Origin: Deltaproteobacteria bacterium
Lineage (GTDB): Bacteria > UBA10199 > SPLOWO2-01-44-7
Assembly (NCBI GenBank): GCA_016213065.1
Contig: JACRBV010000148.1
Location: 1 to 36,716, forward strand
Length of the DNA stretch: 36,716 bases
Direction of reading: 5' to 3'
The notes beneath the pieces are model-generated. The model was not told the origin of the DNA. It searched no databases and was given only the letters and a program-made list of their open reading frames with translations. A program made the position numbers and the translations under genes. Shown here one piece after another: positions 1-36,716 of the stretch; the stretch's first letter is position 1; every line of letters begins with the position of its first letter.

Positions 1-95
1 CTGCCCATCTGCGTTGTTGCCCACAAACCCGCAATCCTCACGTACTTTCATGTACGTTCCGGTTGCGGGTCTGCGGGCGCCTAGCATCTGGGCAG
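1..95. repeat. Imperfect palindromic intergenic repeat
   Basis: The first 95 bases form an imperfect inverted repeat. CTGCCCA at the left pairs with TGGGCAG at the right, the inner blocks GCCCACAAACCCGCAA and TTGCGGGTCTGCGGGC pair with few mismatches, and CGTAC/GTACG closes near the loop. It lies downstream of the minus-strand small ORF. It has the look of a dispersed intergenic palindrome, but no second copy is present in this window. It may also be cut at its left by the window edge. Confidence 0.6.
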
Positions 96-149
96 TTTGC
101 GAAGGTTCCCTGTTATCATGGTTTCTGGGTGACCCTTATTAATCCGGTG

Positions 150-365
150 TTAGGCGGAGAAAGTCGGTTCGTCACTTTGGGTGTCATCGGAAGCGGTGAC
201 TTCGGCGGCGGGTTCTTCAAAAACAGGAATTTCGCAGGTTTTTGAGCTCTCATCCGGAAGGGATTTGAGAAAAGCCTGAAGTTCCTGTTTGCTGAGAGTT
301 CCGTCGCGCAAGGCACGTTCGCGAGTACGGTTGTCGAATTTTTGTTCTGTTGTTTCTGGTTTCAT
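150..365 (-). CDS. Small acidic hypothetical protein coupled to the c-di-AMP synthase gene
   Basis: This 71-residue ORF is not a family I recognise. The start ATG at 365-363 overlaps the stop of the upstream cyclase gene in an ATGA arrangement, which argues for translational coupling and against the longer upstream start in the same frame. The N-terminal half is charged and probably helical (RTRERALRDGTLSKQELQAF); the C-terminal half is acidic and low in complexity, so likely disordered. There is no signal peptide or membrane segment. It could be a small partner of the cyclase, but that rests on gene order only. Confidence 0.55.
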   Translation of the reverse strand: MKPETTEQKFDNRTRERALRDGTLSKQELQAFLKSLPDESSKTCEIPVFEEPAAEVTASDDTQSDEPTFSA

Positions 366-1249
366 CGTCCTGTTTTCTCGATCTGAGTTATGATTTTTCC
401 GTCTTTGAAAATACGGACATCGCCCGAGGATTCGGAGATAACAAAAGCCACCGCGCTGGTCAAGGTCGTAATTCCGGCGCCTGCCTGATGTCTTGATCCC
501 AAACCCCGCGGCAAATTTTCTTCCCCACCGGCGGCGCCCAAGTAGCAACCCGCGGTTAAAATAATTCCTTCACCGCTGATGACAAAAGCGCCGTCCATGG
601 CGGCAAATTCGCGGATTGTTTCTTTGAGTTGGGGTGAGAGGACGTTGCGTTCTTCTTCATCATATCCCTTGAAAGGATTGATAATCATCTGTTTGACGAG
701 CGGCATGACTTTTTCCGTATCTCCCACGACAAAAATGGTACCGACCGGTTTTCCTTCACGCCCTTTTTCCGCGAGTTCCAAACTCAAGTGGAGGACCGCT
801 TGAAAGACTTCCGGTTGTACACTGTTGGCGATGGTAGCAATTCCTTTACTCATCACAATTTCCGATTCCTTGGCGGTGTCGAGAAGTTGAAGATGATCCA
901 AAAATCCGAGATCGGGGGAACCAACGACACAAACCACCTTGTCCCCGGGAGTAAGATAGTCAAGCGAAAGGGCCGTAGTGGCCGCCAATTTGATGAGACT
1001 TATACGGCTTAAGTGAATTTTTGGGAGTGAGATAAGAGCCTTGCAATGTTTTTGCAACGAGGCTTCAGCATCGCCGTTGGTTTCCAGTTTTTTCTTTCGG
1101 CTCAACAAGAAAAGATCAAGTTTTTTGCTGAAGCGCCCCTTGAAATCCAGATCTTCCAGCACATCGGCATAAATCATCACGGCTTTGGCTTGCACTTTGG
1201 CGGCCAATTGAAACGCCGTTTTAATCATCAACACATTCGCCGGTTTCAC
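362..1249 (-). CDS. Diadenylate cyclase (c-di-AMP synthase), DacZ-like
   Basis: Makes cyclic di-AMP from two ATP. The DisA_N/DAC domain fills the C-terminal third: the DGA motif is near residue 218 and an RHQAG motif (the family's usual RHR-type motif) near residue 251, followed by SESSG and a closing VRIFKDGKI strand pair. The N-terminal 150 residues (AKVQAKAVMIYADV and onward) resemble a pyruvate kinase C-terminal-like fold, the architecture of archaeal DacZ enzymes. It has neither the membrane helices of CdaA nor the long HhH region of DisA. The start is a GTG at 1249; an ATG seven codons in is an alternative. No Shine-Dalgarno is clear. It probably forms an operon with the small ORF downstream. 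Confidence 0.85.
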   Translation of the reverse strand: MKPANVLMIKTAFQLAAKVQAKAVMIYADVLEDLDFKGRFSKKLDLFLLSRKKKLETNGDAEASLQKHCKALISLPKIHLSRISLIKLAATTALSLDYLTPGDKVVCVVGSPDLGFLDHLQLLDTAKESEIVMSKGIATIANSVQPEVFQAVLHLSLELAEKGREGKPVGTIFVVGDTEKVMPLVKQMIINPFKGYDEEERNVLSPQLKETIREFAAMDGAFVISGEGIILTAGCYLGAAGGEENLPRGLGSRHQAGAGITTLTSAVAFVISESSGDVRIFKDGKIITQIEKTGR

Positions 1250-1318
1250 AAATTCACAATTAACTTATTTTTTTATCCAAGTCCATATTTCTTAACCCAT
1301 ATGCGTGATAGCTGAAAT

Positions 1319-2524
1319 TCACAAGCCGCGGATTACTTGACCTCGGATCATTGAGAACTGCACTTTGTCGTTCAGCAGAATATTTTCGTAGATATTTCTT
1401 TTTGGAAAACGAAACGGGACGCCGATGATGTTGGCTAGTTTTCCTTCTTTGAGTGTTCCGATTTCATTTTCCCTAAGCAGGGCTTTGGCTCCATTGCGGG
1501 TGGCCATTTTGATGGCAAGATCGGGAGTTAGTTCGGCATAGTGATCGAGAGCCAATTGCATTTGTCTCAGCATGCTTAAGCTTTCATTGCTGGCCAAACT
1601 GTCTGTCCCCAATGCGATATTCATTTTACCATCTTCCGAAAGTCCCATCGGGAAACGGCCATGTTCAAAGTAGTCGTGACTTCCCGGGCAGTGCACAACA
1701 CACATCTCCGCGTTTTGCAAAAGAGCGACATCCTCGTCTTCCAGATAATTCGCGTGAATCGCCATTCCTTTGCGGGGCAATAAAGAAAGACGTTTCAAAT
1801 ATTGAAGCGGTGTTTCACAGATCGTCGCCGGTAATTTCCCCTTGAGCTCCAAAAATTCCGCAAGAGGTCCCGACGCTTCTTTAAACAGTAAAAACTCCTC
1901 GGCACTTTCGGCGATGTGAATCGACAAGGGCGGCGGTTGTGAAACAAGTTTTGCAAAAACCTCCGGCAAAAGAGAATAGGTTGCATGAGGTGTCGGCGTG
2001 ATTTTAAATTTTGGTTTATATTTTTGCTTTTTGCTTTTTGCTTTTTGCTTTTCCATGGCTTGCTGATAAAAATGAAGCGCCCTCTGTTCCTCCACGCCTA
2101 AAACTTCCAGATAACAAGTCCCTTCCAAAGGGGATTCCAAAAGCGGTTGCAAAGAAGTGCCCGGGCTTAAATGATCGGCAACGGTGGTGGTGCCGCCATC
2201 AAGGAGTTGCTGAATTCCGCTTTTGATCGCGGCCTCCACTTGTTCGGGAGTTTGTTGCAATTTCAGACGGGTTAATTGGTCAATCCAGAGCACAAACGAT
2301 CCGGGATAAGGGAGCGGCTCCGGCAATTGTGAAAGTTCCAGATGACAATGGGCATTCACGAGACCCGGCAGAAGTACCATGTGCGGAAGTTCAAGACATT
2401 CCCTATTTGAAGGCGCTTGGGCGTAAGGAAGAATCGCGGTGATCTTCTCCCCCTCCACGAGAATTGCATGGTCCTTCAAAGGAGGACCTTCCATCGTCAC
2501 AATAATGGGGGCTTTGAGAAGCAT
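1319..2524 (-). CDS. Amidohydrolase, probable aminodeoxyfutalosine deaminase
   Basis: A metal-dependent hydrolase of the amidohydrolase superfamily. It has the HCH metal motif near residues 57-59 (NAHCHLE), a histidine near 199 (HIAES), a histidine near 275 (VVHCPGSHD) and the aspartate of GTDSLASN near 305. Its ATG lies one base from the mqnA stop, so the two are co-transcribed and very likely co-translated. With mqnA, the best role is deamination of 6-amino-6-deoxyfutalosine in the futalosine route to menaquinone; S-adenosylhomocysteine or methylthioadenosine deaminase is the alternative within the family. Residues about 159-168 (Lys/Gln-rich) come from four tandem heptamers and look like an inserted surface loop. 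Confidence 0.8.
   Translation of the reverse strand: MLLKAPIIVTMEGPPLKDHAILVEGEKITAILPYAQAPSNRECLELPHMVLLPGLVNAHCHLELSQLPEPLPYPGSFVLWIDQLTRLKLQQTPEQVEAAIKSGIQQLLDGGTTTVADHLSPGTSLQPLLESPLEGTCYLEVLGVEEQRALHFYQQAMEKQKAKSKKQKYKPKFKITPTPHATYSLLPEVFAKLVSQPPPLSIHIAESAEEFLLFKEASGPLAEFLELKGKLPATICETPLQYLKRLSLLPRKGMAIHANYLEDEDVALLQNAEMCVVHCPGSHDYFEHGRFPMGLSEDGKMNIALGTDSLASNESLSMLRQMQLALDHYAELTPDLAIKMATRNGAKALLRENEIGTLKEGKLANIIGVPFRFPKRNIYENILLNDKVQFSMIRGQVIRGL
2021..2048 (-). repeat. Heptamer tandem repeat inside the amidohydrolase gene
   Basis: Four perfect copies of TTTTTGC on the plus strand (AAAAGCA-type units in the sense direction of the gene), 28 nt, flanked by more degenerate A/T-rich sequence on the low-coordinate side. 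The gene stays open through it and reads a Lys/Gln-rich stretch. The 7-nt period is the same as in the arrays at other loci. Confidence 0.85.
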
Positions 2525-2525
2525 A

Positions 2526-3245
2526 TTATATCCATCGCAATTCTGAGAGAGGGATGCCGGTTAATCCAACACAATATCTTTGAAAAAGAGCGATAGCTCT
2601 TTTTTGCGGCTCTCCCAAATCGTAATAAAGTTTTTTCCAGTATTTTAGTAGATGGGTTTCTTGAGAAATTTTTTCCAGATTTTGCAAATTGGATTTTGCT
2701 GTTTCAATGAGGAACGGTTTCCATTTTTTCCCGATGGTTGGATTTTTCGTCATCCAACAAGCAAAAACAAATGGGAGTTTTGTCCATTCGGTCCAAGCCT
2801 CGCCTAAATCAAGAAAGGGTTGATCGGGATTTTCCTTCCAAACTTTATCCCCAATCAGTAAAGCCCCTTCGGTTGTTTCCTTTGGATTGCTTGTAAATCG
2901 GATAGAATTGAGGTTTCTTTCGAAACGATTTTGAAACAGAATTTTGAGAAGGTTTAAAGAAGTGAGTGAATCGGAATCGATGTAAATTGTTTTTATATTT
3001 TGAATGGTTGTACGTTTATTTCTAAAAAAAAGCTTCACGGTATCGACGGCGCCAAAGCTTCCAATTCCAACCCCCTCTATTAAATACCAGTCAGGGTCGA
3101 GAAAGGCAGTTACAACCGGAGACATAATAATGTCATCGGGACCGGACAATTTGGCCAGTTGCGAAGGCGGGGCCTTAAAAATATCACACGGGAGACCGTG
3201 TATGAGCGGGATAACGTTGGAATATGAAACGGTACCTAAGCGCAT
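2526..3245 (-). CDS. mqnA: Chorismate dehydratase MqnA (futalosine menaquinone pathway)
   Basis: Converts chorismate to 3-[(1-carboxyvinyl)oxy]benzoate, the first step of futalosine-dependent menaquinone synthesis. The 239-residue protein opens with the family-typical MRLGTVSYSN and carries LGEAWTEWTKLPFVFA near residues 147-162, the MqnA signature. I choose the start at 3245: an in-frame extension to 3371 exists, but its 42 extra residues are a translation of the heptamer array just upstream and do not belong to the family. The downstream amidohydrolase follows one base after the stop. Together they imply menaquinone by the futalosine route. Confidence 0.9.
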   Translation of the reverse strand: MRLGTVSYSNVIPLIHGLPCDIFKAPPSQLAKLSGPDDIIMSPVVTAFLDPDWYLIEGVGIGSFGAVDTVKLFFRNKRTTIQNIKTIYIDSDSLTSLNLLKILFQNRFERNLNSIRFTSNPKETTEGALLIGDKVWKENPDQPFLDLGEAWTEWTKLPFVFACWMTKNPTIGKKWKPFLIETAKSNLQNLEKISQETHLLKYWKKLYYDLGEPQKRAIALFQRYCVGLTGIPLSELRWI

Positions 3246-3250
3246 AGGGA

Positions 3251-3338
3251 AAGGACAATGGACAATGGACAATGGACTAAAAAGTATTTGGTCCCTTGTC
3301 CATGGTCCGTGGTCCATAGTCCATAGTCCATAGTCCGT
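3251..3338. repeat. Palindromic heptamer array upstream of mqnA
   Basis: The left arm is AAGGACA, ATGGACA, ATGGACA, ATGGACT (3251-3278) and the right arm is TGTCCAT, GGTCCGT, GGTCCAT, AGTCCAT, AGTCCAT, AGTCCGT (3297-3338), each in unbroken 7-nt phase. The arms are complementary, so the array can fold into a long hairpin. It begins 6 nt from the mqnA start codon and so supplies the mqnA leader. Confidence 0.85.
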
Positions 3339-3409
3339 GTTCCCCCTATCAAACCCCTTGCTATGATCCAAGTGTTATGTTAGTTCCGCTCCAGCTTTCT
3401 AATGAACTG

Positions 3410-3438
3410 AAAGTGGGCCTTTAGCCCACTTTTTTTTT
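3410..3438 (+). terminator. Terminator-like hairpin with T tract, no gene upstream
   Basis: A perfect 9-bp stem, AAAGTGGGC (3410-3418) with GCCCACTTT (3424-3432), and a plus-strand T run ending at 3438. It looks like an intrinsic terminator on the plus strand, yet no plus-strand gene lies upstream; the nearest neighbour is the divergent mqnA. It may end a small untranslated transcript or insulate the rimP operon. Confidence 0.5.
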
Positions 3439-3452
3439 GAAAAGAGATTGTT

Positions 3453-3601
3453 ATATGTGAAGGATGGGTCCTGGCATTTAACTCCGCAAATCCTTTGGAT
3501 TTGCTACGCGGCCCAGCTCGCTGGGCCTTGTCCAAATGCTTGCACGCCCTCCCGAAAGATCGGGCTGACAAGCATTCGCCTGCCACCCATCATTCACATA
3601 T
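3453..3601. other. Multi-hairpin structured element (possible RNA or mobile palindrome)
   Basis: A 17-bp outer helix with one mismatch joins 3453-3469 to 3585-3601. It encloses three hairpins: GCAAATCC/GGATTTGC (3486-3504), GGCCCAGC/GCTGGGCC (3510-3527), and AATGCTTG/CAAGCATT (3535-3576) with an inner CCCGA/TCGGG stem (3551-3564). The plan resembles a cloverleaf but is about 149 nt, too long for a tRNA and with no tRNA sequence marks. No convincing ORF covers it. It could be a structured RNA in the rimP leader or a composite mobile palindrome. Confidence 0.55.
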
Positions 3602-3626
3602 GGTTATGAATTTAAATATGATTAAA

Positions 3627-3694
3627 GTGAGCAAAGCGAACGTGAGGGGGAGGCTCCAACGGCTTTGCCGTTGGAGGGGGCGACGCGAGCCCCT
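3627..3694 (+). repeat. 68-bp palindromic element, copy 1 (rimP leader)
   Basis: The first of three 68-bp ungapped copies. The core hairpin is CTCCAACGGC, TTT loop, GCCGTTGGAG (3654-3676), a perfect 10-bp stem inside GC-rich flanks. The element ends 5 nt before the rimP ATG, so it forms the rimP leader; its GGAGGGGG sits about 20 nt upstream of the start, too far for a usual Shine-Dalgarno. The other copies are at 10016-10083 (minus) and 25159-25226 (plus). Confidence 0.85.
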
Positions 3695-3699
3695 ATAAA

Positions 3700-4191
3700 A
3701 TGGATATAGCCGCTCTTTTAGAAAATGTTGAAAAGATTGTGAATCCGGTTGTGGAGAGTCTGGGTTTGGAGCTCATTGAAAGGGAGTTTATTCTCGATCA
3801 GGGGCGTTGGATTTTGCGGTTGTATATCGACCGCGAAGGAAAAGGCGTCACGATAGATGATTGCGAGACCGTCTCACGGGCTCTGGAACCGGTTTTGGAT
3901 GTGGAAGATATCATCCCCCAAAAATATTTTTTGGAGGTTTCTTCCCCGGGAATAGACCGTCCTTTAAGACGACCCAAAGATTTTGAACGGTTTGCAGGAA
4001 GTTTTGTCAAACTGGATACGAATGAAAAATTGGGAGACCGACATCATTTTTCAGGAATTTTGAAAGGTTTGCGTAACAATCAGATTGTTCTCCAAGAGGG
4101 AGAACAGGAGTGGCAGATCCCGTTCGAGTCGCTGAAAAAAGCGAAGATAAGGAGTGAAGAATTATGGCAACAAAAGCAAAAACGAAAGTAA
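3700..4191 (+). CDS. rimP: Ribosome maturation factor RimP
   Basis: A 30S subunit assembly factor of 163 residues, normal for the family. The N-terminal domain has GLELIEREF and LRLYIDRE, followed by the family block around FLEVSSPGIDRPL (about residues 79-91) and a C-terminal SH3-like domain. It is the first gene of the rimP-nusA-infB cluster and overlaps the nusA start by 28 nt. The start ATG comes right after a 68-bp palindromic repeat, so the original ribosome binding region seems to have been replaced or displaced. Confidence 0.95.
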   Translation: MDIAALLENVEKIVNPVVESLGLELIEREFILDQGRWILRLYIDREGKGVTIDDCETVSRALEPVLDVEDIIPQKYFLEVSSPGIDRPLRRPKDFERFAGSFVKLDTNEKLGDRHHFSGILKGLRNNQIVLQEGEQEWQIPFESLKKAKIRSEELWQQKQKRK

Positions 4192-5582
4192 AAACAAAAC
4201 CCCAACCAAAAAATAAAATGTTTCAGGAACTCGACCGAGTTCTGGATCAAATTTCAAGAGACAAAAATATTCCGAAAGAAAAACTGACAGAAGCCATTGA
4301 ATCGGCTTTTCTAAGTGCCGCGCGCAAAAAATGGGGACACTTGGGAGAACTCGAAGCCCATTACAATCAGGAAAATGGCGAAATCGAACTTTTTCAATTT
4401 AAAACCGTCGCAGAGAAAGTGGAAGACCACAACACACAAATGAGCGTAGCAGAAGGATATGAACTGGATCCCGAAGCTCAGGTTGGAGACAGTTTGGGTG
4501 TGAAAATGGATCCTTCCGAGTTTGGGCGCATCGCCGCTCAAGCCGCAAAACAGGTTATCATCCAAAAGGTCAGAGAAGCGGAACGTGATCTTATTTATAA
4601 TGAATACAAAGACCGTGTCGGAGAATTGGTCACGGGTGTTGTGCGCCGTTATGAAAAAGGCGATTTGGTGATCGATCTGGGACGCACCGAAGCCAGCGTT
4701 CCGCGCAGTGAACAGGTCCCGGCGGAACTTTATAAAATTGGGGATCGTGTGCAGGCCTATTTTGTGGAGATCAATCCGCATCGTGCTTCCATGTTGGTTC
4801 TTTCAAGACGTCATCCCAATCTGGTGCGCAAACTTTTCGAAATGGAAGTCCCCGAAGTGGCCGATGGCACTGTCACCATTAAAAATGTGGCGAGAGAACC
4901 GGGTGTGCGAGCCAAGATTGGTGTTTATTCAAAAGATTCGGATGTGGATCCCGTGGGAGCTTGCGTGGGCATGAAAGGTTCCCGCGTTCAGAGTGTCGTT
5001 CAGGAATTAAGAGGTGAGAAAATAGATATTGTGACGTGGGATGAAGATCCGGCCCGTTTTGTTTGCAATGCCATTGCTCCCGCTGAAGTGGTCAAAGTGA
5101 TTATCAAAGAAAGAGAACGTTCGATGGATGTGGTGGTTCCGGACGATCAGTTGTCTTTGGCCATCGGTCGCAAAGGACAGAACGTCCGCTTGGCCGCTCA
5201 GTTGACCGGTTGGAATATCGACGTCTTCAGTGAAACCAAAGTGGAAGAACTGGCCACCCGTTGCAAAGGAGTACTCACAAAAGTACTGGGACTCGATGAT
5301 AGCACCGCTATCATTTTATACGCTCACGGTTTTCGCTATTTTGAAGACATTGCCAAGGCAGATTGGGAAACTTTCAAAGTGGTTCCCGGTGTTGGCGAAG
5401 AACGTCTAAAAGAAATTCAAGCCGTCGCTCAAAAAGCGGTGCAGGATGGAACAACGACGGAACAGATGATGGCCACGCTTTTTTCCGGCAATTTGTTTGA
5501 TAAAAAAGAAGAATCCAAAACATCTGAGACGCCGGTTGAAACACCCGTTGCCGTAACAGAAGAGCATCATAAAATATCGTAA
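4164..5582 (+). CDS. nusA: Transcription termination/antitermination factor NusA
   Basis: RNA polymerase-binding elongation factor of 472 residues. In order: NusA N-terminal domain (starting MFQELDRVLDQI at residue 19), S1 domain (ELVTGVVRRYEKGDLVIDLG, about residues 153-215), KH1 and KH2 domains (VGACVGMKGSRVQ, then LAIGRKGQNVRLA) and a C-terminal helix-hairpin-helix-like region (GVGEERLKEI). An AAGGAG at 4149-4154, nine bases before the ATG at 4164, supports this start inside the end of rimP, giving an 18-residue Lys-rich leader absent from most homologues. infB starts three bases after its stop. Confidence 0.95.
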   Translation: MATKAKTKVKTKPQPKNKMFQELDRVLDQISRDKNIPKEKLTEAIESAFLSAARKKWGHLGELEAHYNQENGEIELFQFKTVAEKVEDHNTQMSVAEGYELDPEAQVGDSLGVKMDPSEFGRIAAQAAKQVIIQKVREAERDLIYNEYKDRVGELVTGVVRRYEKGDLVIDLGRTEASVPRSEQVPAELYKIGDRVQAYFVEINPHRASMLVLSRRHPNLVRKLFEMEVPEVADGTVTIKNVAREPGVRAKIGVYSKDSDVDPVGACVGMKGSRVQSVVQELRGEKIDIVTWDEDPARFVCNAIAPAEVVKVIIKERERSMDVVVPDDQLSLAIGRKGQNVRLAAQLTGWNIDVFSETKVEELATRCKGVLTKVLGLDDSTAIILYAHGFRYFEDIAKADWETFKVVPGVGEERLKEIQAVAQKAVQDGTTTEQMMATLFSGNLFDKKEESKTSETPVETPVAVTEEHHKIS

Positions 5583-5585
5583 ACT

Positions 5586-7895
5586 ATGGACTCTGATAAA
5601 AAACCGATTGTTGAACAACGCATCAAACCGACGGTCATTCGCAGGCGGGCCAAGGAAGAGCCGGTAGCGAAGCCGCCTGTTCCTGTGAAAGCGGAAGCTC
5701 TATCACAACCGTCAAAACCAGAAAAACCCGCCGCGCCGGTGTTTATTGAAACAGAGGTCGCCCCTCCCATTATTCATTTGACCGCAAAAGAAAAGGAAGA
5801 GAAGGCGAAGAAAGCGGCCAAGAAAAAGAAATCAAAAGCGGAACTCGAACTGGAAGATATTCAACGCGCCGGTGGATTAAAACAATTCGCTCAACAAACT
5901 TTGGGAAGTGAAGAAGAGACGGAACCTGCCGAAAAAACTTTTGCGCCCTCAGTTGAGCGCGTCTTTGAACCGACCCATGTTGGAAGCGGTCGTCGTAAAA
6001 AACCGATTCGCCGTGAATTCAAGCAGACCCAAATTACCGAAACAAATGTAGCTAAGAAGGTGATTCGCATTCAAAATGCCATCACCATTTCAGAACTTTC
6101 CCAGTCAATGGGAATCAAATCGTCCGAGTTGATCAAAAAATTGATGGGGTTGGGAATGATGGCAACCACCAACCAAAATCTGGATGTCGATACCGCTACT
6201 CTGCTTGCCACCGATTATGGATTTGAGGTTCTGCACACCGCGTTCAAGGAAGAAGAGGTTTTGAAAGCCACGGCAAAAGAAACGGAAGATACGGATATGC
6301 AATGGCGTGCACCGGTTGTTACCGTGATGGGGCATGTTGACCATGGCAAAACTTCTCTGCTGGATGCAATTCGCAAAACCAAAGTCACGGAAAAAGAAGC
6401 GGGCGGAATCACGCAACACATCGGCGCTTATGAAGTGACGGTTGCGGAAACGCAACCGTCATCCCGAGGTCCAAAGGACCGAGGGATCTCCGAGGAGATC
6501 CTTCGCTCTGCTCAGGATGATCGTGCGATTTATCGCACGATCACATTTATTGATACACCCGGCCATCAAGCCTTTACGCAGATGCGCGCGCGTGGAGCGC
6601 AGGTCACCGATATTGTGGTGCTCGTTGTGGCGGCCGATGACGGCTTGATGCCGCAAACCATTGAAGCCATCAATCACGCCAAGGCGGCCAATGTTTCCAT
6701 CATCGTGGCGATTAATAAAATCGACAAACCTCAGGCCGATCCGGAAAAAGTAAAACGTCAACTAACTGAACACGGTTTGGTGGCGGAAGATTGGGGTGGA
6801 GATATTGTTTGCGTTCCCACCTCTGCAAAAACGGGACAGGGTTTGGATCATTTGCTCGAAATGATTTTGTTGACCGCCGAAGTAAAAGAACTGAAAGCCA
6901 ATGTCAGCGGAAGAGCGAAGGGCGTTGTGATTGAAGCGCGGTTGGATAAAGGACGCGGCCCTGTGGCTACAGCCTTGATTCAATCGGGGATATTAAATGT
7001 GGGAGATTTTGTGGTGGCGGGTCTCACCTACGGACGCGCGCGTGCCATGTTGCAGGCGGATGGTTCTTCTGTTGAAAAAGCGGGTCCTTCCAAACCGGTG
7101 GGACTCATCGGTTTGAATGCGGTGCCGGAAGCGGGAGAAGAATTGTTTGTGGTGGAAGACGAACGAGACGCCAAACGCATTGTTGAAACACGCCAGGCAA
7201 AAAAACGTTCTTCTGAATTATCGAAATCAGCCAAATTTTCACTTGAATCTTTGCAGGAACAAATTTCCAAAGGCGAAACGCACGAACTTCCCTTGGTTAT
7301 CAAGGGAGACGTCGCGGGTTCGGTGGAAGCTCTCACCGAAGCACTGACCGGCATGAGCAATAATCAGGTCACCGTGAAGACGCTTCACTCGGGCATTGGC
7401 GGCATTACAGAAAACGATGTCATGTTGGCCCGCGCTTCCAGAGCGGTTATTATTGGTTTCAACGTGGCGCCCGAAGGAAAGGCGAGGGCGTTGGCAGAAC
7501 AGGAAGGCATTGAAATCCGTCTTCACAACATCATTTACGAAGTGATGGATGACATCAAAAACGCGATGGAAGGATTGCTTGCACCTAAAATCACCGAGAA
7601 ATTTTTGGGACGTGCCAATGTCAAACAGGTTTTCAAAATTACCAAGGTCGGTACCATCGCCGGTTGCATGGTGAGCGACGGGATCATCCGCAGAAATTGT
7701 CAGCTCCGTCTCATCCGGGATGGCCAGATTATTTATCAGGGTAAACCCGCCTCTTTGAAACGCTTTAAAGACGATGCCCGCGAAGTCACTGCCGGCATGG
7801 ATTGCGGTATCGCGATTGAAAATTTCAACGACATCAAAGAAGGGGATGTTTTGGAAGCTTTCATTATGGAAGAAACGGCGCAAAAACTGCTATAG
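5586..7895 (+). CDS. infB: Translation initiation factor IF-2 with hairpin-rich insertion in the G domain
   Basis: GTPase that brings initiator fMet-tRNA to the 30S subunit. 769 residues: charged N-terminal region, IF2_N motif near residues 166-215, G1 GHVDHGKT near 249-256, [10 protein letters not shown] switch I region, G3 DTPGH near 323-327, G4 NKID, then domains II-IV. Between the AYEV strand (about residue 283) and ITFIDTPGH, where homologues have only a few residues, this protein has about 30 extra residues encoded by a train of perfect hairpins (6437-6542). The frame is kept, so the gene is probably functional. The TAG stop lies in the first unit of a heptamer array. No rbfA follows. 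Confidence 0.95.
6437..6542 (+). repeat. In-frame palindromic insertion within infB
   Basis: Four consecutive hairpins: GACGGTTGCG-GAAA-CGCAACCGTC (6437-6460, 10 bp), GGTCC-AAA-GGACC inside ATCCC/GGGAT (6461-6487), GATCTCC-GA-GGAGATC (6485-6500) and GATCGTGCGAT-TT-ATCGCACGATC (6519-6542, 11 bp). The middle part, TCATCC (6459) to GGATGA (6520), has the same ends as the intergenic family at 18834, 20140 and 24127. The insert reads as open protein in the infB frame. Confidence 0.85.
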
Positions 7896-8000
7896 ACCAT
7901 GGACCGCGGACAATGGACCATAGACCAAAAAACAAAAAAGGTAGTAAGTCCCTTGTCCATAGTCCATGGTCCGTGGTCCATGGTCCGCTTTCCACGGTCC
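7892..8000. repeat. Palindromic heptamer array at the infB-nrnA junction
   Basis: The left arm is ATAGACC, ATGGACC, GCGGACA, ATGGACC, ATAGACC (7892-7926), then an A-rich spacer; the right arm is TGTCCAT, AGTCCAT, GGTCCGT, GGTCCAT, GGTCCGC, TTTCCAC, GGTCC (7954-8000). The first unit contains the infB TAG, and the candidate nrnA starts (ATG 7913, GTG 7973) lie in the arms. Homologous nrnA coding sequence begins only at about 8000. Confidence 0.85.
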
Positions 8001-8959
8001 TTTCCGCCATCAAGACCGGCCGCCGGTTTCTTGTTGTCAGTCATTATCATCCCGACGGGGATGCGCTTGGTTCCACTTTGGCTCTGGGACTTTCCTTAAA
8101 AAAATTAGAGAAAAAAGTGGTGATGTATAACCGGGACAGGGTTCCCTATAACCTGAAATATCTGCCCGCGAGTTCCTCCATCACACAAACGCTTCCCAAT
8201 ATCTCTTTTGATTACACATTCATTGTTGATTGCGCCCAGCCCAAACGCGTGAGTGACGACTTTGCGAAAGCGCTCGAAGCAAAGCGTTTGGGAAAATTAT
8301 TGTGTCTCGACCATCATCTGCTCGATTACAAAGTTGGAGATGTTGACTGGATCGATCCGAAAGCGGCGTCAACCGGTTGTGTAATCTGGAAACTTTTGAA
8401 AACGCTGAAGCTTCATAAAAATAAAGATATCGCCAATCTGGTTTATTGCACTCTCACCGTGGACACCGGTTCTTTTCGCTATTCCAATACAACGGCCGAT
8501 GTTTTTAAGATGGCAGGCGAGTTGCTCCGTTACGGTGCAGACCCGTGGCTCGCGGCGCGAAATCTTGAAGAATCAAACCCGTCGGAGCGCTATGTTTTGC
8601 TGGGGCTGGCCCTCCGGTCACTTTTTGTCGGCATGAACGGAGAATATGCGTCGATGGATGTAACGCAGTCGATGCTCAAAGAATCAGGCGCCGGAGACGA
8701 TCTCTCGGAAGATTTTGCGAATTACCCGCGCTCCATTAAAGGCGTGGAAGTCTCCGCTCTTTTTCGGGAGATGGAAGATTTGCGCATCAAGGTGAGTCTT
8801 CGTTCCAAACTCAGAGTCGATGTCTCCAAAGTCGCCAAAAGTTTCGGTGGTGGCGGACACGTACATGCTGCAGGGTGTATTCTCCGCTGTGATTTAACCA
8901 GCGCCAAGAAGCAGATTGAGACAGAGGTGCGTAAAAAACTAAAAAATAAAAAATTTTGA
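7913..8959 (+). CDS. nrnA: DHH/DHHA1 phosphoesterase, NrnA-like nanoRNase
   Basis: Family members degrade short oligoribonucleotides and often dephosphorylate pAp. Motifs: SHYHPDGDALGS near residues 43-54, a DCA block, the DHH motif (LDHH) near 132-135, DTGSFRY near 192, and the DHHA1 glycine-rich GGGGHVHAAG near 312-321. It keeps the usual place between infB and truB. The first 29 or so residues are a translation of the heptamer array, and family similarity begins at VLSAIKTGRRFLVVSH. An in-frame GTG at 7973 would give a more typical N-terminus; no Shine-Dalgarno decides between them. The stop lies inside a second, A/T-rich heptamer array. Confidence 0.88.
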   Translation: MDHRPKNKKGSKSLVHSPWSVVHGPLSTVLSAIKTGRRFLVVSHYHPDGDALGSTLALGLSLKKLEKKVVMYNRDRVPYNLKYLPASSSITQTLPNISFDYTFIVDCAQPKRVSDDFAKALEAKRLGKLLCLDHHLLDYKVGDVDWIDPKAASTGCVIWKLLKTLKLHKNKDIANLVYCTLTVDTGSFRYSNTTADVFKMAGELLRYGADPWLAARNLEESNPSERYVLLGLALRSLFVGMNGEYASMDVTQSMLKESGAGDDLSEDFANYPRSIKGVEVSALFREMEDLRIKVSLRSKLRVDVSKVAKSFGGGGHVHAAGCILRCDLTSAKKQIETEVRKKLKNKKF

Positions 8960-9003
8960 TTTTTGATATGTGTCTTTGGTTTCTAATTTTTGGTTTTTAA
9001 TTT
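8934..9003. repeat. A/T-rich palindromic heptamer array between nrnA and truB
   Basis: Ten units in unbroken 7-nt phase: AAAAACT, AAAAAAT, AAAAAAT, TTTGATT, TTTGATA, TGTGTCT, TTGGTTT, CTAATTT, TTGGTTT, TTAATTT. The A-rich left arm pairs loosely with the T-rich right arm. It contains the last codons and the TGA of nrnA and ends 3 nt before the truB ATG. Confidence 0.75.
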
Positions 9004-9006
9004 TTT

Positions 9007-9636
9007 ATGAACGGCATTCTTGTTGTCGACAAACCCTCTGGGCCCACTTCTCACGATATTTGCCAATATTTCAAACACCAACTTGGAGTGAAAAAAGTGG
9101 GACACGCGGGAACGCTTGATCCTCTGGCCAGCGGTGTTTTGATTTTATTGATTGACGGCGCCACCAAACTTCAAAGTGTTTTCATGGGAAAAGAAAAAGA
9201 ATACGAATTTACAATTCGTCTAGGTGTTGCGACCGACACGTATGATTCTGAAGGGAAGGTCGTTCAGGAATCCCCGATGCCAAGCGATGCAGTGGAACAA
9301 ATTCAAAGCATGTTGCAGGAATTTCGCGGCGAAATTTTGCAAACGCCTCCGGCATATTCGGCCCTCAAAAAAAATGGAAAACCTTTTTACAAACTGGCCA
9401 GAGAAGGAAAAGAAGTGAAACCGGAACCTCGCAAAATAACAGTTTATGCTCTGGAAATAATTCATCATGTTCTGCCCTTTGTGACATTAAGGGCGCGTTG
9501 TTCTTCGGGAACCTACGTCCGCTCCATCGCACACGACATCGGACAAAAACTCGCCTGCGGTGCCCACGTCACCGCCTTGCGACGTTTACGCTCCGAACCG
9601 TTTGGGGTAGAGGATGCAATCAAGATTGAATGGTGA
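9007..9636 (+). CDS. truB: tRNA pseudouridine-55 synthase TruB, short form
   Basis: Isomerises U55 to pseudouridine in the tRNA T-loop. The catalytic Asp38 sits in HAGTLDPLASG, with LLVDKPSG-type opening residues (ILVVDKPSGPTSHD), PPAYSALKKNGKPFYKLAREG near residues 117-137 and GTYVRSIAHDIG near 175-186. At 209 residues it is about 100 shorter than E. coli or B. subtilis TruB and ends soon after the catalytic domain, so the C-terminal PUA-like domain is missing. The ATG directly follows the heptamer array with no purine-rich Shine-Dalgarno. Confidence 0.92.
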   Translation: MNGILVVDKPSGPTSHDICQYFKHQLGVKKVGHAGTLDPLASGVLILLIDGATKLQSVFMGKEKEYEFTIRLGVATDTYDSEGKVVQESPMPSDAVEQIQSMLQEFRGEILQTPPAYSALKKNGKPFYKLAREGKEVKPEPRKITVYALEIIHHVLPFVTLRARCSSGTYVRSIAHDIGQKLACGAHVTALRRLRSEPFGVEDAIKIEW

Positions 9637-9650
9637 TGCGCTAACAATTG

Positions 9651-9720
9651 TCATTCCCGCGAAGGCGGGAATCCAGTCTTTATAACAATTTCTGGATCCC
9701 TGCCTTCGCAGGGATGACAA
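9651..9720. repeat. 70-bp palindromic element with dRS3-like core, copy 1
   Basis: The left part TCATTCCCGCGAAGGCGGGA carries a core of form ATTCCC-N8-GGGAAT, the same as the neisserial dRS3 consensus. The right part reads CTGGATCCCTGCCTTCGCAG and onward to GGATGACAA. CTGGAT pairs with ATCCAG, and the ends TTGTCATTCCC/GGGATGACAA are complementary. A second copy, of identical length once an insertion is removed, is at 20081-20284. Confidence 0.8.
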
Positions 9721-9745
9721 GAAAATGGATTACTCCGACAGACTT

Positions 9746-10129
9746 TTAAGAACTCCTCGCCTGATTTTTGATGGTGAGAAGTAGGTCGACCAGTACGCGC
9801 GTTCCCATTTCACCTTCGGCAACAATCTCTTCGCGGAGTCTTTCAAGCGCCGCTTCATCGGTTAATGTCAGCAAACGCCCGATTTTTTCGCTGACGCGAT
9901 TCCATTCCGGTGAAAGGCGGGCATGCACTTGCTTGATGGCCGGATTTTCTTTTTCCTGTTTTTGCATGACTTCATCTACCGATGCGACAAAATCTTTCAT
10001 CTCCCAATCTTTTACAGGGGCTCGCGTCGCCCCCTCCACCGGCAAAGCCGGCGGAGCCTCCTCCTCTCGCTCGCTTTGCTCGCTTTTATGCTTCTTATGT
10101 TTTTTGGTGCGCGGGGTTTTTTTCTTCAT
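9746..10129 (-). CDS. Hypothetical protein carrying an in-frame 68-bp palindrome
   Basis: A 127-residue ORF with no family I recognise. Its ATG (10129-10127) overlaps the stop of the upstream CCA-adding enzyme gene in ATGA fashion, which supports the start. Residues about 1-15 are Lys-rich, residues about 16-38 (SEQSEREEEAPPALPVEGAT and on) are encoded by the palindromic element, and the rest (FVASVDEVMQKQ... TRVLVDLLLTIKNQA) looks helical and soluble. The native protein is probably about 100 residues. Confidence 0.6.
   Translation of the reverse strand: MKKKTPRTKKHKKHKSEQSEREEEAPPALPVEGATRAPVKDWEMKDFVASVDEVMQKQEKENPAIKQVHARLSPEWNRVSEKIGRLLTLTDEAALERLREEIVAEGEMGTRVLVDLLLTIKNQARSS
10016..10083 (-). 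repeat. 68-bp palindromic element, copy 3 (inside a small ORF)
   Basis: Aligns without gaps over 68 positions to the copies at 3627 and 25159. The stem is CTCCGCCGGC with GCCGGTGGAG; compared with copy 1, the sixth base pair has changed from A-T to C-G on both sides, and the fifth pair is G-T. It is read in the same phase and direction as the tilS copy. Confidence 0.85.
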
Positions 10130-11517
10130 TTTTTCTCCTCCAAGTTATGCATAATTTCTTTTGCCAGCGCCTGCAATTGTTCTTTTGTGTTTAAGGTTGG
10201 ATCATCGAGCACCCGTTCAACCAATTGTTTGAGAATTTTTCCCATTCCGGGTCCGGGAGGAATGCCGCCTGCAATCAAATCATGTCCCGTGATTGCGAGA
10301 TCGCCGGGACCAAACGGCGGTTTTTTTGCCAACTCCGTGCGCACGCGCTGGCGCATATTCGCAACCCCTTTGACAGAGCGAGGATGTTTGCCTCCGCGGT
10401 TATCGGCGAGTCGCAAATCGAGTAATTTATAAATTAGAGGTTCACCGATTTTGTGGACAAAACGGCGGATCGCCTTATCGGTGAAATACGATTTTGTTTC
10501 AAACATGTGATGCAGAACAAGGGTCTCCACATTTTTTGGATTGATTCCAAGCGTGGTTACTTTCATCCTCTGCATCCATTTGTGAACAATACGCCGCGAA
10601 ACAAGTTGATGTCCGTAGAAAACAATGCGGTCTTTTGCATCATCATATTTTCTGGTCGGCGTTTTTCCCACATCGTGGAAAAGGGCTGAAAACATGAGTT
10701 CCAAATCTCCGGGATTTTCCAGATATTCATCTGCTCTAGTGGCATCCAAAACACGCATTGTGTGTTTGTAAACATCATCTCCCGGGCGTTTGTCCTGCTC
10801 AATTCCAACCAGTGCGTCTACTTCCGGAAAGAGATATCGTAGTAATCCCACCTCCCGCATGATTTCAAAACCAACAGAAGGGACAGGGGCAGAAAAAAGT
10901 TTTTTAATCTCTTCGACAATTCGTTCGGCGGAAACGGTGGCGATCAAAGGGACACTGGTTTTCATGGCCTTCCATGTTTTGGGTTCGATTGTCAGACCCA
11001 ATCGGGCGGCAAACTGAACGGCGCGAATCAGCCGCAACGGATCTTCCTCGAAGGCCATGTCAAAAACAATGCGGAGCGTTTTGTTTTCCAAATCTTTTCG
11101 TCCGTTGAAAGGGTCAATAATCTGTTCAGTTTTTATGTTGAGAGCCATGGCGTTAATCGTAAAATCACGTCTTCCCAAATCTTCTTCAATGGAAAGATTT
11201 GGATCAAAGGCAACTTCAAAGTCGCGGTGTCCCACTCCGGTTGAAATTTCTTTTCGTGGAAGGGCGATATCGTAAACGATTTCTGATTCCGCATGGGGTG
11301 TGAATTTCAGGACTCCAAAAGATTTTCCCACAAAAGCAACTTTGCCGTAAGGAGTTAGAAGATTCTTCAACGTCTCCATCGAAATTTTTCGAACGAGCAG
11401 ATCTCTGTCCTTGTGAGGAATTTTAAGAAGCGCACCCCGAACGGTTCCGCCCACTTCATAAATTTCCCCTCCCGCTTGCCAGAGGGGTTCCAAAAATTTT
11501 AAAGACGATTTTGTCAC
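10126..11517 (-). CDS. cca: CCA-adding tRNA nucleotidyltransferase with HD domain
   Basis: Class II nucleotidyltransferase that adds or repairs tRNA 3' CCA. 463 residues. The head has GGTVRGAL (residues 23-30) and the catalytic pair Asp37/Asp39 (KDRDLLV), then RRDFTINAMA and DPLRLIRAVQFAARL of the neck. A C-terminal HD domain (ALFHDVGKT near residue 279) suggests added phosphohydrolase activity. Poly(A) polymerase I is the near alternative; I favour CCA because of the HD domain and the TGHDL-containing tail (about residue 418). It overlaps the small ORF downstream by ATGA; the stop of the PpiD-like gene lies within its first codons. Confidence 0.85.
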   Translation of the reverse strand: MTKSSLKFLEPLWQAGGEIYEVGGTVRGALLKIPHKDRDLLVRKISMETLKNLLTPYGKVAFVGKSFGVLKFTPHAESEIVYDIALPRKEISTGVGHRDFEVAFDPNLSIEEDLGRRDFTINAMALNIKTEQIIDPFNGRKDLENKTLRIVFDMAFEEDPLRLIRAVQFAARLGLTIEPKTWKAMKTSVPLIATVSAERIVEEIKKLFSAPVPSVGFEIMREVGLLRYLFPEVDALVGIEQDKRPGDDVYKHTMRVLDATRADEYLENPGDLELMFSALFHDVGKTPTRKYDDAKDRIVFYGHQLVSRRIVHKWMQRMKVTTLGINPKNVETLVLHHMFETKSYFTDKAIRRFVHKIGEPLIYKLLDLRLADNRGGKHPRSVKGVANMRQRVRTELAKKPPFGPGDLAITGHDLIAGGIPPGPGMGKILKQLVERVLDDPTLNTKEQLQALAKEIMHNLEEKK

Positions 11518-12458
11518 AGGCCTTCAGATTTAACCAAAGATTGAACGGGAGTTTTATCTGCAAAATCACGGAACCAGTAATCAACAAGACGTAATTGGGG
11601 CAAATAGGATGGGCCGTTATTTTGTGGTGATTTGGTTTCCGGATTTTTCTGCTCGACGAGGCGCACCGCCATCCATTTGTTTTCCTTAACAAAGGGTTTT
11701 GCAATTCCCGACTTTGGTTTTTTAAGGGAAAGGAGGGTGGCATACTCCTCCACCGTTAACGCGCCCCCGAAAATTTTCTTCCGGTCTTTTAATCCGAGTG
11801 GGCCAACTTTTTCTGTTTTTAATTTTTCTTTTTTCAGAAGAGGGGTGGCTTCATTTCCCTTAAACCACGTTTCCTGAACGGATTCGGCAATTTCTTTTTT
11901 CCCCGCGTCTGTGATGGTGATGGTTTCAAAAGTCCATGTTGGTTGAAGAGGCGGCTCAGAAATTTTTTCTGTGTTTTGAGCCCACTCTTGGAATTTTTTG
12001 ACAAGCAGATCGTTGCGGACCATGTTTTCGTAGGCAAAACCGTATCGGTAATAAAAATTGTTGATGTAGTTTTTATAACTGACCGGATCAAAATCTTTTT
12101 CAGAGGAAATAAAATTGGCCAACTCACGGTCGGTTACTTTAAATCCAAGTTGGGTAGAAAATTGTTCGATAAGGCTGGAGGTAACGAGTTGTTGCTGGAC
12201 TGACTGTTTGATGCTTTTTGTAAGAAAGTCAGGGATTTCTCCCCCTTTGAATTGTTCCTGTAATTTTTCGTATTGGTTTTCATAAAAAAAACGAAATTGG
12301 GAAAGTGGAACGCTTTGAGCACCCACAACAAGAGCCACCGAGTCGAGGTTTTGTTCGTTGACTTTATTGAAACCAAAAAAGAAAACAAACGTGACAATGA
12401 TAATGCTCAAAACCACTTTCAATCCCCACCCTGCATGTTTTCGCATGACCCCAAGCAT
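11514..12458 (-). CDS. PpiD/SurA-like membrane-anchored periplasmic foldase
   Basis: The 314-residue protein starts MLGVMRKHAGWGLKVV and has one N-terminal membrane helix (about residues 13-30), then the SurA_N/PpiD N-terminal chaperone region (VGAQSVPLSQFRFFYE, LIEQFSTQLGFKVTDRELANFI) and a C-terminal part with a degenerate PPIase-like segment. I choose the ATG at 12458: GGAG lies seven bases upstream, and the longer in-frame start at 12542 falls inside the terminator of the upstream gene. At about half the length of E. coli PpiD it is probably a single-domain foldase. Confidence 0.75.
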   Translation of the reverse strand: MLGVMRKHAGWGLKVVLSIIIVTFVFFFGFNKVNEQNLDSVALVVGAQSVPLSQFRFFYENQYEKLQEQFKGGEIPDFLTKSIKQSVQQQLVTSSLIEQFSTQLGFKVTDRELANFISSEKDFDPVSYKNYINNFYYRYGFAYENMVRNDLLVKKFQEWAQNTEKISEPPLQPTWTFETITITDAGKKEIAESVQETWFKGNEATPLLKKEKLKTEKVGPLGLKDRKKIFGGALTVEEYATLLSLKKPKSGIAKPFVKENKWMAVRLVEQKNPETKSPQNNGPSYLPQLRLVDYWFRDFADKTPVQSLVKSEGL

Positions 12459-12505
12459 TTGGGCTCCATAACTAAATTCCTCATTGAAGTCAATTTGGGA
12501 GAGGT

Positions 12506-12544
12506 AAAAAAATGCCTGCAAAACACAGAGCTTTGCAGGCATTT
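12506..12544 (-). terminator. Rho-independent terminator of the secreted-protein gene
   Basis: A perfect 13-bp stem, AAATGCCTGCAAA (12510-12522) with TTTGCAGGCATTT (12532-12544), and a 9-nt loop. On the minus strand it is followed by a T run of seven, so it terminates the gene at 12570-13055. It excludes the longer start of the foldase ORF. Confidence 0.85.
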
Positions 12545-12569
12545 ATTGAACTCTTAAAAAAACCGGGTC

Positions 12570-13055
12570 TTATTTCTTTTTCATTTCGAGTGCGAACTGG
12601 CCTTTTTTGGCCCAGCTTAAAATCTGGTCGGCATTGGTCACGGTTGGATCGATTACAGCGTTACATTCTTTGACACTGTAAGTACAGTTGGCTGAAAAAA
12701 CGCCTTTCGATTTTTTAAGATGCTCGGCAAGTTTCATGTATTCGGCGTTGGTTGCTGTTGGGGAAGTGCCGGTGACTGTGAAAAATACGGTAGTCTGGCT
12801 GGCAGACGCTGTTCCAACATCTCCCGCCTTATTTGCGGTCTTCACTTTTTGTTCTTCGGTAACCGTTGTTGCATCAATTCCCGCTTTTTTCCCCTTCACC
12901 TGTTGTTCCGTCACCGTTGTGTTGGTGGTTGTTTCCGGCTGAGGGGTGGGTATGGCTTTCACCGTTGGCGCCGGTGCTGTCTTTGCTTCTTCTGCCATTG
13001 CGAAACCGCTCGACACGAGGACGGCGGCTACAACCAATAATACTATTTTCTTCAT
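12570..13055 (-). CDS. Secreted hypothetical protein
   Basis: 161 residues, not a family I recognise. A clear signal peptide (MKKIVLLVVAAVLVSSGFAMA, cleavage probably after AMA) is followed by a Thr/Pro/Ala-rich linker (about residues 25-90), then a compact 65-residue C-terminal domain with two cysteines (SANCTYSVKEC), which may form a disulfide in the periplasm. AAGGAGGAG just upstream of the ATG is a strong Shine-Dalgarno, and a perfect terminator follows, so it is a monocistronic, probably well expressed gene. Confidence 0.75.
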   Translation of the reverse strand: MKKIVLLVVAAVLVSSGFAMAEEAKTAPAPTVKAIPTPQPETTTNTTVTEQQVKGKKAGIDATTVTEEQKVKTANKAGDVGTASASQTTVFFTVTGTSPTATNAEYMKLAEHLKKSKGVFSANCTYSVKECNAVIDPTVTNADQILSWAKKGQFALEMKKK

Positions 13056-13192
13056 ATTTCTCCTCCTTGAGGGTTTATCCCCCAGTTTATTATTGGGCGA
13101 CGGCTATCAAAATTGCGTCCTATGAGCAAGGATATATCGTATGATTGCAACGGTTCAGATTTGATGTTAGTCAGCAATCCAAATTTAAGACT

Positions 13193-13306
<114 letters not shown>

Positions 13307-13324
13307 TTCCACAGGAGGATTTTT

Positions 13325-14185
13325 ATGTCAGAGGTCAGGATCGGTGTCATCGGCGGAAGCGGGCTTTACGAGATGGACGGTTTGAAAAAACTGGAAGAAA
13401 AATGGATTGATACTCCTTTTGGAAAACCTTCCGACGCCGTTATTATTGGGGAACTCGAAGGACAAAATGTTGCTTTTTTACCTCGCCACGGTCGCGGTCA
13501 TCTTTTTAATCCTTCCGAAATCAATTTCCGCGCCAACATTTACGCCATGAAAGTTTTAGGCGTGCAAAATATTCTTTCCGTGAGCGCGGTCGGTTCGATG
13601 AAAGAAAAAATTGCGCCGGGGGATATTGTTTTGGTCGACCAATTTATTGACAGAACGCGCGACCGTCCTTCCACTTTTTTTGAAAAGGGAATTGTAGCGC
13701 ATGTCAGTTTTGCCGATCCGGTTTGCCCGTCTCTTTTCAATCTCGTTTATGAGTCGTCAAAGGGAATCAAAGCCAAGATCCACAAAGGCGGAACCTATAT
13801 TTGCATTGAAGGGCCGATGTTCAGTTCCCGTGCTGAATCCAAACTCTACCGCTCTTGGGATGTGGATGTGATTGGCATGACCAATTTGCAAGAAGCAAAG
13901 TTGGCCAGAGAGGCTGAAATTTGTTATACCACTTTGGCGCTGTCGACCGATTATGACTGCTGGCATGAATCAGAAGAAGCGGTGGATGCCTCGATGGTTT
14001 TGGAGACCATGAACAAAAATGTGGTGACGGCCAAAAAAATAATTCGTGAAACGGTGAAAAATATGGTTCAGAAGAAAAAATGCGGCTGTGGCGATGTGCT
14101 GAAATACGCCATTATCAGTGATCCCAGAAAGATCGGGCCCGAGGTGAAAAAACGCCTCGCTCCGATCATCGAAAAATATATCTAA
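13325..14185 (+). CDS. mtaP: S-methyl-5'-thioadenosine phosphorylase
   Basis: Phosphorolysis of methylthioadenosine to adenine and methylthioribose-1-phosphate, in methionine salvage. 286 residues, usual length for the purine phosphorylase MTAP branch: IGVIGGSGLY phosphate-binding start, PRHGRGH near residue 58, EGPMFSSRAESKLYRSW near 163-179, GMTNLQEAKLAREAE near 187 and STDYDCWHE near 207 (the adenine-specifying Asp region). An AGGAGGA eight bases before the ATG fixes the start. The leader contains the heptamer hairpin, which could affect expression. Confidence 0.93.
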   Translation: MSEVRIGVIGGSGLYEMDGLKKLEEKWIDTPFGKPSDAVIIGELEGQNVAFLPRHGRGHLFNPSEINFRANIYAMKVLGVQNILSVSAVGSMKEKIAPGDIVLVDQFIDRTRDRPSTFFEKGIVAHVSFADPVCPSLFNLVYESSKGIKAKIHKGGTYICIEGPMFSSRAESKLYRSWDVDVIGMTNLQEAKLAREAEICYTTLALSTDYDCWHESEEAVDASMVLETMNKNVVTAKKIIRETVKNMVQKKKCGCGDVLKYAIISDPRKIGPEVKKRLAPIIEKYI

Positions 14186-14201
14186 GCGAGTACGTAACAA
14201 A

Positions 14202-14567
14202 ATGGAAAGTATAGGGTCTTATCTAAAACGTCAGCGGGAGATGCGCAAAATTGGTCTTGAGGAAATTTCTCAAGCCACCAAAATCAGCATGAAGTGCCTT
14301 ATGGCAATTGAAGCCGACGATTTTAATTCGCTTCCGGGATTTGTTTTCGCCAAAGGGTTCATCCGTTCCTACGCAAAAGCGATTGGGCTTGATGATGAAG
14401 AGGCCATTTTGCATTTTGAGGATTATCTTGAAACCGTTTTGGACAGTCCCCACCGAAAAAAAGAACGCTTTCGCTGGTTGCACACGGGTGGTCTTCAATT
14501 AAAACCGTGGGCCTTTTTTATACTGTTATTGGTGATCGTTGTTGTAATAGCCTATCTGTCATCGTGA
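14202..14567 (+). CDS. RodZ-like helix-turn-helix membrane protein
   Basis: 121 residues. N-terminal HTH_25/Xre-type domain as in RodZ (SIGSYLKRQREMRKIGLEEISQATKIS..., YAKAIGLDDEEAI) and one C-terminal membrane helix (about residues 101-119) with a positively charged cytoplasmic side. Full-length RodZ has a periplasmic beta domain that is absent here, so this is a short form. A role in MreB-linked shape control is inference from the family. The TGA overlaps the recO GTG start (GTGA), pointing to translational coupling. Confidence 0.75.
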   Translation: MESIGSYLKRQREMRKIGLEEISQATKISMKCLMAIEADDFNSLPGFVFAKGFIRSYAKAIGLDDEEAILHFEDYLETVLDSPHRKKERFRWLHTGGLQLKPWAFFILLLVIVVVIAYLSS

Positions 14568-15157
14568 CCAAGCAAGACAAAGCCATTATTTTAAAAAATC
14601 ATAAATACGGGGAATCGGATCTGATTGTCTCTCTATTCACACCGCAAAGAGGCAAATGGAAAGGATTTGCAAAGGGGGCGAGGCGTTCCAAAAAACGGTT
14701 CGGTGCTGGTTTGGAAATGGGATCTCACATCCAGATTGCCTACGAAGAAAAACCAAACAGGGATTTGGCTCTCTTGAAGGAAGCTTCCTTTATTACTTTC
14801 AACCCGAAATGGCGCTCATCGTGGGAAGCGATTGCGGTGGCTAGTTATGCGTTGGAGCTTGTTTATAAACTTTCTCCGGAACATCAGGAATCGTCAAAAA
14901 AATTTCTTCTGCTTGAAGATTTTCTTTCCCGTTTGGAGGTGGCTTCCGCCGTGGAGCTTCTCTTTTCCTTTCAAAAAGAATGGCTTCATCTTTCGGGGTG
15001 GGGGAGCGAGTTGGATTGTTGCGCGCTGTGCGGTCGCGTTTGGGAAAACAGGGAGAACTCCTCCCAACTTCAGGACGTTTTCGACCATTACTGGCAACAT
15101 CTGTTGGATAAACCCCTTTCCTCAAGAAAGTTGCTAGCAGAGGCCGTTTTGTTGTAG
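14564..15157 (+). CDS. recO: DNA repair protein RecO
   Basis: Mediator that loads RecA at gaps with RecF/RecR. N-terminal OB fold (KAIILKNHKYGESDLIVSLFTPQRGK, then GARRSKKRFGAGLE) followed by a helical part and a zinc-ribbon start (CCALCG near residue 153). I choose GTG 14564, which overlaps the stop of the RodZ-like gene; the upstream in-frame ATG at 14507 would lie in the membrane-helix codons of that gene. At 197 residues it is shorter than E. coli RecO (242), and the second cysteine pair of the ribbon is not visible. Confidence 0.82.
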   Translation: MTKQDKAIILKNHKYGESDLIVSLFTPQRGKWKGFAKGARRSKKRFGAGLEMGSHIQIAYEEKPNRDLALLKEASFITFNPKWRSSWEAIAVASYALELVYKLSPEHQESSKKFLLLEDFLSRLEVASAVELLFSFQKEWLHLSGWGSELDCCALCGRVWENRENSSQLQDVFDHYWQHLLDKPLSSRKLLAEAVLL

Positions 15158-15166
15158 AAAAAACCT

Positions 15167-16093
15167 ATGCCACTGGAACCCTTTGACCAAGAAGAAACGA
15201 TTTATAAAAAGATTCGGCCCTATATTGTCGTTTCTCTGCTGGTCCATCTTTTGCTCCTTCTTTTATTTGAGAAAATTCCCGAGTCTGTGACTCTTCCCAC
15301 TCCGGGAAAAGAAGCCCCGATTTGGGTCGATTTAAAACAGCAGAAATACCAAATTGCGGATATCGACAAACCGGCGGAGGAAAAACGTCCCGACAAAAGT
15401 CAATTTTTGGGAATGTATGACAGCGCTGTTCCCGAAGAACAAGTCGCGGCAAAGCAGGGGAGGGACAGGACAATGGACCATGGACAACGGACCATGGAAC
15501 AAAAATCAAAAATCAAAAATCAAAAATCAAAAACGAAGAACGAAGAACAAAGAACAAAGAACGAAAAACCAAGAACCAAGAACCAAGAACCAAGAACAAA
15601 GACCCAAGAACCGCCTCTGAAAGATTTATACAAATTTGACAAAGAATCTTTTACAACTCCCGCACCGCAAAAGAGCGCGCCCAAAACAATGGCGAGTGGA
15701 AGTCCGTCGTCTGCTTTGCCCGATGATTTCTATCCCGATTACAAAAAAGGAAGTCGCACTTATCTGAATGTGCTTCGCTATCCCGACATCCAATATTTCG
15801 TGTTGTTGAAACGGGTTTTCAAAACGACCTTTGATCCGATCGGCGCTTTGCGCGCGGCCTTTACCAATAATCAAATTACACGCGGTTCCGTCGAAACGGT
15901 TTTGGGTGTGACGCTCGATGCGAAAGGAAATTTGGCAGAACTTTTCGTTTTCAAAAGCTCAGGCATCAGTGAATACGACCAAGAAACCCTGCGCACCATC
16001 CGCGCCTCCGCTCCCTTCTCAACTCCCCCCCAAAAACTTCTAGACGCCGAAGGCGTCATCCGCATGAGCTGGACCTTTACGGTGTATCTGTAG
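15167..16093 (+). CDS. TonB-family energy transducer with heptamer-encoded linker
   Basis: 308 residues. One N-terminal membrane helix with the TonB-like histidine (SLLVHLLLLLLF, about residues 23-35), a periplasmic linker, and a C-terminal TonB-type domain (SVETVLGVTLDAKGNLAELFVFKSSGISEYDQETLRTI, about residues 240-280, ending in MSWTFTVYL). It would couple the inner-membrane proton gradient to outer-membrane transport; no ExbB/ExbD gene is in the window. Residues about 100-149 of the linker are encoded by 21 consecutive heptamers and are rich in Lys, Asn, Gln, Arg and Thr, replacing or extending the usual Pro/Lys-rich linker. It starts 9 nt after recO. Confidence 0.78.
   Translation: MPLEPFDQEETIYKKIRPYIVVSLLVHLLLLLLFEKIPESVTLPTPGKEAPIWVDLKQQKYQIADIDKPAEEKRPDKSQFLGMYDSAVPEEQVAAKQGRDRTMDHGQRTMEQKSKIKNQKSKTKNEEQRTKNEKPRTKNQEPRTKTQEPPLKDLYKFDKESFTTPAPQKSAPKTMASGSPSSALPDDFYPDYKKGSRTYLNVLRYPDIQYFVLLKRVFKTTFDPIGALRAAFTNNQITRGSVETVLGVTLDAKGNLAELFVFKSSGISEYDQETLRTIRASAPFSTPPQKLLDAEGVIRMSWTFTVYL
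15466..15612 (+). repeat. 21-unit heptamer array within the TonB-like gene
   Basis: Without one phase slip the units run CAGGACA, ATGGACC, ATGGACA, ACGGACC, ATGGAAC, then four AAAAATC, AAAAACG, AAGAACG, two AAGAACA, AAGAACG, AAAAACC, three AAGAACC, AAGAACA, AAGACCC and AAGAACC. Total 147 nt, exactly 49 codons. The first units belong to the ATGGACN type and the rest are A-rich, which links the two repeat types. Confidence 0.92.
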
Positions 16094-16114
16094 CATATAA
16101 AATAATTTGATTTT

Positions 16115-16133
16115 TATATAAATTTTTTATATA
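16115..16133. promoter_or_regulatory. AT-rich inverted repeat before the first HEPN-MNT module
   Basis: A perfect 8-bp inverted repeat, TATATAAA (16115-16122) and TTTATATA (16126-16133), ending two bases before the start codon. A site so close to the start, upstream of a protein with its own winged-helix domain, could be an autoregulatory operator or the promoter core. Only the sequence symmetry is seen. Confidence 0.35.
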
Positions 16134-16135
16134 CT

Positions 16136-16765
16136 ATGAACATGTTGGATTTATTAGTGAAATCTGTTGTTCGCCGTAAAATTGTTGGGCTGTTTGCTCT
16201 AAACAATAATCATTCATTCTATCCCCGTCAGGTTGCGTTGGCGATTGATGAATCGCCCCATGCCGTTGGTTTAGAGCTTCGGTTTCTTTGCAAAGGCGGG
16301 CTTTTGAAAAGTGCGCCGGAAGGGGGGCGCACCTATTACCAGTGGAATGAAGCTTATCCTTTTGCGGAGGCGTTGCAGAGGATTGTCGCGAAAATGCGTG
16401 AAAGGGGTGCCAAGGAATTCGTTTTGCTACCGGATATTGCCCAGCGCAAAAGGCTCGAAGAAAATCTGAAAAGGGTTTTGGAAGATCTCAAGAAATTTTA
16501 TGATCCCGACAAAGTCATTTTATTTGGGTCCGTCGCAAGCGGGGCCATCGGTCCCCACTCGGATATTGACCTTGTCATCATCAAGAAAACAACACTGCCT
16601 TATTTCAAAAGAGTACGGCAGTTGACGGAACTACTGCGCTACGATGTTGACATTGATTTTTTTGTCTATACCCCGGATGAGTTTGACGAGGTGTCAAAAC
16701 AAAAGCGGTTTTTCCGGCAGGAAATTCTGAAAAAGGGAAAAATAATTTATGAAAAAGCCGCATGA
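16136..16765 (+). CDS. Winged-helix plus MNT nucleotidyltransferase (antitoxin-type)
   Basis: 209 residues. The N-terminal 75 residues form a winged-helix DNA-binding domain (RRKIVGLFALNNNHSFYPRQ, ELRFLCKGGLLKSAPEGGRTYYQWN). After a helical linker comes a minimal nucleotidyltransferase domain with the GS-x10-DxD signature (GSVASGAIGPHSDID, near residue 135) and a third acidic residue (VDIDFF). MNT proteins of HEPN-MNT pairs act as antitoxins, some by AMPylating the HEPN toxin. The fused DNA-binding domain suggests it also represses its own operon. Its end overlaps the HEPN gene by 17 nt. A second ATG two codons in is an alternative start. Confidence 0.8.
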   Translation: MNMLDLLVKSVVRRKIVGLFALNNNHSFYPRQVALAIDESPHAVGLELRFLCKGGLLKSAPEGGRTYYQWNEAYPFAEALQRIVAKMRERGAKEFVLLPDIAQRKRLEENLKRVLEDLKKFYDPDKVILFGSVASGAIGPHSDIDLVIIKKTTLPYFKRVRQLTELLRYDVDIDFFVYTPDEFDEVSKQKRFFRQEILKKGKIIYEKAA

Positions 16766-17135
16766 AAACTGGTTTTATTTTGCAAATCAGGATTTGGCTT
16801 TTGCAAAAGGCGGCCTGCGGGATGGTTTTTTTGCCCACGTTTGTTTCCTGTCGCAACAGGCGGTCGAAAAATCAATGAAAGGTTATCTTGTTTTTCAGGG
16901 AAAGGATTATCCCAAAACGCATGGCCTGATGACATTGCTTCGGCTGATGGATGTGGACTGGCTGGAGGAGCATCGTGTTTCCTTGAAAAGACTCTCCGAA
17001 TTTTACGTTCCCCTGCGATACCCCGATGCCATTGCGGGTTCATTGCCTGAAGGTCTTCCTGACAAAGAAGATGCCGGAGATGCTTTTGAATGGGCCACCG
17101 CAATTGTTGAGACGATAGAAGCTCATCTCGTTTAA
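16749..17135 (+). CDS. HEPN domain protein (toxin-type partner)
   Basis: 128 residues, all helical, of the HEPN (PF05168-like) type: [16 protein letters not shown], then [32 protein letters not shown] and PLRYPDA. It pairs with the MNT gene just upstream, whose reading frame it overlaps. I do not see a clear R-x4-6-H RNase motif, so it may lack RNase activity or use other residues. Its TAA overlaps the TAA of the convergent nadB, with no space for a terminator between them. Confidence 0.78.
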
Positions 17136-18748
17136 TTTTTTATTTCAGGAATCAACACCGTATCTTTCTTCCAAACCGCATCTGGTTTGGGGTAGTCGGT
17201 ATTATAATGAAGGCCGCGGCTTTCTTTTCTTTGCAGGGCGGATTGAATAATCAGGCTGGCTACCAAACTTAAATTGCGGAGCTCCAGAAGATTTTTGCTC
17301 AACTTGAAATTCCAATAATATTCGTTGATCTCCTCCAACAAAAGTTTGATCCGTTTGTCGGCCCTTTCCAGACGCTTGTTGGAGCGGACGATGCCCACAT
17401 AATTCCACATCAGTGTGCGAATCTCTTCCCAATTTTGTGTGATCACCACTTCTTCATCAATATCGGTCGCCTGTTTTGAATCCCACGGTTGGATTTCCTC
17501 GGTGAGTCTTTTCTCTTTTATTTTTTGAATTGCATCTGTAGCCGATGCGGCGGCGCTAGCCGCGCTGGCGGCAAACGATGCCGCTTCCAAAAGAGAATTG
17601 CTTGCGAGGCGATTCGCGCCGTGCAGTCCCGTGTGGGCCACTTCTCCGCAGGCGTAAAGCCGTGAGAGAGTTGTTTGACCTTGAAGATCGGTGACCACAC
17701 CGCCGCAAAAATAGTGGGCCGCCGGCACAACCGGAATGGGTTGCTTTGTGATGTCGATGCCAAACTTAAGACAGGTTTGATAAATTGTGGGGAATCTCTC
17801 GCGGATAAAACCGGCAGGTTTGTGCGAAATATCAAGCCACACATGAGGATCACCGCGTTTTTTCAATTCATGATCGATGGCTCGGGCGACAATGTCGCGC
17901 GTGGCAAGTTCTCCGCGCGGATCATATTTTTTCATGAAGGGTTCGCCGTTCAATAATTTCAACACGCCCCCTTCGCCGCGCAGGGCTTCTGAAATCAGAA
18001 AATTTTTCGCCTGAGGATGATAAAGACAGGTCGGGTGAAACTGCACAAATTCCATGTTGGCCAACGTGCAAGAGGCTCTCCAAGCCAAAGCCATTCCATC
18101 TCCGGAGGCGGTGTCGGGATTGGTGGTATAAAGATAAACTTTTCCAGCGCCACCAGTTGCGAGCAATGTGATCTTGGACTGAAACGTTTTGATTTCATTC
18201 GTCTCGGTGTTGAGCACATAGGCCCCGTAACACTGATTCGATTTATTTTTTTGGGAAGAGGGGAGATGGCGGTTGGTGATGAGGTCCACTCCCATGTGAT
18301 GTTCAAAAATCCGGATGTTGGGATGGTCTCTGCAAGCTTTGACCAATGCTTTTTCAATTTCGAAACCCGTGGCGTCGGCGGCGTAAACCACGCGCGGGAA
18401 ACTGTGTCCCCCTTCCCGCGTTTGCGCCACATGACCCGTCGGATTTTTTGTGAAGGCAACACCGATGCGAATCAACTCCTTAATTTGCACCGGCGCATTT
18501 TGCACCACATGACGAACCACATTTTCATGACAGAGCCCGGCTCCTGCCTGAAGTGTGTCATGAATATGATTTTCAAAAGAATCTTTCGGATCGAGAACGG
18601 CGGCAATGCCGCCTTGAGCGCGCGCCGTGGTGGCTTCGCCAATCTTCCCTTTTGTGATGATCGTCACGGAGCCGTGTGGCGCAACTTTGAGCGCATAGTA
18701 GAGTCCCGCCAATCCGCTACCTAACACCAAAAAATCAGTTTGAATCAT
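17132..18748 (-). CDS. nadB: L-aspartate oxidase NadB
   Basis: FAD enzyme that oxidises aspartate to iminoaspartate, the first step of de novo NAD synthesis. 538 residues: FAD-binding [15 protein letters not shown] at the N-terminus, ARAQGGIAA near residue 48, the EALRGEGG active-site segment near 254, and [14 protein letters not shown] near 370. AGAGG nine bases upstream of the ATG at 18748 supports this start over one six codons earlier. nadA and nadC are not adjacent. It converges on, and overlaps by 3-4 nt, the HEPN gene. Confidence 0.95.
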
Positions 18749-18833
18749 GGCTCGTGCCTCTAACACAAAGCTTAAAATTTTGTCTCTTTTAATTTTATCC
18801 TATTTTATGTATTCAATCAGAGCATATTTCATA

Positions 18834-18982
18834 TTGTCATCCTGAACACATTCGCTTTGCTCAGGGTAAACTCCGTGAAGGATCTGCTTGATAACAAATT
18901 GGATTCTTCGCGGAGTTTACCCTGAGCCCGAGCAGATTCTTCGCTTCGCTCAGAATGACAAAGCGAAGGGCTCAGAATGACA
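18834..18982. repeat. Nested palindromic element between nadB and pgsA
   Basis: Outer ends TTGTCATCCTGA and TCAGAATGACA enclose a perfect 15-bp stem TCAGGGTAAACTCCG (18861-18875) with CGGAGTTTACCCTGA (18911-18925), plus TTCGCTTCGCTCAGAATGAC blocks. It belongs to the same family as the elements at 20140 and 24127 and to the core of the infB insertion. It fills most of the divergent nadB-pgsA region. Confidence 0.8.
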
Positions 18983-19023
18983 GGTTTCTGAACGATTTAT
19001 TTGTGAGATATGCTCCAAGAAAT

Positions 19024-19626
19024 ATGCGACTTACTTTAAGCCAGCGATTTTTTAATCTTCCCAATTACATCACGATGGGGCGTTTTGTCGCCGTCCCCAT
19101 ATTAATGGTGATCATGATATTTATGGATGATCACAACCCCGCAAAAATTCTCCTGAACGTAAAACTGAGTAATGCCGCCGCTATTATTTTTATCCTCGCG
19201 ATGGTTTCCGATATGGTCGACGGATATTACGCCAGAAAATACAAACTCATCTCCACTTTCGGTCAATTTTTTGATCCCTTGGCCGACAAACTTCTTTTTT
19301 TGGTGGCGATGATTTTTATGGTGCAGTTGGGGCGCATCCCCGCGTGGATCGTTTGCATTTTTTTGTCGCGCGAAGTGATCGTAACCGCCCTGCGGGGTGT
19401 GGCAATTGATGAAGGCGTGATGATTGCCGCCAGTCATTGGGGCAAATACAAATCAGCCCTCGTCAGCACTGCCACCGTGGGACTGCTGATTCACTACCCA
19501 CTCTTTGGAATTAATTTCAGAATGATTGCATGGGTGTTCATCTGGCCAGCACTCGCTTTGTCGCTCGGCTCCGGCGTAGAATACACCGTGGGCTTTGTGC
19601 GTGCATTGAAGAAACTAAAACAGTGA
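19024..19626 (+). CDS. pgsA: CDP-alcohol phosphatidyltransferase, probably PgsA
   Basis: Makes phosphatidylglycerol phosphate from CDP-diacylglycerol and glycerol-3-phosphate in the inner membrane. It carries the full CDP-alcohol motif D-x2-DG-x2-AR-x8-G-x3-D-x3-D (DMVDGYYARKYKLISTFG, then DPLADK) and several membrane helices. The N-terminal NLPNYITMGR is typical of PgsA. I choose ATG 19024 (MRLTLSQRFF, 200 residues); the in-frame ATG at 18955 would add 23 residues translated from the palindromic repeat. Confidence 0.88.
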   Translation: MRLTLSQRFFNLPNYITMGRFVAVPILMVIMIFMDDHNPAKILLNVKLSNAAAIIFILAMVSDMVDGYYARKYKLISTFGQFFDPLADKLLFLVAMIFMVQLGRIPAWIVCIFLSREVIVTALRGVAIDEGVMIAASHWGKYKSALVSTATVGLLIHYPLFGINFRMIAWVFIWPALALSLGSGVEYTVGFVRALKKLKQ

Positions 19627-19635
19627 ATTTTCGAG

Positions 19636-19671
19636 GCCGACACTGTCGGAGCCGACATTGTCGGAGCCGAC
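19636..19671. repeat. 15-bp tandem palindromic repeat
   Basis: Two full units, GCCGACACTGTCGGA and GCCGACATTGTCGGA, and a partial third, GCCGAC. Each unit is itself a palindrome (CCGACA/TGTCGG), so it can form small hairpins downstream of pgsA. It could be a protein-binding cluster or a weak attenuator. Confidence 0.7.
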
Positions 19672-19706
19672 TTGACTTTCCTGATAAATATCTTTAGTTT
19701 CAAATT

Positions 19707-20048
19707 ATGACCAAGATTAAAATCTGCAAAGAAAAGGATTGCCATAACGCCCAGAGCACACAAGGGTTTTGCCGTCTTCACTATTTAAAAAACTGGAAAA
19801 AGGTACAGACCGAAAAAAGAGGCAAAGCGACCAAGAGTCTTAACCGCTATGTCGAGTCGATTTTGAAACGCTACCCGGACCGGTACATGGAGCAAATCAA
19901 AAAAGACATCCGCTCCAAAGATTTTGACGAAAAAGTGGAGTCCCAATTTGGTCTGGAAGATGAACCCATCATCGTTTTTGATCCGAACACAACCGACGAA
20001 GAGTTAAACAAAATCCTAGAAGACCTAAAAATCGAAAAAGGTTTCTAA
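19707..20048 (+). CDS. Small zinc-knuckle-like hypothetical protein
   Basis: 113 residues, function unknown. The N-terminus has C-x4-C ... C-x2-H (ICKEKDCHNAQSTQGFCRLH), a likely zinc site, followed by a basic stretch (YLKNWKKVQTEKRGKATKSL) that could bind nucleic acid, and an acidic helical C-terminal half (FDPNTTDEELNKILEDL). No Shine-Dalgarno is evident before the ATG. It is followed by the nested repeat region and converges with the OPT gene. Confidence 0.7.
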   Translation: MTKIKICKEKDCHNAQSTQGFCRLHYLKNWKKVQTEKRGKATKSLNRYVESILKRYPDRYMEQIKKDIRSKDFDEKVESQFGLEDEPIIVFDPNTTDEELNKILEDLKIEKGF

Positions 20049-20110
20049 TTTTCAAGTCACCTATAAACACTCATGGTTTATCATTCCCGCGAAGGTGGGA
20101 ATCCAGTAAT

Positions 20111-20239
20111 GGGAGTGGTGGAAAATGCGTTTTTCATGATTGTCATCCTGAACGCAATGAAGGATCTACTTGATAATATTGGATTCTTCGCTTCGCTCAG
20201 AATGACAATTTGAAAATTTCAGCATTTTCCACCACTCCC
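20111..20239. mobile_element. 129-bp MITE with 18-bp terminal inverted repeats
   Basis: The ends GGGAGTGGTGGAAAATGC (20111-20128) and GCATTTTCCACCACTCCC (20222-20239) are perfect inverted repeats, flanked by the direct repeat GTAAT (20106-20110 and 20240-20244), a target-site duplication. It encodes no protein. The ends match the left end of the IS at 30252, so that transposase or a relative could move it. A third palindrome (20140-20208) lies inside it. Confidence 0.85.
20140..20208. repeat. Palindromic element nested within the MITE
   Basis: TTGTCATCCTGA (20140-20151) pairs with TCAGAATGACAA (20197-20208) with one mismatch; the interior holds AGGATCTACTTG and GGATTCTTCGCTTCGCTCAG blocks shared with the elements at 18834 and 24127. 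Confidence 0.8.
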
Positions 20240-20300
20240 GTAATTTCAAACACGTCTGGATTCCGGCCTTCGCCGGAATGACAAATGAAGGAAGATGCCT

Positions 20301-22241
20301 TTAAGATTTTTTGCGGGCGGTTTGGAAGAGGGTCCAGCTCATGAAGGCGAACATCAGTGTGGCGATGACATCTCCCCAGATTCCCTGTGCTTCACCCAAA
20401 TGCCATTTTGCTCCCACATTTAATGCGTTGAATAGATTCGGTCCGAAACCCCGAAGGAAGGCATAGACAATGCCCATGATGGCGCCGCCCGCGATGAGGC
20501 CGGAACTGTAGAGAACGCCGGGACTTGTTTCGCTTTCTTCATTTCTGTGAGTCCGTTTTTTGACGAGCGCGTGAACCAATCCGCCAATCAGTATCGGAAG
20601 GGAGATAGAAAAAGGGAGATAAACTCCGACAGCAAACGGGAGAACTTCAACACTGCAAAGTTGGACAAAAACGCCGATGAAAACGCCAAACAGAACGAGA
20701 TCCCACGGCAGGCTCTGGTTTAAAACTCCATCTATTATAATAGCCATCAACTGTCCTTTGGGCGCGGGAAGCGCTTCCGAACCAATACCGCCTCCCGTGG
20801 CGAGCCCCGCTTTGTGCATGCCAATCAACGTGATGCCTACAACAATAGAAGAGGCGATCACTCCGACCAGCAACGCCAGCTGTTGTTTATAAGGAGTGGC
20901 TCCGACGATGTAACCGGTTTTCAAATCTTGCGATGTGTTACCGCCGTTGGCCGCGATAATGCAAACAATGGCGCCGATACTCAAAGCCACCACGGCGTAT
21001 TCTTTTCCATTCCATCCCAGTAAAACAAAAACAAGGCAGGTCAGCATCAGTGTGGTGATGGTCATTCCCGAAACCGGATTGGAAGAGGTGCCAATCAAAC
21101 CAGTGATGCGTGAAGAAACGGTGCAAAAGAAAAATCCGAAAATAACAACGGCCAGCGAAGCGGCCATATGAGACCATTTCGAGCCCGGCAGAAAAGGGAG
21201 AAACGAAATAATAAAAACCATGAGCATGACTCCAATCAACGTAACTTTTGTTGGAAGATCACGATCGGTACGGAGTGTCTTGAGCGGTTGCACTTTTTCG
21301 GAAGTTTTAAGACCCTGCACTTCCTTGAAAAAAGTTTTCCAGATGGTTGGGAGTGTTTTAACAAGCGTGACAATGCCACCATAAACAACCGTACCGCCGC
21401 CGATATAGCGAATATAATTCGACCAAATTTCCATCATGCTCATCTCGCTGATGATCTTGGTGGCGGGGGCCATCGGGATAAAATCGAATTGACCAAAGAA
21501 ACGGATCATCGGCATCAACACGAGCCACGCCAAAACACCGCCGGCCGCGGTGTAGCCCGCAATACGAGGGCCGATGATGTAACCCACACCCAAAAGTTCC
21601 GGCGTGATTTCCGCACTGACAATGGCACCACGCAACCAGTTCAAAGTAAAAGCAGGACTGTCTTTCCAGAGGCCGAAAATATTCATCAATAATTTGTAAA
21701 AAGAGGAAAAACCCAGACCCGAAAAAACGAGACTCGCCAACTTTCCGCCTTTTTCACCGGCGATCAACACATCGGCGCAGGCGGTTCCTTCGGGGTAGGG
21801 GAGCTTGCCGTGCTCTTGCACAATCAAATGTCGGCGCAAAGGAATCATAAATAAAACTCCGAGAACGCCGCCGATCAGTGTTAGGGTGAGAATGAGGAAG
21901 TAATCAAATTGGTATCCAAGAAAAATCAGGGCGGGGAGCGTGAAGGTAACCCCTCCAGCGATGGATTCACCGGCAGAACCGACCGTTTGCACAATATTGT
22001 TTTCCAAAATAGTCGATTGACCAAAACGTTTAAAGATGGCAATCGACAGGACGGAAATGGGGATGGAGGCGGCAACGGTGAGTCCCACTTTCAGACCCAG
22101 ATAAACCGTGGAAGCTCCGAAAAGGATTCCAAAAAGAACGCCTAAAAAAACAGCTCTAAAAGTTAGTTCGCGAGTTGATTGGACAGCGGGCACATAAGGT
22201 TTGAAACGGGATTCGCTGGGAAACGTTGCTATCGCAGGCAT
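20301..22241 (-). CDS. OPT-family oligopeptide/metal-chelate transporter
   Basis: 646-residue integral membrane protein of the bacterial OPT family (YSL-related branch). It has more than a dozen hydrophobic helices, starting with LTFRAVFLGVLFGILFGAST, then EGTACADVLIAG, VGYIIGPRIAGYTAAGG near residue 216 and NGGNTSQDLKTGYIVGATP near 430, both typical of the family. Substrates could be peptides or metal chelates; sequence alone does not decide. It is single in its orientation, divergent from miaB with starts 26 nt apart. Confidence 0.92.
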   Translation of the reverse strand: MPAIATFPSESRFKPYVPAVQSTRELTFRAVFLGVLFGILFGASTVYLGLKVGLTVAASIPISVLSIAIFKRFGQSTILENNIVQTVGSAGESIAGGVTFTLPALIFLGYQFDYFLILTLTLIGGVLGVLFMIPLRRHLIVQEHGKLPYPEGTACADVLIAGEKGGKLASLVFSGLGFSSFYKLLMNIFGLWKDSPAFTLNWLRGAIVSAEITPELLGVGYIIGPRIAGYTAAGGVLAWLVLMPMIRFFGQFDFIPMAPATKIISEMSMMEIWSNYIRYIGGGTVVYGGIVTLVKTLPTIWKTFFKEVQGLKTSEKVQPLKTLRTDRDLPTKVTLIGVMLMVFIISFLPFLPGSKWSHMAASLAVVIFGFFFCTVSSRITGLIGTSSNPVSGMTITTLMLTCLVFVLLGWNGKEYAVVALSIGAIVCIIAANGGNTSQDLKTGYIVGATPYKQQLALLVGVIASSIVVGITLIGMHKAGLATGGGIGSEALPAPKGQLMAIIIDGVLNQSLPWDLVLFGVFIGVFVQLCSVEVLPFAVGVYLPFSISLPILIGGLVHALVKKRTHRNEESETSPGVLYSSGLIAGGAIMGIVYAFLRGFGPNLFNALNVGAKWHLGEAQGIWGDVIATLMFAFMSWTLFQTARKKS

Positions 22242-22267
22242 GCAGAGGAGTTAACAAATTAGTACTT

Positions 22268-23617
22268 ATGAGTCAATTACCGAAATCATACTTTATTAAA
22301 ACCTTTGGGTGCCAGATGAATGAGCATGACTCGAAAAAGATCGCGGGTCTTTTGGCTCCTCTGGGTTATTTCCCCGTGGAAGTGTTGGAAAAAGCGGATT
22401 TGATTCTTTTTAACACCTGCACCGTTCGCGAAAAAGCCCACCAAAAGGCGTTCTCCGAAATTGGCAAAACTCTTTCTCTAAAAAATCAGGATCCGCGCAT
22501 CATCGGCGTTTGCGGGTGTGTGGCGCAGGAAGAGGGGGCCAAATTATTGCACCGCTTTCCGTGGATTGATCTCGTTTTTGGTCCCGACCAAATTTATAAA
22601 CTTCCGGATTTGCTCGATCTGGTGCGAAAAACAAAAAAACCGGCCCTCGCAACGGAGTTGATCAATCGTGCGGACGATTATCATTTTCTAGAGTCGATTC
22701 AGGCAACCAAACTTCATGGGCCGAGCGCTTTTGTCACCATCATGAAGGGGTGTAACAGTCGTTGCAGTTATTGCATCGTCCCAAAAGTGCGTGGCACAGA
22801 GGTTTACAGACCCGCGCGCGAAATTGTGCGTGAAGTTCAGTTTCTTGTGGAGAAAGGGTGTCGCGAAGTCATTCTGCTCGGTCAAAATGTGAATTCCTAT
22901 CCCGGTTTTGCGAAATTACTTCGCACCCTTGCGGAGGATACCGACATCGAAAGAATTCGTTACACCTCTCCTCATCCCAAAGATGTGAAGGAAGATTTGA
23001 TCGAGGAATATGCCACCAATTCCAAATTGTGCGCGCACATTCATCTGCCTCTTCAATCGGGATCCGATTCTGTTTTGAAAAGAATGCGTAGAGCCTACAA
23101 CACCAAAACATTTCGGAGCAAAGTGGAGAGGCTGAGATGTGTTCGGCCCGGTATTGGAATCACCTCCGATATGATCGTCGGGTTTGCTCAAGAATCCGAT
23201 GAAGAGTTTTCACAAACGATTGATTTTATAAAAGAAATCCAGTTTGACAACATTTATGCTTTTAAATATTCCCCGCGTCCAGATACCGAGGCGTTTGCTC
23301 TTGCCGATGATGTTTTGCGGGAAATTAAAGAGAGGCGCTTGGATCTGCTGTTGACTCTTCAATCCCAAATCACTTATGCCCGCCATCAACCTTTTGTTGG
23401 CACAACACAGACGGTATTGGTGGAAGGGTCAGATCGTTGTGAAAAAGGGTTTTGGATGGGCAGAACTTCCTGCCACAAAATAGTAAATTTTTCTGGTCAG
23501 GGGAATCTGCTTGGGGCTATAGTTGAAGTGAAGATAACCGAAGCGAATCCGAATTCTTTGAAAGGAAGGGTGATTGAAAATGGACAAGAAAACGCCGGAC
23601 AAAAAAACACTGATTGA
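22268..23617 (+). CDS. miaB: tRNA-2-methylthio-N6-dimethylallyladenosine synthase MiaB
   Basis: Radical SAM methylthiotransferase acting on i6A37 of tRNA. From ATG 22268 it has 449 residues: an MTTase N-terminal domain with three iron-sulfur cysteines (FGCQMNEHDS, NTCTVREKAH, GVCGCVAQ), the radical SAM CNSRCSYC motif near residues 162-169, and a C-terminal TRAM domain (about 375-445). GCQMN and PKVRGTE identify MiaB rather than RimO or MtaB. An in-frame TTG at 22226 would overlap the OPT start and is less likely. The 3' end overlaps the next gene. Confidence 0.93.
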   Translation: MSQLPKSYFIKTFGCQMNEHDSKKIAGLLAPLGYFPVEVLEKADLILFNTCTVREKAHQKAFSEIGKTLSLKNQDPRIIGVCGCVAQEEGAKLLHRFPWIDLVFGPDQIYKLPDLLDLVRKTKKPALATELINRADDYHFLESIQATKLHGPSAFVTIMKGCNSRCSYCIVPKVRGTEVYRPAREIVREVQFLVEKGCREVILLGQNVNSYPGFAKLLRTLAEDTDIERIRYTSPHPKDVKEDLIEEYATNSKLCAHIHLPLQSGSDSVLKRMRRAYNTKTFRSKVERLRCVRPGIGITSDMIVGFAQESDEEFSQTIDFIKEIQFDNIYAFKYSPRPDTEAFALADDVLREIKERRLDLLLTLQSQITYARHQPFVGTTQTVLVEGSDRCEKGFWMGRTSCHKIVNFSGQGNLLGAIVEVKITEANPNSLKGRVIENGQENAGQKNTD

Positions 23618-24107
23618 AATGCAGGTCACGGGGCTGACCATTGACCCCTTCACGAGCATGCCGATTGTGATTTTAAAAGATGCGGCGGAAAAATATGCCC
23701 TGCCAATCTGGATCGGTTTGATTGAGGCCTCCGCGATTGCCACCGAACTCGAAAAAATTCAGCTTTCGCGTCCGATGACGCATGATCTTTTGAAAGGTAT
23801 TCTGGAACAGGTAGAGGTGATTGTCGAAAAAGTTTTAATCAGTGATATTTCGGACAATACTTTTTACGCCCAGATTTTTTTCAAGACAAAAGAGAAATCC
23901 TTCACGATGGATGCGCGTCCCTCCGATGCCATTGCACTGGCGCTCCGAACCAAATCCCCCATTTTTGTGGAAAAGGCGGTCATCGACAAATCTCGCAAGA
24001 TTGATCTCTCCAAAGAAGGTGCGGGTTCAGAAGGCGCCAAACAGCAAAAATGGGCCGAAATTCTGGAAAACCTTACCCCCGAAGATTTCGGGAAATATAA
24101 AATGTGA
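23580..24107 (+). CDS. Bifunctional nuclease family protein (DUF151)
   Basis: 175 residues; the family includes plant and Thermotoga proteins with reported DNase/RNase activity. Conserved blocks: MQVTGLTIDPFTSMPIVILK, LPIWIGLIEASAIATELE, PMTHDLLKGILE, and ARPSDAIALALRTKSPIFV, the strongest family mark. GGAAGGG about nine bases upstream selects ATG 23580, inside the last codons of miaB, so the two are translated together. The miaB-DUF151 pairing suggests a housekeeping role. Confidence 0.88.
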   Translation: MDKKTPDKKTLIEMQVTGLTIDPFTSMPIVILKDAAEKYALPIWIGLIEASAIATELEKIQLSRPMTHDLLKGILEQVEVIVEKVLISDISDNTFYAQIFFKTKEKSFTMDARPSDAIALALRTKSPIFVEKAVIDKSRKIDLSKEGAGSEGAKQQKWAEILENLTPEDFGKYKM

Positions 24108-24126
24108 ATACAGTGGGTCAAATGGA

Positions 24127-24267
24127 TGTCATCCTGAACCCTTCGCAATCATTGTCATTCTGAGCGAAGCGAAGAATCTGCTTGTGCTCAGGGTAAACTC
24201 CGTGAAGGATCTACTTGAGGATTCTTCGCTTCGCTCAGAATGACAAAGCGAAGGACTCAGCATGACA
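24127..24267. repeat. Doubly nested palindromic element upstream of tilS
   Basis: The outer arms TGTCATCCTGAACCCTTCGC and GCGAAGGACTCAGCATGACA pair with few mismatches. Inside lies a perfect 27-bp inverted repeat (24152-24178 with 24220-24246; ends TTGTCATTCTGAGC and GCTCAGAATGACAA). It fills the gap between the DUF151 gene and tilS and ends about 23 nt before the tilS start. Confidence 0.85.
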
Positions 24268-24290
24268 ACCTTCAATAAACTATTTACGAG

Positions 24291-25397
24291 ATGTGCTCCA
24301 TGTACAAATCTTTTCGCGCCGCTGTTTTGAGGGAGAGTTTTATTTCCGCCGGTGATTCGGTATTGGTTGGTGTCTCCGGCGGTGTTGACTCGATGGTCCT
24401 TCTTTCCCTTTTACTTGAGTTGCAACAGGACATTGATTTTGCGCTCAGTGTGGCACACGTCAACTACGGTCTTCGCGGGGAAGAGTCGGATGATCAGGAA
24501 AAATTGGTGCGCGATTTTTGTCTCCGTAACTATTTGCGCTGTTTTTTTTCGAACCCAAAACTTTTTGAGACGCAAAAAGACAATCTTCAAAATGCGGCCC
24601 GGGATTTCCGTTATCATTATTTTTCTGAAATGGCTTTGGAGACAGGTGTCAACCGTGTTGCCGTGGCCCATCACAAGGAAGATCAAGTGGAGACCATCTT
24701 GGGGCATTTACTGAGGGGTTCCAGTTTGAAGGGGCTGGCGGGGATGCAGACGGTGAGAAAAATGCAAAATTCAAAAATCAAAGATCAAAATTTAATGTTG
24801 ATTCGTCCTTTGCTTACTTTCAGCAAAGAAGAAATTAAAAAATATGCCGCGGAAAATAAAGTTTCCTATCTGGAAGACTCTTCCAATCTTTCCAAAGAAT
24901 ATTGGCGCAATCAGTTACGTCATGACTTGTTGCCGGTGCTTGAAAAATTAAGACCTAAAGCCTTTGACAAAATTGTCCAATTGGGGGATGACCTGCGCGA
25001 AGTCGCTGATTTTTTGACAATTACGGCCACAGATTGGCTCAAGGAATTTTCCAGAAAAGAAGAAGATGCTTTCTGGATGCCGCGTCCTCGGTGGGCAACT
25101 CTTCCAAGACCGCTTCGTCTGGAAGTGCTTCATCAAGCCGTGAAAATGTTCGCAACTAGTGAGCGAAGCGAACGAGAGGGGGAGGCTCCGACGGCTTTGC
25201 CGTTGGAGGGGGCGACGCGAGCCCCTGTAATAGTTTTGAAGGATTTAAAAAGAGATCATTTGGTTCGTTGTGAACAGATTGCGCTTGGTGAAAAACCGGA
25301 AGGTTATTACCATCTGCCGGCAGAATTAAGATTTGTGCGGCAGGGCGATTCGTTGCTACTTTCAAAAAGCTGTGTTAACTTGAGGTCAAACAAATGA
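24291..25397 (+). CDS. tilS: tRNA(Ile)-lysidine synthase TilS with two repeat-derived insertions
   Basis: ATP-dependent lysinylation of C34 in tRNA-Ile(CAU). The PP-loop SGGVDS is at residues 29-34, with [11 protein letters not shown] near 61, [12 protein letters not shown] near 121 and LIRPLL near 171. The protein carries two foreign stretches: residues about 159-168 ([10 protein letters not shown]-like) from four heptamers, and residues about 290-312 from a 68-bp palindrome in the C-terminal part. Both keep the frame. ATG 24291 is used; ATG 24300 is equally possible, with no clear Shine-Dalgarno. The stop overlaps the ftsH ATG (ATGA). Confidence 0.92.
24766..24793 (+). repeat. Four heptamers inside tilS
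   Basis: AAAATTC, AAAAATC, AAAGATC, AAAATTT in exact 7-nt phase, 28 nt, between the region coding GMQTV and the conserved LIRPLL. Homologues are usually shorter here. The units resemble the AAAAATC block of the TonB-like gene. Confidence 0.75.
25159..25226 (+). repeat. 68-bp palindromic element, copy 2 (inside tilS)
   Basis: Ungapped alignment to the other two copies. The stem is CTCCGACGGC with GCCGTTGGAG (one G-T wobble against copy 1). It is read in frame as [20 protein letters not shown] plus RAP. It uses the same phase as the copy at 10016-10083. Confidence 0.88.
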
Positions 25398-27322
25398 AAC
25401 AAAGACATAAAACATTAGCACTTTGGTTTTTGCTGGTTCTTCTGGCCATTGCCGTATTCCATTTTAGAAATCAAAATTTTATGGCCACCGTGCAGGAAAT
25501 TTCTTTCAGCGATTTTATGGCCTCCATTCAGGCCAAACAGGTGGCCGAAGTCACCATTAAAGAAGATAATTACACCGGCCAATACAAACCCGATATCAAT
25601 AAGGGCGCTTTTTTCAAAACGACCGGCCCCATGACGACCGATTCTCCTCTTATAAAGGAGTTGATGGATTCCGGTGCCAAGGTCAATTACCAGCGCCGTG
25701 AAGAAGTCTTCTGGCCGCAACTGCTGATCTCTTGGCTCCCCATGATTCTCCTCTTCGCTTTCTTTTTCTTTTCGATGCGCCAAATTCAGGTGGGGGGCGG
25801 CAGGGCGCTTTCTTTCGGACGCAGTAAAGCACGCCTGTTAAATGAAAATCAAAAACGAATGACCTTCAAAGATGTGGCCGGGGTGGAAGAGGCAAAAGAA
25901 GAACTTGAAGAAATTATCGCCTTTTTAAAAGATCCGAAAAAATTTACGCGACTCGGGGGACGTATTCCAAAAGGTGTTTTACTCATGGGTTCGCCCGGTA
26001 CCGGAAAAACATTGCTTGCCCGCGCCGTGGCCGGAGAAGCCGGCGTTCCTTTCTTCAGTATCTCCGGTTCCGATTTTGTTGAAATGTTTGTCGGCGTCGG
26101 AGCCGCGCGTGTACGAGATCTTTTCGAACAGGGAAAAAAGAATGCACCGTGCATCGTTTTTATCGATGAAATTGATGCGGTGGGACGTCATCGTGGCGCG
26201 GGTCTCGGCGGTGGACATGATGAACGCGAACAAACGTTGAATCAGTTACTCGTCGAGATGGATGGTTTTGAATCGAATGAAGGAGTCATCATCATGGCGG
26301 CGACCAACCGCCCTGATGTGCTTGATCCGGCTCTGTTAAGGCCGGGTCGTTTTGACCGTCGTGTGATGGTGCCGCGTCCCGATGTGAAAGGGCGCGAAGA
26401 AATTTTGAAAGTCCACGCCCGCAAAACCAAAGTTGCCGCGGATGTTGAATTGGCAACCATCGCCAGAGGGACCCCGGGTTTCAGCGGGGCCGATCTGGAA
26501 AGTGTGGTGAACGAAGCCGCGTTGATCGCTTCCCGCTATAATAAGGAAGCGATTGAAATGATTGATTTTGAATTGGCAAAAGACAAGGTGATGATGGGGT
26601 CCGAAAGAAAGAGCATGATTATCAATGAAGAAGAGAAACGAAACACGGCGTTTCATGAAGCGGGACACACATTGGTGGCCAAAAAAATTCCGGGCGCAGA
26701 TCCCATTCACAAAGTCACCATTATTCCTCGCGGTGCGGCGCTTGGTTTGACACAGCAGCTCCCGATTGATGATCGCTACACGCAAAACAGAAAATTCTGT
26801 GAAAGCAGTCTGGCTATTTTAATGGGTGGGCGCGCGGCAGAGAAACTTGTTTTTGAACAACCTACAACCGGAGCGGGAAACGATATCGAAAGAGCAACCG
26901 AGTTGGCCCGCAAAATGGTTTGTGAGTGGGGGATGAGCGAAGTGCTGGGACCTCTGGCTTTTGGTAAAAAAGAAGAGATGGTTTTTCTTGGAAAAGAATT
27001 TGGTCATCATCAGGATTACAGTGAAGAAACGGCAAAACAGATTGATGGGGAAATCAGAAGGCTCGTGACAACGGGTTACAATCAGGCGGAAGCCATTTTG
27101 AAAAAGCACCTGAAAGAACTCAACGCTTTGGCGGAAGCGTTGCTGGAACATGAAACGCTTAACGGTGAGCAGATTGACTGTGTGATTGCGGGAGATAAAC
27201 TTCCTCCCATAACGAAGTCAATTCTTCCCCCCAGCGAGCCCACAGCTCCGGCGGTAGCGACTACCAAGGCAAAATCGGGTAAAGCAAAAATTTCCCCGGT
27301 GATGAAACCCGTCATCTCTTGA
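25394..27322 (+). CDS. ftsH: ATP-dependent zinc metalloprotease FtsH
   Basis: Membrane-bound AAA+ protease. 642 residues: two N-terminal membrane helices ([15 protein letters not shown] and [19 protein letters not shown]) around a periplasmic domain, Walker A GSPGTGKT near 199-206, Walker [10 protein letters not shown], second region of homology [20 protein letters not shown], zinc site HEAGH near residues 421-425 and a distal acidic ligand in the [12 protein letters not shown] segment. It starts in ATGA overlap with tilS and is followed by folP after 13 nt, a common tilS-ftsH-folP order. Confidence 0.97.
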
Positions 27323-27335
27323 GGAAGAATGAATA

Positions 27336-28127
27336 ATGGAAAATAAAATCAGCATCATGGGAGTTTTGAATGTGACTCCCGATTCCTTTTTTGACGGCGG
27401 AAAATTCAACACAACGGAAAAGGCGGTAGAGCATGCCTTGAAGATGATCGCCGATGGAGCAGATATTATCGATATCGGCGGTGAATCCACAAAGCCGGGT
27501 GCCAAACCTCTTTCTGTTGAAGAAGAAAAGAAAAGAATCATTCCGATTCTGCATAAGTTGAGGCAAGCCACTCAATGCCCCATCTCCATTGACACCACCA
27601 AATCTTTTGTTGCGGCCGCGGCCATCGATTTTGGCGCAACACTCGTTAACGATATCAGTGCGGGACAGTTTGATTCCGAAATGCTCCCTTTGGTTTCACG
27701 GTCCAAAGTCCGGATTTGTTTGATGCACATGCAAGGAACACCGGAAACCATGCAGAAAAATCCCCACTATAAAAATGTGGTGGAAGAGGTCAAAGTTTTT
27801 TTGCGCCAGCGCATGACGGCTTGTTTGGAAGCGGGCATTGAAAAAGAAAAAATCGTTCTGGATCCGGGTATTGGTTTTGGAAAGAGTGTTGAAGATAATT
27901 TGGCGTTGTTGAAAAATCTGGATCAATTTCAGGACCTCGGCTGTCCCATTTTAATCGGCACCTCTCGCAAATCTTTTATCGGTGCCCTGACCGGTGCCAC
28001 CGTTGAAGACCGCCTTCCGGGAAGTCTCGCCACCCTTGCCGCGGCGGTTCAAAAGGGCGCGCAAATCGTCCGCGTGCACGACGTGGCAGAAACAAAACAG
28101 TTCCTCTCCCTCTTTGCCCAACTTTAG
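27336..28127 (+). CDS. folP: Dihydropteroate synthase FolP
   Basis: Joins p-aminobenzoate to the pterin pyrophosphate in folate synthesis. 263 residues, TIM barrel: MGVLNVTPDSFFDGGK (pterin/pyrophosphate loop), IDIGGESTKPGA, SIDTTKS, VNDISAG, LMHMQGTPETMQ, LDPGIGFGK, IGTSRKSF and a final RVHD. All the classic DHPS motifs are present. Third gene of the tilS operon. Confidence 0.96.
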   Translation: MENKISIMGVLNVTPDSFFDGGKFNTTEKAVEHALKMIADGADIIDIGGESTKPGAKPLSVEEEKKRIIPILHKLRQATQCPISIDTTKSFVAAAAIDFGATLVNDISAGQFDSEMLPLVSRSKVRICLMHMQGTPETMQKNPHYKNVVEEVKVFLRQRMTACLEAGIEKEKIVLDPGIGFGKSVEDNLALLKNLDQFQDLGCPILIGTSRKSFIGALTGATVEDRLPGSLATLAAAVQKGAQIVRVHDVAETKQFLSLFAQL

Positions 28128-28151
28128 TCTGATTTTTTTTGACATTGTTTT

Positions 28152-28166
28152 CCCATTGAAAATGGG
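28152..28166. promoter_or_regulatory. Short inverted repeat upstream of the mntA-hepT module
   Basis: CCCATT-GAA-AATGGG, a perfect 6-bp inverted repeat 12 nt before the start codon and just after a TTGACA at 28139-28144 that would serve as a -35 box. No good -10 is present at standard spacing. An operator for self-repression is possible. Confidence 0.35.
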
Positions 28167-28178
28167 TACCATGGGACC

Positions 28179-28580
28179 ATGAAATTTCGTTCTGTTTTTG
28201 CAAGTTATCCTGAAATCGAGCTTGCTTTTCAATACGGCTCCAGCGTTAAAAAAAGTCTGAGAAAGGCAAAGGATGTTGATATCGCCCTCCTTCTGAAAAA
28301 AATCCCTTCTGTGGAACGAAGATTGGATATCCAATCAGGGATTGCCGATTTGCTGACGAAGAAATTTAAAAAGCCGGTGGATGCTGTTCTTCTAAACAGG
28401 GCCAGTCCTTTTCTGGCTCATCAAGTTATAAAATACGGAAAGCTTTTGTTTGGGAAAAAATCCAGAGCGCGGGATTTTATTGTCAAAACCCTCACCCGTT
28501 ATTTTGATGTCCTTTTGTTTCACCGTTTTTTTCTGGAACGTTTGGAAAAACGTTTGGGGGTTCAATCCGATGACAGATAA
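28179..28580 (+). CDS. mntA: MNT nucleotidyltransferase, MntA-type antitoxin
   Basis: 133 residues. Minimal nucleotidyltransferase domain with GS-x10-DxD (YGSSVKKSLRKAKDVDIALLL, from about residue 23) and the third acidic position near VDAVLLN. In characterised MntA-HepT pairs, MntA neutralises HepT by adding AMP to a tyrosine near the RNase motif; this pair has the expected motifs on both sides. The gene has an inverted repeat upstream, and its end overlaps hepT by 11 nt. It lies directly after the folP operon, on the same strand, but with its own leader. Confidence 0.82.
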   Translation: MKFRSVFASYPEIELAFQYGSSVKKSLRKAKDVDIALLLKKIPSVERRLDIQSGIADLLTKKFKKPVDAVLLNRASPFLAHQVIKYGKLLFGKKSRARDFIVKTLTRYFDVLLFHRFFLERLEKRLGVQSDDR

Positions 28581-28989
28581 ATCTCTTGTGCAACGCAAAC
28601 TGACCCTTCTTCAAAACAAAAAGAAAGAAATAGAGGGCTATGATATTTCCAGTTTGAAGGATTTCAGAAAAAAAACGTACATGCAGAAGGCTGTGGAAAA
28701 AATGCTTCAGGAAATGGTCGAAATATGTGTGGATGTTGCAAAACACATTATTGCCGATGAGTCGTTGCGCATTCCAGACGACGCCAAAGATGCCTTCGCT
28801 GTTTTGCATGAAAAAGGAATCTTGTCTTTGAAATGTGAAAAGATACTCCAAAAAATGGTTGGTTTTCGCAATCTCATCGTTCATCTTTATGAAAGAGTGG
28901 ATATGGAAATTGTGTACGGTATTTATAAAAACCATCTTGGAGATTTTGATTTTTTCTCGAAGGAAATATTGAAATTCCTGCGTCAGTAA
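28570..28989 (+). CDS. hepT: HepT-type HEPN RNase toxin (DUF86)
   Basis: 139 residues, all alpha. The C-terminal part carries RNLIVHLY, an exact R-x4-H-x-Y motif, the catalytic signature of HepT RNases; the tyrosine is the residue AMPylated in the studied systems. The start at 28570 (MTDKSLVQ) overlaps the end of mntA, and GGGGG about ten bases upstream could serve as ribosome binding site. A longer frame back to 28450 only shadows mntA. Confidence 0.85.
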   Translation: MTDKSLVQRKLTLLQNKKKEIEGYDISSLKDFRKKTYMQKAVEKMLQEMVEICVDVAKHIIADESLRIPDDAKDAFAVLHEKGILSLKCEKILQKMVGFRNLIVHLYERVDMEIVYGIYKNHLGDFDFFSKEILKFLRQ

Positions 28990-29004
28990 ATCCTATCGTT
29001 TTTT

Positions 29005-29025
29005 GGGGCGAAAGAATGCCCCTTT
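29005..29025 (+). terminator. Weak terminator-like hairpin after hepT
   Basis: GGGGC (29005-29009) pairs with GCCCC (29018-29022), followed by only three T. A short stem and short T run make this a weak candidate for the end of the mntA-hepT transcript. Confidence 0.3.
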
Positions 29026-29056
29026 ACTCGCCTGCAAACCGCATAAATTTTTTTTG

Positions 29057-29082
29057 CAACTTTTTTTGAATGGTGCCGATAC
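29057..29082 (+). promoter_or_regulatory. Shared promoter-like motif, copy 1
   Basis: CAACTTTT, 10 nt, GCCGATAC, then ATCGGTTGGAA. It resembles sigma-28 promoters (TAAAGTTT, 11 nt, GCCGATAA), and the -10 half is palindromic (CCGAT-AC-ATCGG). The same arrangement precedes the 1080-residue gene. The ATG at 29106 lies 24 nt downstream. Confidence 0.5.
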
Positions 29083-29105
29083 ATCGGTTGGAAATAACAA
29101 TTGTC

Positions 29106-29186
29106 ATGTCTACAACCTTACCCTGAGTATTCACTGGTGAACAGTTAGCGAGTTTCGATGCGTTTTATTCCGCCATTTCAACCGGT
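29106..29186 (+). other. 5' extension of the unknown gene, with in-frame TGA
   Basis: From ATG 29106, in the frame of the ORF below, the sequence reads MSTTLP, then TGA at 29124-29126, then VFTGEQLASFDAFYSAISTG joined directly to the open frame at 29187. The ATG has the right distance to the shared promoter motif and a GGAAATAACAA leader like that of the 1080-residue gene, so it is probably the original start and the TGA a later nonsense change. Confidence 0.55.
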
Positions 29187-30284
29187 GTGTGGGGAGAAGA
29201 AACGCCGTCCGCGCTGGCCCAAATTGGAGCCGCCCTTGCGACCTCCGGTGTAACTACCGACACCTATTTTTCTCTGGTGGATCAATATACAAAAGCCGTT
29301 GTCGCTCGCGATGGAGCGGCGCAGTACCAATTGTTGAAACGGATTGCAGATGGCATTTCAAGTATGGCTTATGAAAACGCCCGCAAACAACTTTCATTCC
29401 GTGTCCGTCGCTTTGCCGAACATCCTGATTTTTCTTTTCTCCGTGATAACCTTCGTGTTGAAGATCGTGCCGTCCTTACTTTGGGAGGACTTCAAAGAAA
29501 ACCGGAAGTGGGGATGCAGGCGTCTTCTGGAAGAAAACTACCCATCGACGATGCAACTTTTGCCCGACAAATCCTTGAGCGTCAGATGGAACCCGGTGCA
29601 AAACCTCTTGAAAGGGGCGATCCTCTGTATGAGCGCCTATTAGGTGTCATCGATCGTCAGGTTATAAAATGGCCAGCTATTTATAAAATTCCAGAATTGG
29701 ATACTATTTGGAGAAGAATAAGACGAGGGTTTCCTGTCTCTTCTGCCAGATTCTATACTTTCGTGAGTTCTAGTTATGCTGTGGGTATAGCAAAGAATGG
29801 TTATGATCCGCATAAATTAACGGACATAAAACTTGACGGATTAATAGATGGCTTAAAAGAGGCATGGAAATTTGAACGTCGTCCCGACTTTGAAAAAATG
29901 AGGGGAACAGGAGAGAAAATTACCGATAAAGATTTTCAGCGAGGCGCTGTATTCTTCAAGCTGACTTCTACGCCAGAAGGAACGCACATATCCCAATTTA
30001 CAAATTATGGCCTGCCCAATAATAATGAAGAAGTTGTTATAAGTCTGGAACACGAAATGCCCATGCTGATATTTTTAACCTTTTTGGCCGCAACGCCGGG
30101 TTATGCTTACTCTGGTGATTATGAATTTGCGATTATGAGGAATGGGACGGCCCTTTTTAATAAAATGGTCCAACGAATGACACAGGAGGTATCAACAAGA
30201 GTTGTCGTTCATTCTTTTCCCAACACGCCTGCGGCAAGAAGAAGTGTTAATGGGAGTGGTGGGAAATGGTTTGGTATGAGTTGA
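29187..30284 (+). CDS. Unknown protein, disrupted at both ends
   Basis: The open part is 365 residues from a GTG at 29187. I do not recognise the family. It looks soluble and mixed helical (SALAQIGAALATSGVTTDTY, KLTDIKLDGLIDGLKEAWKF, NEEVVISLEHEMPMLIFLTF), with no signal peptide. No Shine-Dalgarno precedes the GTG, and the frame is open upstream to a TGA at codon 7 of a better start (29106). Its last ten or so codons (GSGGKWFGMS) lie in the left end of the IS, so the original C-terminus is lost. It is either a pseudogene or expressed as a truncated form. Confidence 0.55.
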   Translation: MWGEETPSALAQIGAALATSGVTTDTYFSLVDQYTKAVVARDGAAQYQLLKRIADGISSMAYENARKQLSFRVRRFAEHPDFSFLRDNLRVEDRAVLTLGGLQRKPEVGMQASSGRKLPIDDATFARQILERQMEPGAKPLERGDPLYERLLGVIDRQVIKWPAIYKIPELDTIWRRIRRGFPVSSARFYTFVSSSYAVGIAKNGYDPHKLTDIKLDGLIDGLKEAWKFERRPDFEKMRGTGEKITDKDFQRGAVFFKLTSTPEGTHISQFTNYGLPNNNEEVVISLEHEMPMLIFLTFLAATPGYAYSGDYEFAIMRNGTALFNKMVQRMTQEVSTRVVVHSFPNTPAARRSVNGSGGKWFGMS

Positions 30285-30404
30285 AGTTATGACTGGGAGA
30301 TTTCATTTTGTTTGGCAATAAAGCATAAAATAAATTTCTTCTGGCCGTTGTTTAATATATGTTTGCCGGCGCCCTCTATTTTGAAAAGGCTCCACACTGT
30401 GCTA

Positions 30405-30442
30405 TTTTCCCCTCCATCATGTCACTCAAACAGGAGGGAAAA
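30405..30442 (+). promoter_or_regulatory. Hairpin masking the transposase ribosome binding site
   Basis: TTTTCCCCTCC (30405-30415) pairs with GGAGGGAAAA (30433-30442) with one bulged C. The right strand is the transposase Shine-Dalgarno, so the folded leader would hide it. Read-through transcripts from outside the IS would carry this fold; similar protection is known for IS10 and IS50. Confidence 0.6.
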
Positions 30443-30445
30443 ACC

Positions 30446-31408
30446 ATGACTTTTTTAGAAACCGACATCAACGAACTCGTTTCCGCAAACCACCCTTACC
30501 GTAAGATACTGGAGCTTGTTGATTTTAGGGAGCTGACGAAAGAATTACGGAAGTGTTATTCCAAAATGGGGAGAGGCGGTTACCCCGTTGAAAGTGGATT
30601 CAAGGCCTTGTTGCTTCAATATATGGAAGATTTAAGCAATCGGGAAGCCCAGCGATTTTTGGAGGAGAATTTGTCAGGCAAATTATTTTGTGGATTTAAT
30701 TTGAGAGAGCAAACACCCGAGCACACCTATTTTGTGGATTTACGACAGCGAATAGGGACGAAACGTCTGGCAGAATTATTTAATCGGGTACGGGAGGCGT
30801 TGATACGCAACGGGATGATCCGAGAGGTTTTTACGTTTGTGGATGCGACAAAGCTAATCAGCAAGATGTCGACATGGGATGAGAGGGACAAGGCGATAAA
30901 AGCGGGAGAGGAGAAATTCAATAATGCGGTGGCAGAGAAATATGCGCGAGACAAAGAGGCGCGATTTGGTTGCAAAGGGAAAGATAAATTTTGGTTTGGG
31001 CACAAGAAGAATATTTCAGTGGACATGACAAATGGTCTGATCAACAAGGTGGCCGTTACTCCTGCGAATGTACCGGACCATAAGGGGTTAAAACATATTT
31101 GTCCGAGGCAGGGGGCTGTTTTTGGGGACAAGGTATTTTCGCCAAAGTATTCACGGGATGAGATCAAGAGGCGGGGATGCCATTCTGGTGTGATACTGAA
31201 AAACAACATGAAAGAGAAAGATCGGGACAAGGATCGATGGCTGACGAAGGTGCGCATGCCCTATGAAGGAACCTTTGCCAGAATGAGGAAGCGAACGTGG
31301 TATTCTGGGGTGGCAAAAAATCAATTGGAGGCATTTTTAGAGGCACTTGTTTTTAATTTTAAGCGGCTGATTAAGATAGAAGCGCCTCCCCTTCAATTCA
31401 CTTCCTGA
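30446..31408 (+). CDS. DDE transposase, IS5-like family
   Basis: 320 residues from ATG 30446, set by AGGAGGG eight bases upstream; an in-frame extension to 30359 is not supported. The N-terminal DUF772-type region (FKALLLQYMEDLSNREAQRFLEE, TYFVDLRQRIG) is followed by the catalytic triad: Asp in FVDATKL, Asp in VFGDKVFS and Glu in MPYEGTFARMRKR. HKKNISVDMTNGLI is typical of the family. The frame is intact and all three acidic residues are present, so it may be active. Confidence 0.88.
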   Translation: MTFLETDINELVSANHPYRKILELVDFRELTKELRKCYSKMGRGGYPVESGFKALLLQYMEDLSNREAQRFLEENLSGKLFCGFNLREQTPEHTYFVDLRQRIGTKRLAELFNRVREALIRNGMIREVFTFVDATKLISKMSTWDERDKAIKAGEEKFNNAVAEKYARDKEARFGCKGKDKFWFGHKKNISVDMTNGLINKVAVTPANVPDHKGLKHICPRQGAVFGDKVFSPKYSRDEIKRRGCHSGVILKNNMKEKDRDKDRWLTKVRMPYEGTFARMRKRTWYSGVAKNQLEAFLEALVFNFKRLIKIEAPPLQFTS

Positions 31409-31569
31409 TGGATTCGTATGTCTGGATGTGAAAAATGCCCTATTTTTCAACGAGGGGAGGAGAAAAAAGGGCAACAAAAAAGAAAAAACAAAAAAATAAT
31501 CCCTTGCGAAAAACTATCTCCAAACTTTTTAATCTATTTTTAATTCAGAGATCGTTTTCCACCAGTCCC

Positions 31570-32046
31570 TTGATTCGAAGATTGGCGGTCATGGACATTG
31601 TTCCCATTATTTTCGAACAACCTGTGAGGCGCGATGATATTGAAGGTTTGAGACGCGTGAGAGAAGAGGCGAACAAATATGGGACGATGGTTTTTGCCGA
31701 CGAATCGGTTTATTCCTTAAGAGATGCCCAAACTGTTTTGGATGCCAAATCCGTAGGCGGTATCAATCTTAAACTGATGAAACACGGTGGTTTACTCGAA
31801 GCCATGCGCATTGCCGATTTTGCCCATGAACACGGATTGAAATTGATGATCGGGGGGATGGTGGAATCGCGTTTGGGAATGAGCGCCAGTCTCCATTTTG
31901 CCTTGGCAATAGGGGGCGATGTTGTCTGGTTTGATTTAGATACGCCCATGCTCATTGAAGGAGATCCTTTGAGTGGAGGCCTTCAATATACAGGTCCCTC
32001 CATGACACTTCCCCAATCCCCCGGAATTGGTGTTCAAACCCGGTAA
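31570..32046 (+). pseudogene. 5'-truncated enolase-superfamily epimerase (L-Ala-D/L-Glu type)
   Basis: The remnant codes for the C-terminal half of a mandelate racemase/muconate-lactonising enzyme: IIFEQPV, VFADESVYS, GGINLKLMKHGG (the catalytic lysine strand) and MIGGMVESRLGMSASLHFA, then DLDTPML. These match dipeptide epimerases of peptidoglycan recycling. The N-terminal capping domain and first barrel strands are missing because homology begins exactly at the IS right end. An ORF running back to 31435 reads IS sequence, not epimerase. The 3' end is complete. Confidence 0.8.
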
Positions 32047-32055
32047 TTTTTTAAG

Positions 32056-32082
32056 CAACTTTTTTTTGCGGGATGACGATAA
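32056..32082 (+). promoter_or_regulatory. Shared promoter-like motif, copy 2
   Basis: CAACTTTT, 11 nt, GACGATAA, then ATATCGGTGGAA: the same layout as at 29057, closer to the sigma-28 spacing. The -10 half is again palindromic (CGATA-A-TATCG). The gene starts at 32125 after AAGGAATAACAA. Confidence 0.5.
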
Positions 32083-32124
32083 TATCGGTGGAATATTAAA
32101 AATATAAAAACTAAGGAATAACAA

Positions 32125-35100
32125 ATGGCTGAAATTGATGCTCCACGGGATGCAGGTGCAGGTCCAGTGAGATCCACTGCAGAAGGTGATGGAGCAGTCC
32201 CCCCGTCGCCTCCCGCTCCGGTTGTGGATTTTTTTGCTGATGGTGCGACATCGGGTGCTTATTGGTCACCCATCCAACCTTCGATTCCCCAACTTGAAGA
32301 AACGTCTCATACTTTTCAAAACAATGCCGTCGCCGCGTTTCAAAGGGGAGAATTCCAGCAAGCATCCAATCTTGCGAATGCGTCCATTGGAACTTTGCAA
32401 CAGGCGCTACTTCAAAATCCGAACGAGGAAGTGACACTGAGAATTCAAGGCAACGCCATTGCCTCTGCGGAGCTGGAGGCTGTGGCAACTGCGAGACTAG
32501 GTGAGATAGACAACGCCCTCAGACAATTCAGTGTACGCGTCAATACCATTTTTCCTCCTCCCCAACTCCCCCGACAAGTCAGAGCGTGGTGGAGACTTGC
32601 AAAAGTTTTAATGTCCTTGGGAATGAAAAATGTTGCCGACAGTGCGTATCAACGGGCGCTGGGATCTGCACATGTTACCGGTGCCATTGGCGTTATGGAC
32701 GCCATACTCGTTGATCAGGCGGCAAGACTTTTCGCAAACGGTTACGATGCGGAAGCCAGAGTTGTGATTATCAGTTTGATTGGCTTTCGTGATCGCACGA
32801 GGACTGGCGGTCCGTGGGGTCGCGCCGGAGATCCCAATGCCGCAAGAATACTCTTGTCGCAACTGGAACAAGCACGTTTGACTTTGCCTAATCCGGAAAG
32901 TGGTCGTTGGACTCCAACCGATACACCAGTCATCATTAATGGTCGATTAAGAGGTATTGCCGCTGATTTGTTAATGCGCGGCTTCCCGCAGTTTGCCGCC
33001 GAGATTCTTTCAAGACTTGCGAGATTTCAGGTGGATAAGCGCCAGCCACAGGCAAGCGATACAATTAACGCGGCCTGTGCGGCACAAGAGGATATTATAA
33101 GGGTAGTTGGAGACAAATCGGTCGGGGACCAACCAGCCGTTGCCGAGGCCAGAACAGCTCAAGCGAAGTTGCGTGCTCTTCAAGCCAATATTCAACAGGA
33201 AGAAACCCCTTTAAGAGTTTCAGATCACACTCGTTCTTCTGCAAAGGGCGATGCCGCCATGAGCGAAGGCACCAGAAGATTGGCCAACCATGATCCTTCT
33301 GCGCGCGATTTTTTTAGAAGAGCCGCAGATGCCTATGCAGAGGTAGGCAACTTTTGGACTGATGTTGGAAGACAGGACTTGGCGATTGAGGCACGCACAT
33401 CACAGACAATAGCCAATGTTGCCGCCGAAAATAACTTGCCATCCTCTATTACGATCAACCTTGATATCTTTCTTGATGTCGTCAATCGTTTGTTCCCTGA
33501 TCGAACTTTACCACAGGAACTACAGACGGCACGCGCACAAAGAGCGGATGCTGTTCTGAAGTTGGGAAGAAAAGCTTTTGCCGCCGGTAATCCTCGTTTC
33601 GCAATAGCGGCAATGGCGAAAGCCGCTTCGCTATACGGATATTTTAAATTTTATCGTCCACAGATTTCGGCCTTGGCTGAAACGGCTCAGGTTTATCTCT
33701 TCATGAGGGATATGGGTAACGCCACAAAATTTTTTCGACAGGCATTTGATTTGGTGCAGACTCAGACCACCGATCCAAACAGTGTAAAGAGAGCAGTCTT
33801 GGATCCGGCGCAAAAAGCGATTGATGCCTTTAGCCACACAAATCCGGATCATGCATCACTTGCCATGGCTCAATTAGTGGTAAATCGCGTTAGGGGATGG
33901 TTCCAAGAGATTCCAGTACAACCTCCACCCGTCAAACCTGTTCCTCAAGCATCGCCGGTGACGCCAATATTACCCATCCGTCAAGCCCCGCCGGAAACTC
34001 CCGCCACTACAGGGCAAACATTTTATGAAGGCAAAATGTTCAATCAAGCCATGGGCCAGTTTGCAACAGAAGCCATGGCGGCCGCGACTTCAGGCGATTA
34101 TGCAACTGCAATATCGGCCATGGTGCAAAGCGTAAGGGCTGGAATTCGGGCGGACATTGTTTTGGTGTTGGCTGAAAACCCGCGAAAGGGGTTGTTCCGC
34201 AAAAAAAATTCCAATCCGGGCAGGGCTCGCTCTGCTCTTGGAAATTTTGATCAATTCCTTGCACAATATCCGGGTTTAAAATCTGCCGCACTGAATGCCC
34301 TTCGCTACATGCTTAGTTCGCCTGATGTGGCGAACCGTTTAGATGCTATTGAAGCGGACTATAAATTACCCAGAATGCAGGTTGCTGGAGAATTTATTGA
34401 AACCAAAGCCCCGCTTCGTCCACCTTCCGGAAAACCTCCATCCTCCGCGGGAAGTGCGAGTGCCGCAAAAAAAGGTGGCACTTCTGGTGAGCCCGATGGA
34501 AAAGTCGGTGGCGCAAAAGTTCAGCGCGTAGCGATTGCAGAGGGCGCATTGCAGATCACGGGATTGCTGGGGACCGCATACGTCGCCGCCGCTCTAAATA
34601 TGAGGGGCTGGTTGAGCGATGATGGATTCACTGCCGCCGGTCTGGGTGGTGCAGGCATCGCATTTTACGCTTTTCCGATAGTGGGACCGCTTTCGGCGCT
34701 ACTTGCCAGACAAGTTGCTGACCCTTTGGCCAGACTTGCAGATGAAGCTTCATCCCGTGTCGGAATTGAAAACCCTTATGGAAGGCTCGGAGTTCGAATT
34801 GCAGGTGAAGGAGCGGGTGGCTATGCTTTCTTTGTCTTTGTGAAAAAAATCCTCGAAATGAGATACGGAAAAAAAGCCGTTCATGCCTTTGATGAAGCCG
34901 CACGAGCACTGCTCAAAAGAGGCATGTTCGCAATCGGCGATGCCGGTCTGGCGACTGAAGCAAAAATTGCAACTGCAGGGTCGCGGATATTAACGGGAGG
35001 TAAGGTTTTTCTTGTTGGTGCTAGGGCATCGACAGGTGCGTTGGCAACAGGTGGAATATCTCTACTTGCTATGTTTCTTGGAGGTGGCTTGGATGCGAAA

Positions 35101-35367
35101 GACCAAATTTACATCGCAATGGGCGCAGATAGAGAGGAACGCCTGCAAAACCTGATAGACTGGGCCGAGGAAAATCTTTCAATCCATTGGGACGGACGAA
35201 AAGATGCGGGACGGGATGAGCGGTCCAAAAAATTCCTGACGCTGTATTTCAGTTACAAAACAGAATTTAAAAACGCTCAAGGCAAACCCAGCGAAGGCCT
35301 CGCTTCTGTCACAAAATCCTTTGTCACCGAGTTTCCTGAGTTAACCCAAATATTTCAGACGACGTGA
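32125..35367 (+). CDS. Large unknown helical repeat protein with hydrophobic C-terminal region
   Basis: 1080 residues, no family recognised. AAGGAA eight bases upstream supports the ATG. After a Pro/Ala/Gly-rich start (residues 1-50), most of it is helical with TPR-like spacing of A, G and aromatic residues: AVAAFQRGEFQQASNLA near 70, WWRLAKVLMSLGMKNVADSAYQRAL near 155, AADAYAEVGNFW near 408, KLGRKAFAAGNPRFAIAAMAKAASLYGYF near 485. Pro-rich linkers follow near 605-640 and 760-800. Residues about 805-990 hold several hydrophobic Gly/Ala-rich stretches (GGAGIAFYAFPIVGPLSALLA, ALATGGISLLAMFLGGG) that could insert in a membrane. No N-terminal signal peptide. It shares a promoter-like motif with the gene at 29106. 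Confidence 0.7.
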   Translation: MAEIDAPRDAGAGPVRSTAEGDGAVPPSPPAPVVDFFADGATSGAYWSPIQPSIPQLEETSHTFQNNAVAAFQRGEFQQASNLANASIGTLQQALLQNPNEEVTLRIQGNAIASAELEAVATARLGEIDNALRQFSVRVNTIFPPPQLPRQVRAWWRLAKVLMSLGMKNVADSAYQRALGSAHVTGAIGVMDAILVDQAARLFANGYDAEARVVIISLIGFRDRTRTGGPWGRAGDPNAARILLSQLEQARLTLPNPESGRWTPTDTPVIINGRLRGIAADLLMRGFPQFAAEILSRLARFQVDKRQPQASDTINAACAAQEDIIRVVGDKSVGDQPAVAEARTAQAKLRALQANIQQEETPLRVSDHTRSSAKGDAAMSEGTRRLANHDPSARDFFRRAADAYAEVGNFWTDVGRQDLAIEARTSQTIANVAAENNLPSSITINLDIFLDVVNRLFPDRTLPQELQTARAQRADAVLKLGRKAFAAGNPRFAIAAMAKAASLYGYFKFYRPQISALAETAQVYLFMRDMGNATKFFRQAFDLVQTQTTDPNSVKRAVLDPAQKAIDAFSHTNPDHASLAMAQLVVNRVRGWFQEIPVQPPPVKPVPQASPVTPILPIRQAPPETPATTGQTFYEGKMFNQAMGQFATEAMAAATSGDYATAISAMVQSVRAGIRADIVLVLAENPRKGLFRKKNSNPGRARSALGNFDQFLAQYPGLKSAALNALRYMLSSPDVANRLDAIEADYKLPRMQVAGEFIETKAPLRPPSGKPPSSAGSASAAKKGGTSGEPDGKVGGAKVQRVAIAEGALQITGLLGTAYVAAALNMRGWLSDDGFTAAGLGGAGIAFYAFPIVGPLSALLARQVADPLARLADEASSRVGIENPYGRLGVRIAGEGAGGYAFFVFVKKILEMRYGKKAVHAFDEAARALLKRGMFAIGDAGLATEAKIATAGSRILTGGKVFLVGARASTGALATGGISLLAMFLGGGLDAKDQIYIAMGADREERLQNLIDWAEENLSIHWDGRKDAGRDERSKKFLTLYFSYKTEFKNAQGKPSEGLASVTKSFVTEFPELTQIFQTT

Positions 35368-35413
35368 CTTCTCCTTGACGAGAAGGGGATGAAAAGTTAC
35401 CTAATGGCCCCTC

Positions 35414-36716
35414 ATGGCGGAAGAAAATGTTTATATAGAGCAGAGGCGAAAAAAAGTTGAGGAGTTGCGCGCGCAAAATGTTTCTCCGTATCCCCAAAAT
35501 ATAAAACCCACCCATACAGCGAAGCAGATTCTTGAGGCCCATGGCACAAAAGAGGGTCCGGAGTTGGAAGCGCTCAAAGAGGAATTCGCTATCGCCGGGC
35601 GGGTGCTGTTGCTCCGTTCGTTCGGAAAAGCGGCCTTTCTTAAAGTAAAAGATTACACGGGTCAGCTTCAAATTTACGTTGAAAAACCGGCTCTTGGCGA
35701 TGAGAACTTTGAAATTTTCAAAAAAGTGGAGATGGGAGATTTCGTCTGGGCAAAAGGGACTCTTTTCAGGACTAAAACCAAGGAGCTGACCCTGAAGGCC
35801 ACTCTGTTCAAAATTGCGTCCAAAACAGTGCGCCCCCTGCCTGAAAAATGGCACGGACTCAAAGATGTCGAATCCCGTTATCGTCAGAGATACGTCGATT
35901 TGATCGTCAACCCGGATGTGCGCAACGCTTTTATCATCCGCTCCAAAGTGTTGCAGGTGCTCCGCGATTTTTTTGTGAAACGGGATTTTCTGGAAGTGGA
36001 AACTCCGATGATGCACTCCATTCCGGGCGGTGCCACGGCCAAACCGTTTATCACGCATCATAACAAACTCGACATGCAACTTTTTCTGCGCGTGGCGCCG
36101 GAACTTTATTTAAAACGCCTCGTGGTGGGGGGACTCGAAAGAGTTTTTGAAATCGGCCGTAATTTCAGAAACGAGGGAATTTCCACACAACACAATCCCG
36201 AATTCACGATGCTCGAATTTTATCAGTCCTACGCGAATTTTGAAGACCTGATGCACTTAACCGAAGAACTTTTTGAACAGTTGGCGCGGAGCACCTTGGG
36301 GAAAACAGACGTGGCTTATCAGGAAGAAACGCTTCATTTTAAGGCGCCGTTTGCCCGCTTTACGATGAAAGAAGCGGTGCAGAAATTTGCACAGATTGAT
36401 CCTTCCAAACTTTCGCCGGAAAAAATGGTTGATGTGTTTGAAGAAAAAGTGGAAGAAAAACTGATTCAACCGACCTTCATCACAGAATTTCCAATTGAAG
36501 TGTCTCCTCTGGCGCGGCGCAACGACGCAAATCCGAATGTCGCCGACCGCTTTGAACTTTTCATTTACGGGCGTGAAATTGCCAATGGTTTTAATGAACT
36601 CAATGACCCGGAAGATCAGGCAGGACGCTTCCGTGCGCAGGTGGAAATTTTGCACAAAGGAAATGAAGAGGCGATGCATTTTGATGCCGATTACATTCAG
36701 GCGCTGGAAATTGGTC
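35414..36716 (+). CDS. lysS: Lysyl-tRNA synthetase, class II (3' end outside the window)
   Basis: Charges tRNA-Lys. About 434 residues are visible and the frame is still open at the window end. An N-terminal OB-fold anticodon domain ([28 protein letters not shown]) is followed by the class II core: [15 protein letters not shown], motif 1 around [21 protein letters not shown], motif 2 in [20 protein letters not shown], and the lysine-pocket segment [22 protein letters not shown]. The start ATG 35414 follows the 1080-residue gene by 46 nt. A TTGACG at 35375 and TACCTA at 35398 (17-nt spacing) form a possible promoter whose transcript would have almost no leader. Confidence 0.95.

Follow-up and report, generated by a model that had tools for sequence, protein, structure and literature searches.

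The 36,716-nt stretch of DNA analysed here (the window) carries three copies of a short palindromic repeat, one in the leader of a gene and two inside protein-coding sequences, which raises the question of what kind of repeat this is and how it comes to be read as part of unrelated proteins. Palindromes that code for protein have been described in Rickettsia and Wolbachia, and some other bacteria have REPs and MITEs within their genes; what is new is the same behaviour from this repeat in uncultured, mostly groundwater-derived lineages. We consider it highly probable (about 85%) that the repeat is a non-autonomous mobile element of about 75 nt with three hairpins, which inserts 5' of a GA dinucleotide and whose survival in genes is set by its length and reading frame.

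Copies in the window and in the host genome

A sequence-only reading of the window had proposed a mobile palindrome of 68 nt in three copies. The three copies are present, at 3626-3703 (plus strand), 10007-10084 (minus strand) and 25158-25235 (plus strand), but the proposed limits were a few bases short on each side. Copy 1 lies in the leader of an ORF directly 3' of it (3700-4191, plus strand), presumably rimP, judging by its position beside nusA and infB-like ORFs, and the tail of the copy, TATAAAATGG, continues into the start codon of this gene. The hairpins of copy 1, all on the plus strand, occupy positions 3627-3632/3636-3641 (H1), 3654-3663/3667-3676 (H2) and 3677-3681/3689-3693 (H3). 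Copy 2 encodes an insert of 24 letters close to the N-terminus of a small, conserved protein of 127 aa, in frame with its ORF (9746-10129, minus strand), which lies just downstream of a CCA-adding-enzyme-like ORF (10126-11517). No Pfam match was found for this protein, which has homologues of 62-71% identity in five relatives (G001 to G005); those of G003 and G004 are contiguous across the insertion site, so that the site is empty there. Copy 3 encodes an in-frame insert of 26 letters toward the C-terminus of the product of a tilS-like gene of the PP-loop family (24291-25397, plus strand; PF01171, E 4.4e-56), and has an empty counterpart in the TilS of G002, G003 and G004.

The host genome is a draft assembly of 1,798,199 bases in 155 contigs, 96% complete. 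A BLAST search of it with copy 1 as a query gave E-values from 2.4e-32 to 2e-20 for the 40 matches scored among 82 candidates. Column conservation in 40 aligned copies revealed that both edges of the element are sharp, with AG at the left and TAGA at the right. The unit of about 75 nt, AG...ATA|GA, spans 78 aligned columns and contains three consecutive hairpins. The search with a covariance model, which had been named beforehand as the test of whether further copies exist, confirmed that they do: the model, built from 35 copies, had at least 74 matches among the 150 of 831 candidates that were scored, and 68 matches reached at least 59 bits and were near-full-length. The element is thus dispersed at roughly 70 places in the genome. 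Some copies are identical over 70 nt at unrelated loci, such as those encoding NuoN and SseA, which indicates a recent spread.

A few copies are discrete length variants that have a longer module in place of hairpin 2 or lack this hairpin, and nearly all lengths are multiples of three. Variants of 126-127 nt lie on host contigs C2 (19811), C106 (5185), C3 (6515) and C109 (15029), and those of 48 nt on C62 (27753) and C56 (16532). Two length variants are in frame as well, one of 48 nt in a squalene/phytoene synthase and one of 126 nt in a pyruvate:ferredoxin oxidoreductase.

In the alignment, H1 comprises columns 2-7/11-16, H2 columns 29-38/42-51 with the loop TTT, and H3 columns 52-56/64-68, which corresponds to stems of 6, 10 and 5 bp, loops of 3, 3 and 7 nt, and the tail TATAATAGA. 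The ends of the element, AG...ATA, are not complementary, and terminal inverted repeats are absent. The middle of H1 has tandem G-A mismatches in most copies and is Watson-Crick paired in several (GCTCGC/GCGAGC, GCCCGC/GCGGGC). The pair changes noticed earlier in the three copies of the window proved to be real, being A-T or C-G at columns 34 and 46, and A-T or G-T at columns 33 and 47. The wider claim of a covarying stem was borne out by 35 distinct copies, in which seven pairs, all of them in H1 and H2, were changed on both sides. There were 35 cells with such changes versus 11.8 +/- 4.8 in shuffles, the covariation score was 0.142 versus 0.080 +/- 0.007 in shuffles, and the signal was lost when the structure was slid along the alignment. 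In H3, no both-side changes were found among these 35 copies. The paired changes suggest that the fold is maintained, or that it was copied from paired sources.

In-frame copies, empty sites and the length rule

When the six frames were followed outward from each of the 68 near-full-length copies, 29 copies lay inside ORFs that continue on both sides, and 26 of the 29 were read in one and the same frame (p = 4.5e-10 under equal use of the three frames that are normally open, with copies treated as independent, which they are not fully). This preferred frame reads the peptide of 24 letters that had been proposed from the window, and close variants of it among the copies. Roughly 30 copies in a single 1.8-Mb genome are thus inside protein genes, many of them essential, and each adds about 25 amino acids. 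The NCBIfam curated cut-offs were exceeded by 13 of the 20 host proteins that were scanned, among them RseP, PheT, dCTP deaminase, RNase R, NuoN, GlpK and PriA, as well as SufS, Era, RecG, AcsA and IspE; other host identities rest on Pfam. Two copies each are present in RseP and in a PurF fragment. In ThrS and in some N-terminal cases, the copy may be upstream of the true start. At one further locus (host contig C110, 5899-5976; L005), an alanine/sodium symporter-like gene seems to take its start codon from the tail of the element, TATGATAGA.

For the comparison of insertion sites with those of relatives, two concatenated queries of insert-free host sequences were used in the search of ten relatives, and 60 regions were fetched. 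As had been anticipated of a mobile repeat, empty sites were found: for 23 of the 26 sites tested, and for the small protein of the window, homologues from the family's other genera align straight across the site. Sites were empty in up to five sister genera, with homologues about 40-82% identical over the site, and the element was absent from the host's insertion sites in every relative compared. As the sites were read from homologous proteins of other genera, these comparisons suggest the empty site at the level of bases indirectly. The insertion sites are usually loops in which relatives already vary by a few residues. One loop of RNase R has differing inserts of about 10-60 residues across genera (loci L286 of G002, L310 of G004, L266 of G003 and L306 of G005) and is an insertion hot spot.

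The length of the copies separated those inside genes from the others. With the right edge placed before the GA of the tail for length scoring, all 21 in-gene copies with a placeable end were 75 nt long, whereas copies elsewhere were of 75 nt in 10 cases and of 76 nt in 18 (Fisher p = 1.8e-6 versus in-gene copies). An insert of 76 nt would shift the frame, whereas the 75-nt form of the scored in-gene copies is frame-neutral. This natural 75/76-nt polymorphism is a built-in test that selection for the reading frame decides the sites at which copies survive.

Most in-gene copies are followed by a D or E residue. For 16 of 17 such genes, one relative or more also has D or E at this position, and 41 of the 56 residues of relatives aligned to it are D or E, compared with a background of 11%, although the aligner could help slightly. 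The D/E codon after the insert is therefore ancestral, which points to insertion 5' of GA and supplies a target-site rule. Judging by these alignments, the GA is most likely part of the target, and the insertion itself contributes 25 codons.

We propose that the element would insert immediately 5' of a GA dinucleotide, and that an insertion in a gene would survive if the copy is of the 75-nt form, adding 25 codons without a frame shift, and if its open, hydrophilic frame continues that of the host in a tolerant loop. The 76-nt form, which would be frame-shifting, was seen only outside genes read in the preferred frame. The paired stems would be needed for mobility, probably as single-stranded DNA, and an enzyme would act on the element in trans. 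The inserts are presumably translated, and presumably tolerated rather than useful. The system bears on how such elements move and on how proteins gain new segments of about 25 amino acids.

Distribution and relation to known repeat families

Among 60 relatives searched, the element was found, at E <= 1e-4 and with the host genome included, in 22 genomes, all of the same class, and in-frame copies of this class outside the host genome include those in RimP-like and aminoacyl-tRNA-synthetase-like proteins. An exact-pattern scan of genome contigs gave 66 stretches, several of them in metagenome-assembled genomes with the labels Nitrospirae, Troglogloeales, Syntrophus or Syntrophobacterales, where the copies number 10 to 71 per genome. 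NusA of the genomes with these outside labels is 49-50% identical to that of the window, as compared with 57-79% within the class, and lies farther from it than the NusA of any class member that had a match. By these labels and NusA identities, the element is not confined to one class. In-frame copies are present in these outside genomes as well, in a QueA-like protein of G063 and an alcohol-dehydrogenase-like protein of G061, both named from sequence. The viral contigs, phages and plasmids that were searched had no match, and a vehicle among them was accordingly rejected.

The likeness to Rickettsia palindromic elements (RPEs; Ogata et al. 2000/2002), proposed before from the window, holds for behaviour and fails for anatomy. 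As with RPEs (reviewed in PMC2229807), the element is palindromic and mobile, is present in tens of copies, some intergenic and others in frame within a wide range of unrelated conserved genes, and shows an association with RNA genes. In that account, RPEs are 105-146 bp long and fold into a single long stem-loop with inverted repeats at its ends, whereas the present element is of about 75 nt, has three small hairpins without end-to-end pairing, and occurs in other lineages. By its anatomy, the element appears to be distinct from the RPE family, the likeness being one of behaviour. Wolbachia palindromic elements, described in the same account as protein-coding palindromic repeats outside Rickettsia (PMC2229807), are comparable by that description but belong to another lineage.

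Intragenic REPs of the GTAG and CGTC kinds, reported in Opitutus terrae, R. conorii, Thauera and others, are similar in being short hairpins that sometimes code for 20-30 amino acids, including in tRNA synthetase and DNA repair genes (PMC3733652). In contrast to these single hairpins of 20-40 bp, tagged GTAG or CGTC, the element is a fixed unit of three hairpins, has no tag, and is not associated with a REP-associated tyrosine transposase (RAYT). It lacks an unpaired GTAG at the hairpin foot and a cognate RAYT flanked by the repeat, which characterise GTAG REPs, as well as the terminal CGTC, the stem of 8-9 bp, the loop of 4-5 nt and the CCA-like tail of CGTC REPs.

NEMIS/Correia (107-bp form) and ERIC (127-bp form) are likewise small and mobile, and their open frames become fused in frame with genes (PMC2229807). 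The NEMIS form inside genes is shorter and open and the one outside is longer and closed, which parallels the 75/76-nt rule of the element. These repeats are MITEs, with terminal inverted repeats and target duplications, whereas the element is devoid of terminal inverted repeats. Long direct repeats are seen at a minority of its copies. Since it lacks the anatomical traits of RPEs, GTAG REPs, CGTC REPs and MITEs, the element is not a member of those families. No description of it was found in the open-licence literature.

Alternative explanations for the spread of the element

A mobilising enzyme for the element was not found when RAYTs (PF01797) and reverse transcriptases (PF00078) were checked. 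The latter had no match in the host genome or in several other carriers, and reverse transcriptase was rejected as the mobiliser. We tentatively suggest, as a possibility that we would not favour over its negation, that several bacterial lineages share an undescribed route driven neither by RAYT nor by reverse transcriptase, in which a multi-hairpin DNA unit would be inserted 5' of GA, would sometimes duplicate or recode the end of the target gene or tRNA, and would leave its in-frame copies as survivors.

The strongest of the rival explanations, although rather improbable, is that the element spreads by a process that duplicates its target, for instance a tyrosine-recombinase event of att type or template switching, and that decay or selection produced the short copies which lack repeats. 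Some copies are indeed flanked by direct repeats, the right one beginning at the end of the element or within a few bases of it. These repeats measure 17 and 21 nt in the host genome. In other cases they are parts of tRNA-Thr and tRNA-Gly genes or the 3' ends of genes, in one instance with the stop; such 3' ends were repeated in G001, G005 and G009, and in two of these cases all differences between the repeats are synonymous. Long flanking repeats of 17 nt and more would not be predicted by simple cut-and-paste. However, direct repeats exceed the null at few copies of the host genome only; repeats of at least 14 nt are found at only 4 of its 68 copies, and just two begin exactly at the element end. 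Moreover, tandem duplication could account for the tRNA cases, no duplicated residues are seen in the proteins that hold in-gene copies, and the lack of a reverse transcriptase match in the host genome also speaks against this explanation. The long direct repeats may have been left by insertion itself or may have arisen through duplication afterwards. They were seen at loci L057, L069, L121, L187, L189 and L053, and on host contigs C124 (14397) and C30 (5865); the repeated gene ends of L057 and L069 are distinguished solely by synonymous codons and swapped stop codons, and a third copy of the repeat is seen in L069, which has an rplL-like end.

It is unlikely that the element is a REP moved by a RAYT, a link that the sequence-only reading had advised looking for and that was not found. 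The element does resemble REPs in having short hairpins, many copies and no transposase of its own, and Y1_Tnp (PF01797) genes are present in 38 of the 46 genomes searched, two of them in the host genome, and in 7 of 10 further carriers. Yet both RAYT-like genes of the host are bracketed by their own, unrelated inverted repeats, with the element beside neither, and it is absent from all eight RAYT loci fetched from relatives. Three genomes, G015 (98% complete), G035 and G037, carry the element without a PF01797 match, whereas G004 has five RAYTs and no match to the element model. A conserved GTAG tag is also missing: column 71 is C, the complement expected of GTAG, in 11 of 40 copies, and T in 26. 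RAYT was therefore rejected as the mobiliser, being neither flanked by the element nor present in all carriers. On host contig C56 (3590-3760 and 4425-4485; L175), a RAYT-like gene is bracketed by ACATATAGTACC / GGTACTATATGT repeats, which are likely a cognate RAYT repeat family unrelated to the element.

Very improbable is that the inserts are adaptive or regulatory, being kept for a transcribed RNA structure or a functional peptide. The paired changes that maintain the fold and the repeated use of one frame would fit this, but sister genera do not share the insertion sites and the host proteins are unrelated to one another. No Rfam match was found in the window; a known RNA family was accordingly rejected, and the result argues against this explanation as well. 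Furthermore, the stems are preserved outside genes to the same degree as inside or to a greater one, which accords more with a part in movement than with one in the host protein. An assembly or binning artefact can practically be dismissed: repeats can mislead an assembler, and the draft genome is split into 155 contigs, but misassembly is implausible as a source of frame-preserving inserts with exact length control in about 30 genes, and independent assemblies of other genomes show the same in-frame copies.

Besides the mobile three-hairpin element, the window holds a transposase-like ORF and other repeats. An ORF at 30359-31408 reads like a transposase of the IS5-type DDE family. In the infB-like ORF (5586-7895), a different repeat-like stretch of 29 letters (6450-6536) seems to be inserted in frame; it sits in the G domain of IF-2, just before a 13-letter motif, and resembles the CTTCGCTC-AGAATGAC repeats at 18935, 20182 and 24151. 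Arrays of a 7-nt unit (TGGACCA and derivatives) are present at 15464-15610, 3244-3343, 7892-8007 and 13184-13313, and are read in frame in one ORF (DRTMDHGQRTMEQKSK...). The RseP of the host genome and the RNase R of a relative (L306) also contain a 10-letter motif of these arrays, so a second type of repeat likewise enters genes in frame.

Follow-up and report, generated by a model that had tools for sequence, protein, structure and literature searches.

An in-frame palindromic repeat in the GTPase domain of translation initiation factor IF-2, found at the same codon site in two phyla

So far, Rickettsia and some REP-rich bacteria have been the main source of known palindromic repeats inside coding sequences. 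The window analysed here, which is contig C148 (36,716 nt) of a deltaproteobacterium-like MAG (1.8 Mb, 155 contigs), holds an infB gene with a train of hairpins inside the GTPase domain of the encoded initiation factor IF-2.

Architecture of the insert and its repeat family

The infB ORF (5586-7895, forward strand) is open and encodes a full-length IF-2 of 769 aa (TIGR00487, E 8e-243). Four hairpins with stems of 11, 5, 8 and 12 bp lie within 6436-6543. The train is thus real, as the preliminary description had it, although each edge lies one base outside the 6437-6542 given there. Alignment to relatives delimits a stretch of 31 codons (6444-6536, forward strand; residues 287-317) that replaces a three-residue PKG turn, a net gain of 84 nt or 28 aa. 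The switch II motif DTPGH (6552-6566, forward strand) is intact, as are all other G motifs; the earlier description of an in-frame insert next to switch II stands.

The left flanking hairpin (6436-6461, forward strand) has a perfect 11-bp stem, identified by repeat search (arms 6436-6446/6451-6461), closed by a GAAA loop. The palindromic core (6459-6520, forward strand), also found by repeat search, is bounded by TCATCCCGAG (6459-6468) and CTCAGGATGA (6511-6520). It comprises a 5-bp stem read from the sequence, GGTCC/GGACC (arms 6468-6472/6476-6480), and the central hairpin GGATCTCC-GA-GGAGATCC (6484-6501, forward strand), whose perfect 8-bp stem (6484-6491/6494-6501) lies inside a longer pairing of 6477-6491 with 6494-6508 at 87%. 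The right flanking hairpin (6518-6543, forward strand) has a perfect 12-bp stem by repeat search (arms 6518-6529/6532-6543). The outer arms of both flanking hairpins, 6436-6446 (V-T-V-A) and 6532-6543 (Y-R-T-I-T), are IF-2's own codons, a point absent from the preliminary description. The core may be read as two inverted units, the first (6457-6487, forward strand) with a CGTC tag (6457-6460) followed by ATCCC-GA-GGTCC-AAA-GGACC-GA-GGGAT and the second (6498-6518, reverse strand) being ATCCT-GA-GC-AGA-GC-GA-AGGAT. The predicted minimum free energy of the insert region as RNA is -64.9 kcal/mol, versus a mean of -36.7 for shuffled sequences (z -7.7), and none of 200 shuffles folded as low.

The centre of the insert had been assigned to a TCATCC...GGATGA family, which the genome bears out: TCATYCYGAG has 161 matches and its reversed control one. 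Sampled copies are intergenic or at gene ends, many with paired convergent ends, and the IF-2 copy is the sole one clearly within a gene among the resident copies examined. The right half of its core is up to 96% identical over 27 nt to resident copies; few sites in the genome share its left half (TCATCCCGAG). An adjacent stem longer than 4 bp was found at only two of the 94 repeat ends examined, both in IF-2, and thus at none of the 92 other ends sampled in the genome. An Rfam search of the insert gave no match, tblastn of the insert peptide against eight carrier genomes, a search for which the peptide is too degenerate, returned IF-2 copies only, and a literature search with the repeat string matched only primers.

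Copies of the TCATTCTGAG/TCATCCTGAG repeat at 18837-18980, 20143-20205 and 24129-24265 of the window are ordinary and lie outside clear genes; some carry a 22-nt tandem tail and none has flanking hairpins. The window also harbours another family of repeats, built of 7-nt units, (GTCCATG/A/T)n, in arrays that mostly face each other as inverted pairs (3253-3336, 7894-7986, 13195-13306 and 15468-15499), one of them directly after the infB stop; GTCCATGGTCC with at most one mismatch has 30 matches versus 0.4 expected.

Recurrence at one codon site

In 28 IF-2 loci of the same class the insert is missing and the turn is short, mostly V-x-x-P-K-G-x-I/V-T-F, with 27-28 residues from GGITQ to DTPGH. 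Among the same-class loci compared this span is longer only in the window (55) and in G035 (51), a member of another family that carries an insert at the same site. The turn had been regarded as tight and conserved. Its strands and DTPGH are indeed conserved, but its length is not: empty homologues from relatives of a Gottesmanbacteria carrier, from Verrucomicrobia and from Acidobacteria run from 27 to 38 residues, and the turn is therefore less constrained than had been assumed.

At least 13 other genomes from two phyla, namely twelve Patescibacteria and G035, have a similar repeat at this position of IF-2; the preliminary description did not mention such inserts elsewhere. A pattern scan of GTDB r220 that tied the left end of the repeat to IF-2 codons found seven of them, six in Patescibacteria and one in the Deltaproteobacteria MAG L054 (identical with G035); six more (G224, G186, G401, G292, G197 and G345) came from relatives of one carrier and from a right-end scan of 380 Patescibacteria. 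The left-end scan of 379 Patescibacteria genomes yielded no further carrier because the left end has decayed in several of them, whereas the right-end pattern picked up six carriers in the Patescibacteria sample. Carriers are few: 2 of 46 genomes of the window's class have the insert and, in the sample of 379 Patescibacteria, about six do. Their cores range from 20 to 92 nt.

An IF-2 tree that leaves out the loop requires at least seven changes to explain the carriers, the count being uncertain within Patescibacteria, whose empty sites are under-sampled in parts. The window's IF-2 nests in an otherwise empty family and that of G035 next to an empty relative, each placement at 100/100. Since each nests among empties, infB was passed down with its lineage and was hit by insertion more than once; on this tree we reject the alternative that a filled gene moved between phyla. 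The recurrence came from a search directed at this infB codon.

The infB frame is stop-free in all 13 inserts scored, each a whole number of codons with a net gain of 16-42 aa. Of the two alternative frames, one is open in four of these inserts and the other in none; the insert of G345, outside the scored set, also reads through. Translation is thus probable and removal is not. An AlphaFold2 model keeps beta2 (fragment positions 46-51) and beta3 (84-89) in place and predicts the insert as an excursion of low to moderate confidence, possibly with a helix, which lends support to the earlier suggestion of a tolerated loop.

The flanking hairpins follow the host codons. Each of the 14 carriers has a right-hand TGAT...ATCA stem of 7-13 bp, in which the inner arm changes along with the coding sequence of the outer arm (CGC/GCG, CAC/GTG, TGC/GCA, AGA/TCT, and ACG/CGT versus AAA/TTT). 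When the right arms come from one genome they pair at 6.64 of 7 positions on average, versus 5.25 between genomes, and none of 100,000 permutations, which do not control for kinship, was as high. The right flank reads ATCAC in all eight carriers that were not selected for it, but in two sets of empty sites it does so in about 7 of 28 and 3 of 18 cases. On the left, the window, G035, L082 and L091 have a strong stem, which in the other carriers is weak or lost. That end hairpins are unique to IF-2 is a notion weakened by hairpins of the same type at some intergenic copies in Patescibacteria.

Origin of the insert and competing explanations

The account that we hold with good confidence is that a small, non-autonomous palindromic repeat of REP/RPE-like kind was inserted in frame into the beta2-beta3 turn and is tolerated as a surface loop, the flanking stems probably being hairpin-templated copies. 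The insertion, its frame, its return to one site and the covariation of the arms are observed, whereas translation, tolerance and the way in which the stems formed are inferred. In this account an inverted pair of tagged hairpin units, mobile or formerly mobile, entered the turn in frame; the mRNA would be read straight through and the protein would gain about 28 residues at its surface, leaving strands and G motifs undisturbed. The site probably recurs because the turn tolerates changes in length and because the GTGAC (V-T) and ATCAC (I-T) codons supply TGA and TCA, which pair with the TCATCC and GGATGA ends. The long flanking stems probably arose by hairpin-templated copying, either at insertion or later, through quasipalindrome correction or snap-back synthesis, the free inner arm being rewritten to match the constrained coding arm. 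Carrying the element is most likely neutral for the host or slightly disadvantageous.

The arms have a second possible origin, since end hairpins at intergenic Patescibacteria copies imply that they may be the element's own. The whole three-hairpin unit would then be mobile, joined to matching IF-2 codons by microhomology of its own ends (GTGAC... and ...AAAATCAC), with no copying of host DNA. Ends of the type TGATTTTGC...GCAAAATCA outside IF-2 in G096, G273, G224 and G043, and end hairpins such as TGACGC...GCGTCA at other intergenic copies, speak for this; the lack of any such hairpin at the 92 other ends in the window's genome, and arms in IF-2 that track local codon choice (e.g. AGA/TCT, CGC/GCG, CAC/GTG), speak for copying, so that we give the element-borne origin an appreciable but lesser chance. 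The covariation of arms over 14 carriers, the very stable RNA fold and the frame kept in every carrier would also be expected if the insert had been recruited, with mRNA hairpins or peptide regulating IF-2 synthesis or ribosome binding and pairing under selection. A left stem that is weak or lost in several carriers, the variable core length and the scarcity of carriers make this improbable.

Strong hairpins in an essential gene resemble the bypass elements of mitochondria and phage T4, and splicing or cleavage of the insert had been considered. An intron need not keep the reading frame, yet every carrier has an insert of whole codons with an open frame, 28 aa is far below intein size and Rfam holds no matching intron, so that removal from RNA or protein, or skipping by the ribosome, is very hard to credit. 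Still less credible is an assembly artefact, which had also been raised: the window comes from a single MAG in whose genome the repeat family is abundant, but the frame is kept, 13 other assemblies are filled at the same codon site and none of the other ends sampled in this genome has such flanking hairpins.

A bolder extension of the preferred account, which we regard as rather unlikely, would make the IF-2 beta2-beta3 codons a preferred landing site where insertion itself makes hairpin arms by copying the adjoining host DNA. Such mobility would be site-selective, would work by template switching and would have struck infB independently in different phyla.

Relation to known coding palindromes

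Rickettsia palindromic elements (RPE) are palindromic repeats in protein-coding genes (Ogata 2000; reviewed in PMC2229807), and an RPE-bearing guanylate kinase is produced and active in Rickettsia (PMC2229807). The present repeat resembles them in being short and palindromic, in adding tens of residues and in lying both between genes and in frame in conserved ones (IF-2, valS of G197 and many intergenic copies). It differs in host, RPE having been described in Rickettsia and the present repeat being found in a deltaproteobacterium-like MAG, in its classmate G035 and in Patescibacteria; the IF-2 inserts occur in other phyla, probably have another sequence, use one codon site repeatedly and have host-matched flanking hairpins.

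CGTC-tagged REPs, which include dRS3, RPE-4 and RPE-6, have a CGTC tag and a stem starting with AT, and inverted dimers predominate among them; intragenic dimers encode 20-30 aa and some dimers lie inside palindromes (PMC3733652). Their definition requires an unpaired CGTC (or TGTC, CCTC) tag, a stem of 8-9 bp, a loop of 4-5 nt and a CCA tail, and no dedicated transposase is linked to them (PMC3733652). The IF-2 insert likewise has stems beginning with complementary AT (ATCCC/GGGAT, ATCCT/AGGAT) and two inverted units. CGTC precedes the stem of its left unit, where it is also paired in the flanking stem, and the right unit has GATC. The unit consists of 5 bp, GA/GA and 5 bp with an AAA loop and a CTC tail, and a separate hairpin flanks the insert on each side, unlike in these REPs. 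In Nematomorpha mitochondria, coding palindromes are perfect inverted repeats (PMC6649704). They share with the present case perfect inverted repeats in genes with arms encoding conserved protein, but there both arms do so and a repeat-family core is lacking. In behaviour the insert resembles an RPE and in appearance a CGTC-type REP dimer, and we file it as a member of neither, because its stem departs from the REP definition and RPE are defined by host and sequence.

What is new is the repeated use of one codon site together with host-matched hairpins. An essential GTPase has here received inserts at a single codon site several times over in distant phyla, relatives with an empty site are available, and the stems covary with host codons; both the insertion of such an element and the origin of host-matched hairpins thus become directly testable by comparing filled and empty alleles.

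Some further repeats were seen in other genomes. A valS-like ORF (L249; G197:C2, around 42224) has two stretches where a repeat of this type, in the opposite orientation, seems to have been inserted in frame, and a 703-aa membrane protein-like ORF (L183; G042:C15) likewise has two apparent in-frame repeat insertions. A uvrA-like ORF (L190; G044:C16, around 45154) contains a 9-bp hairpin followed in frame by TCATCCCGAGCGCAGGCGAGGGAT, possibly half a repeat. At L164, L184, L178 and L235 (G043, Staskawiczbacteria) the end hairpin of the repeat adjoins CATG, apparently right before start codons.
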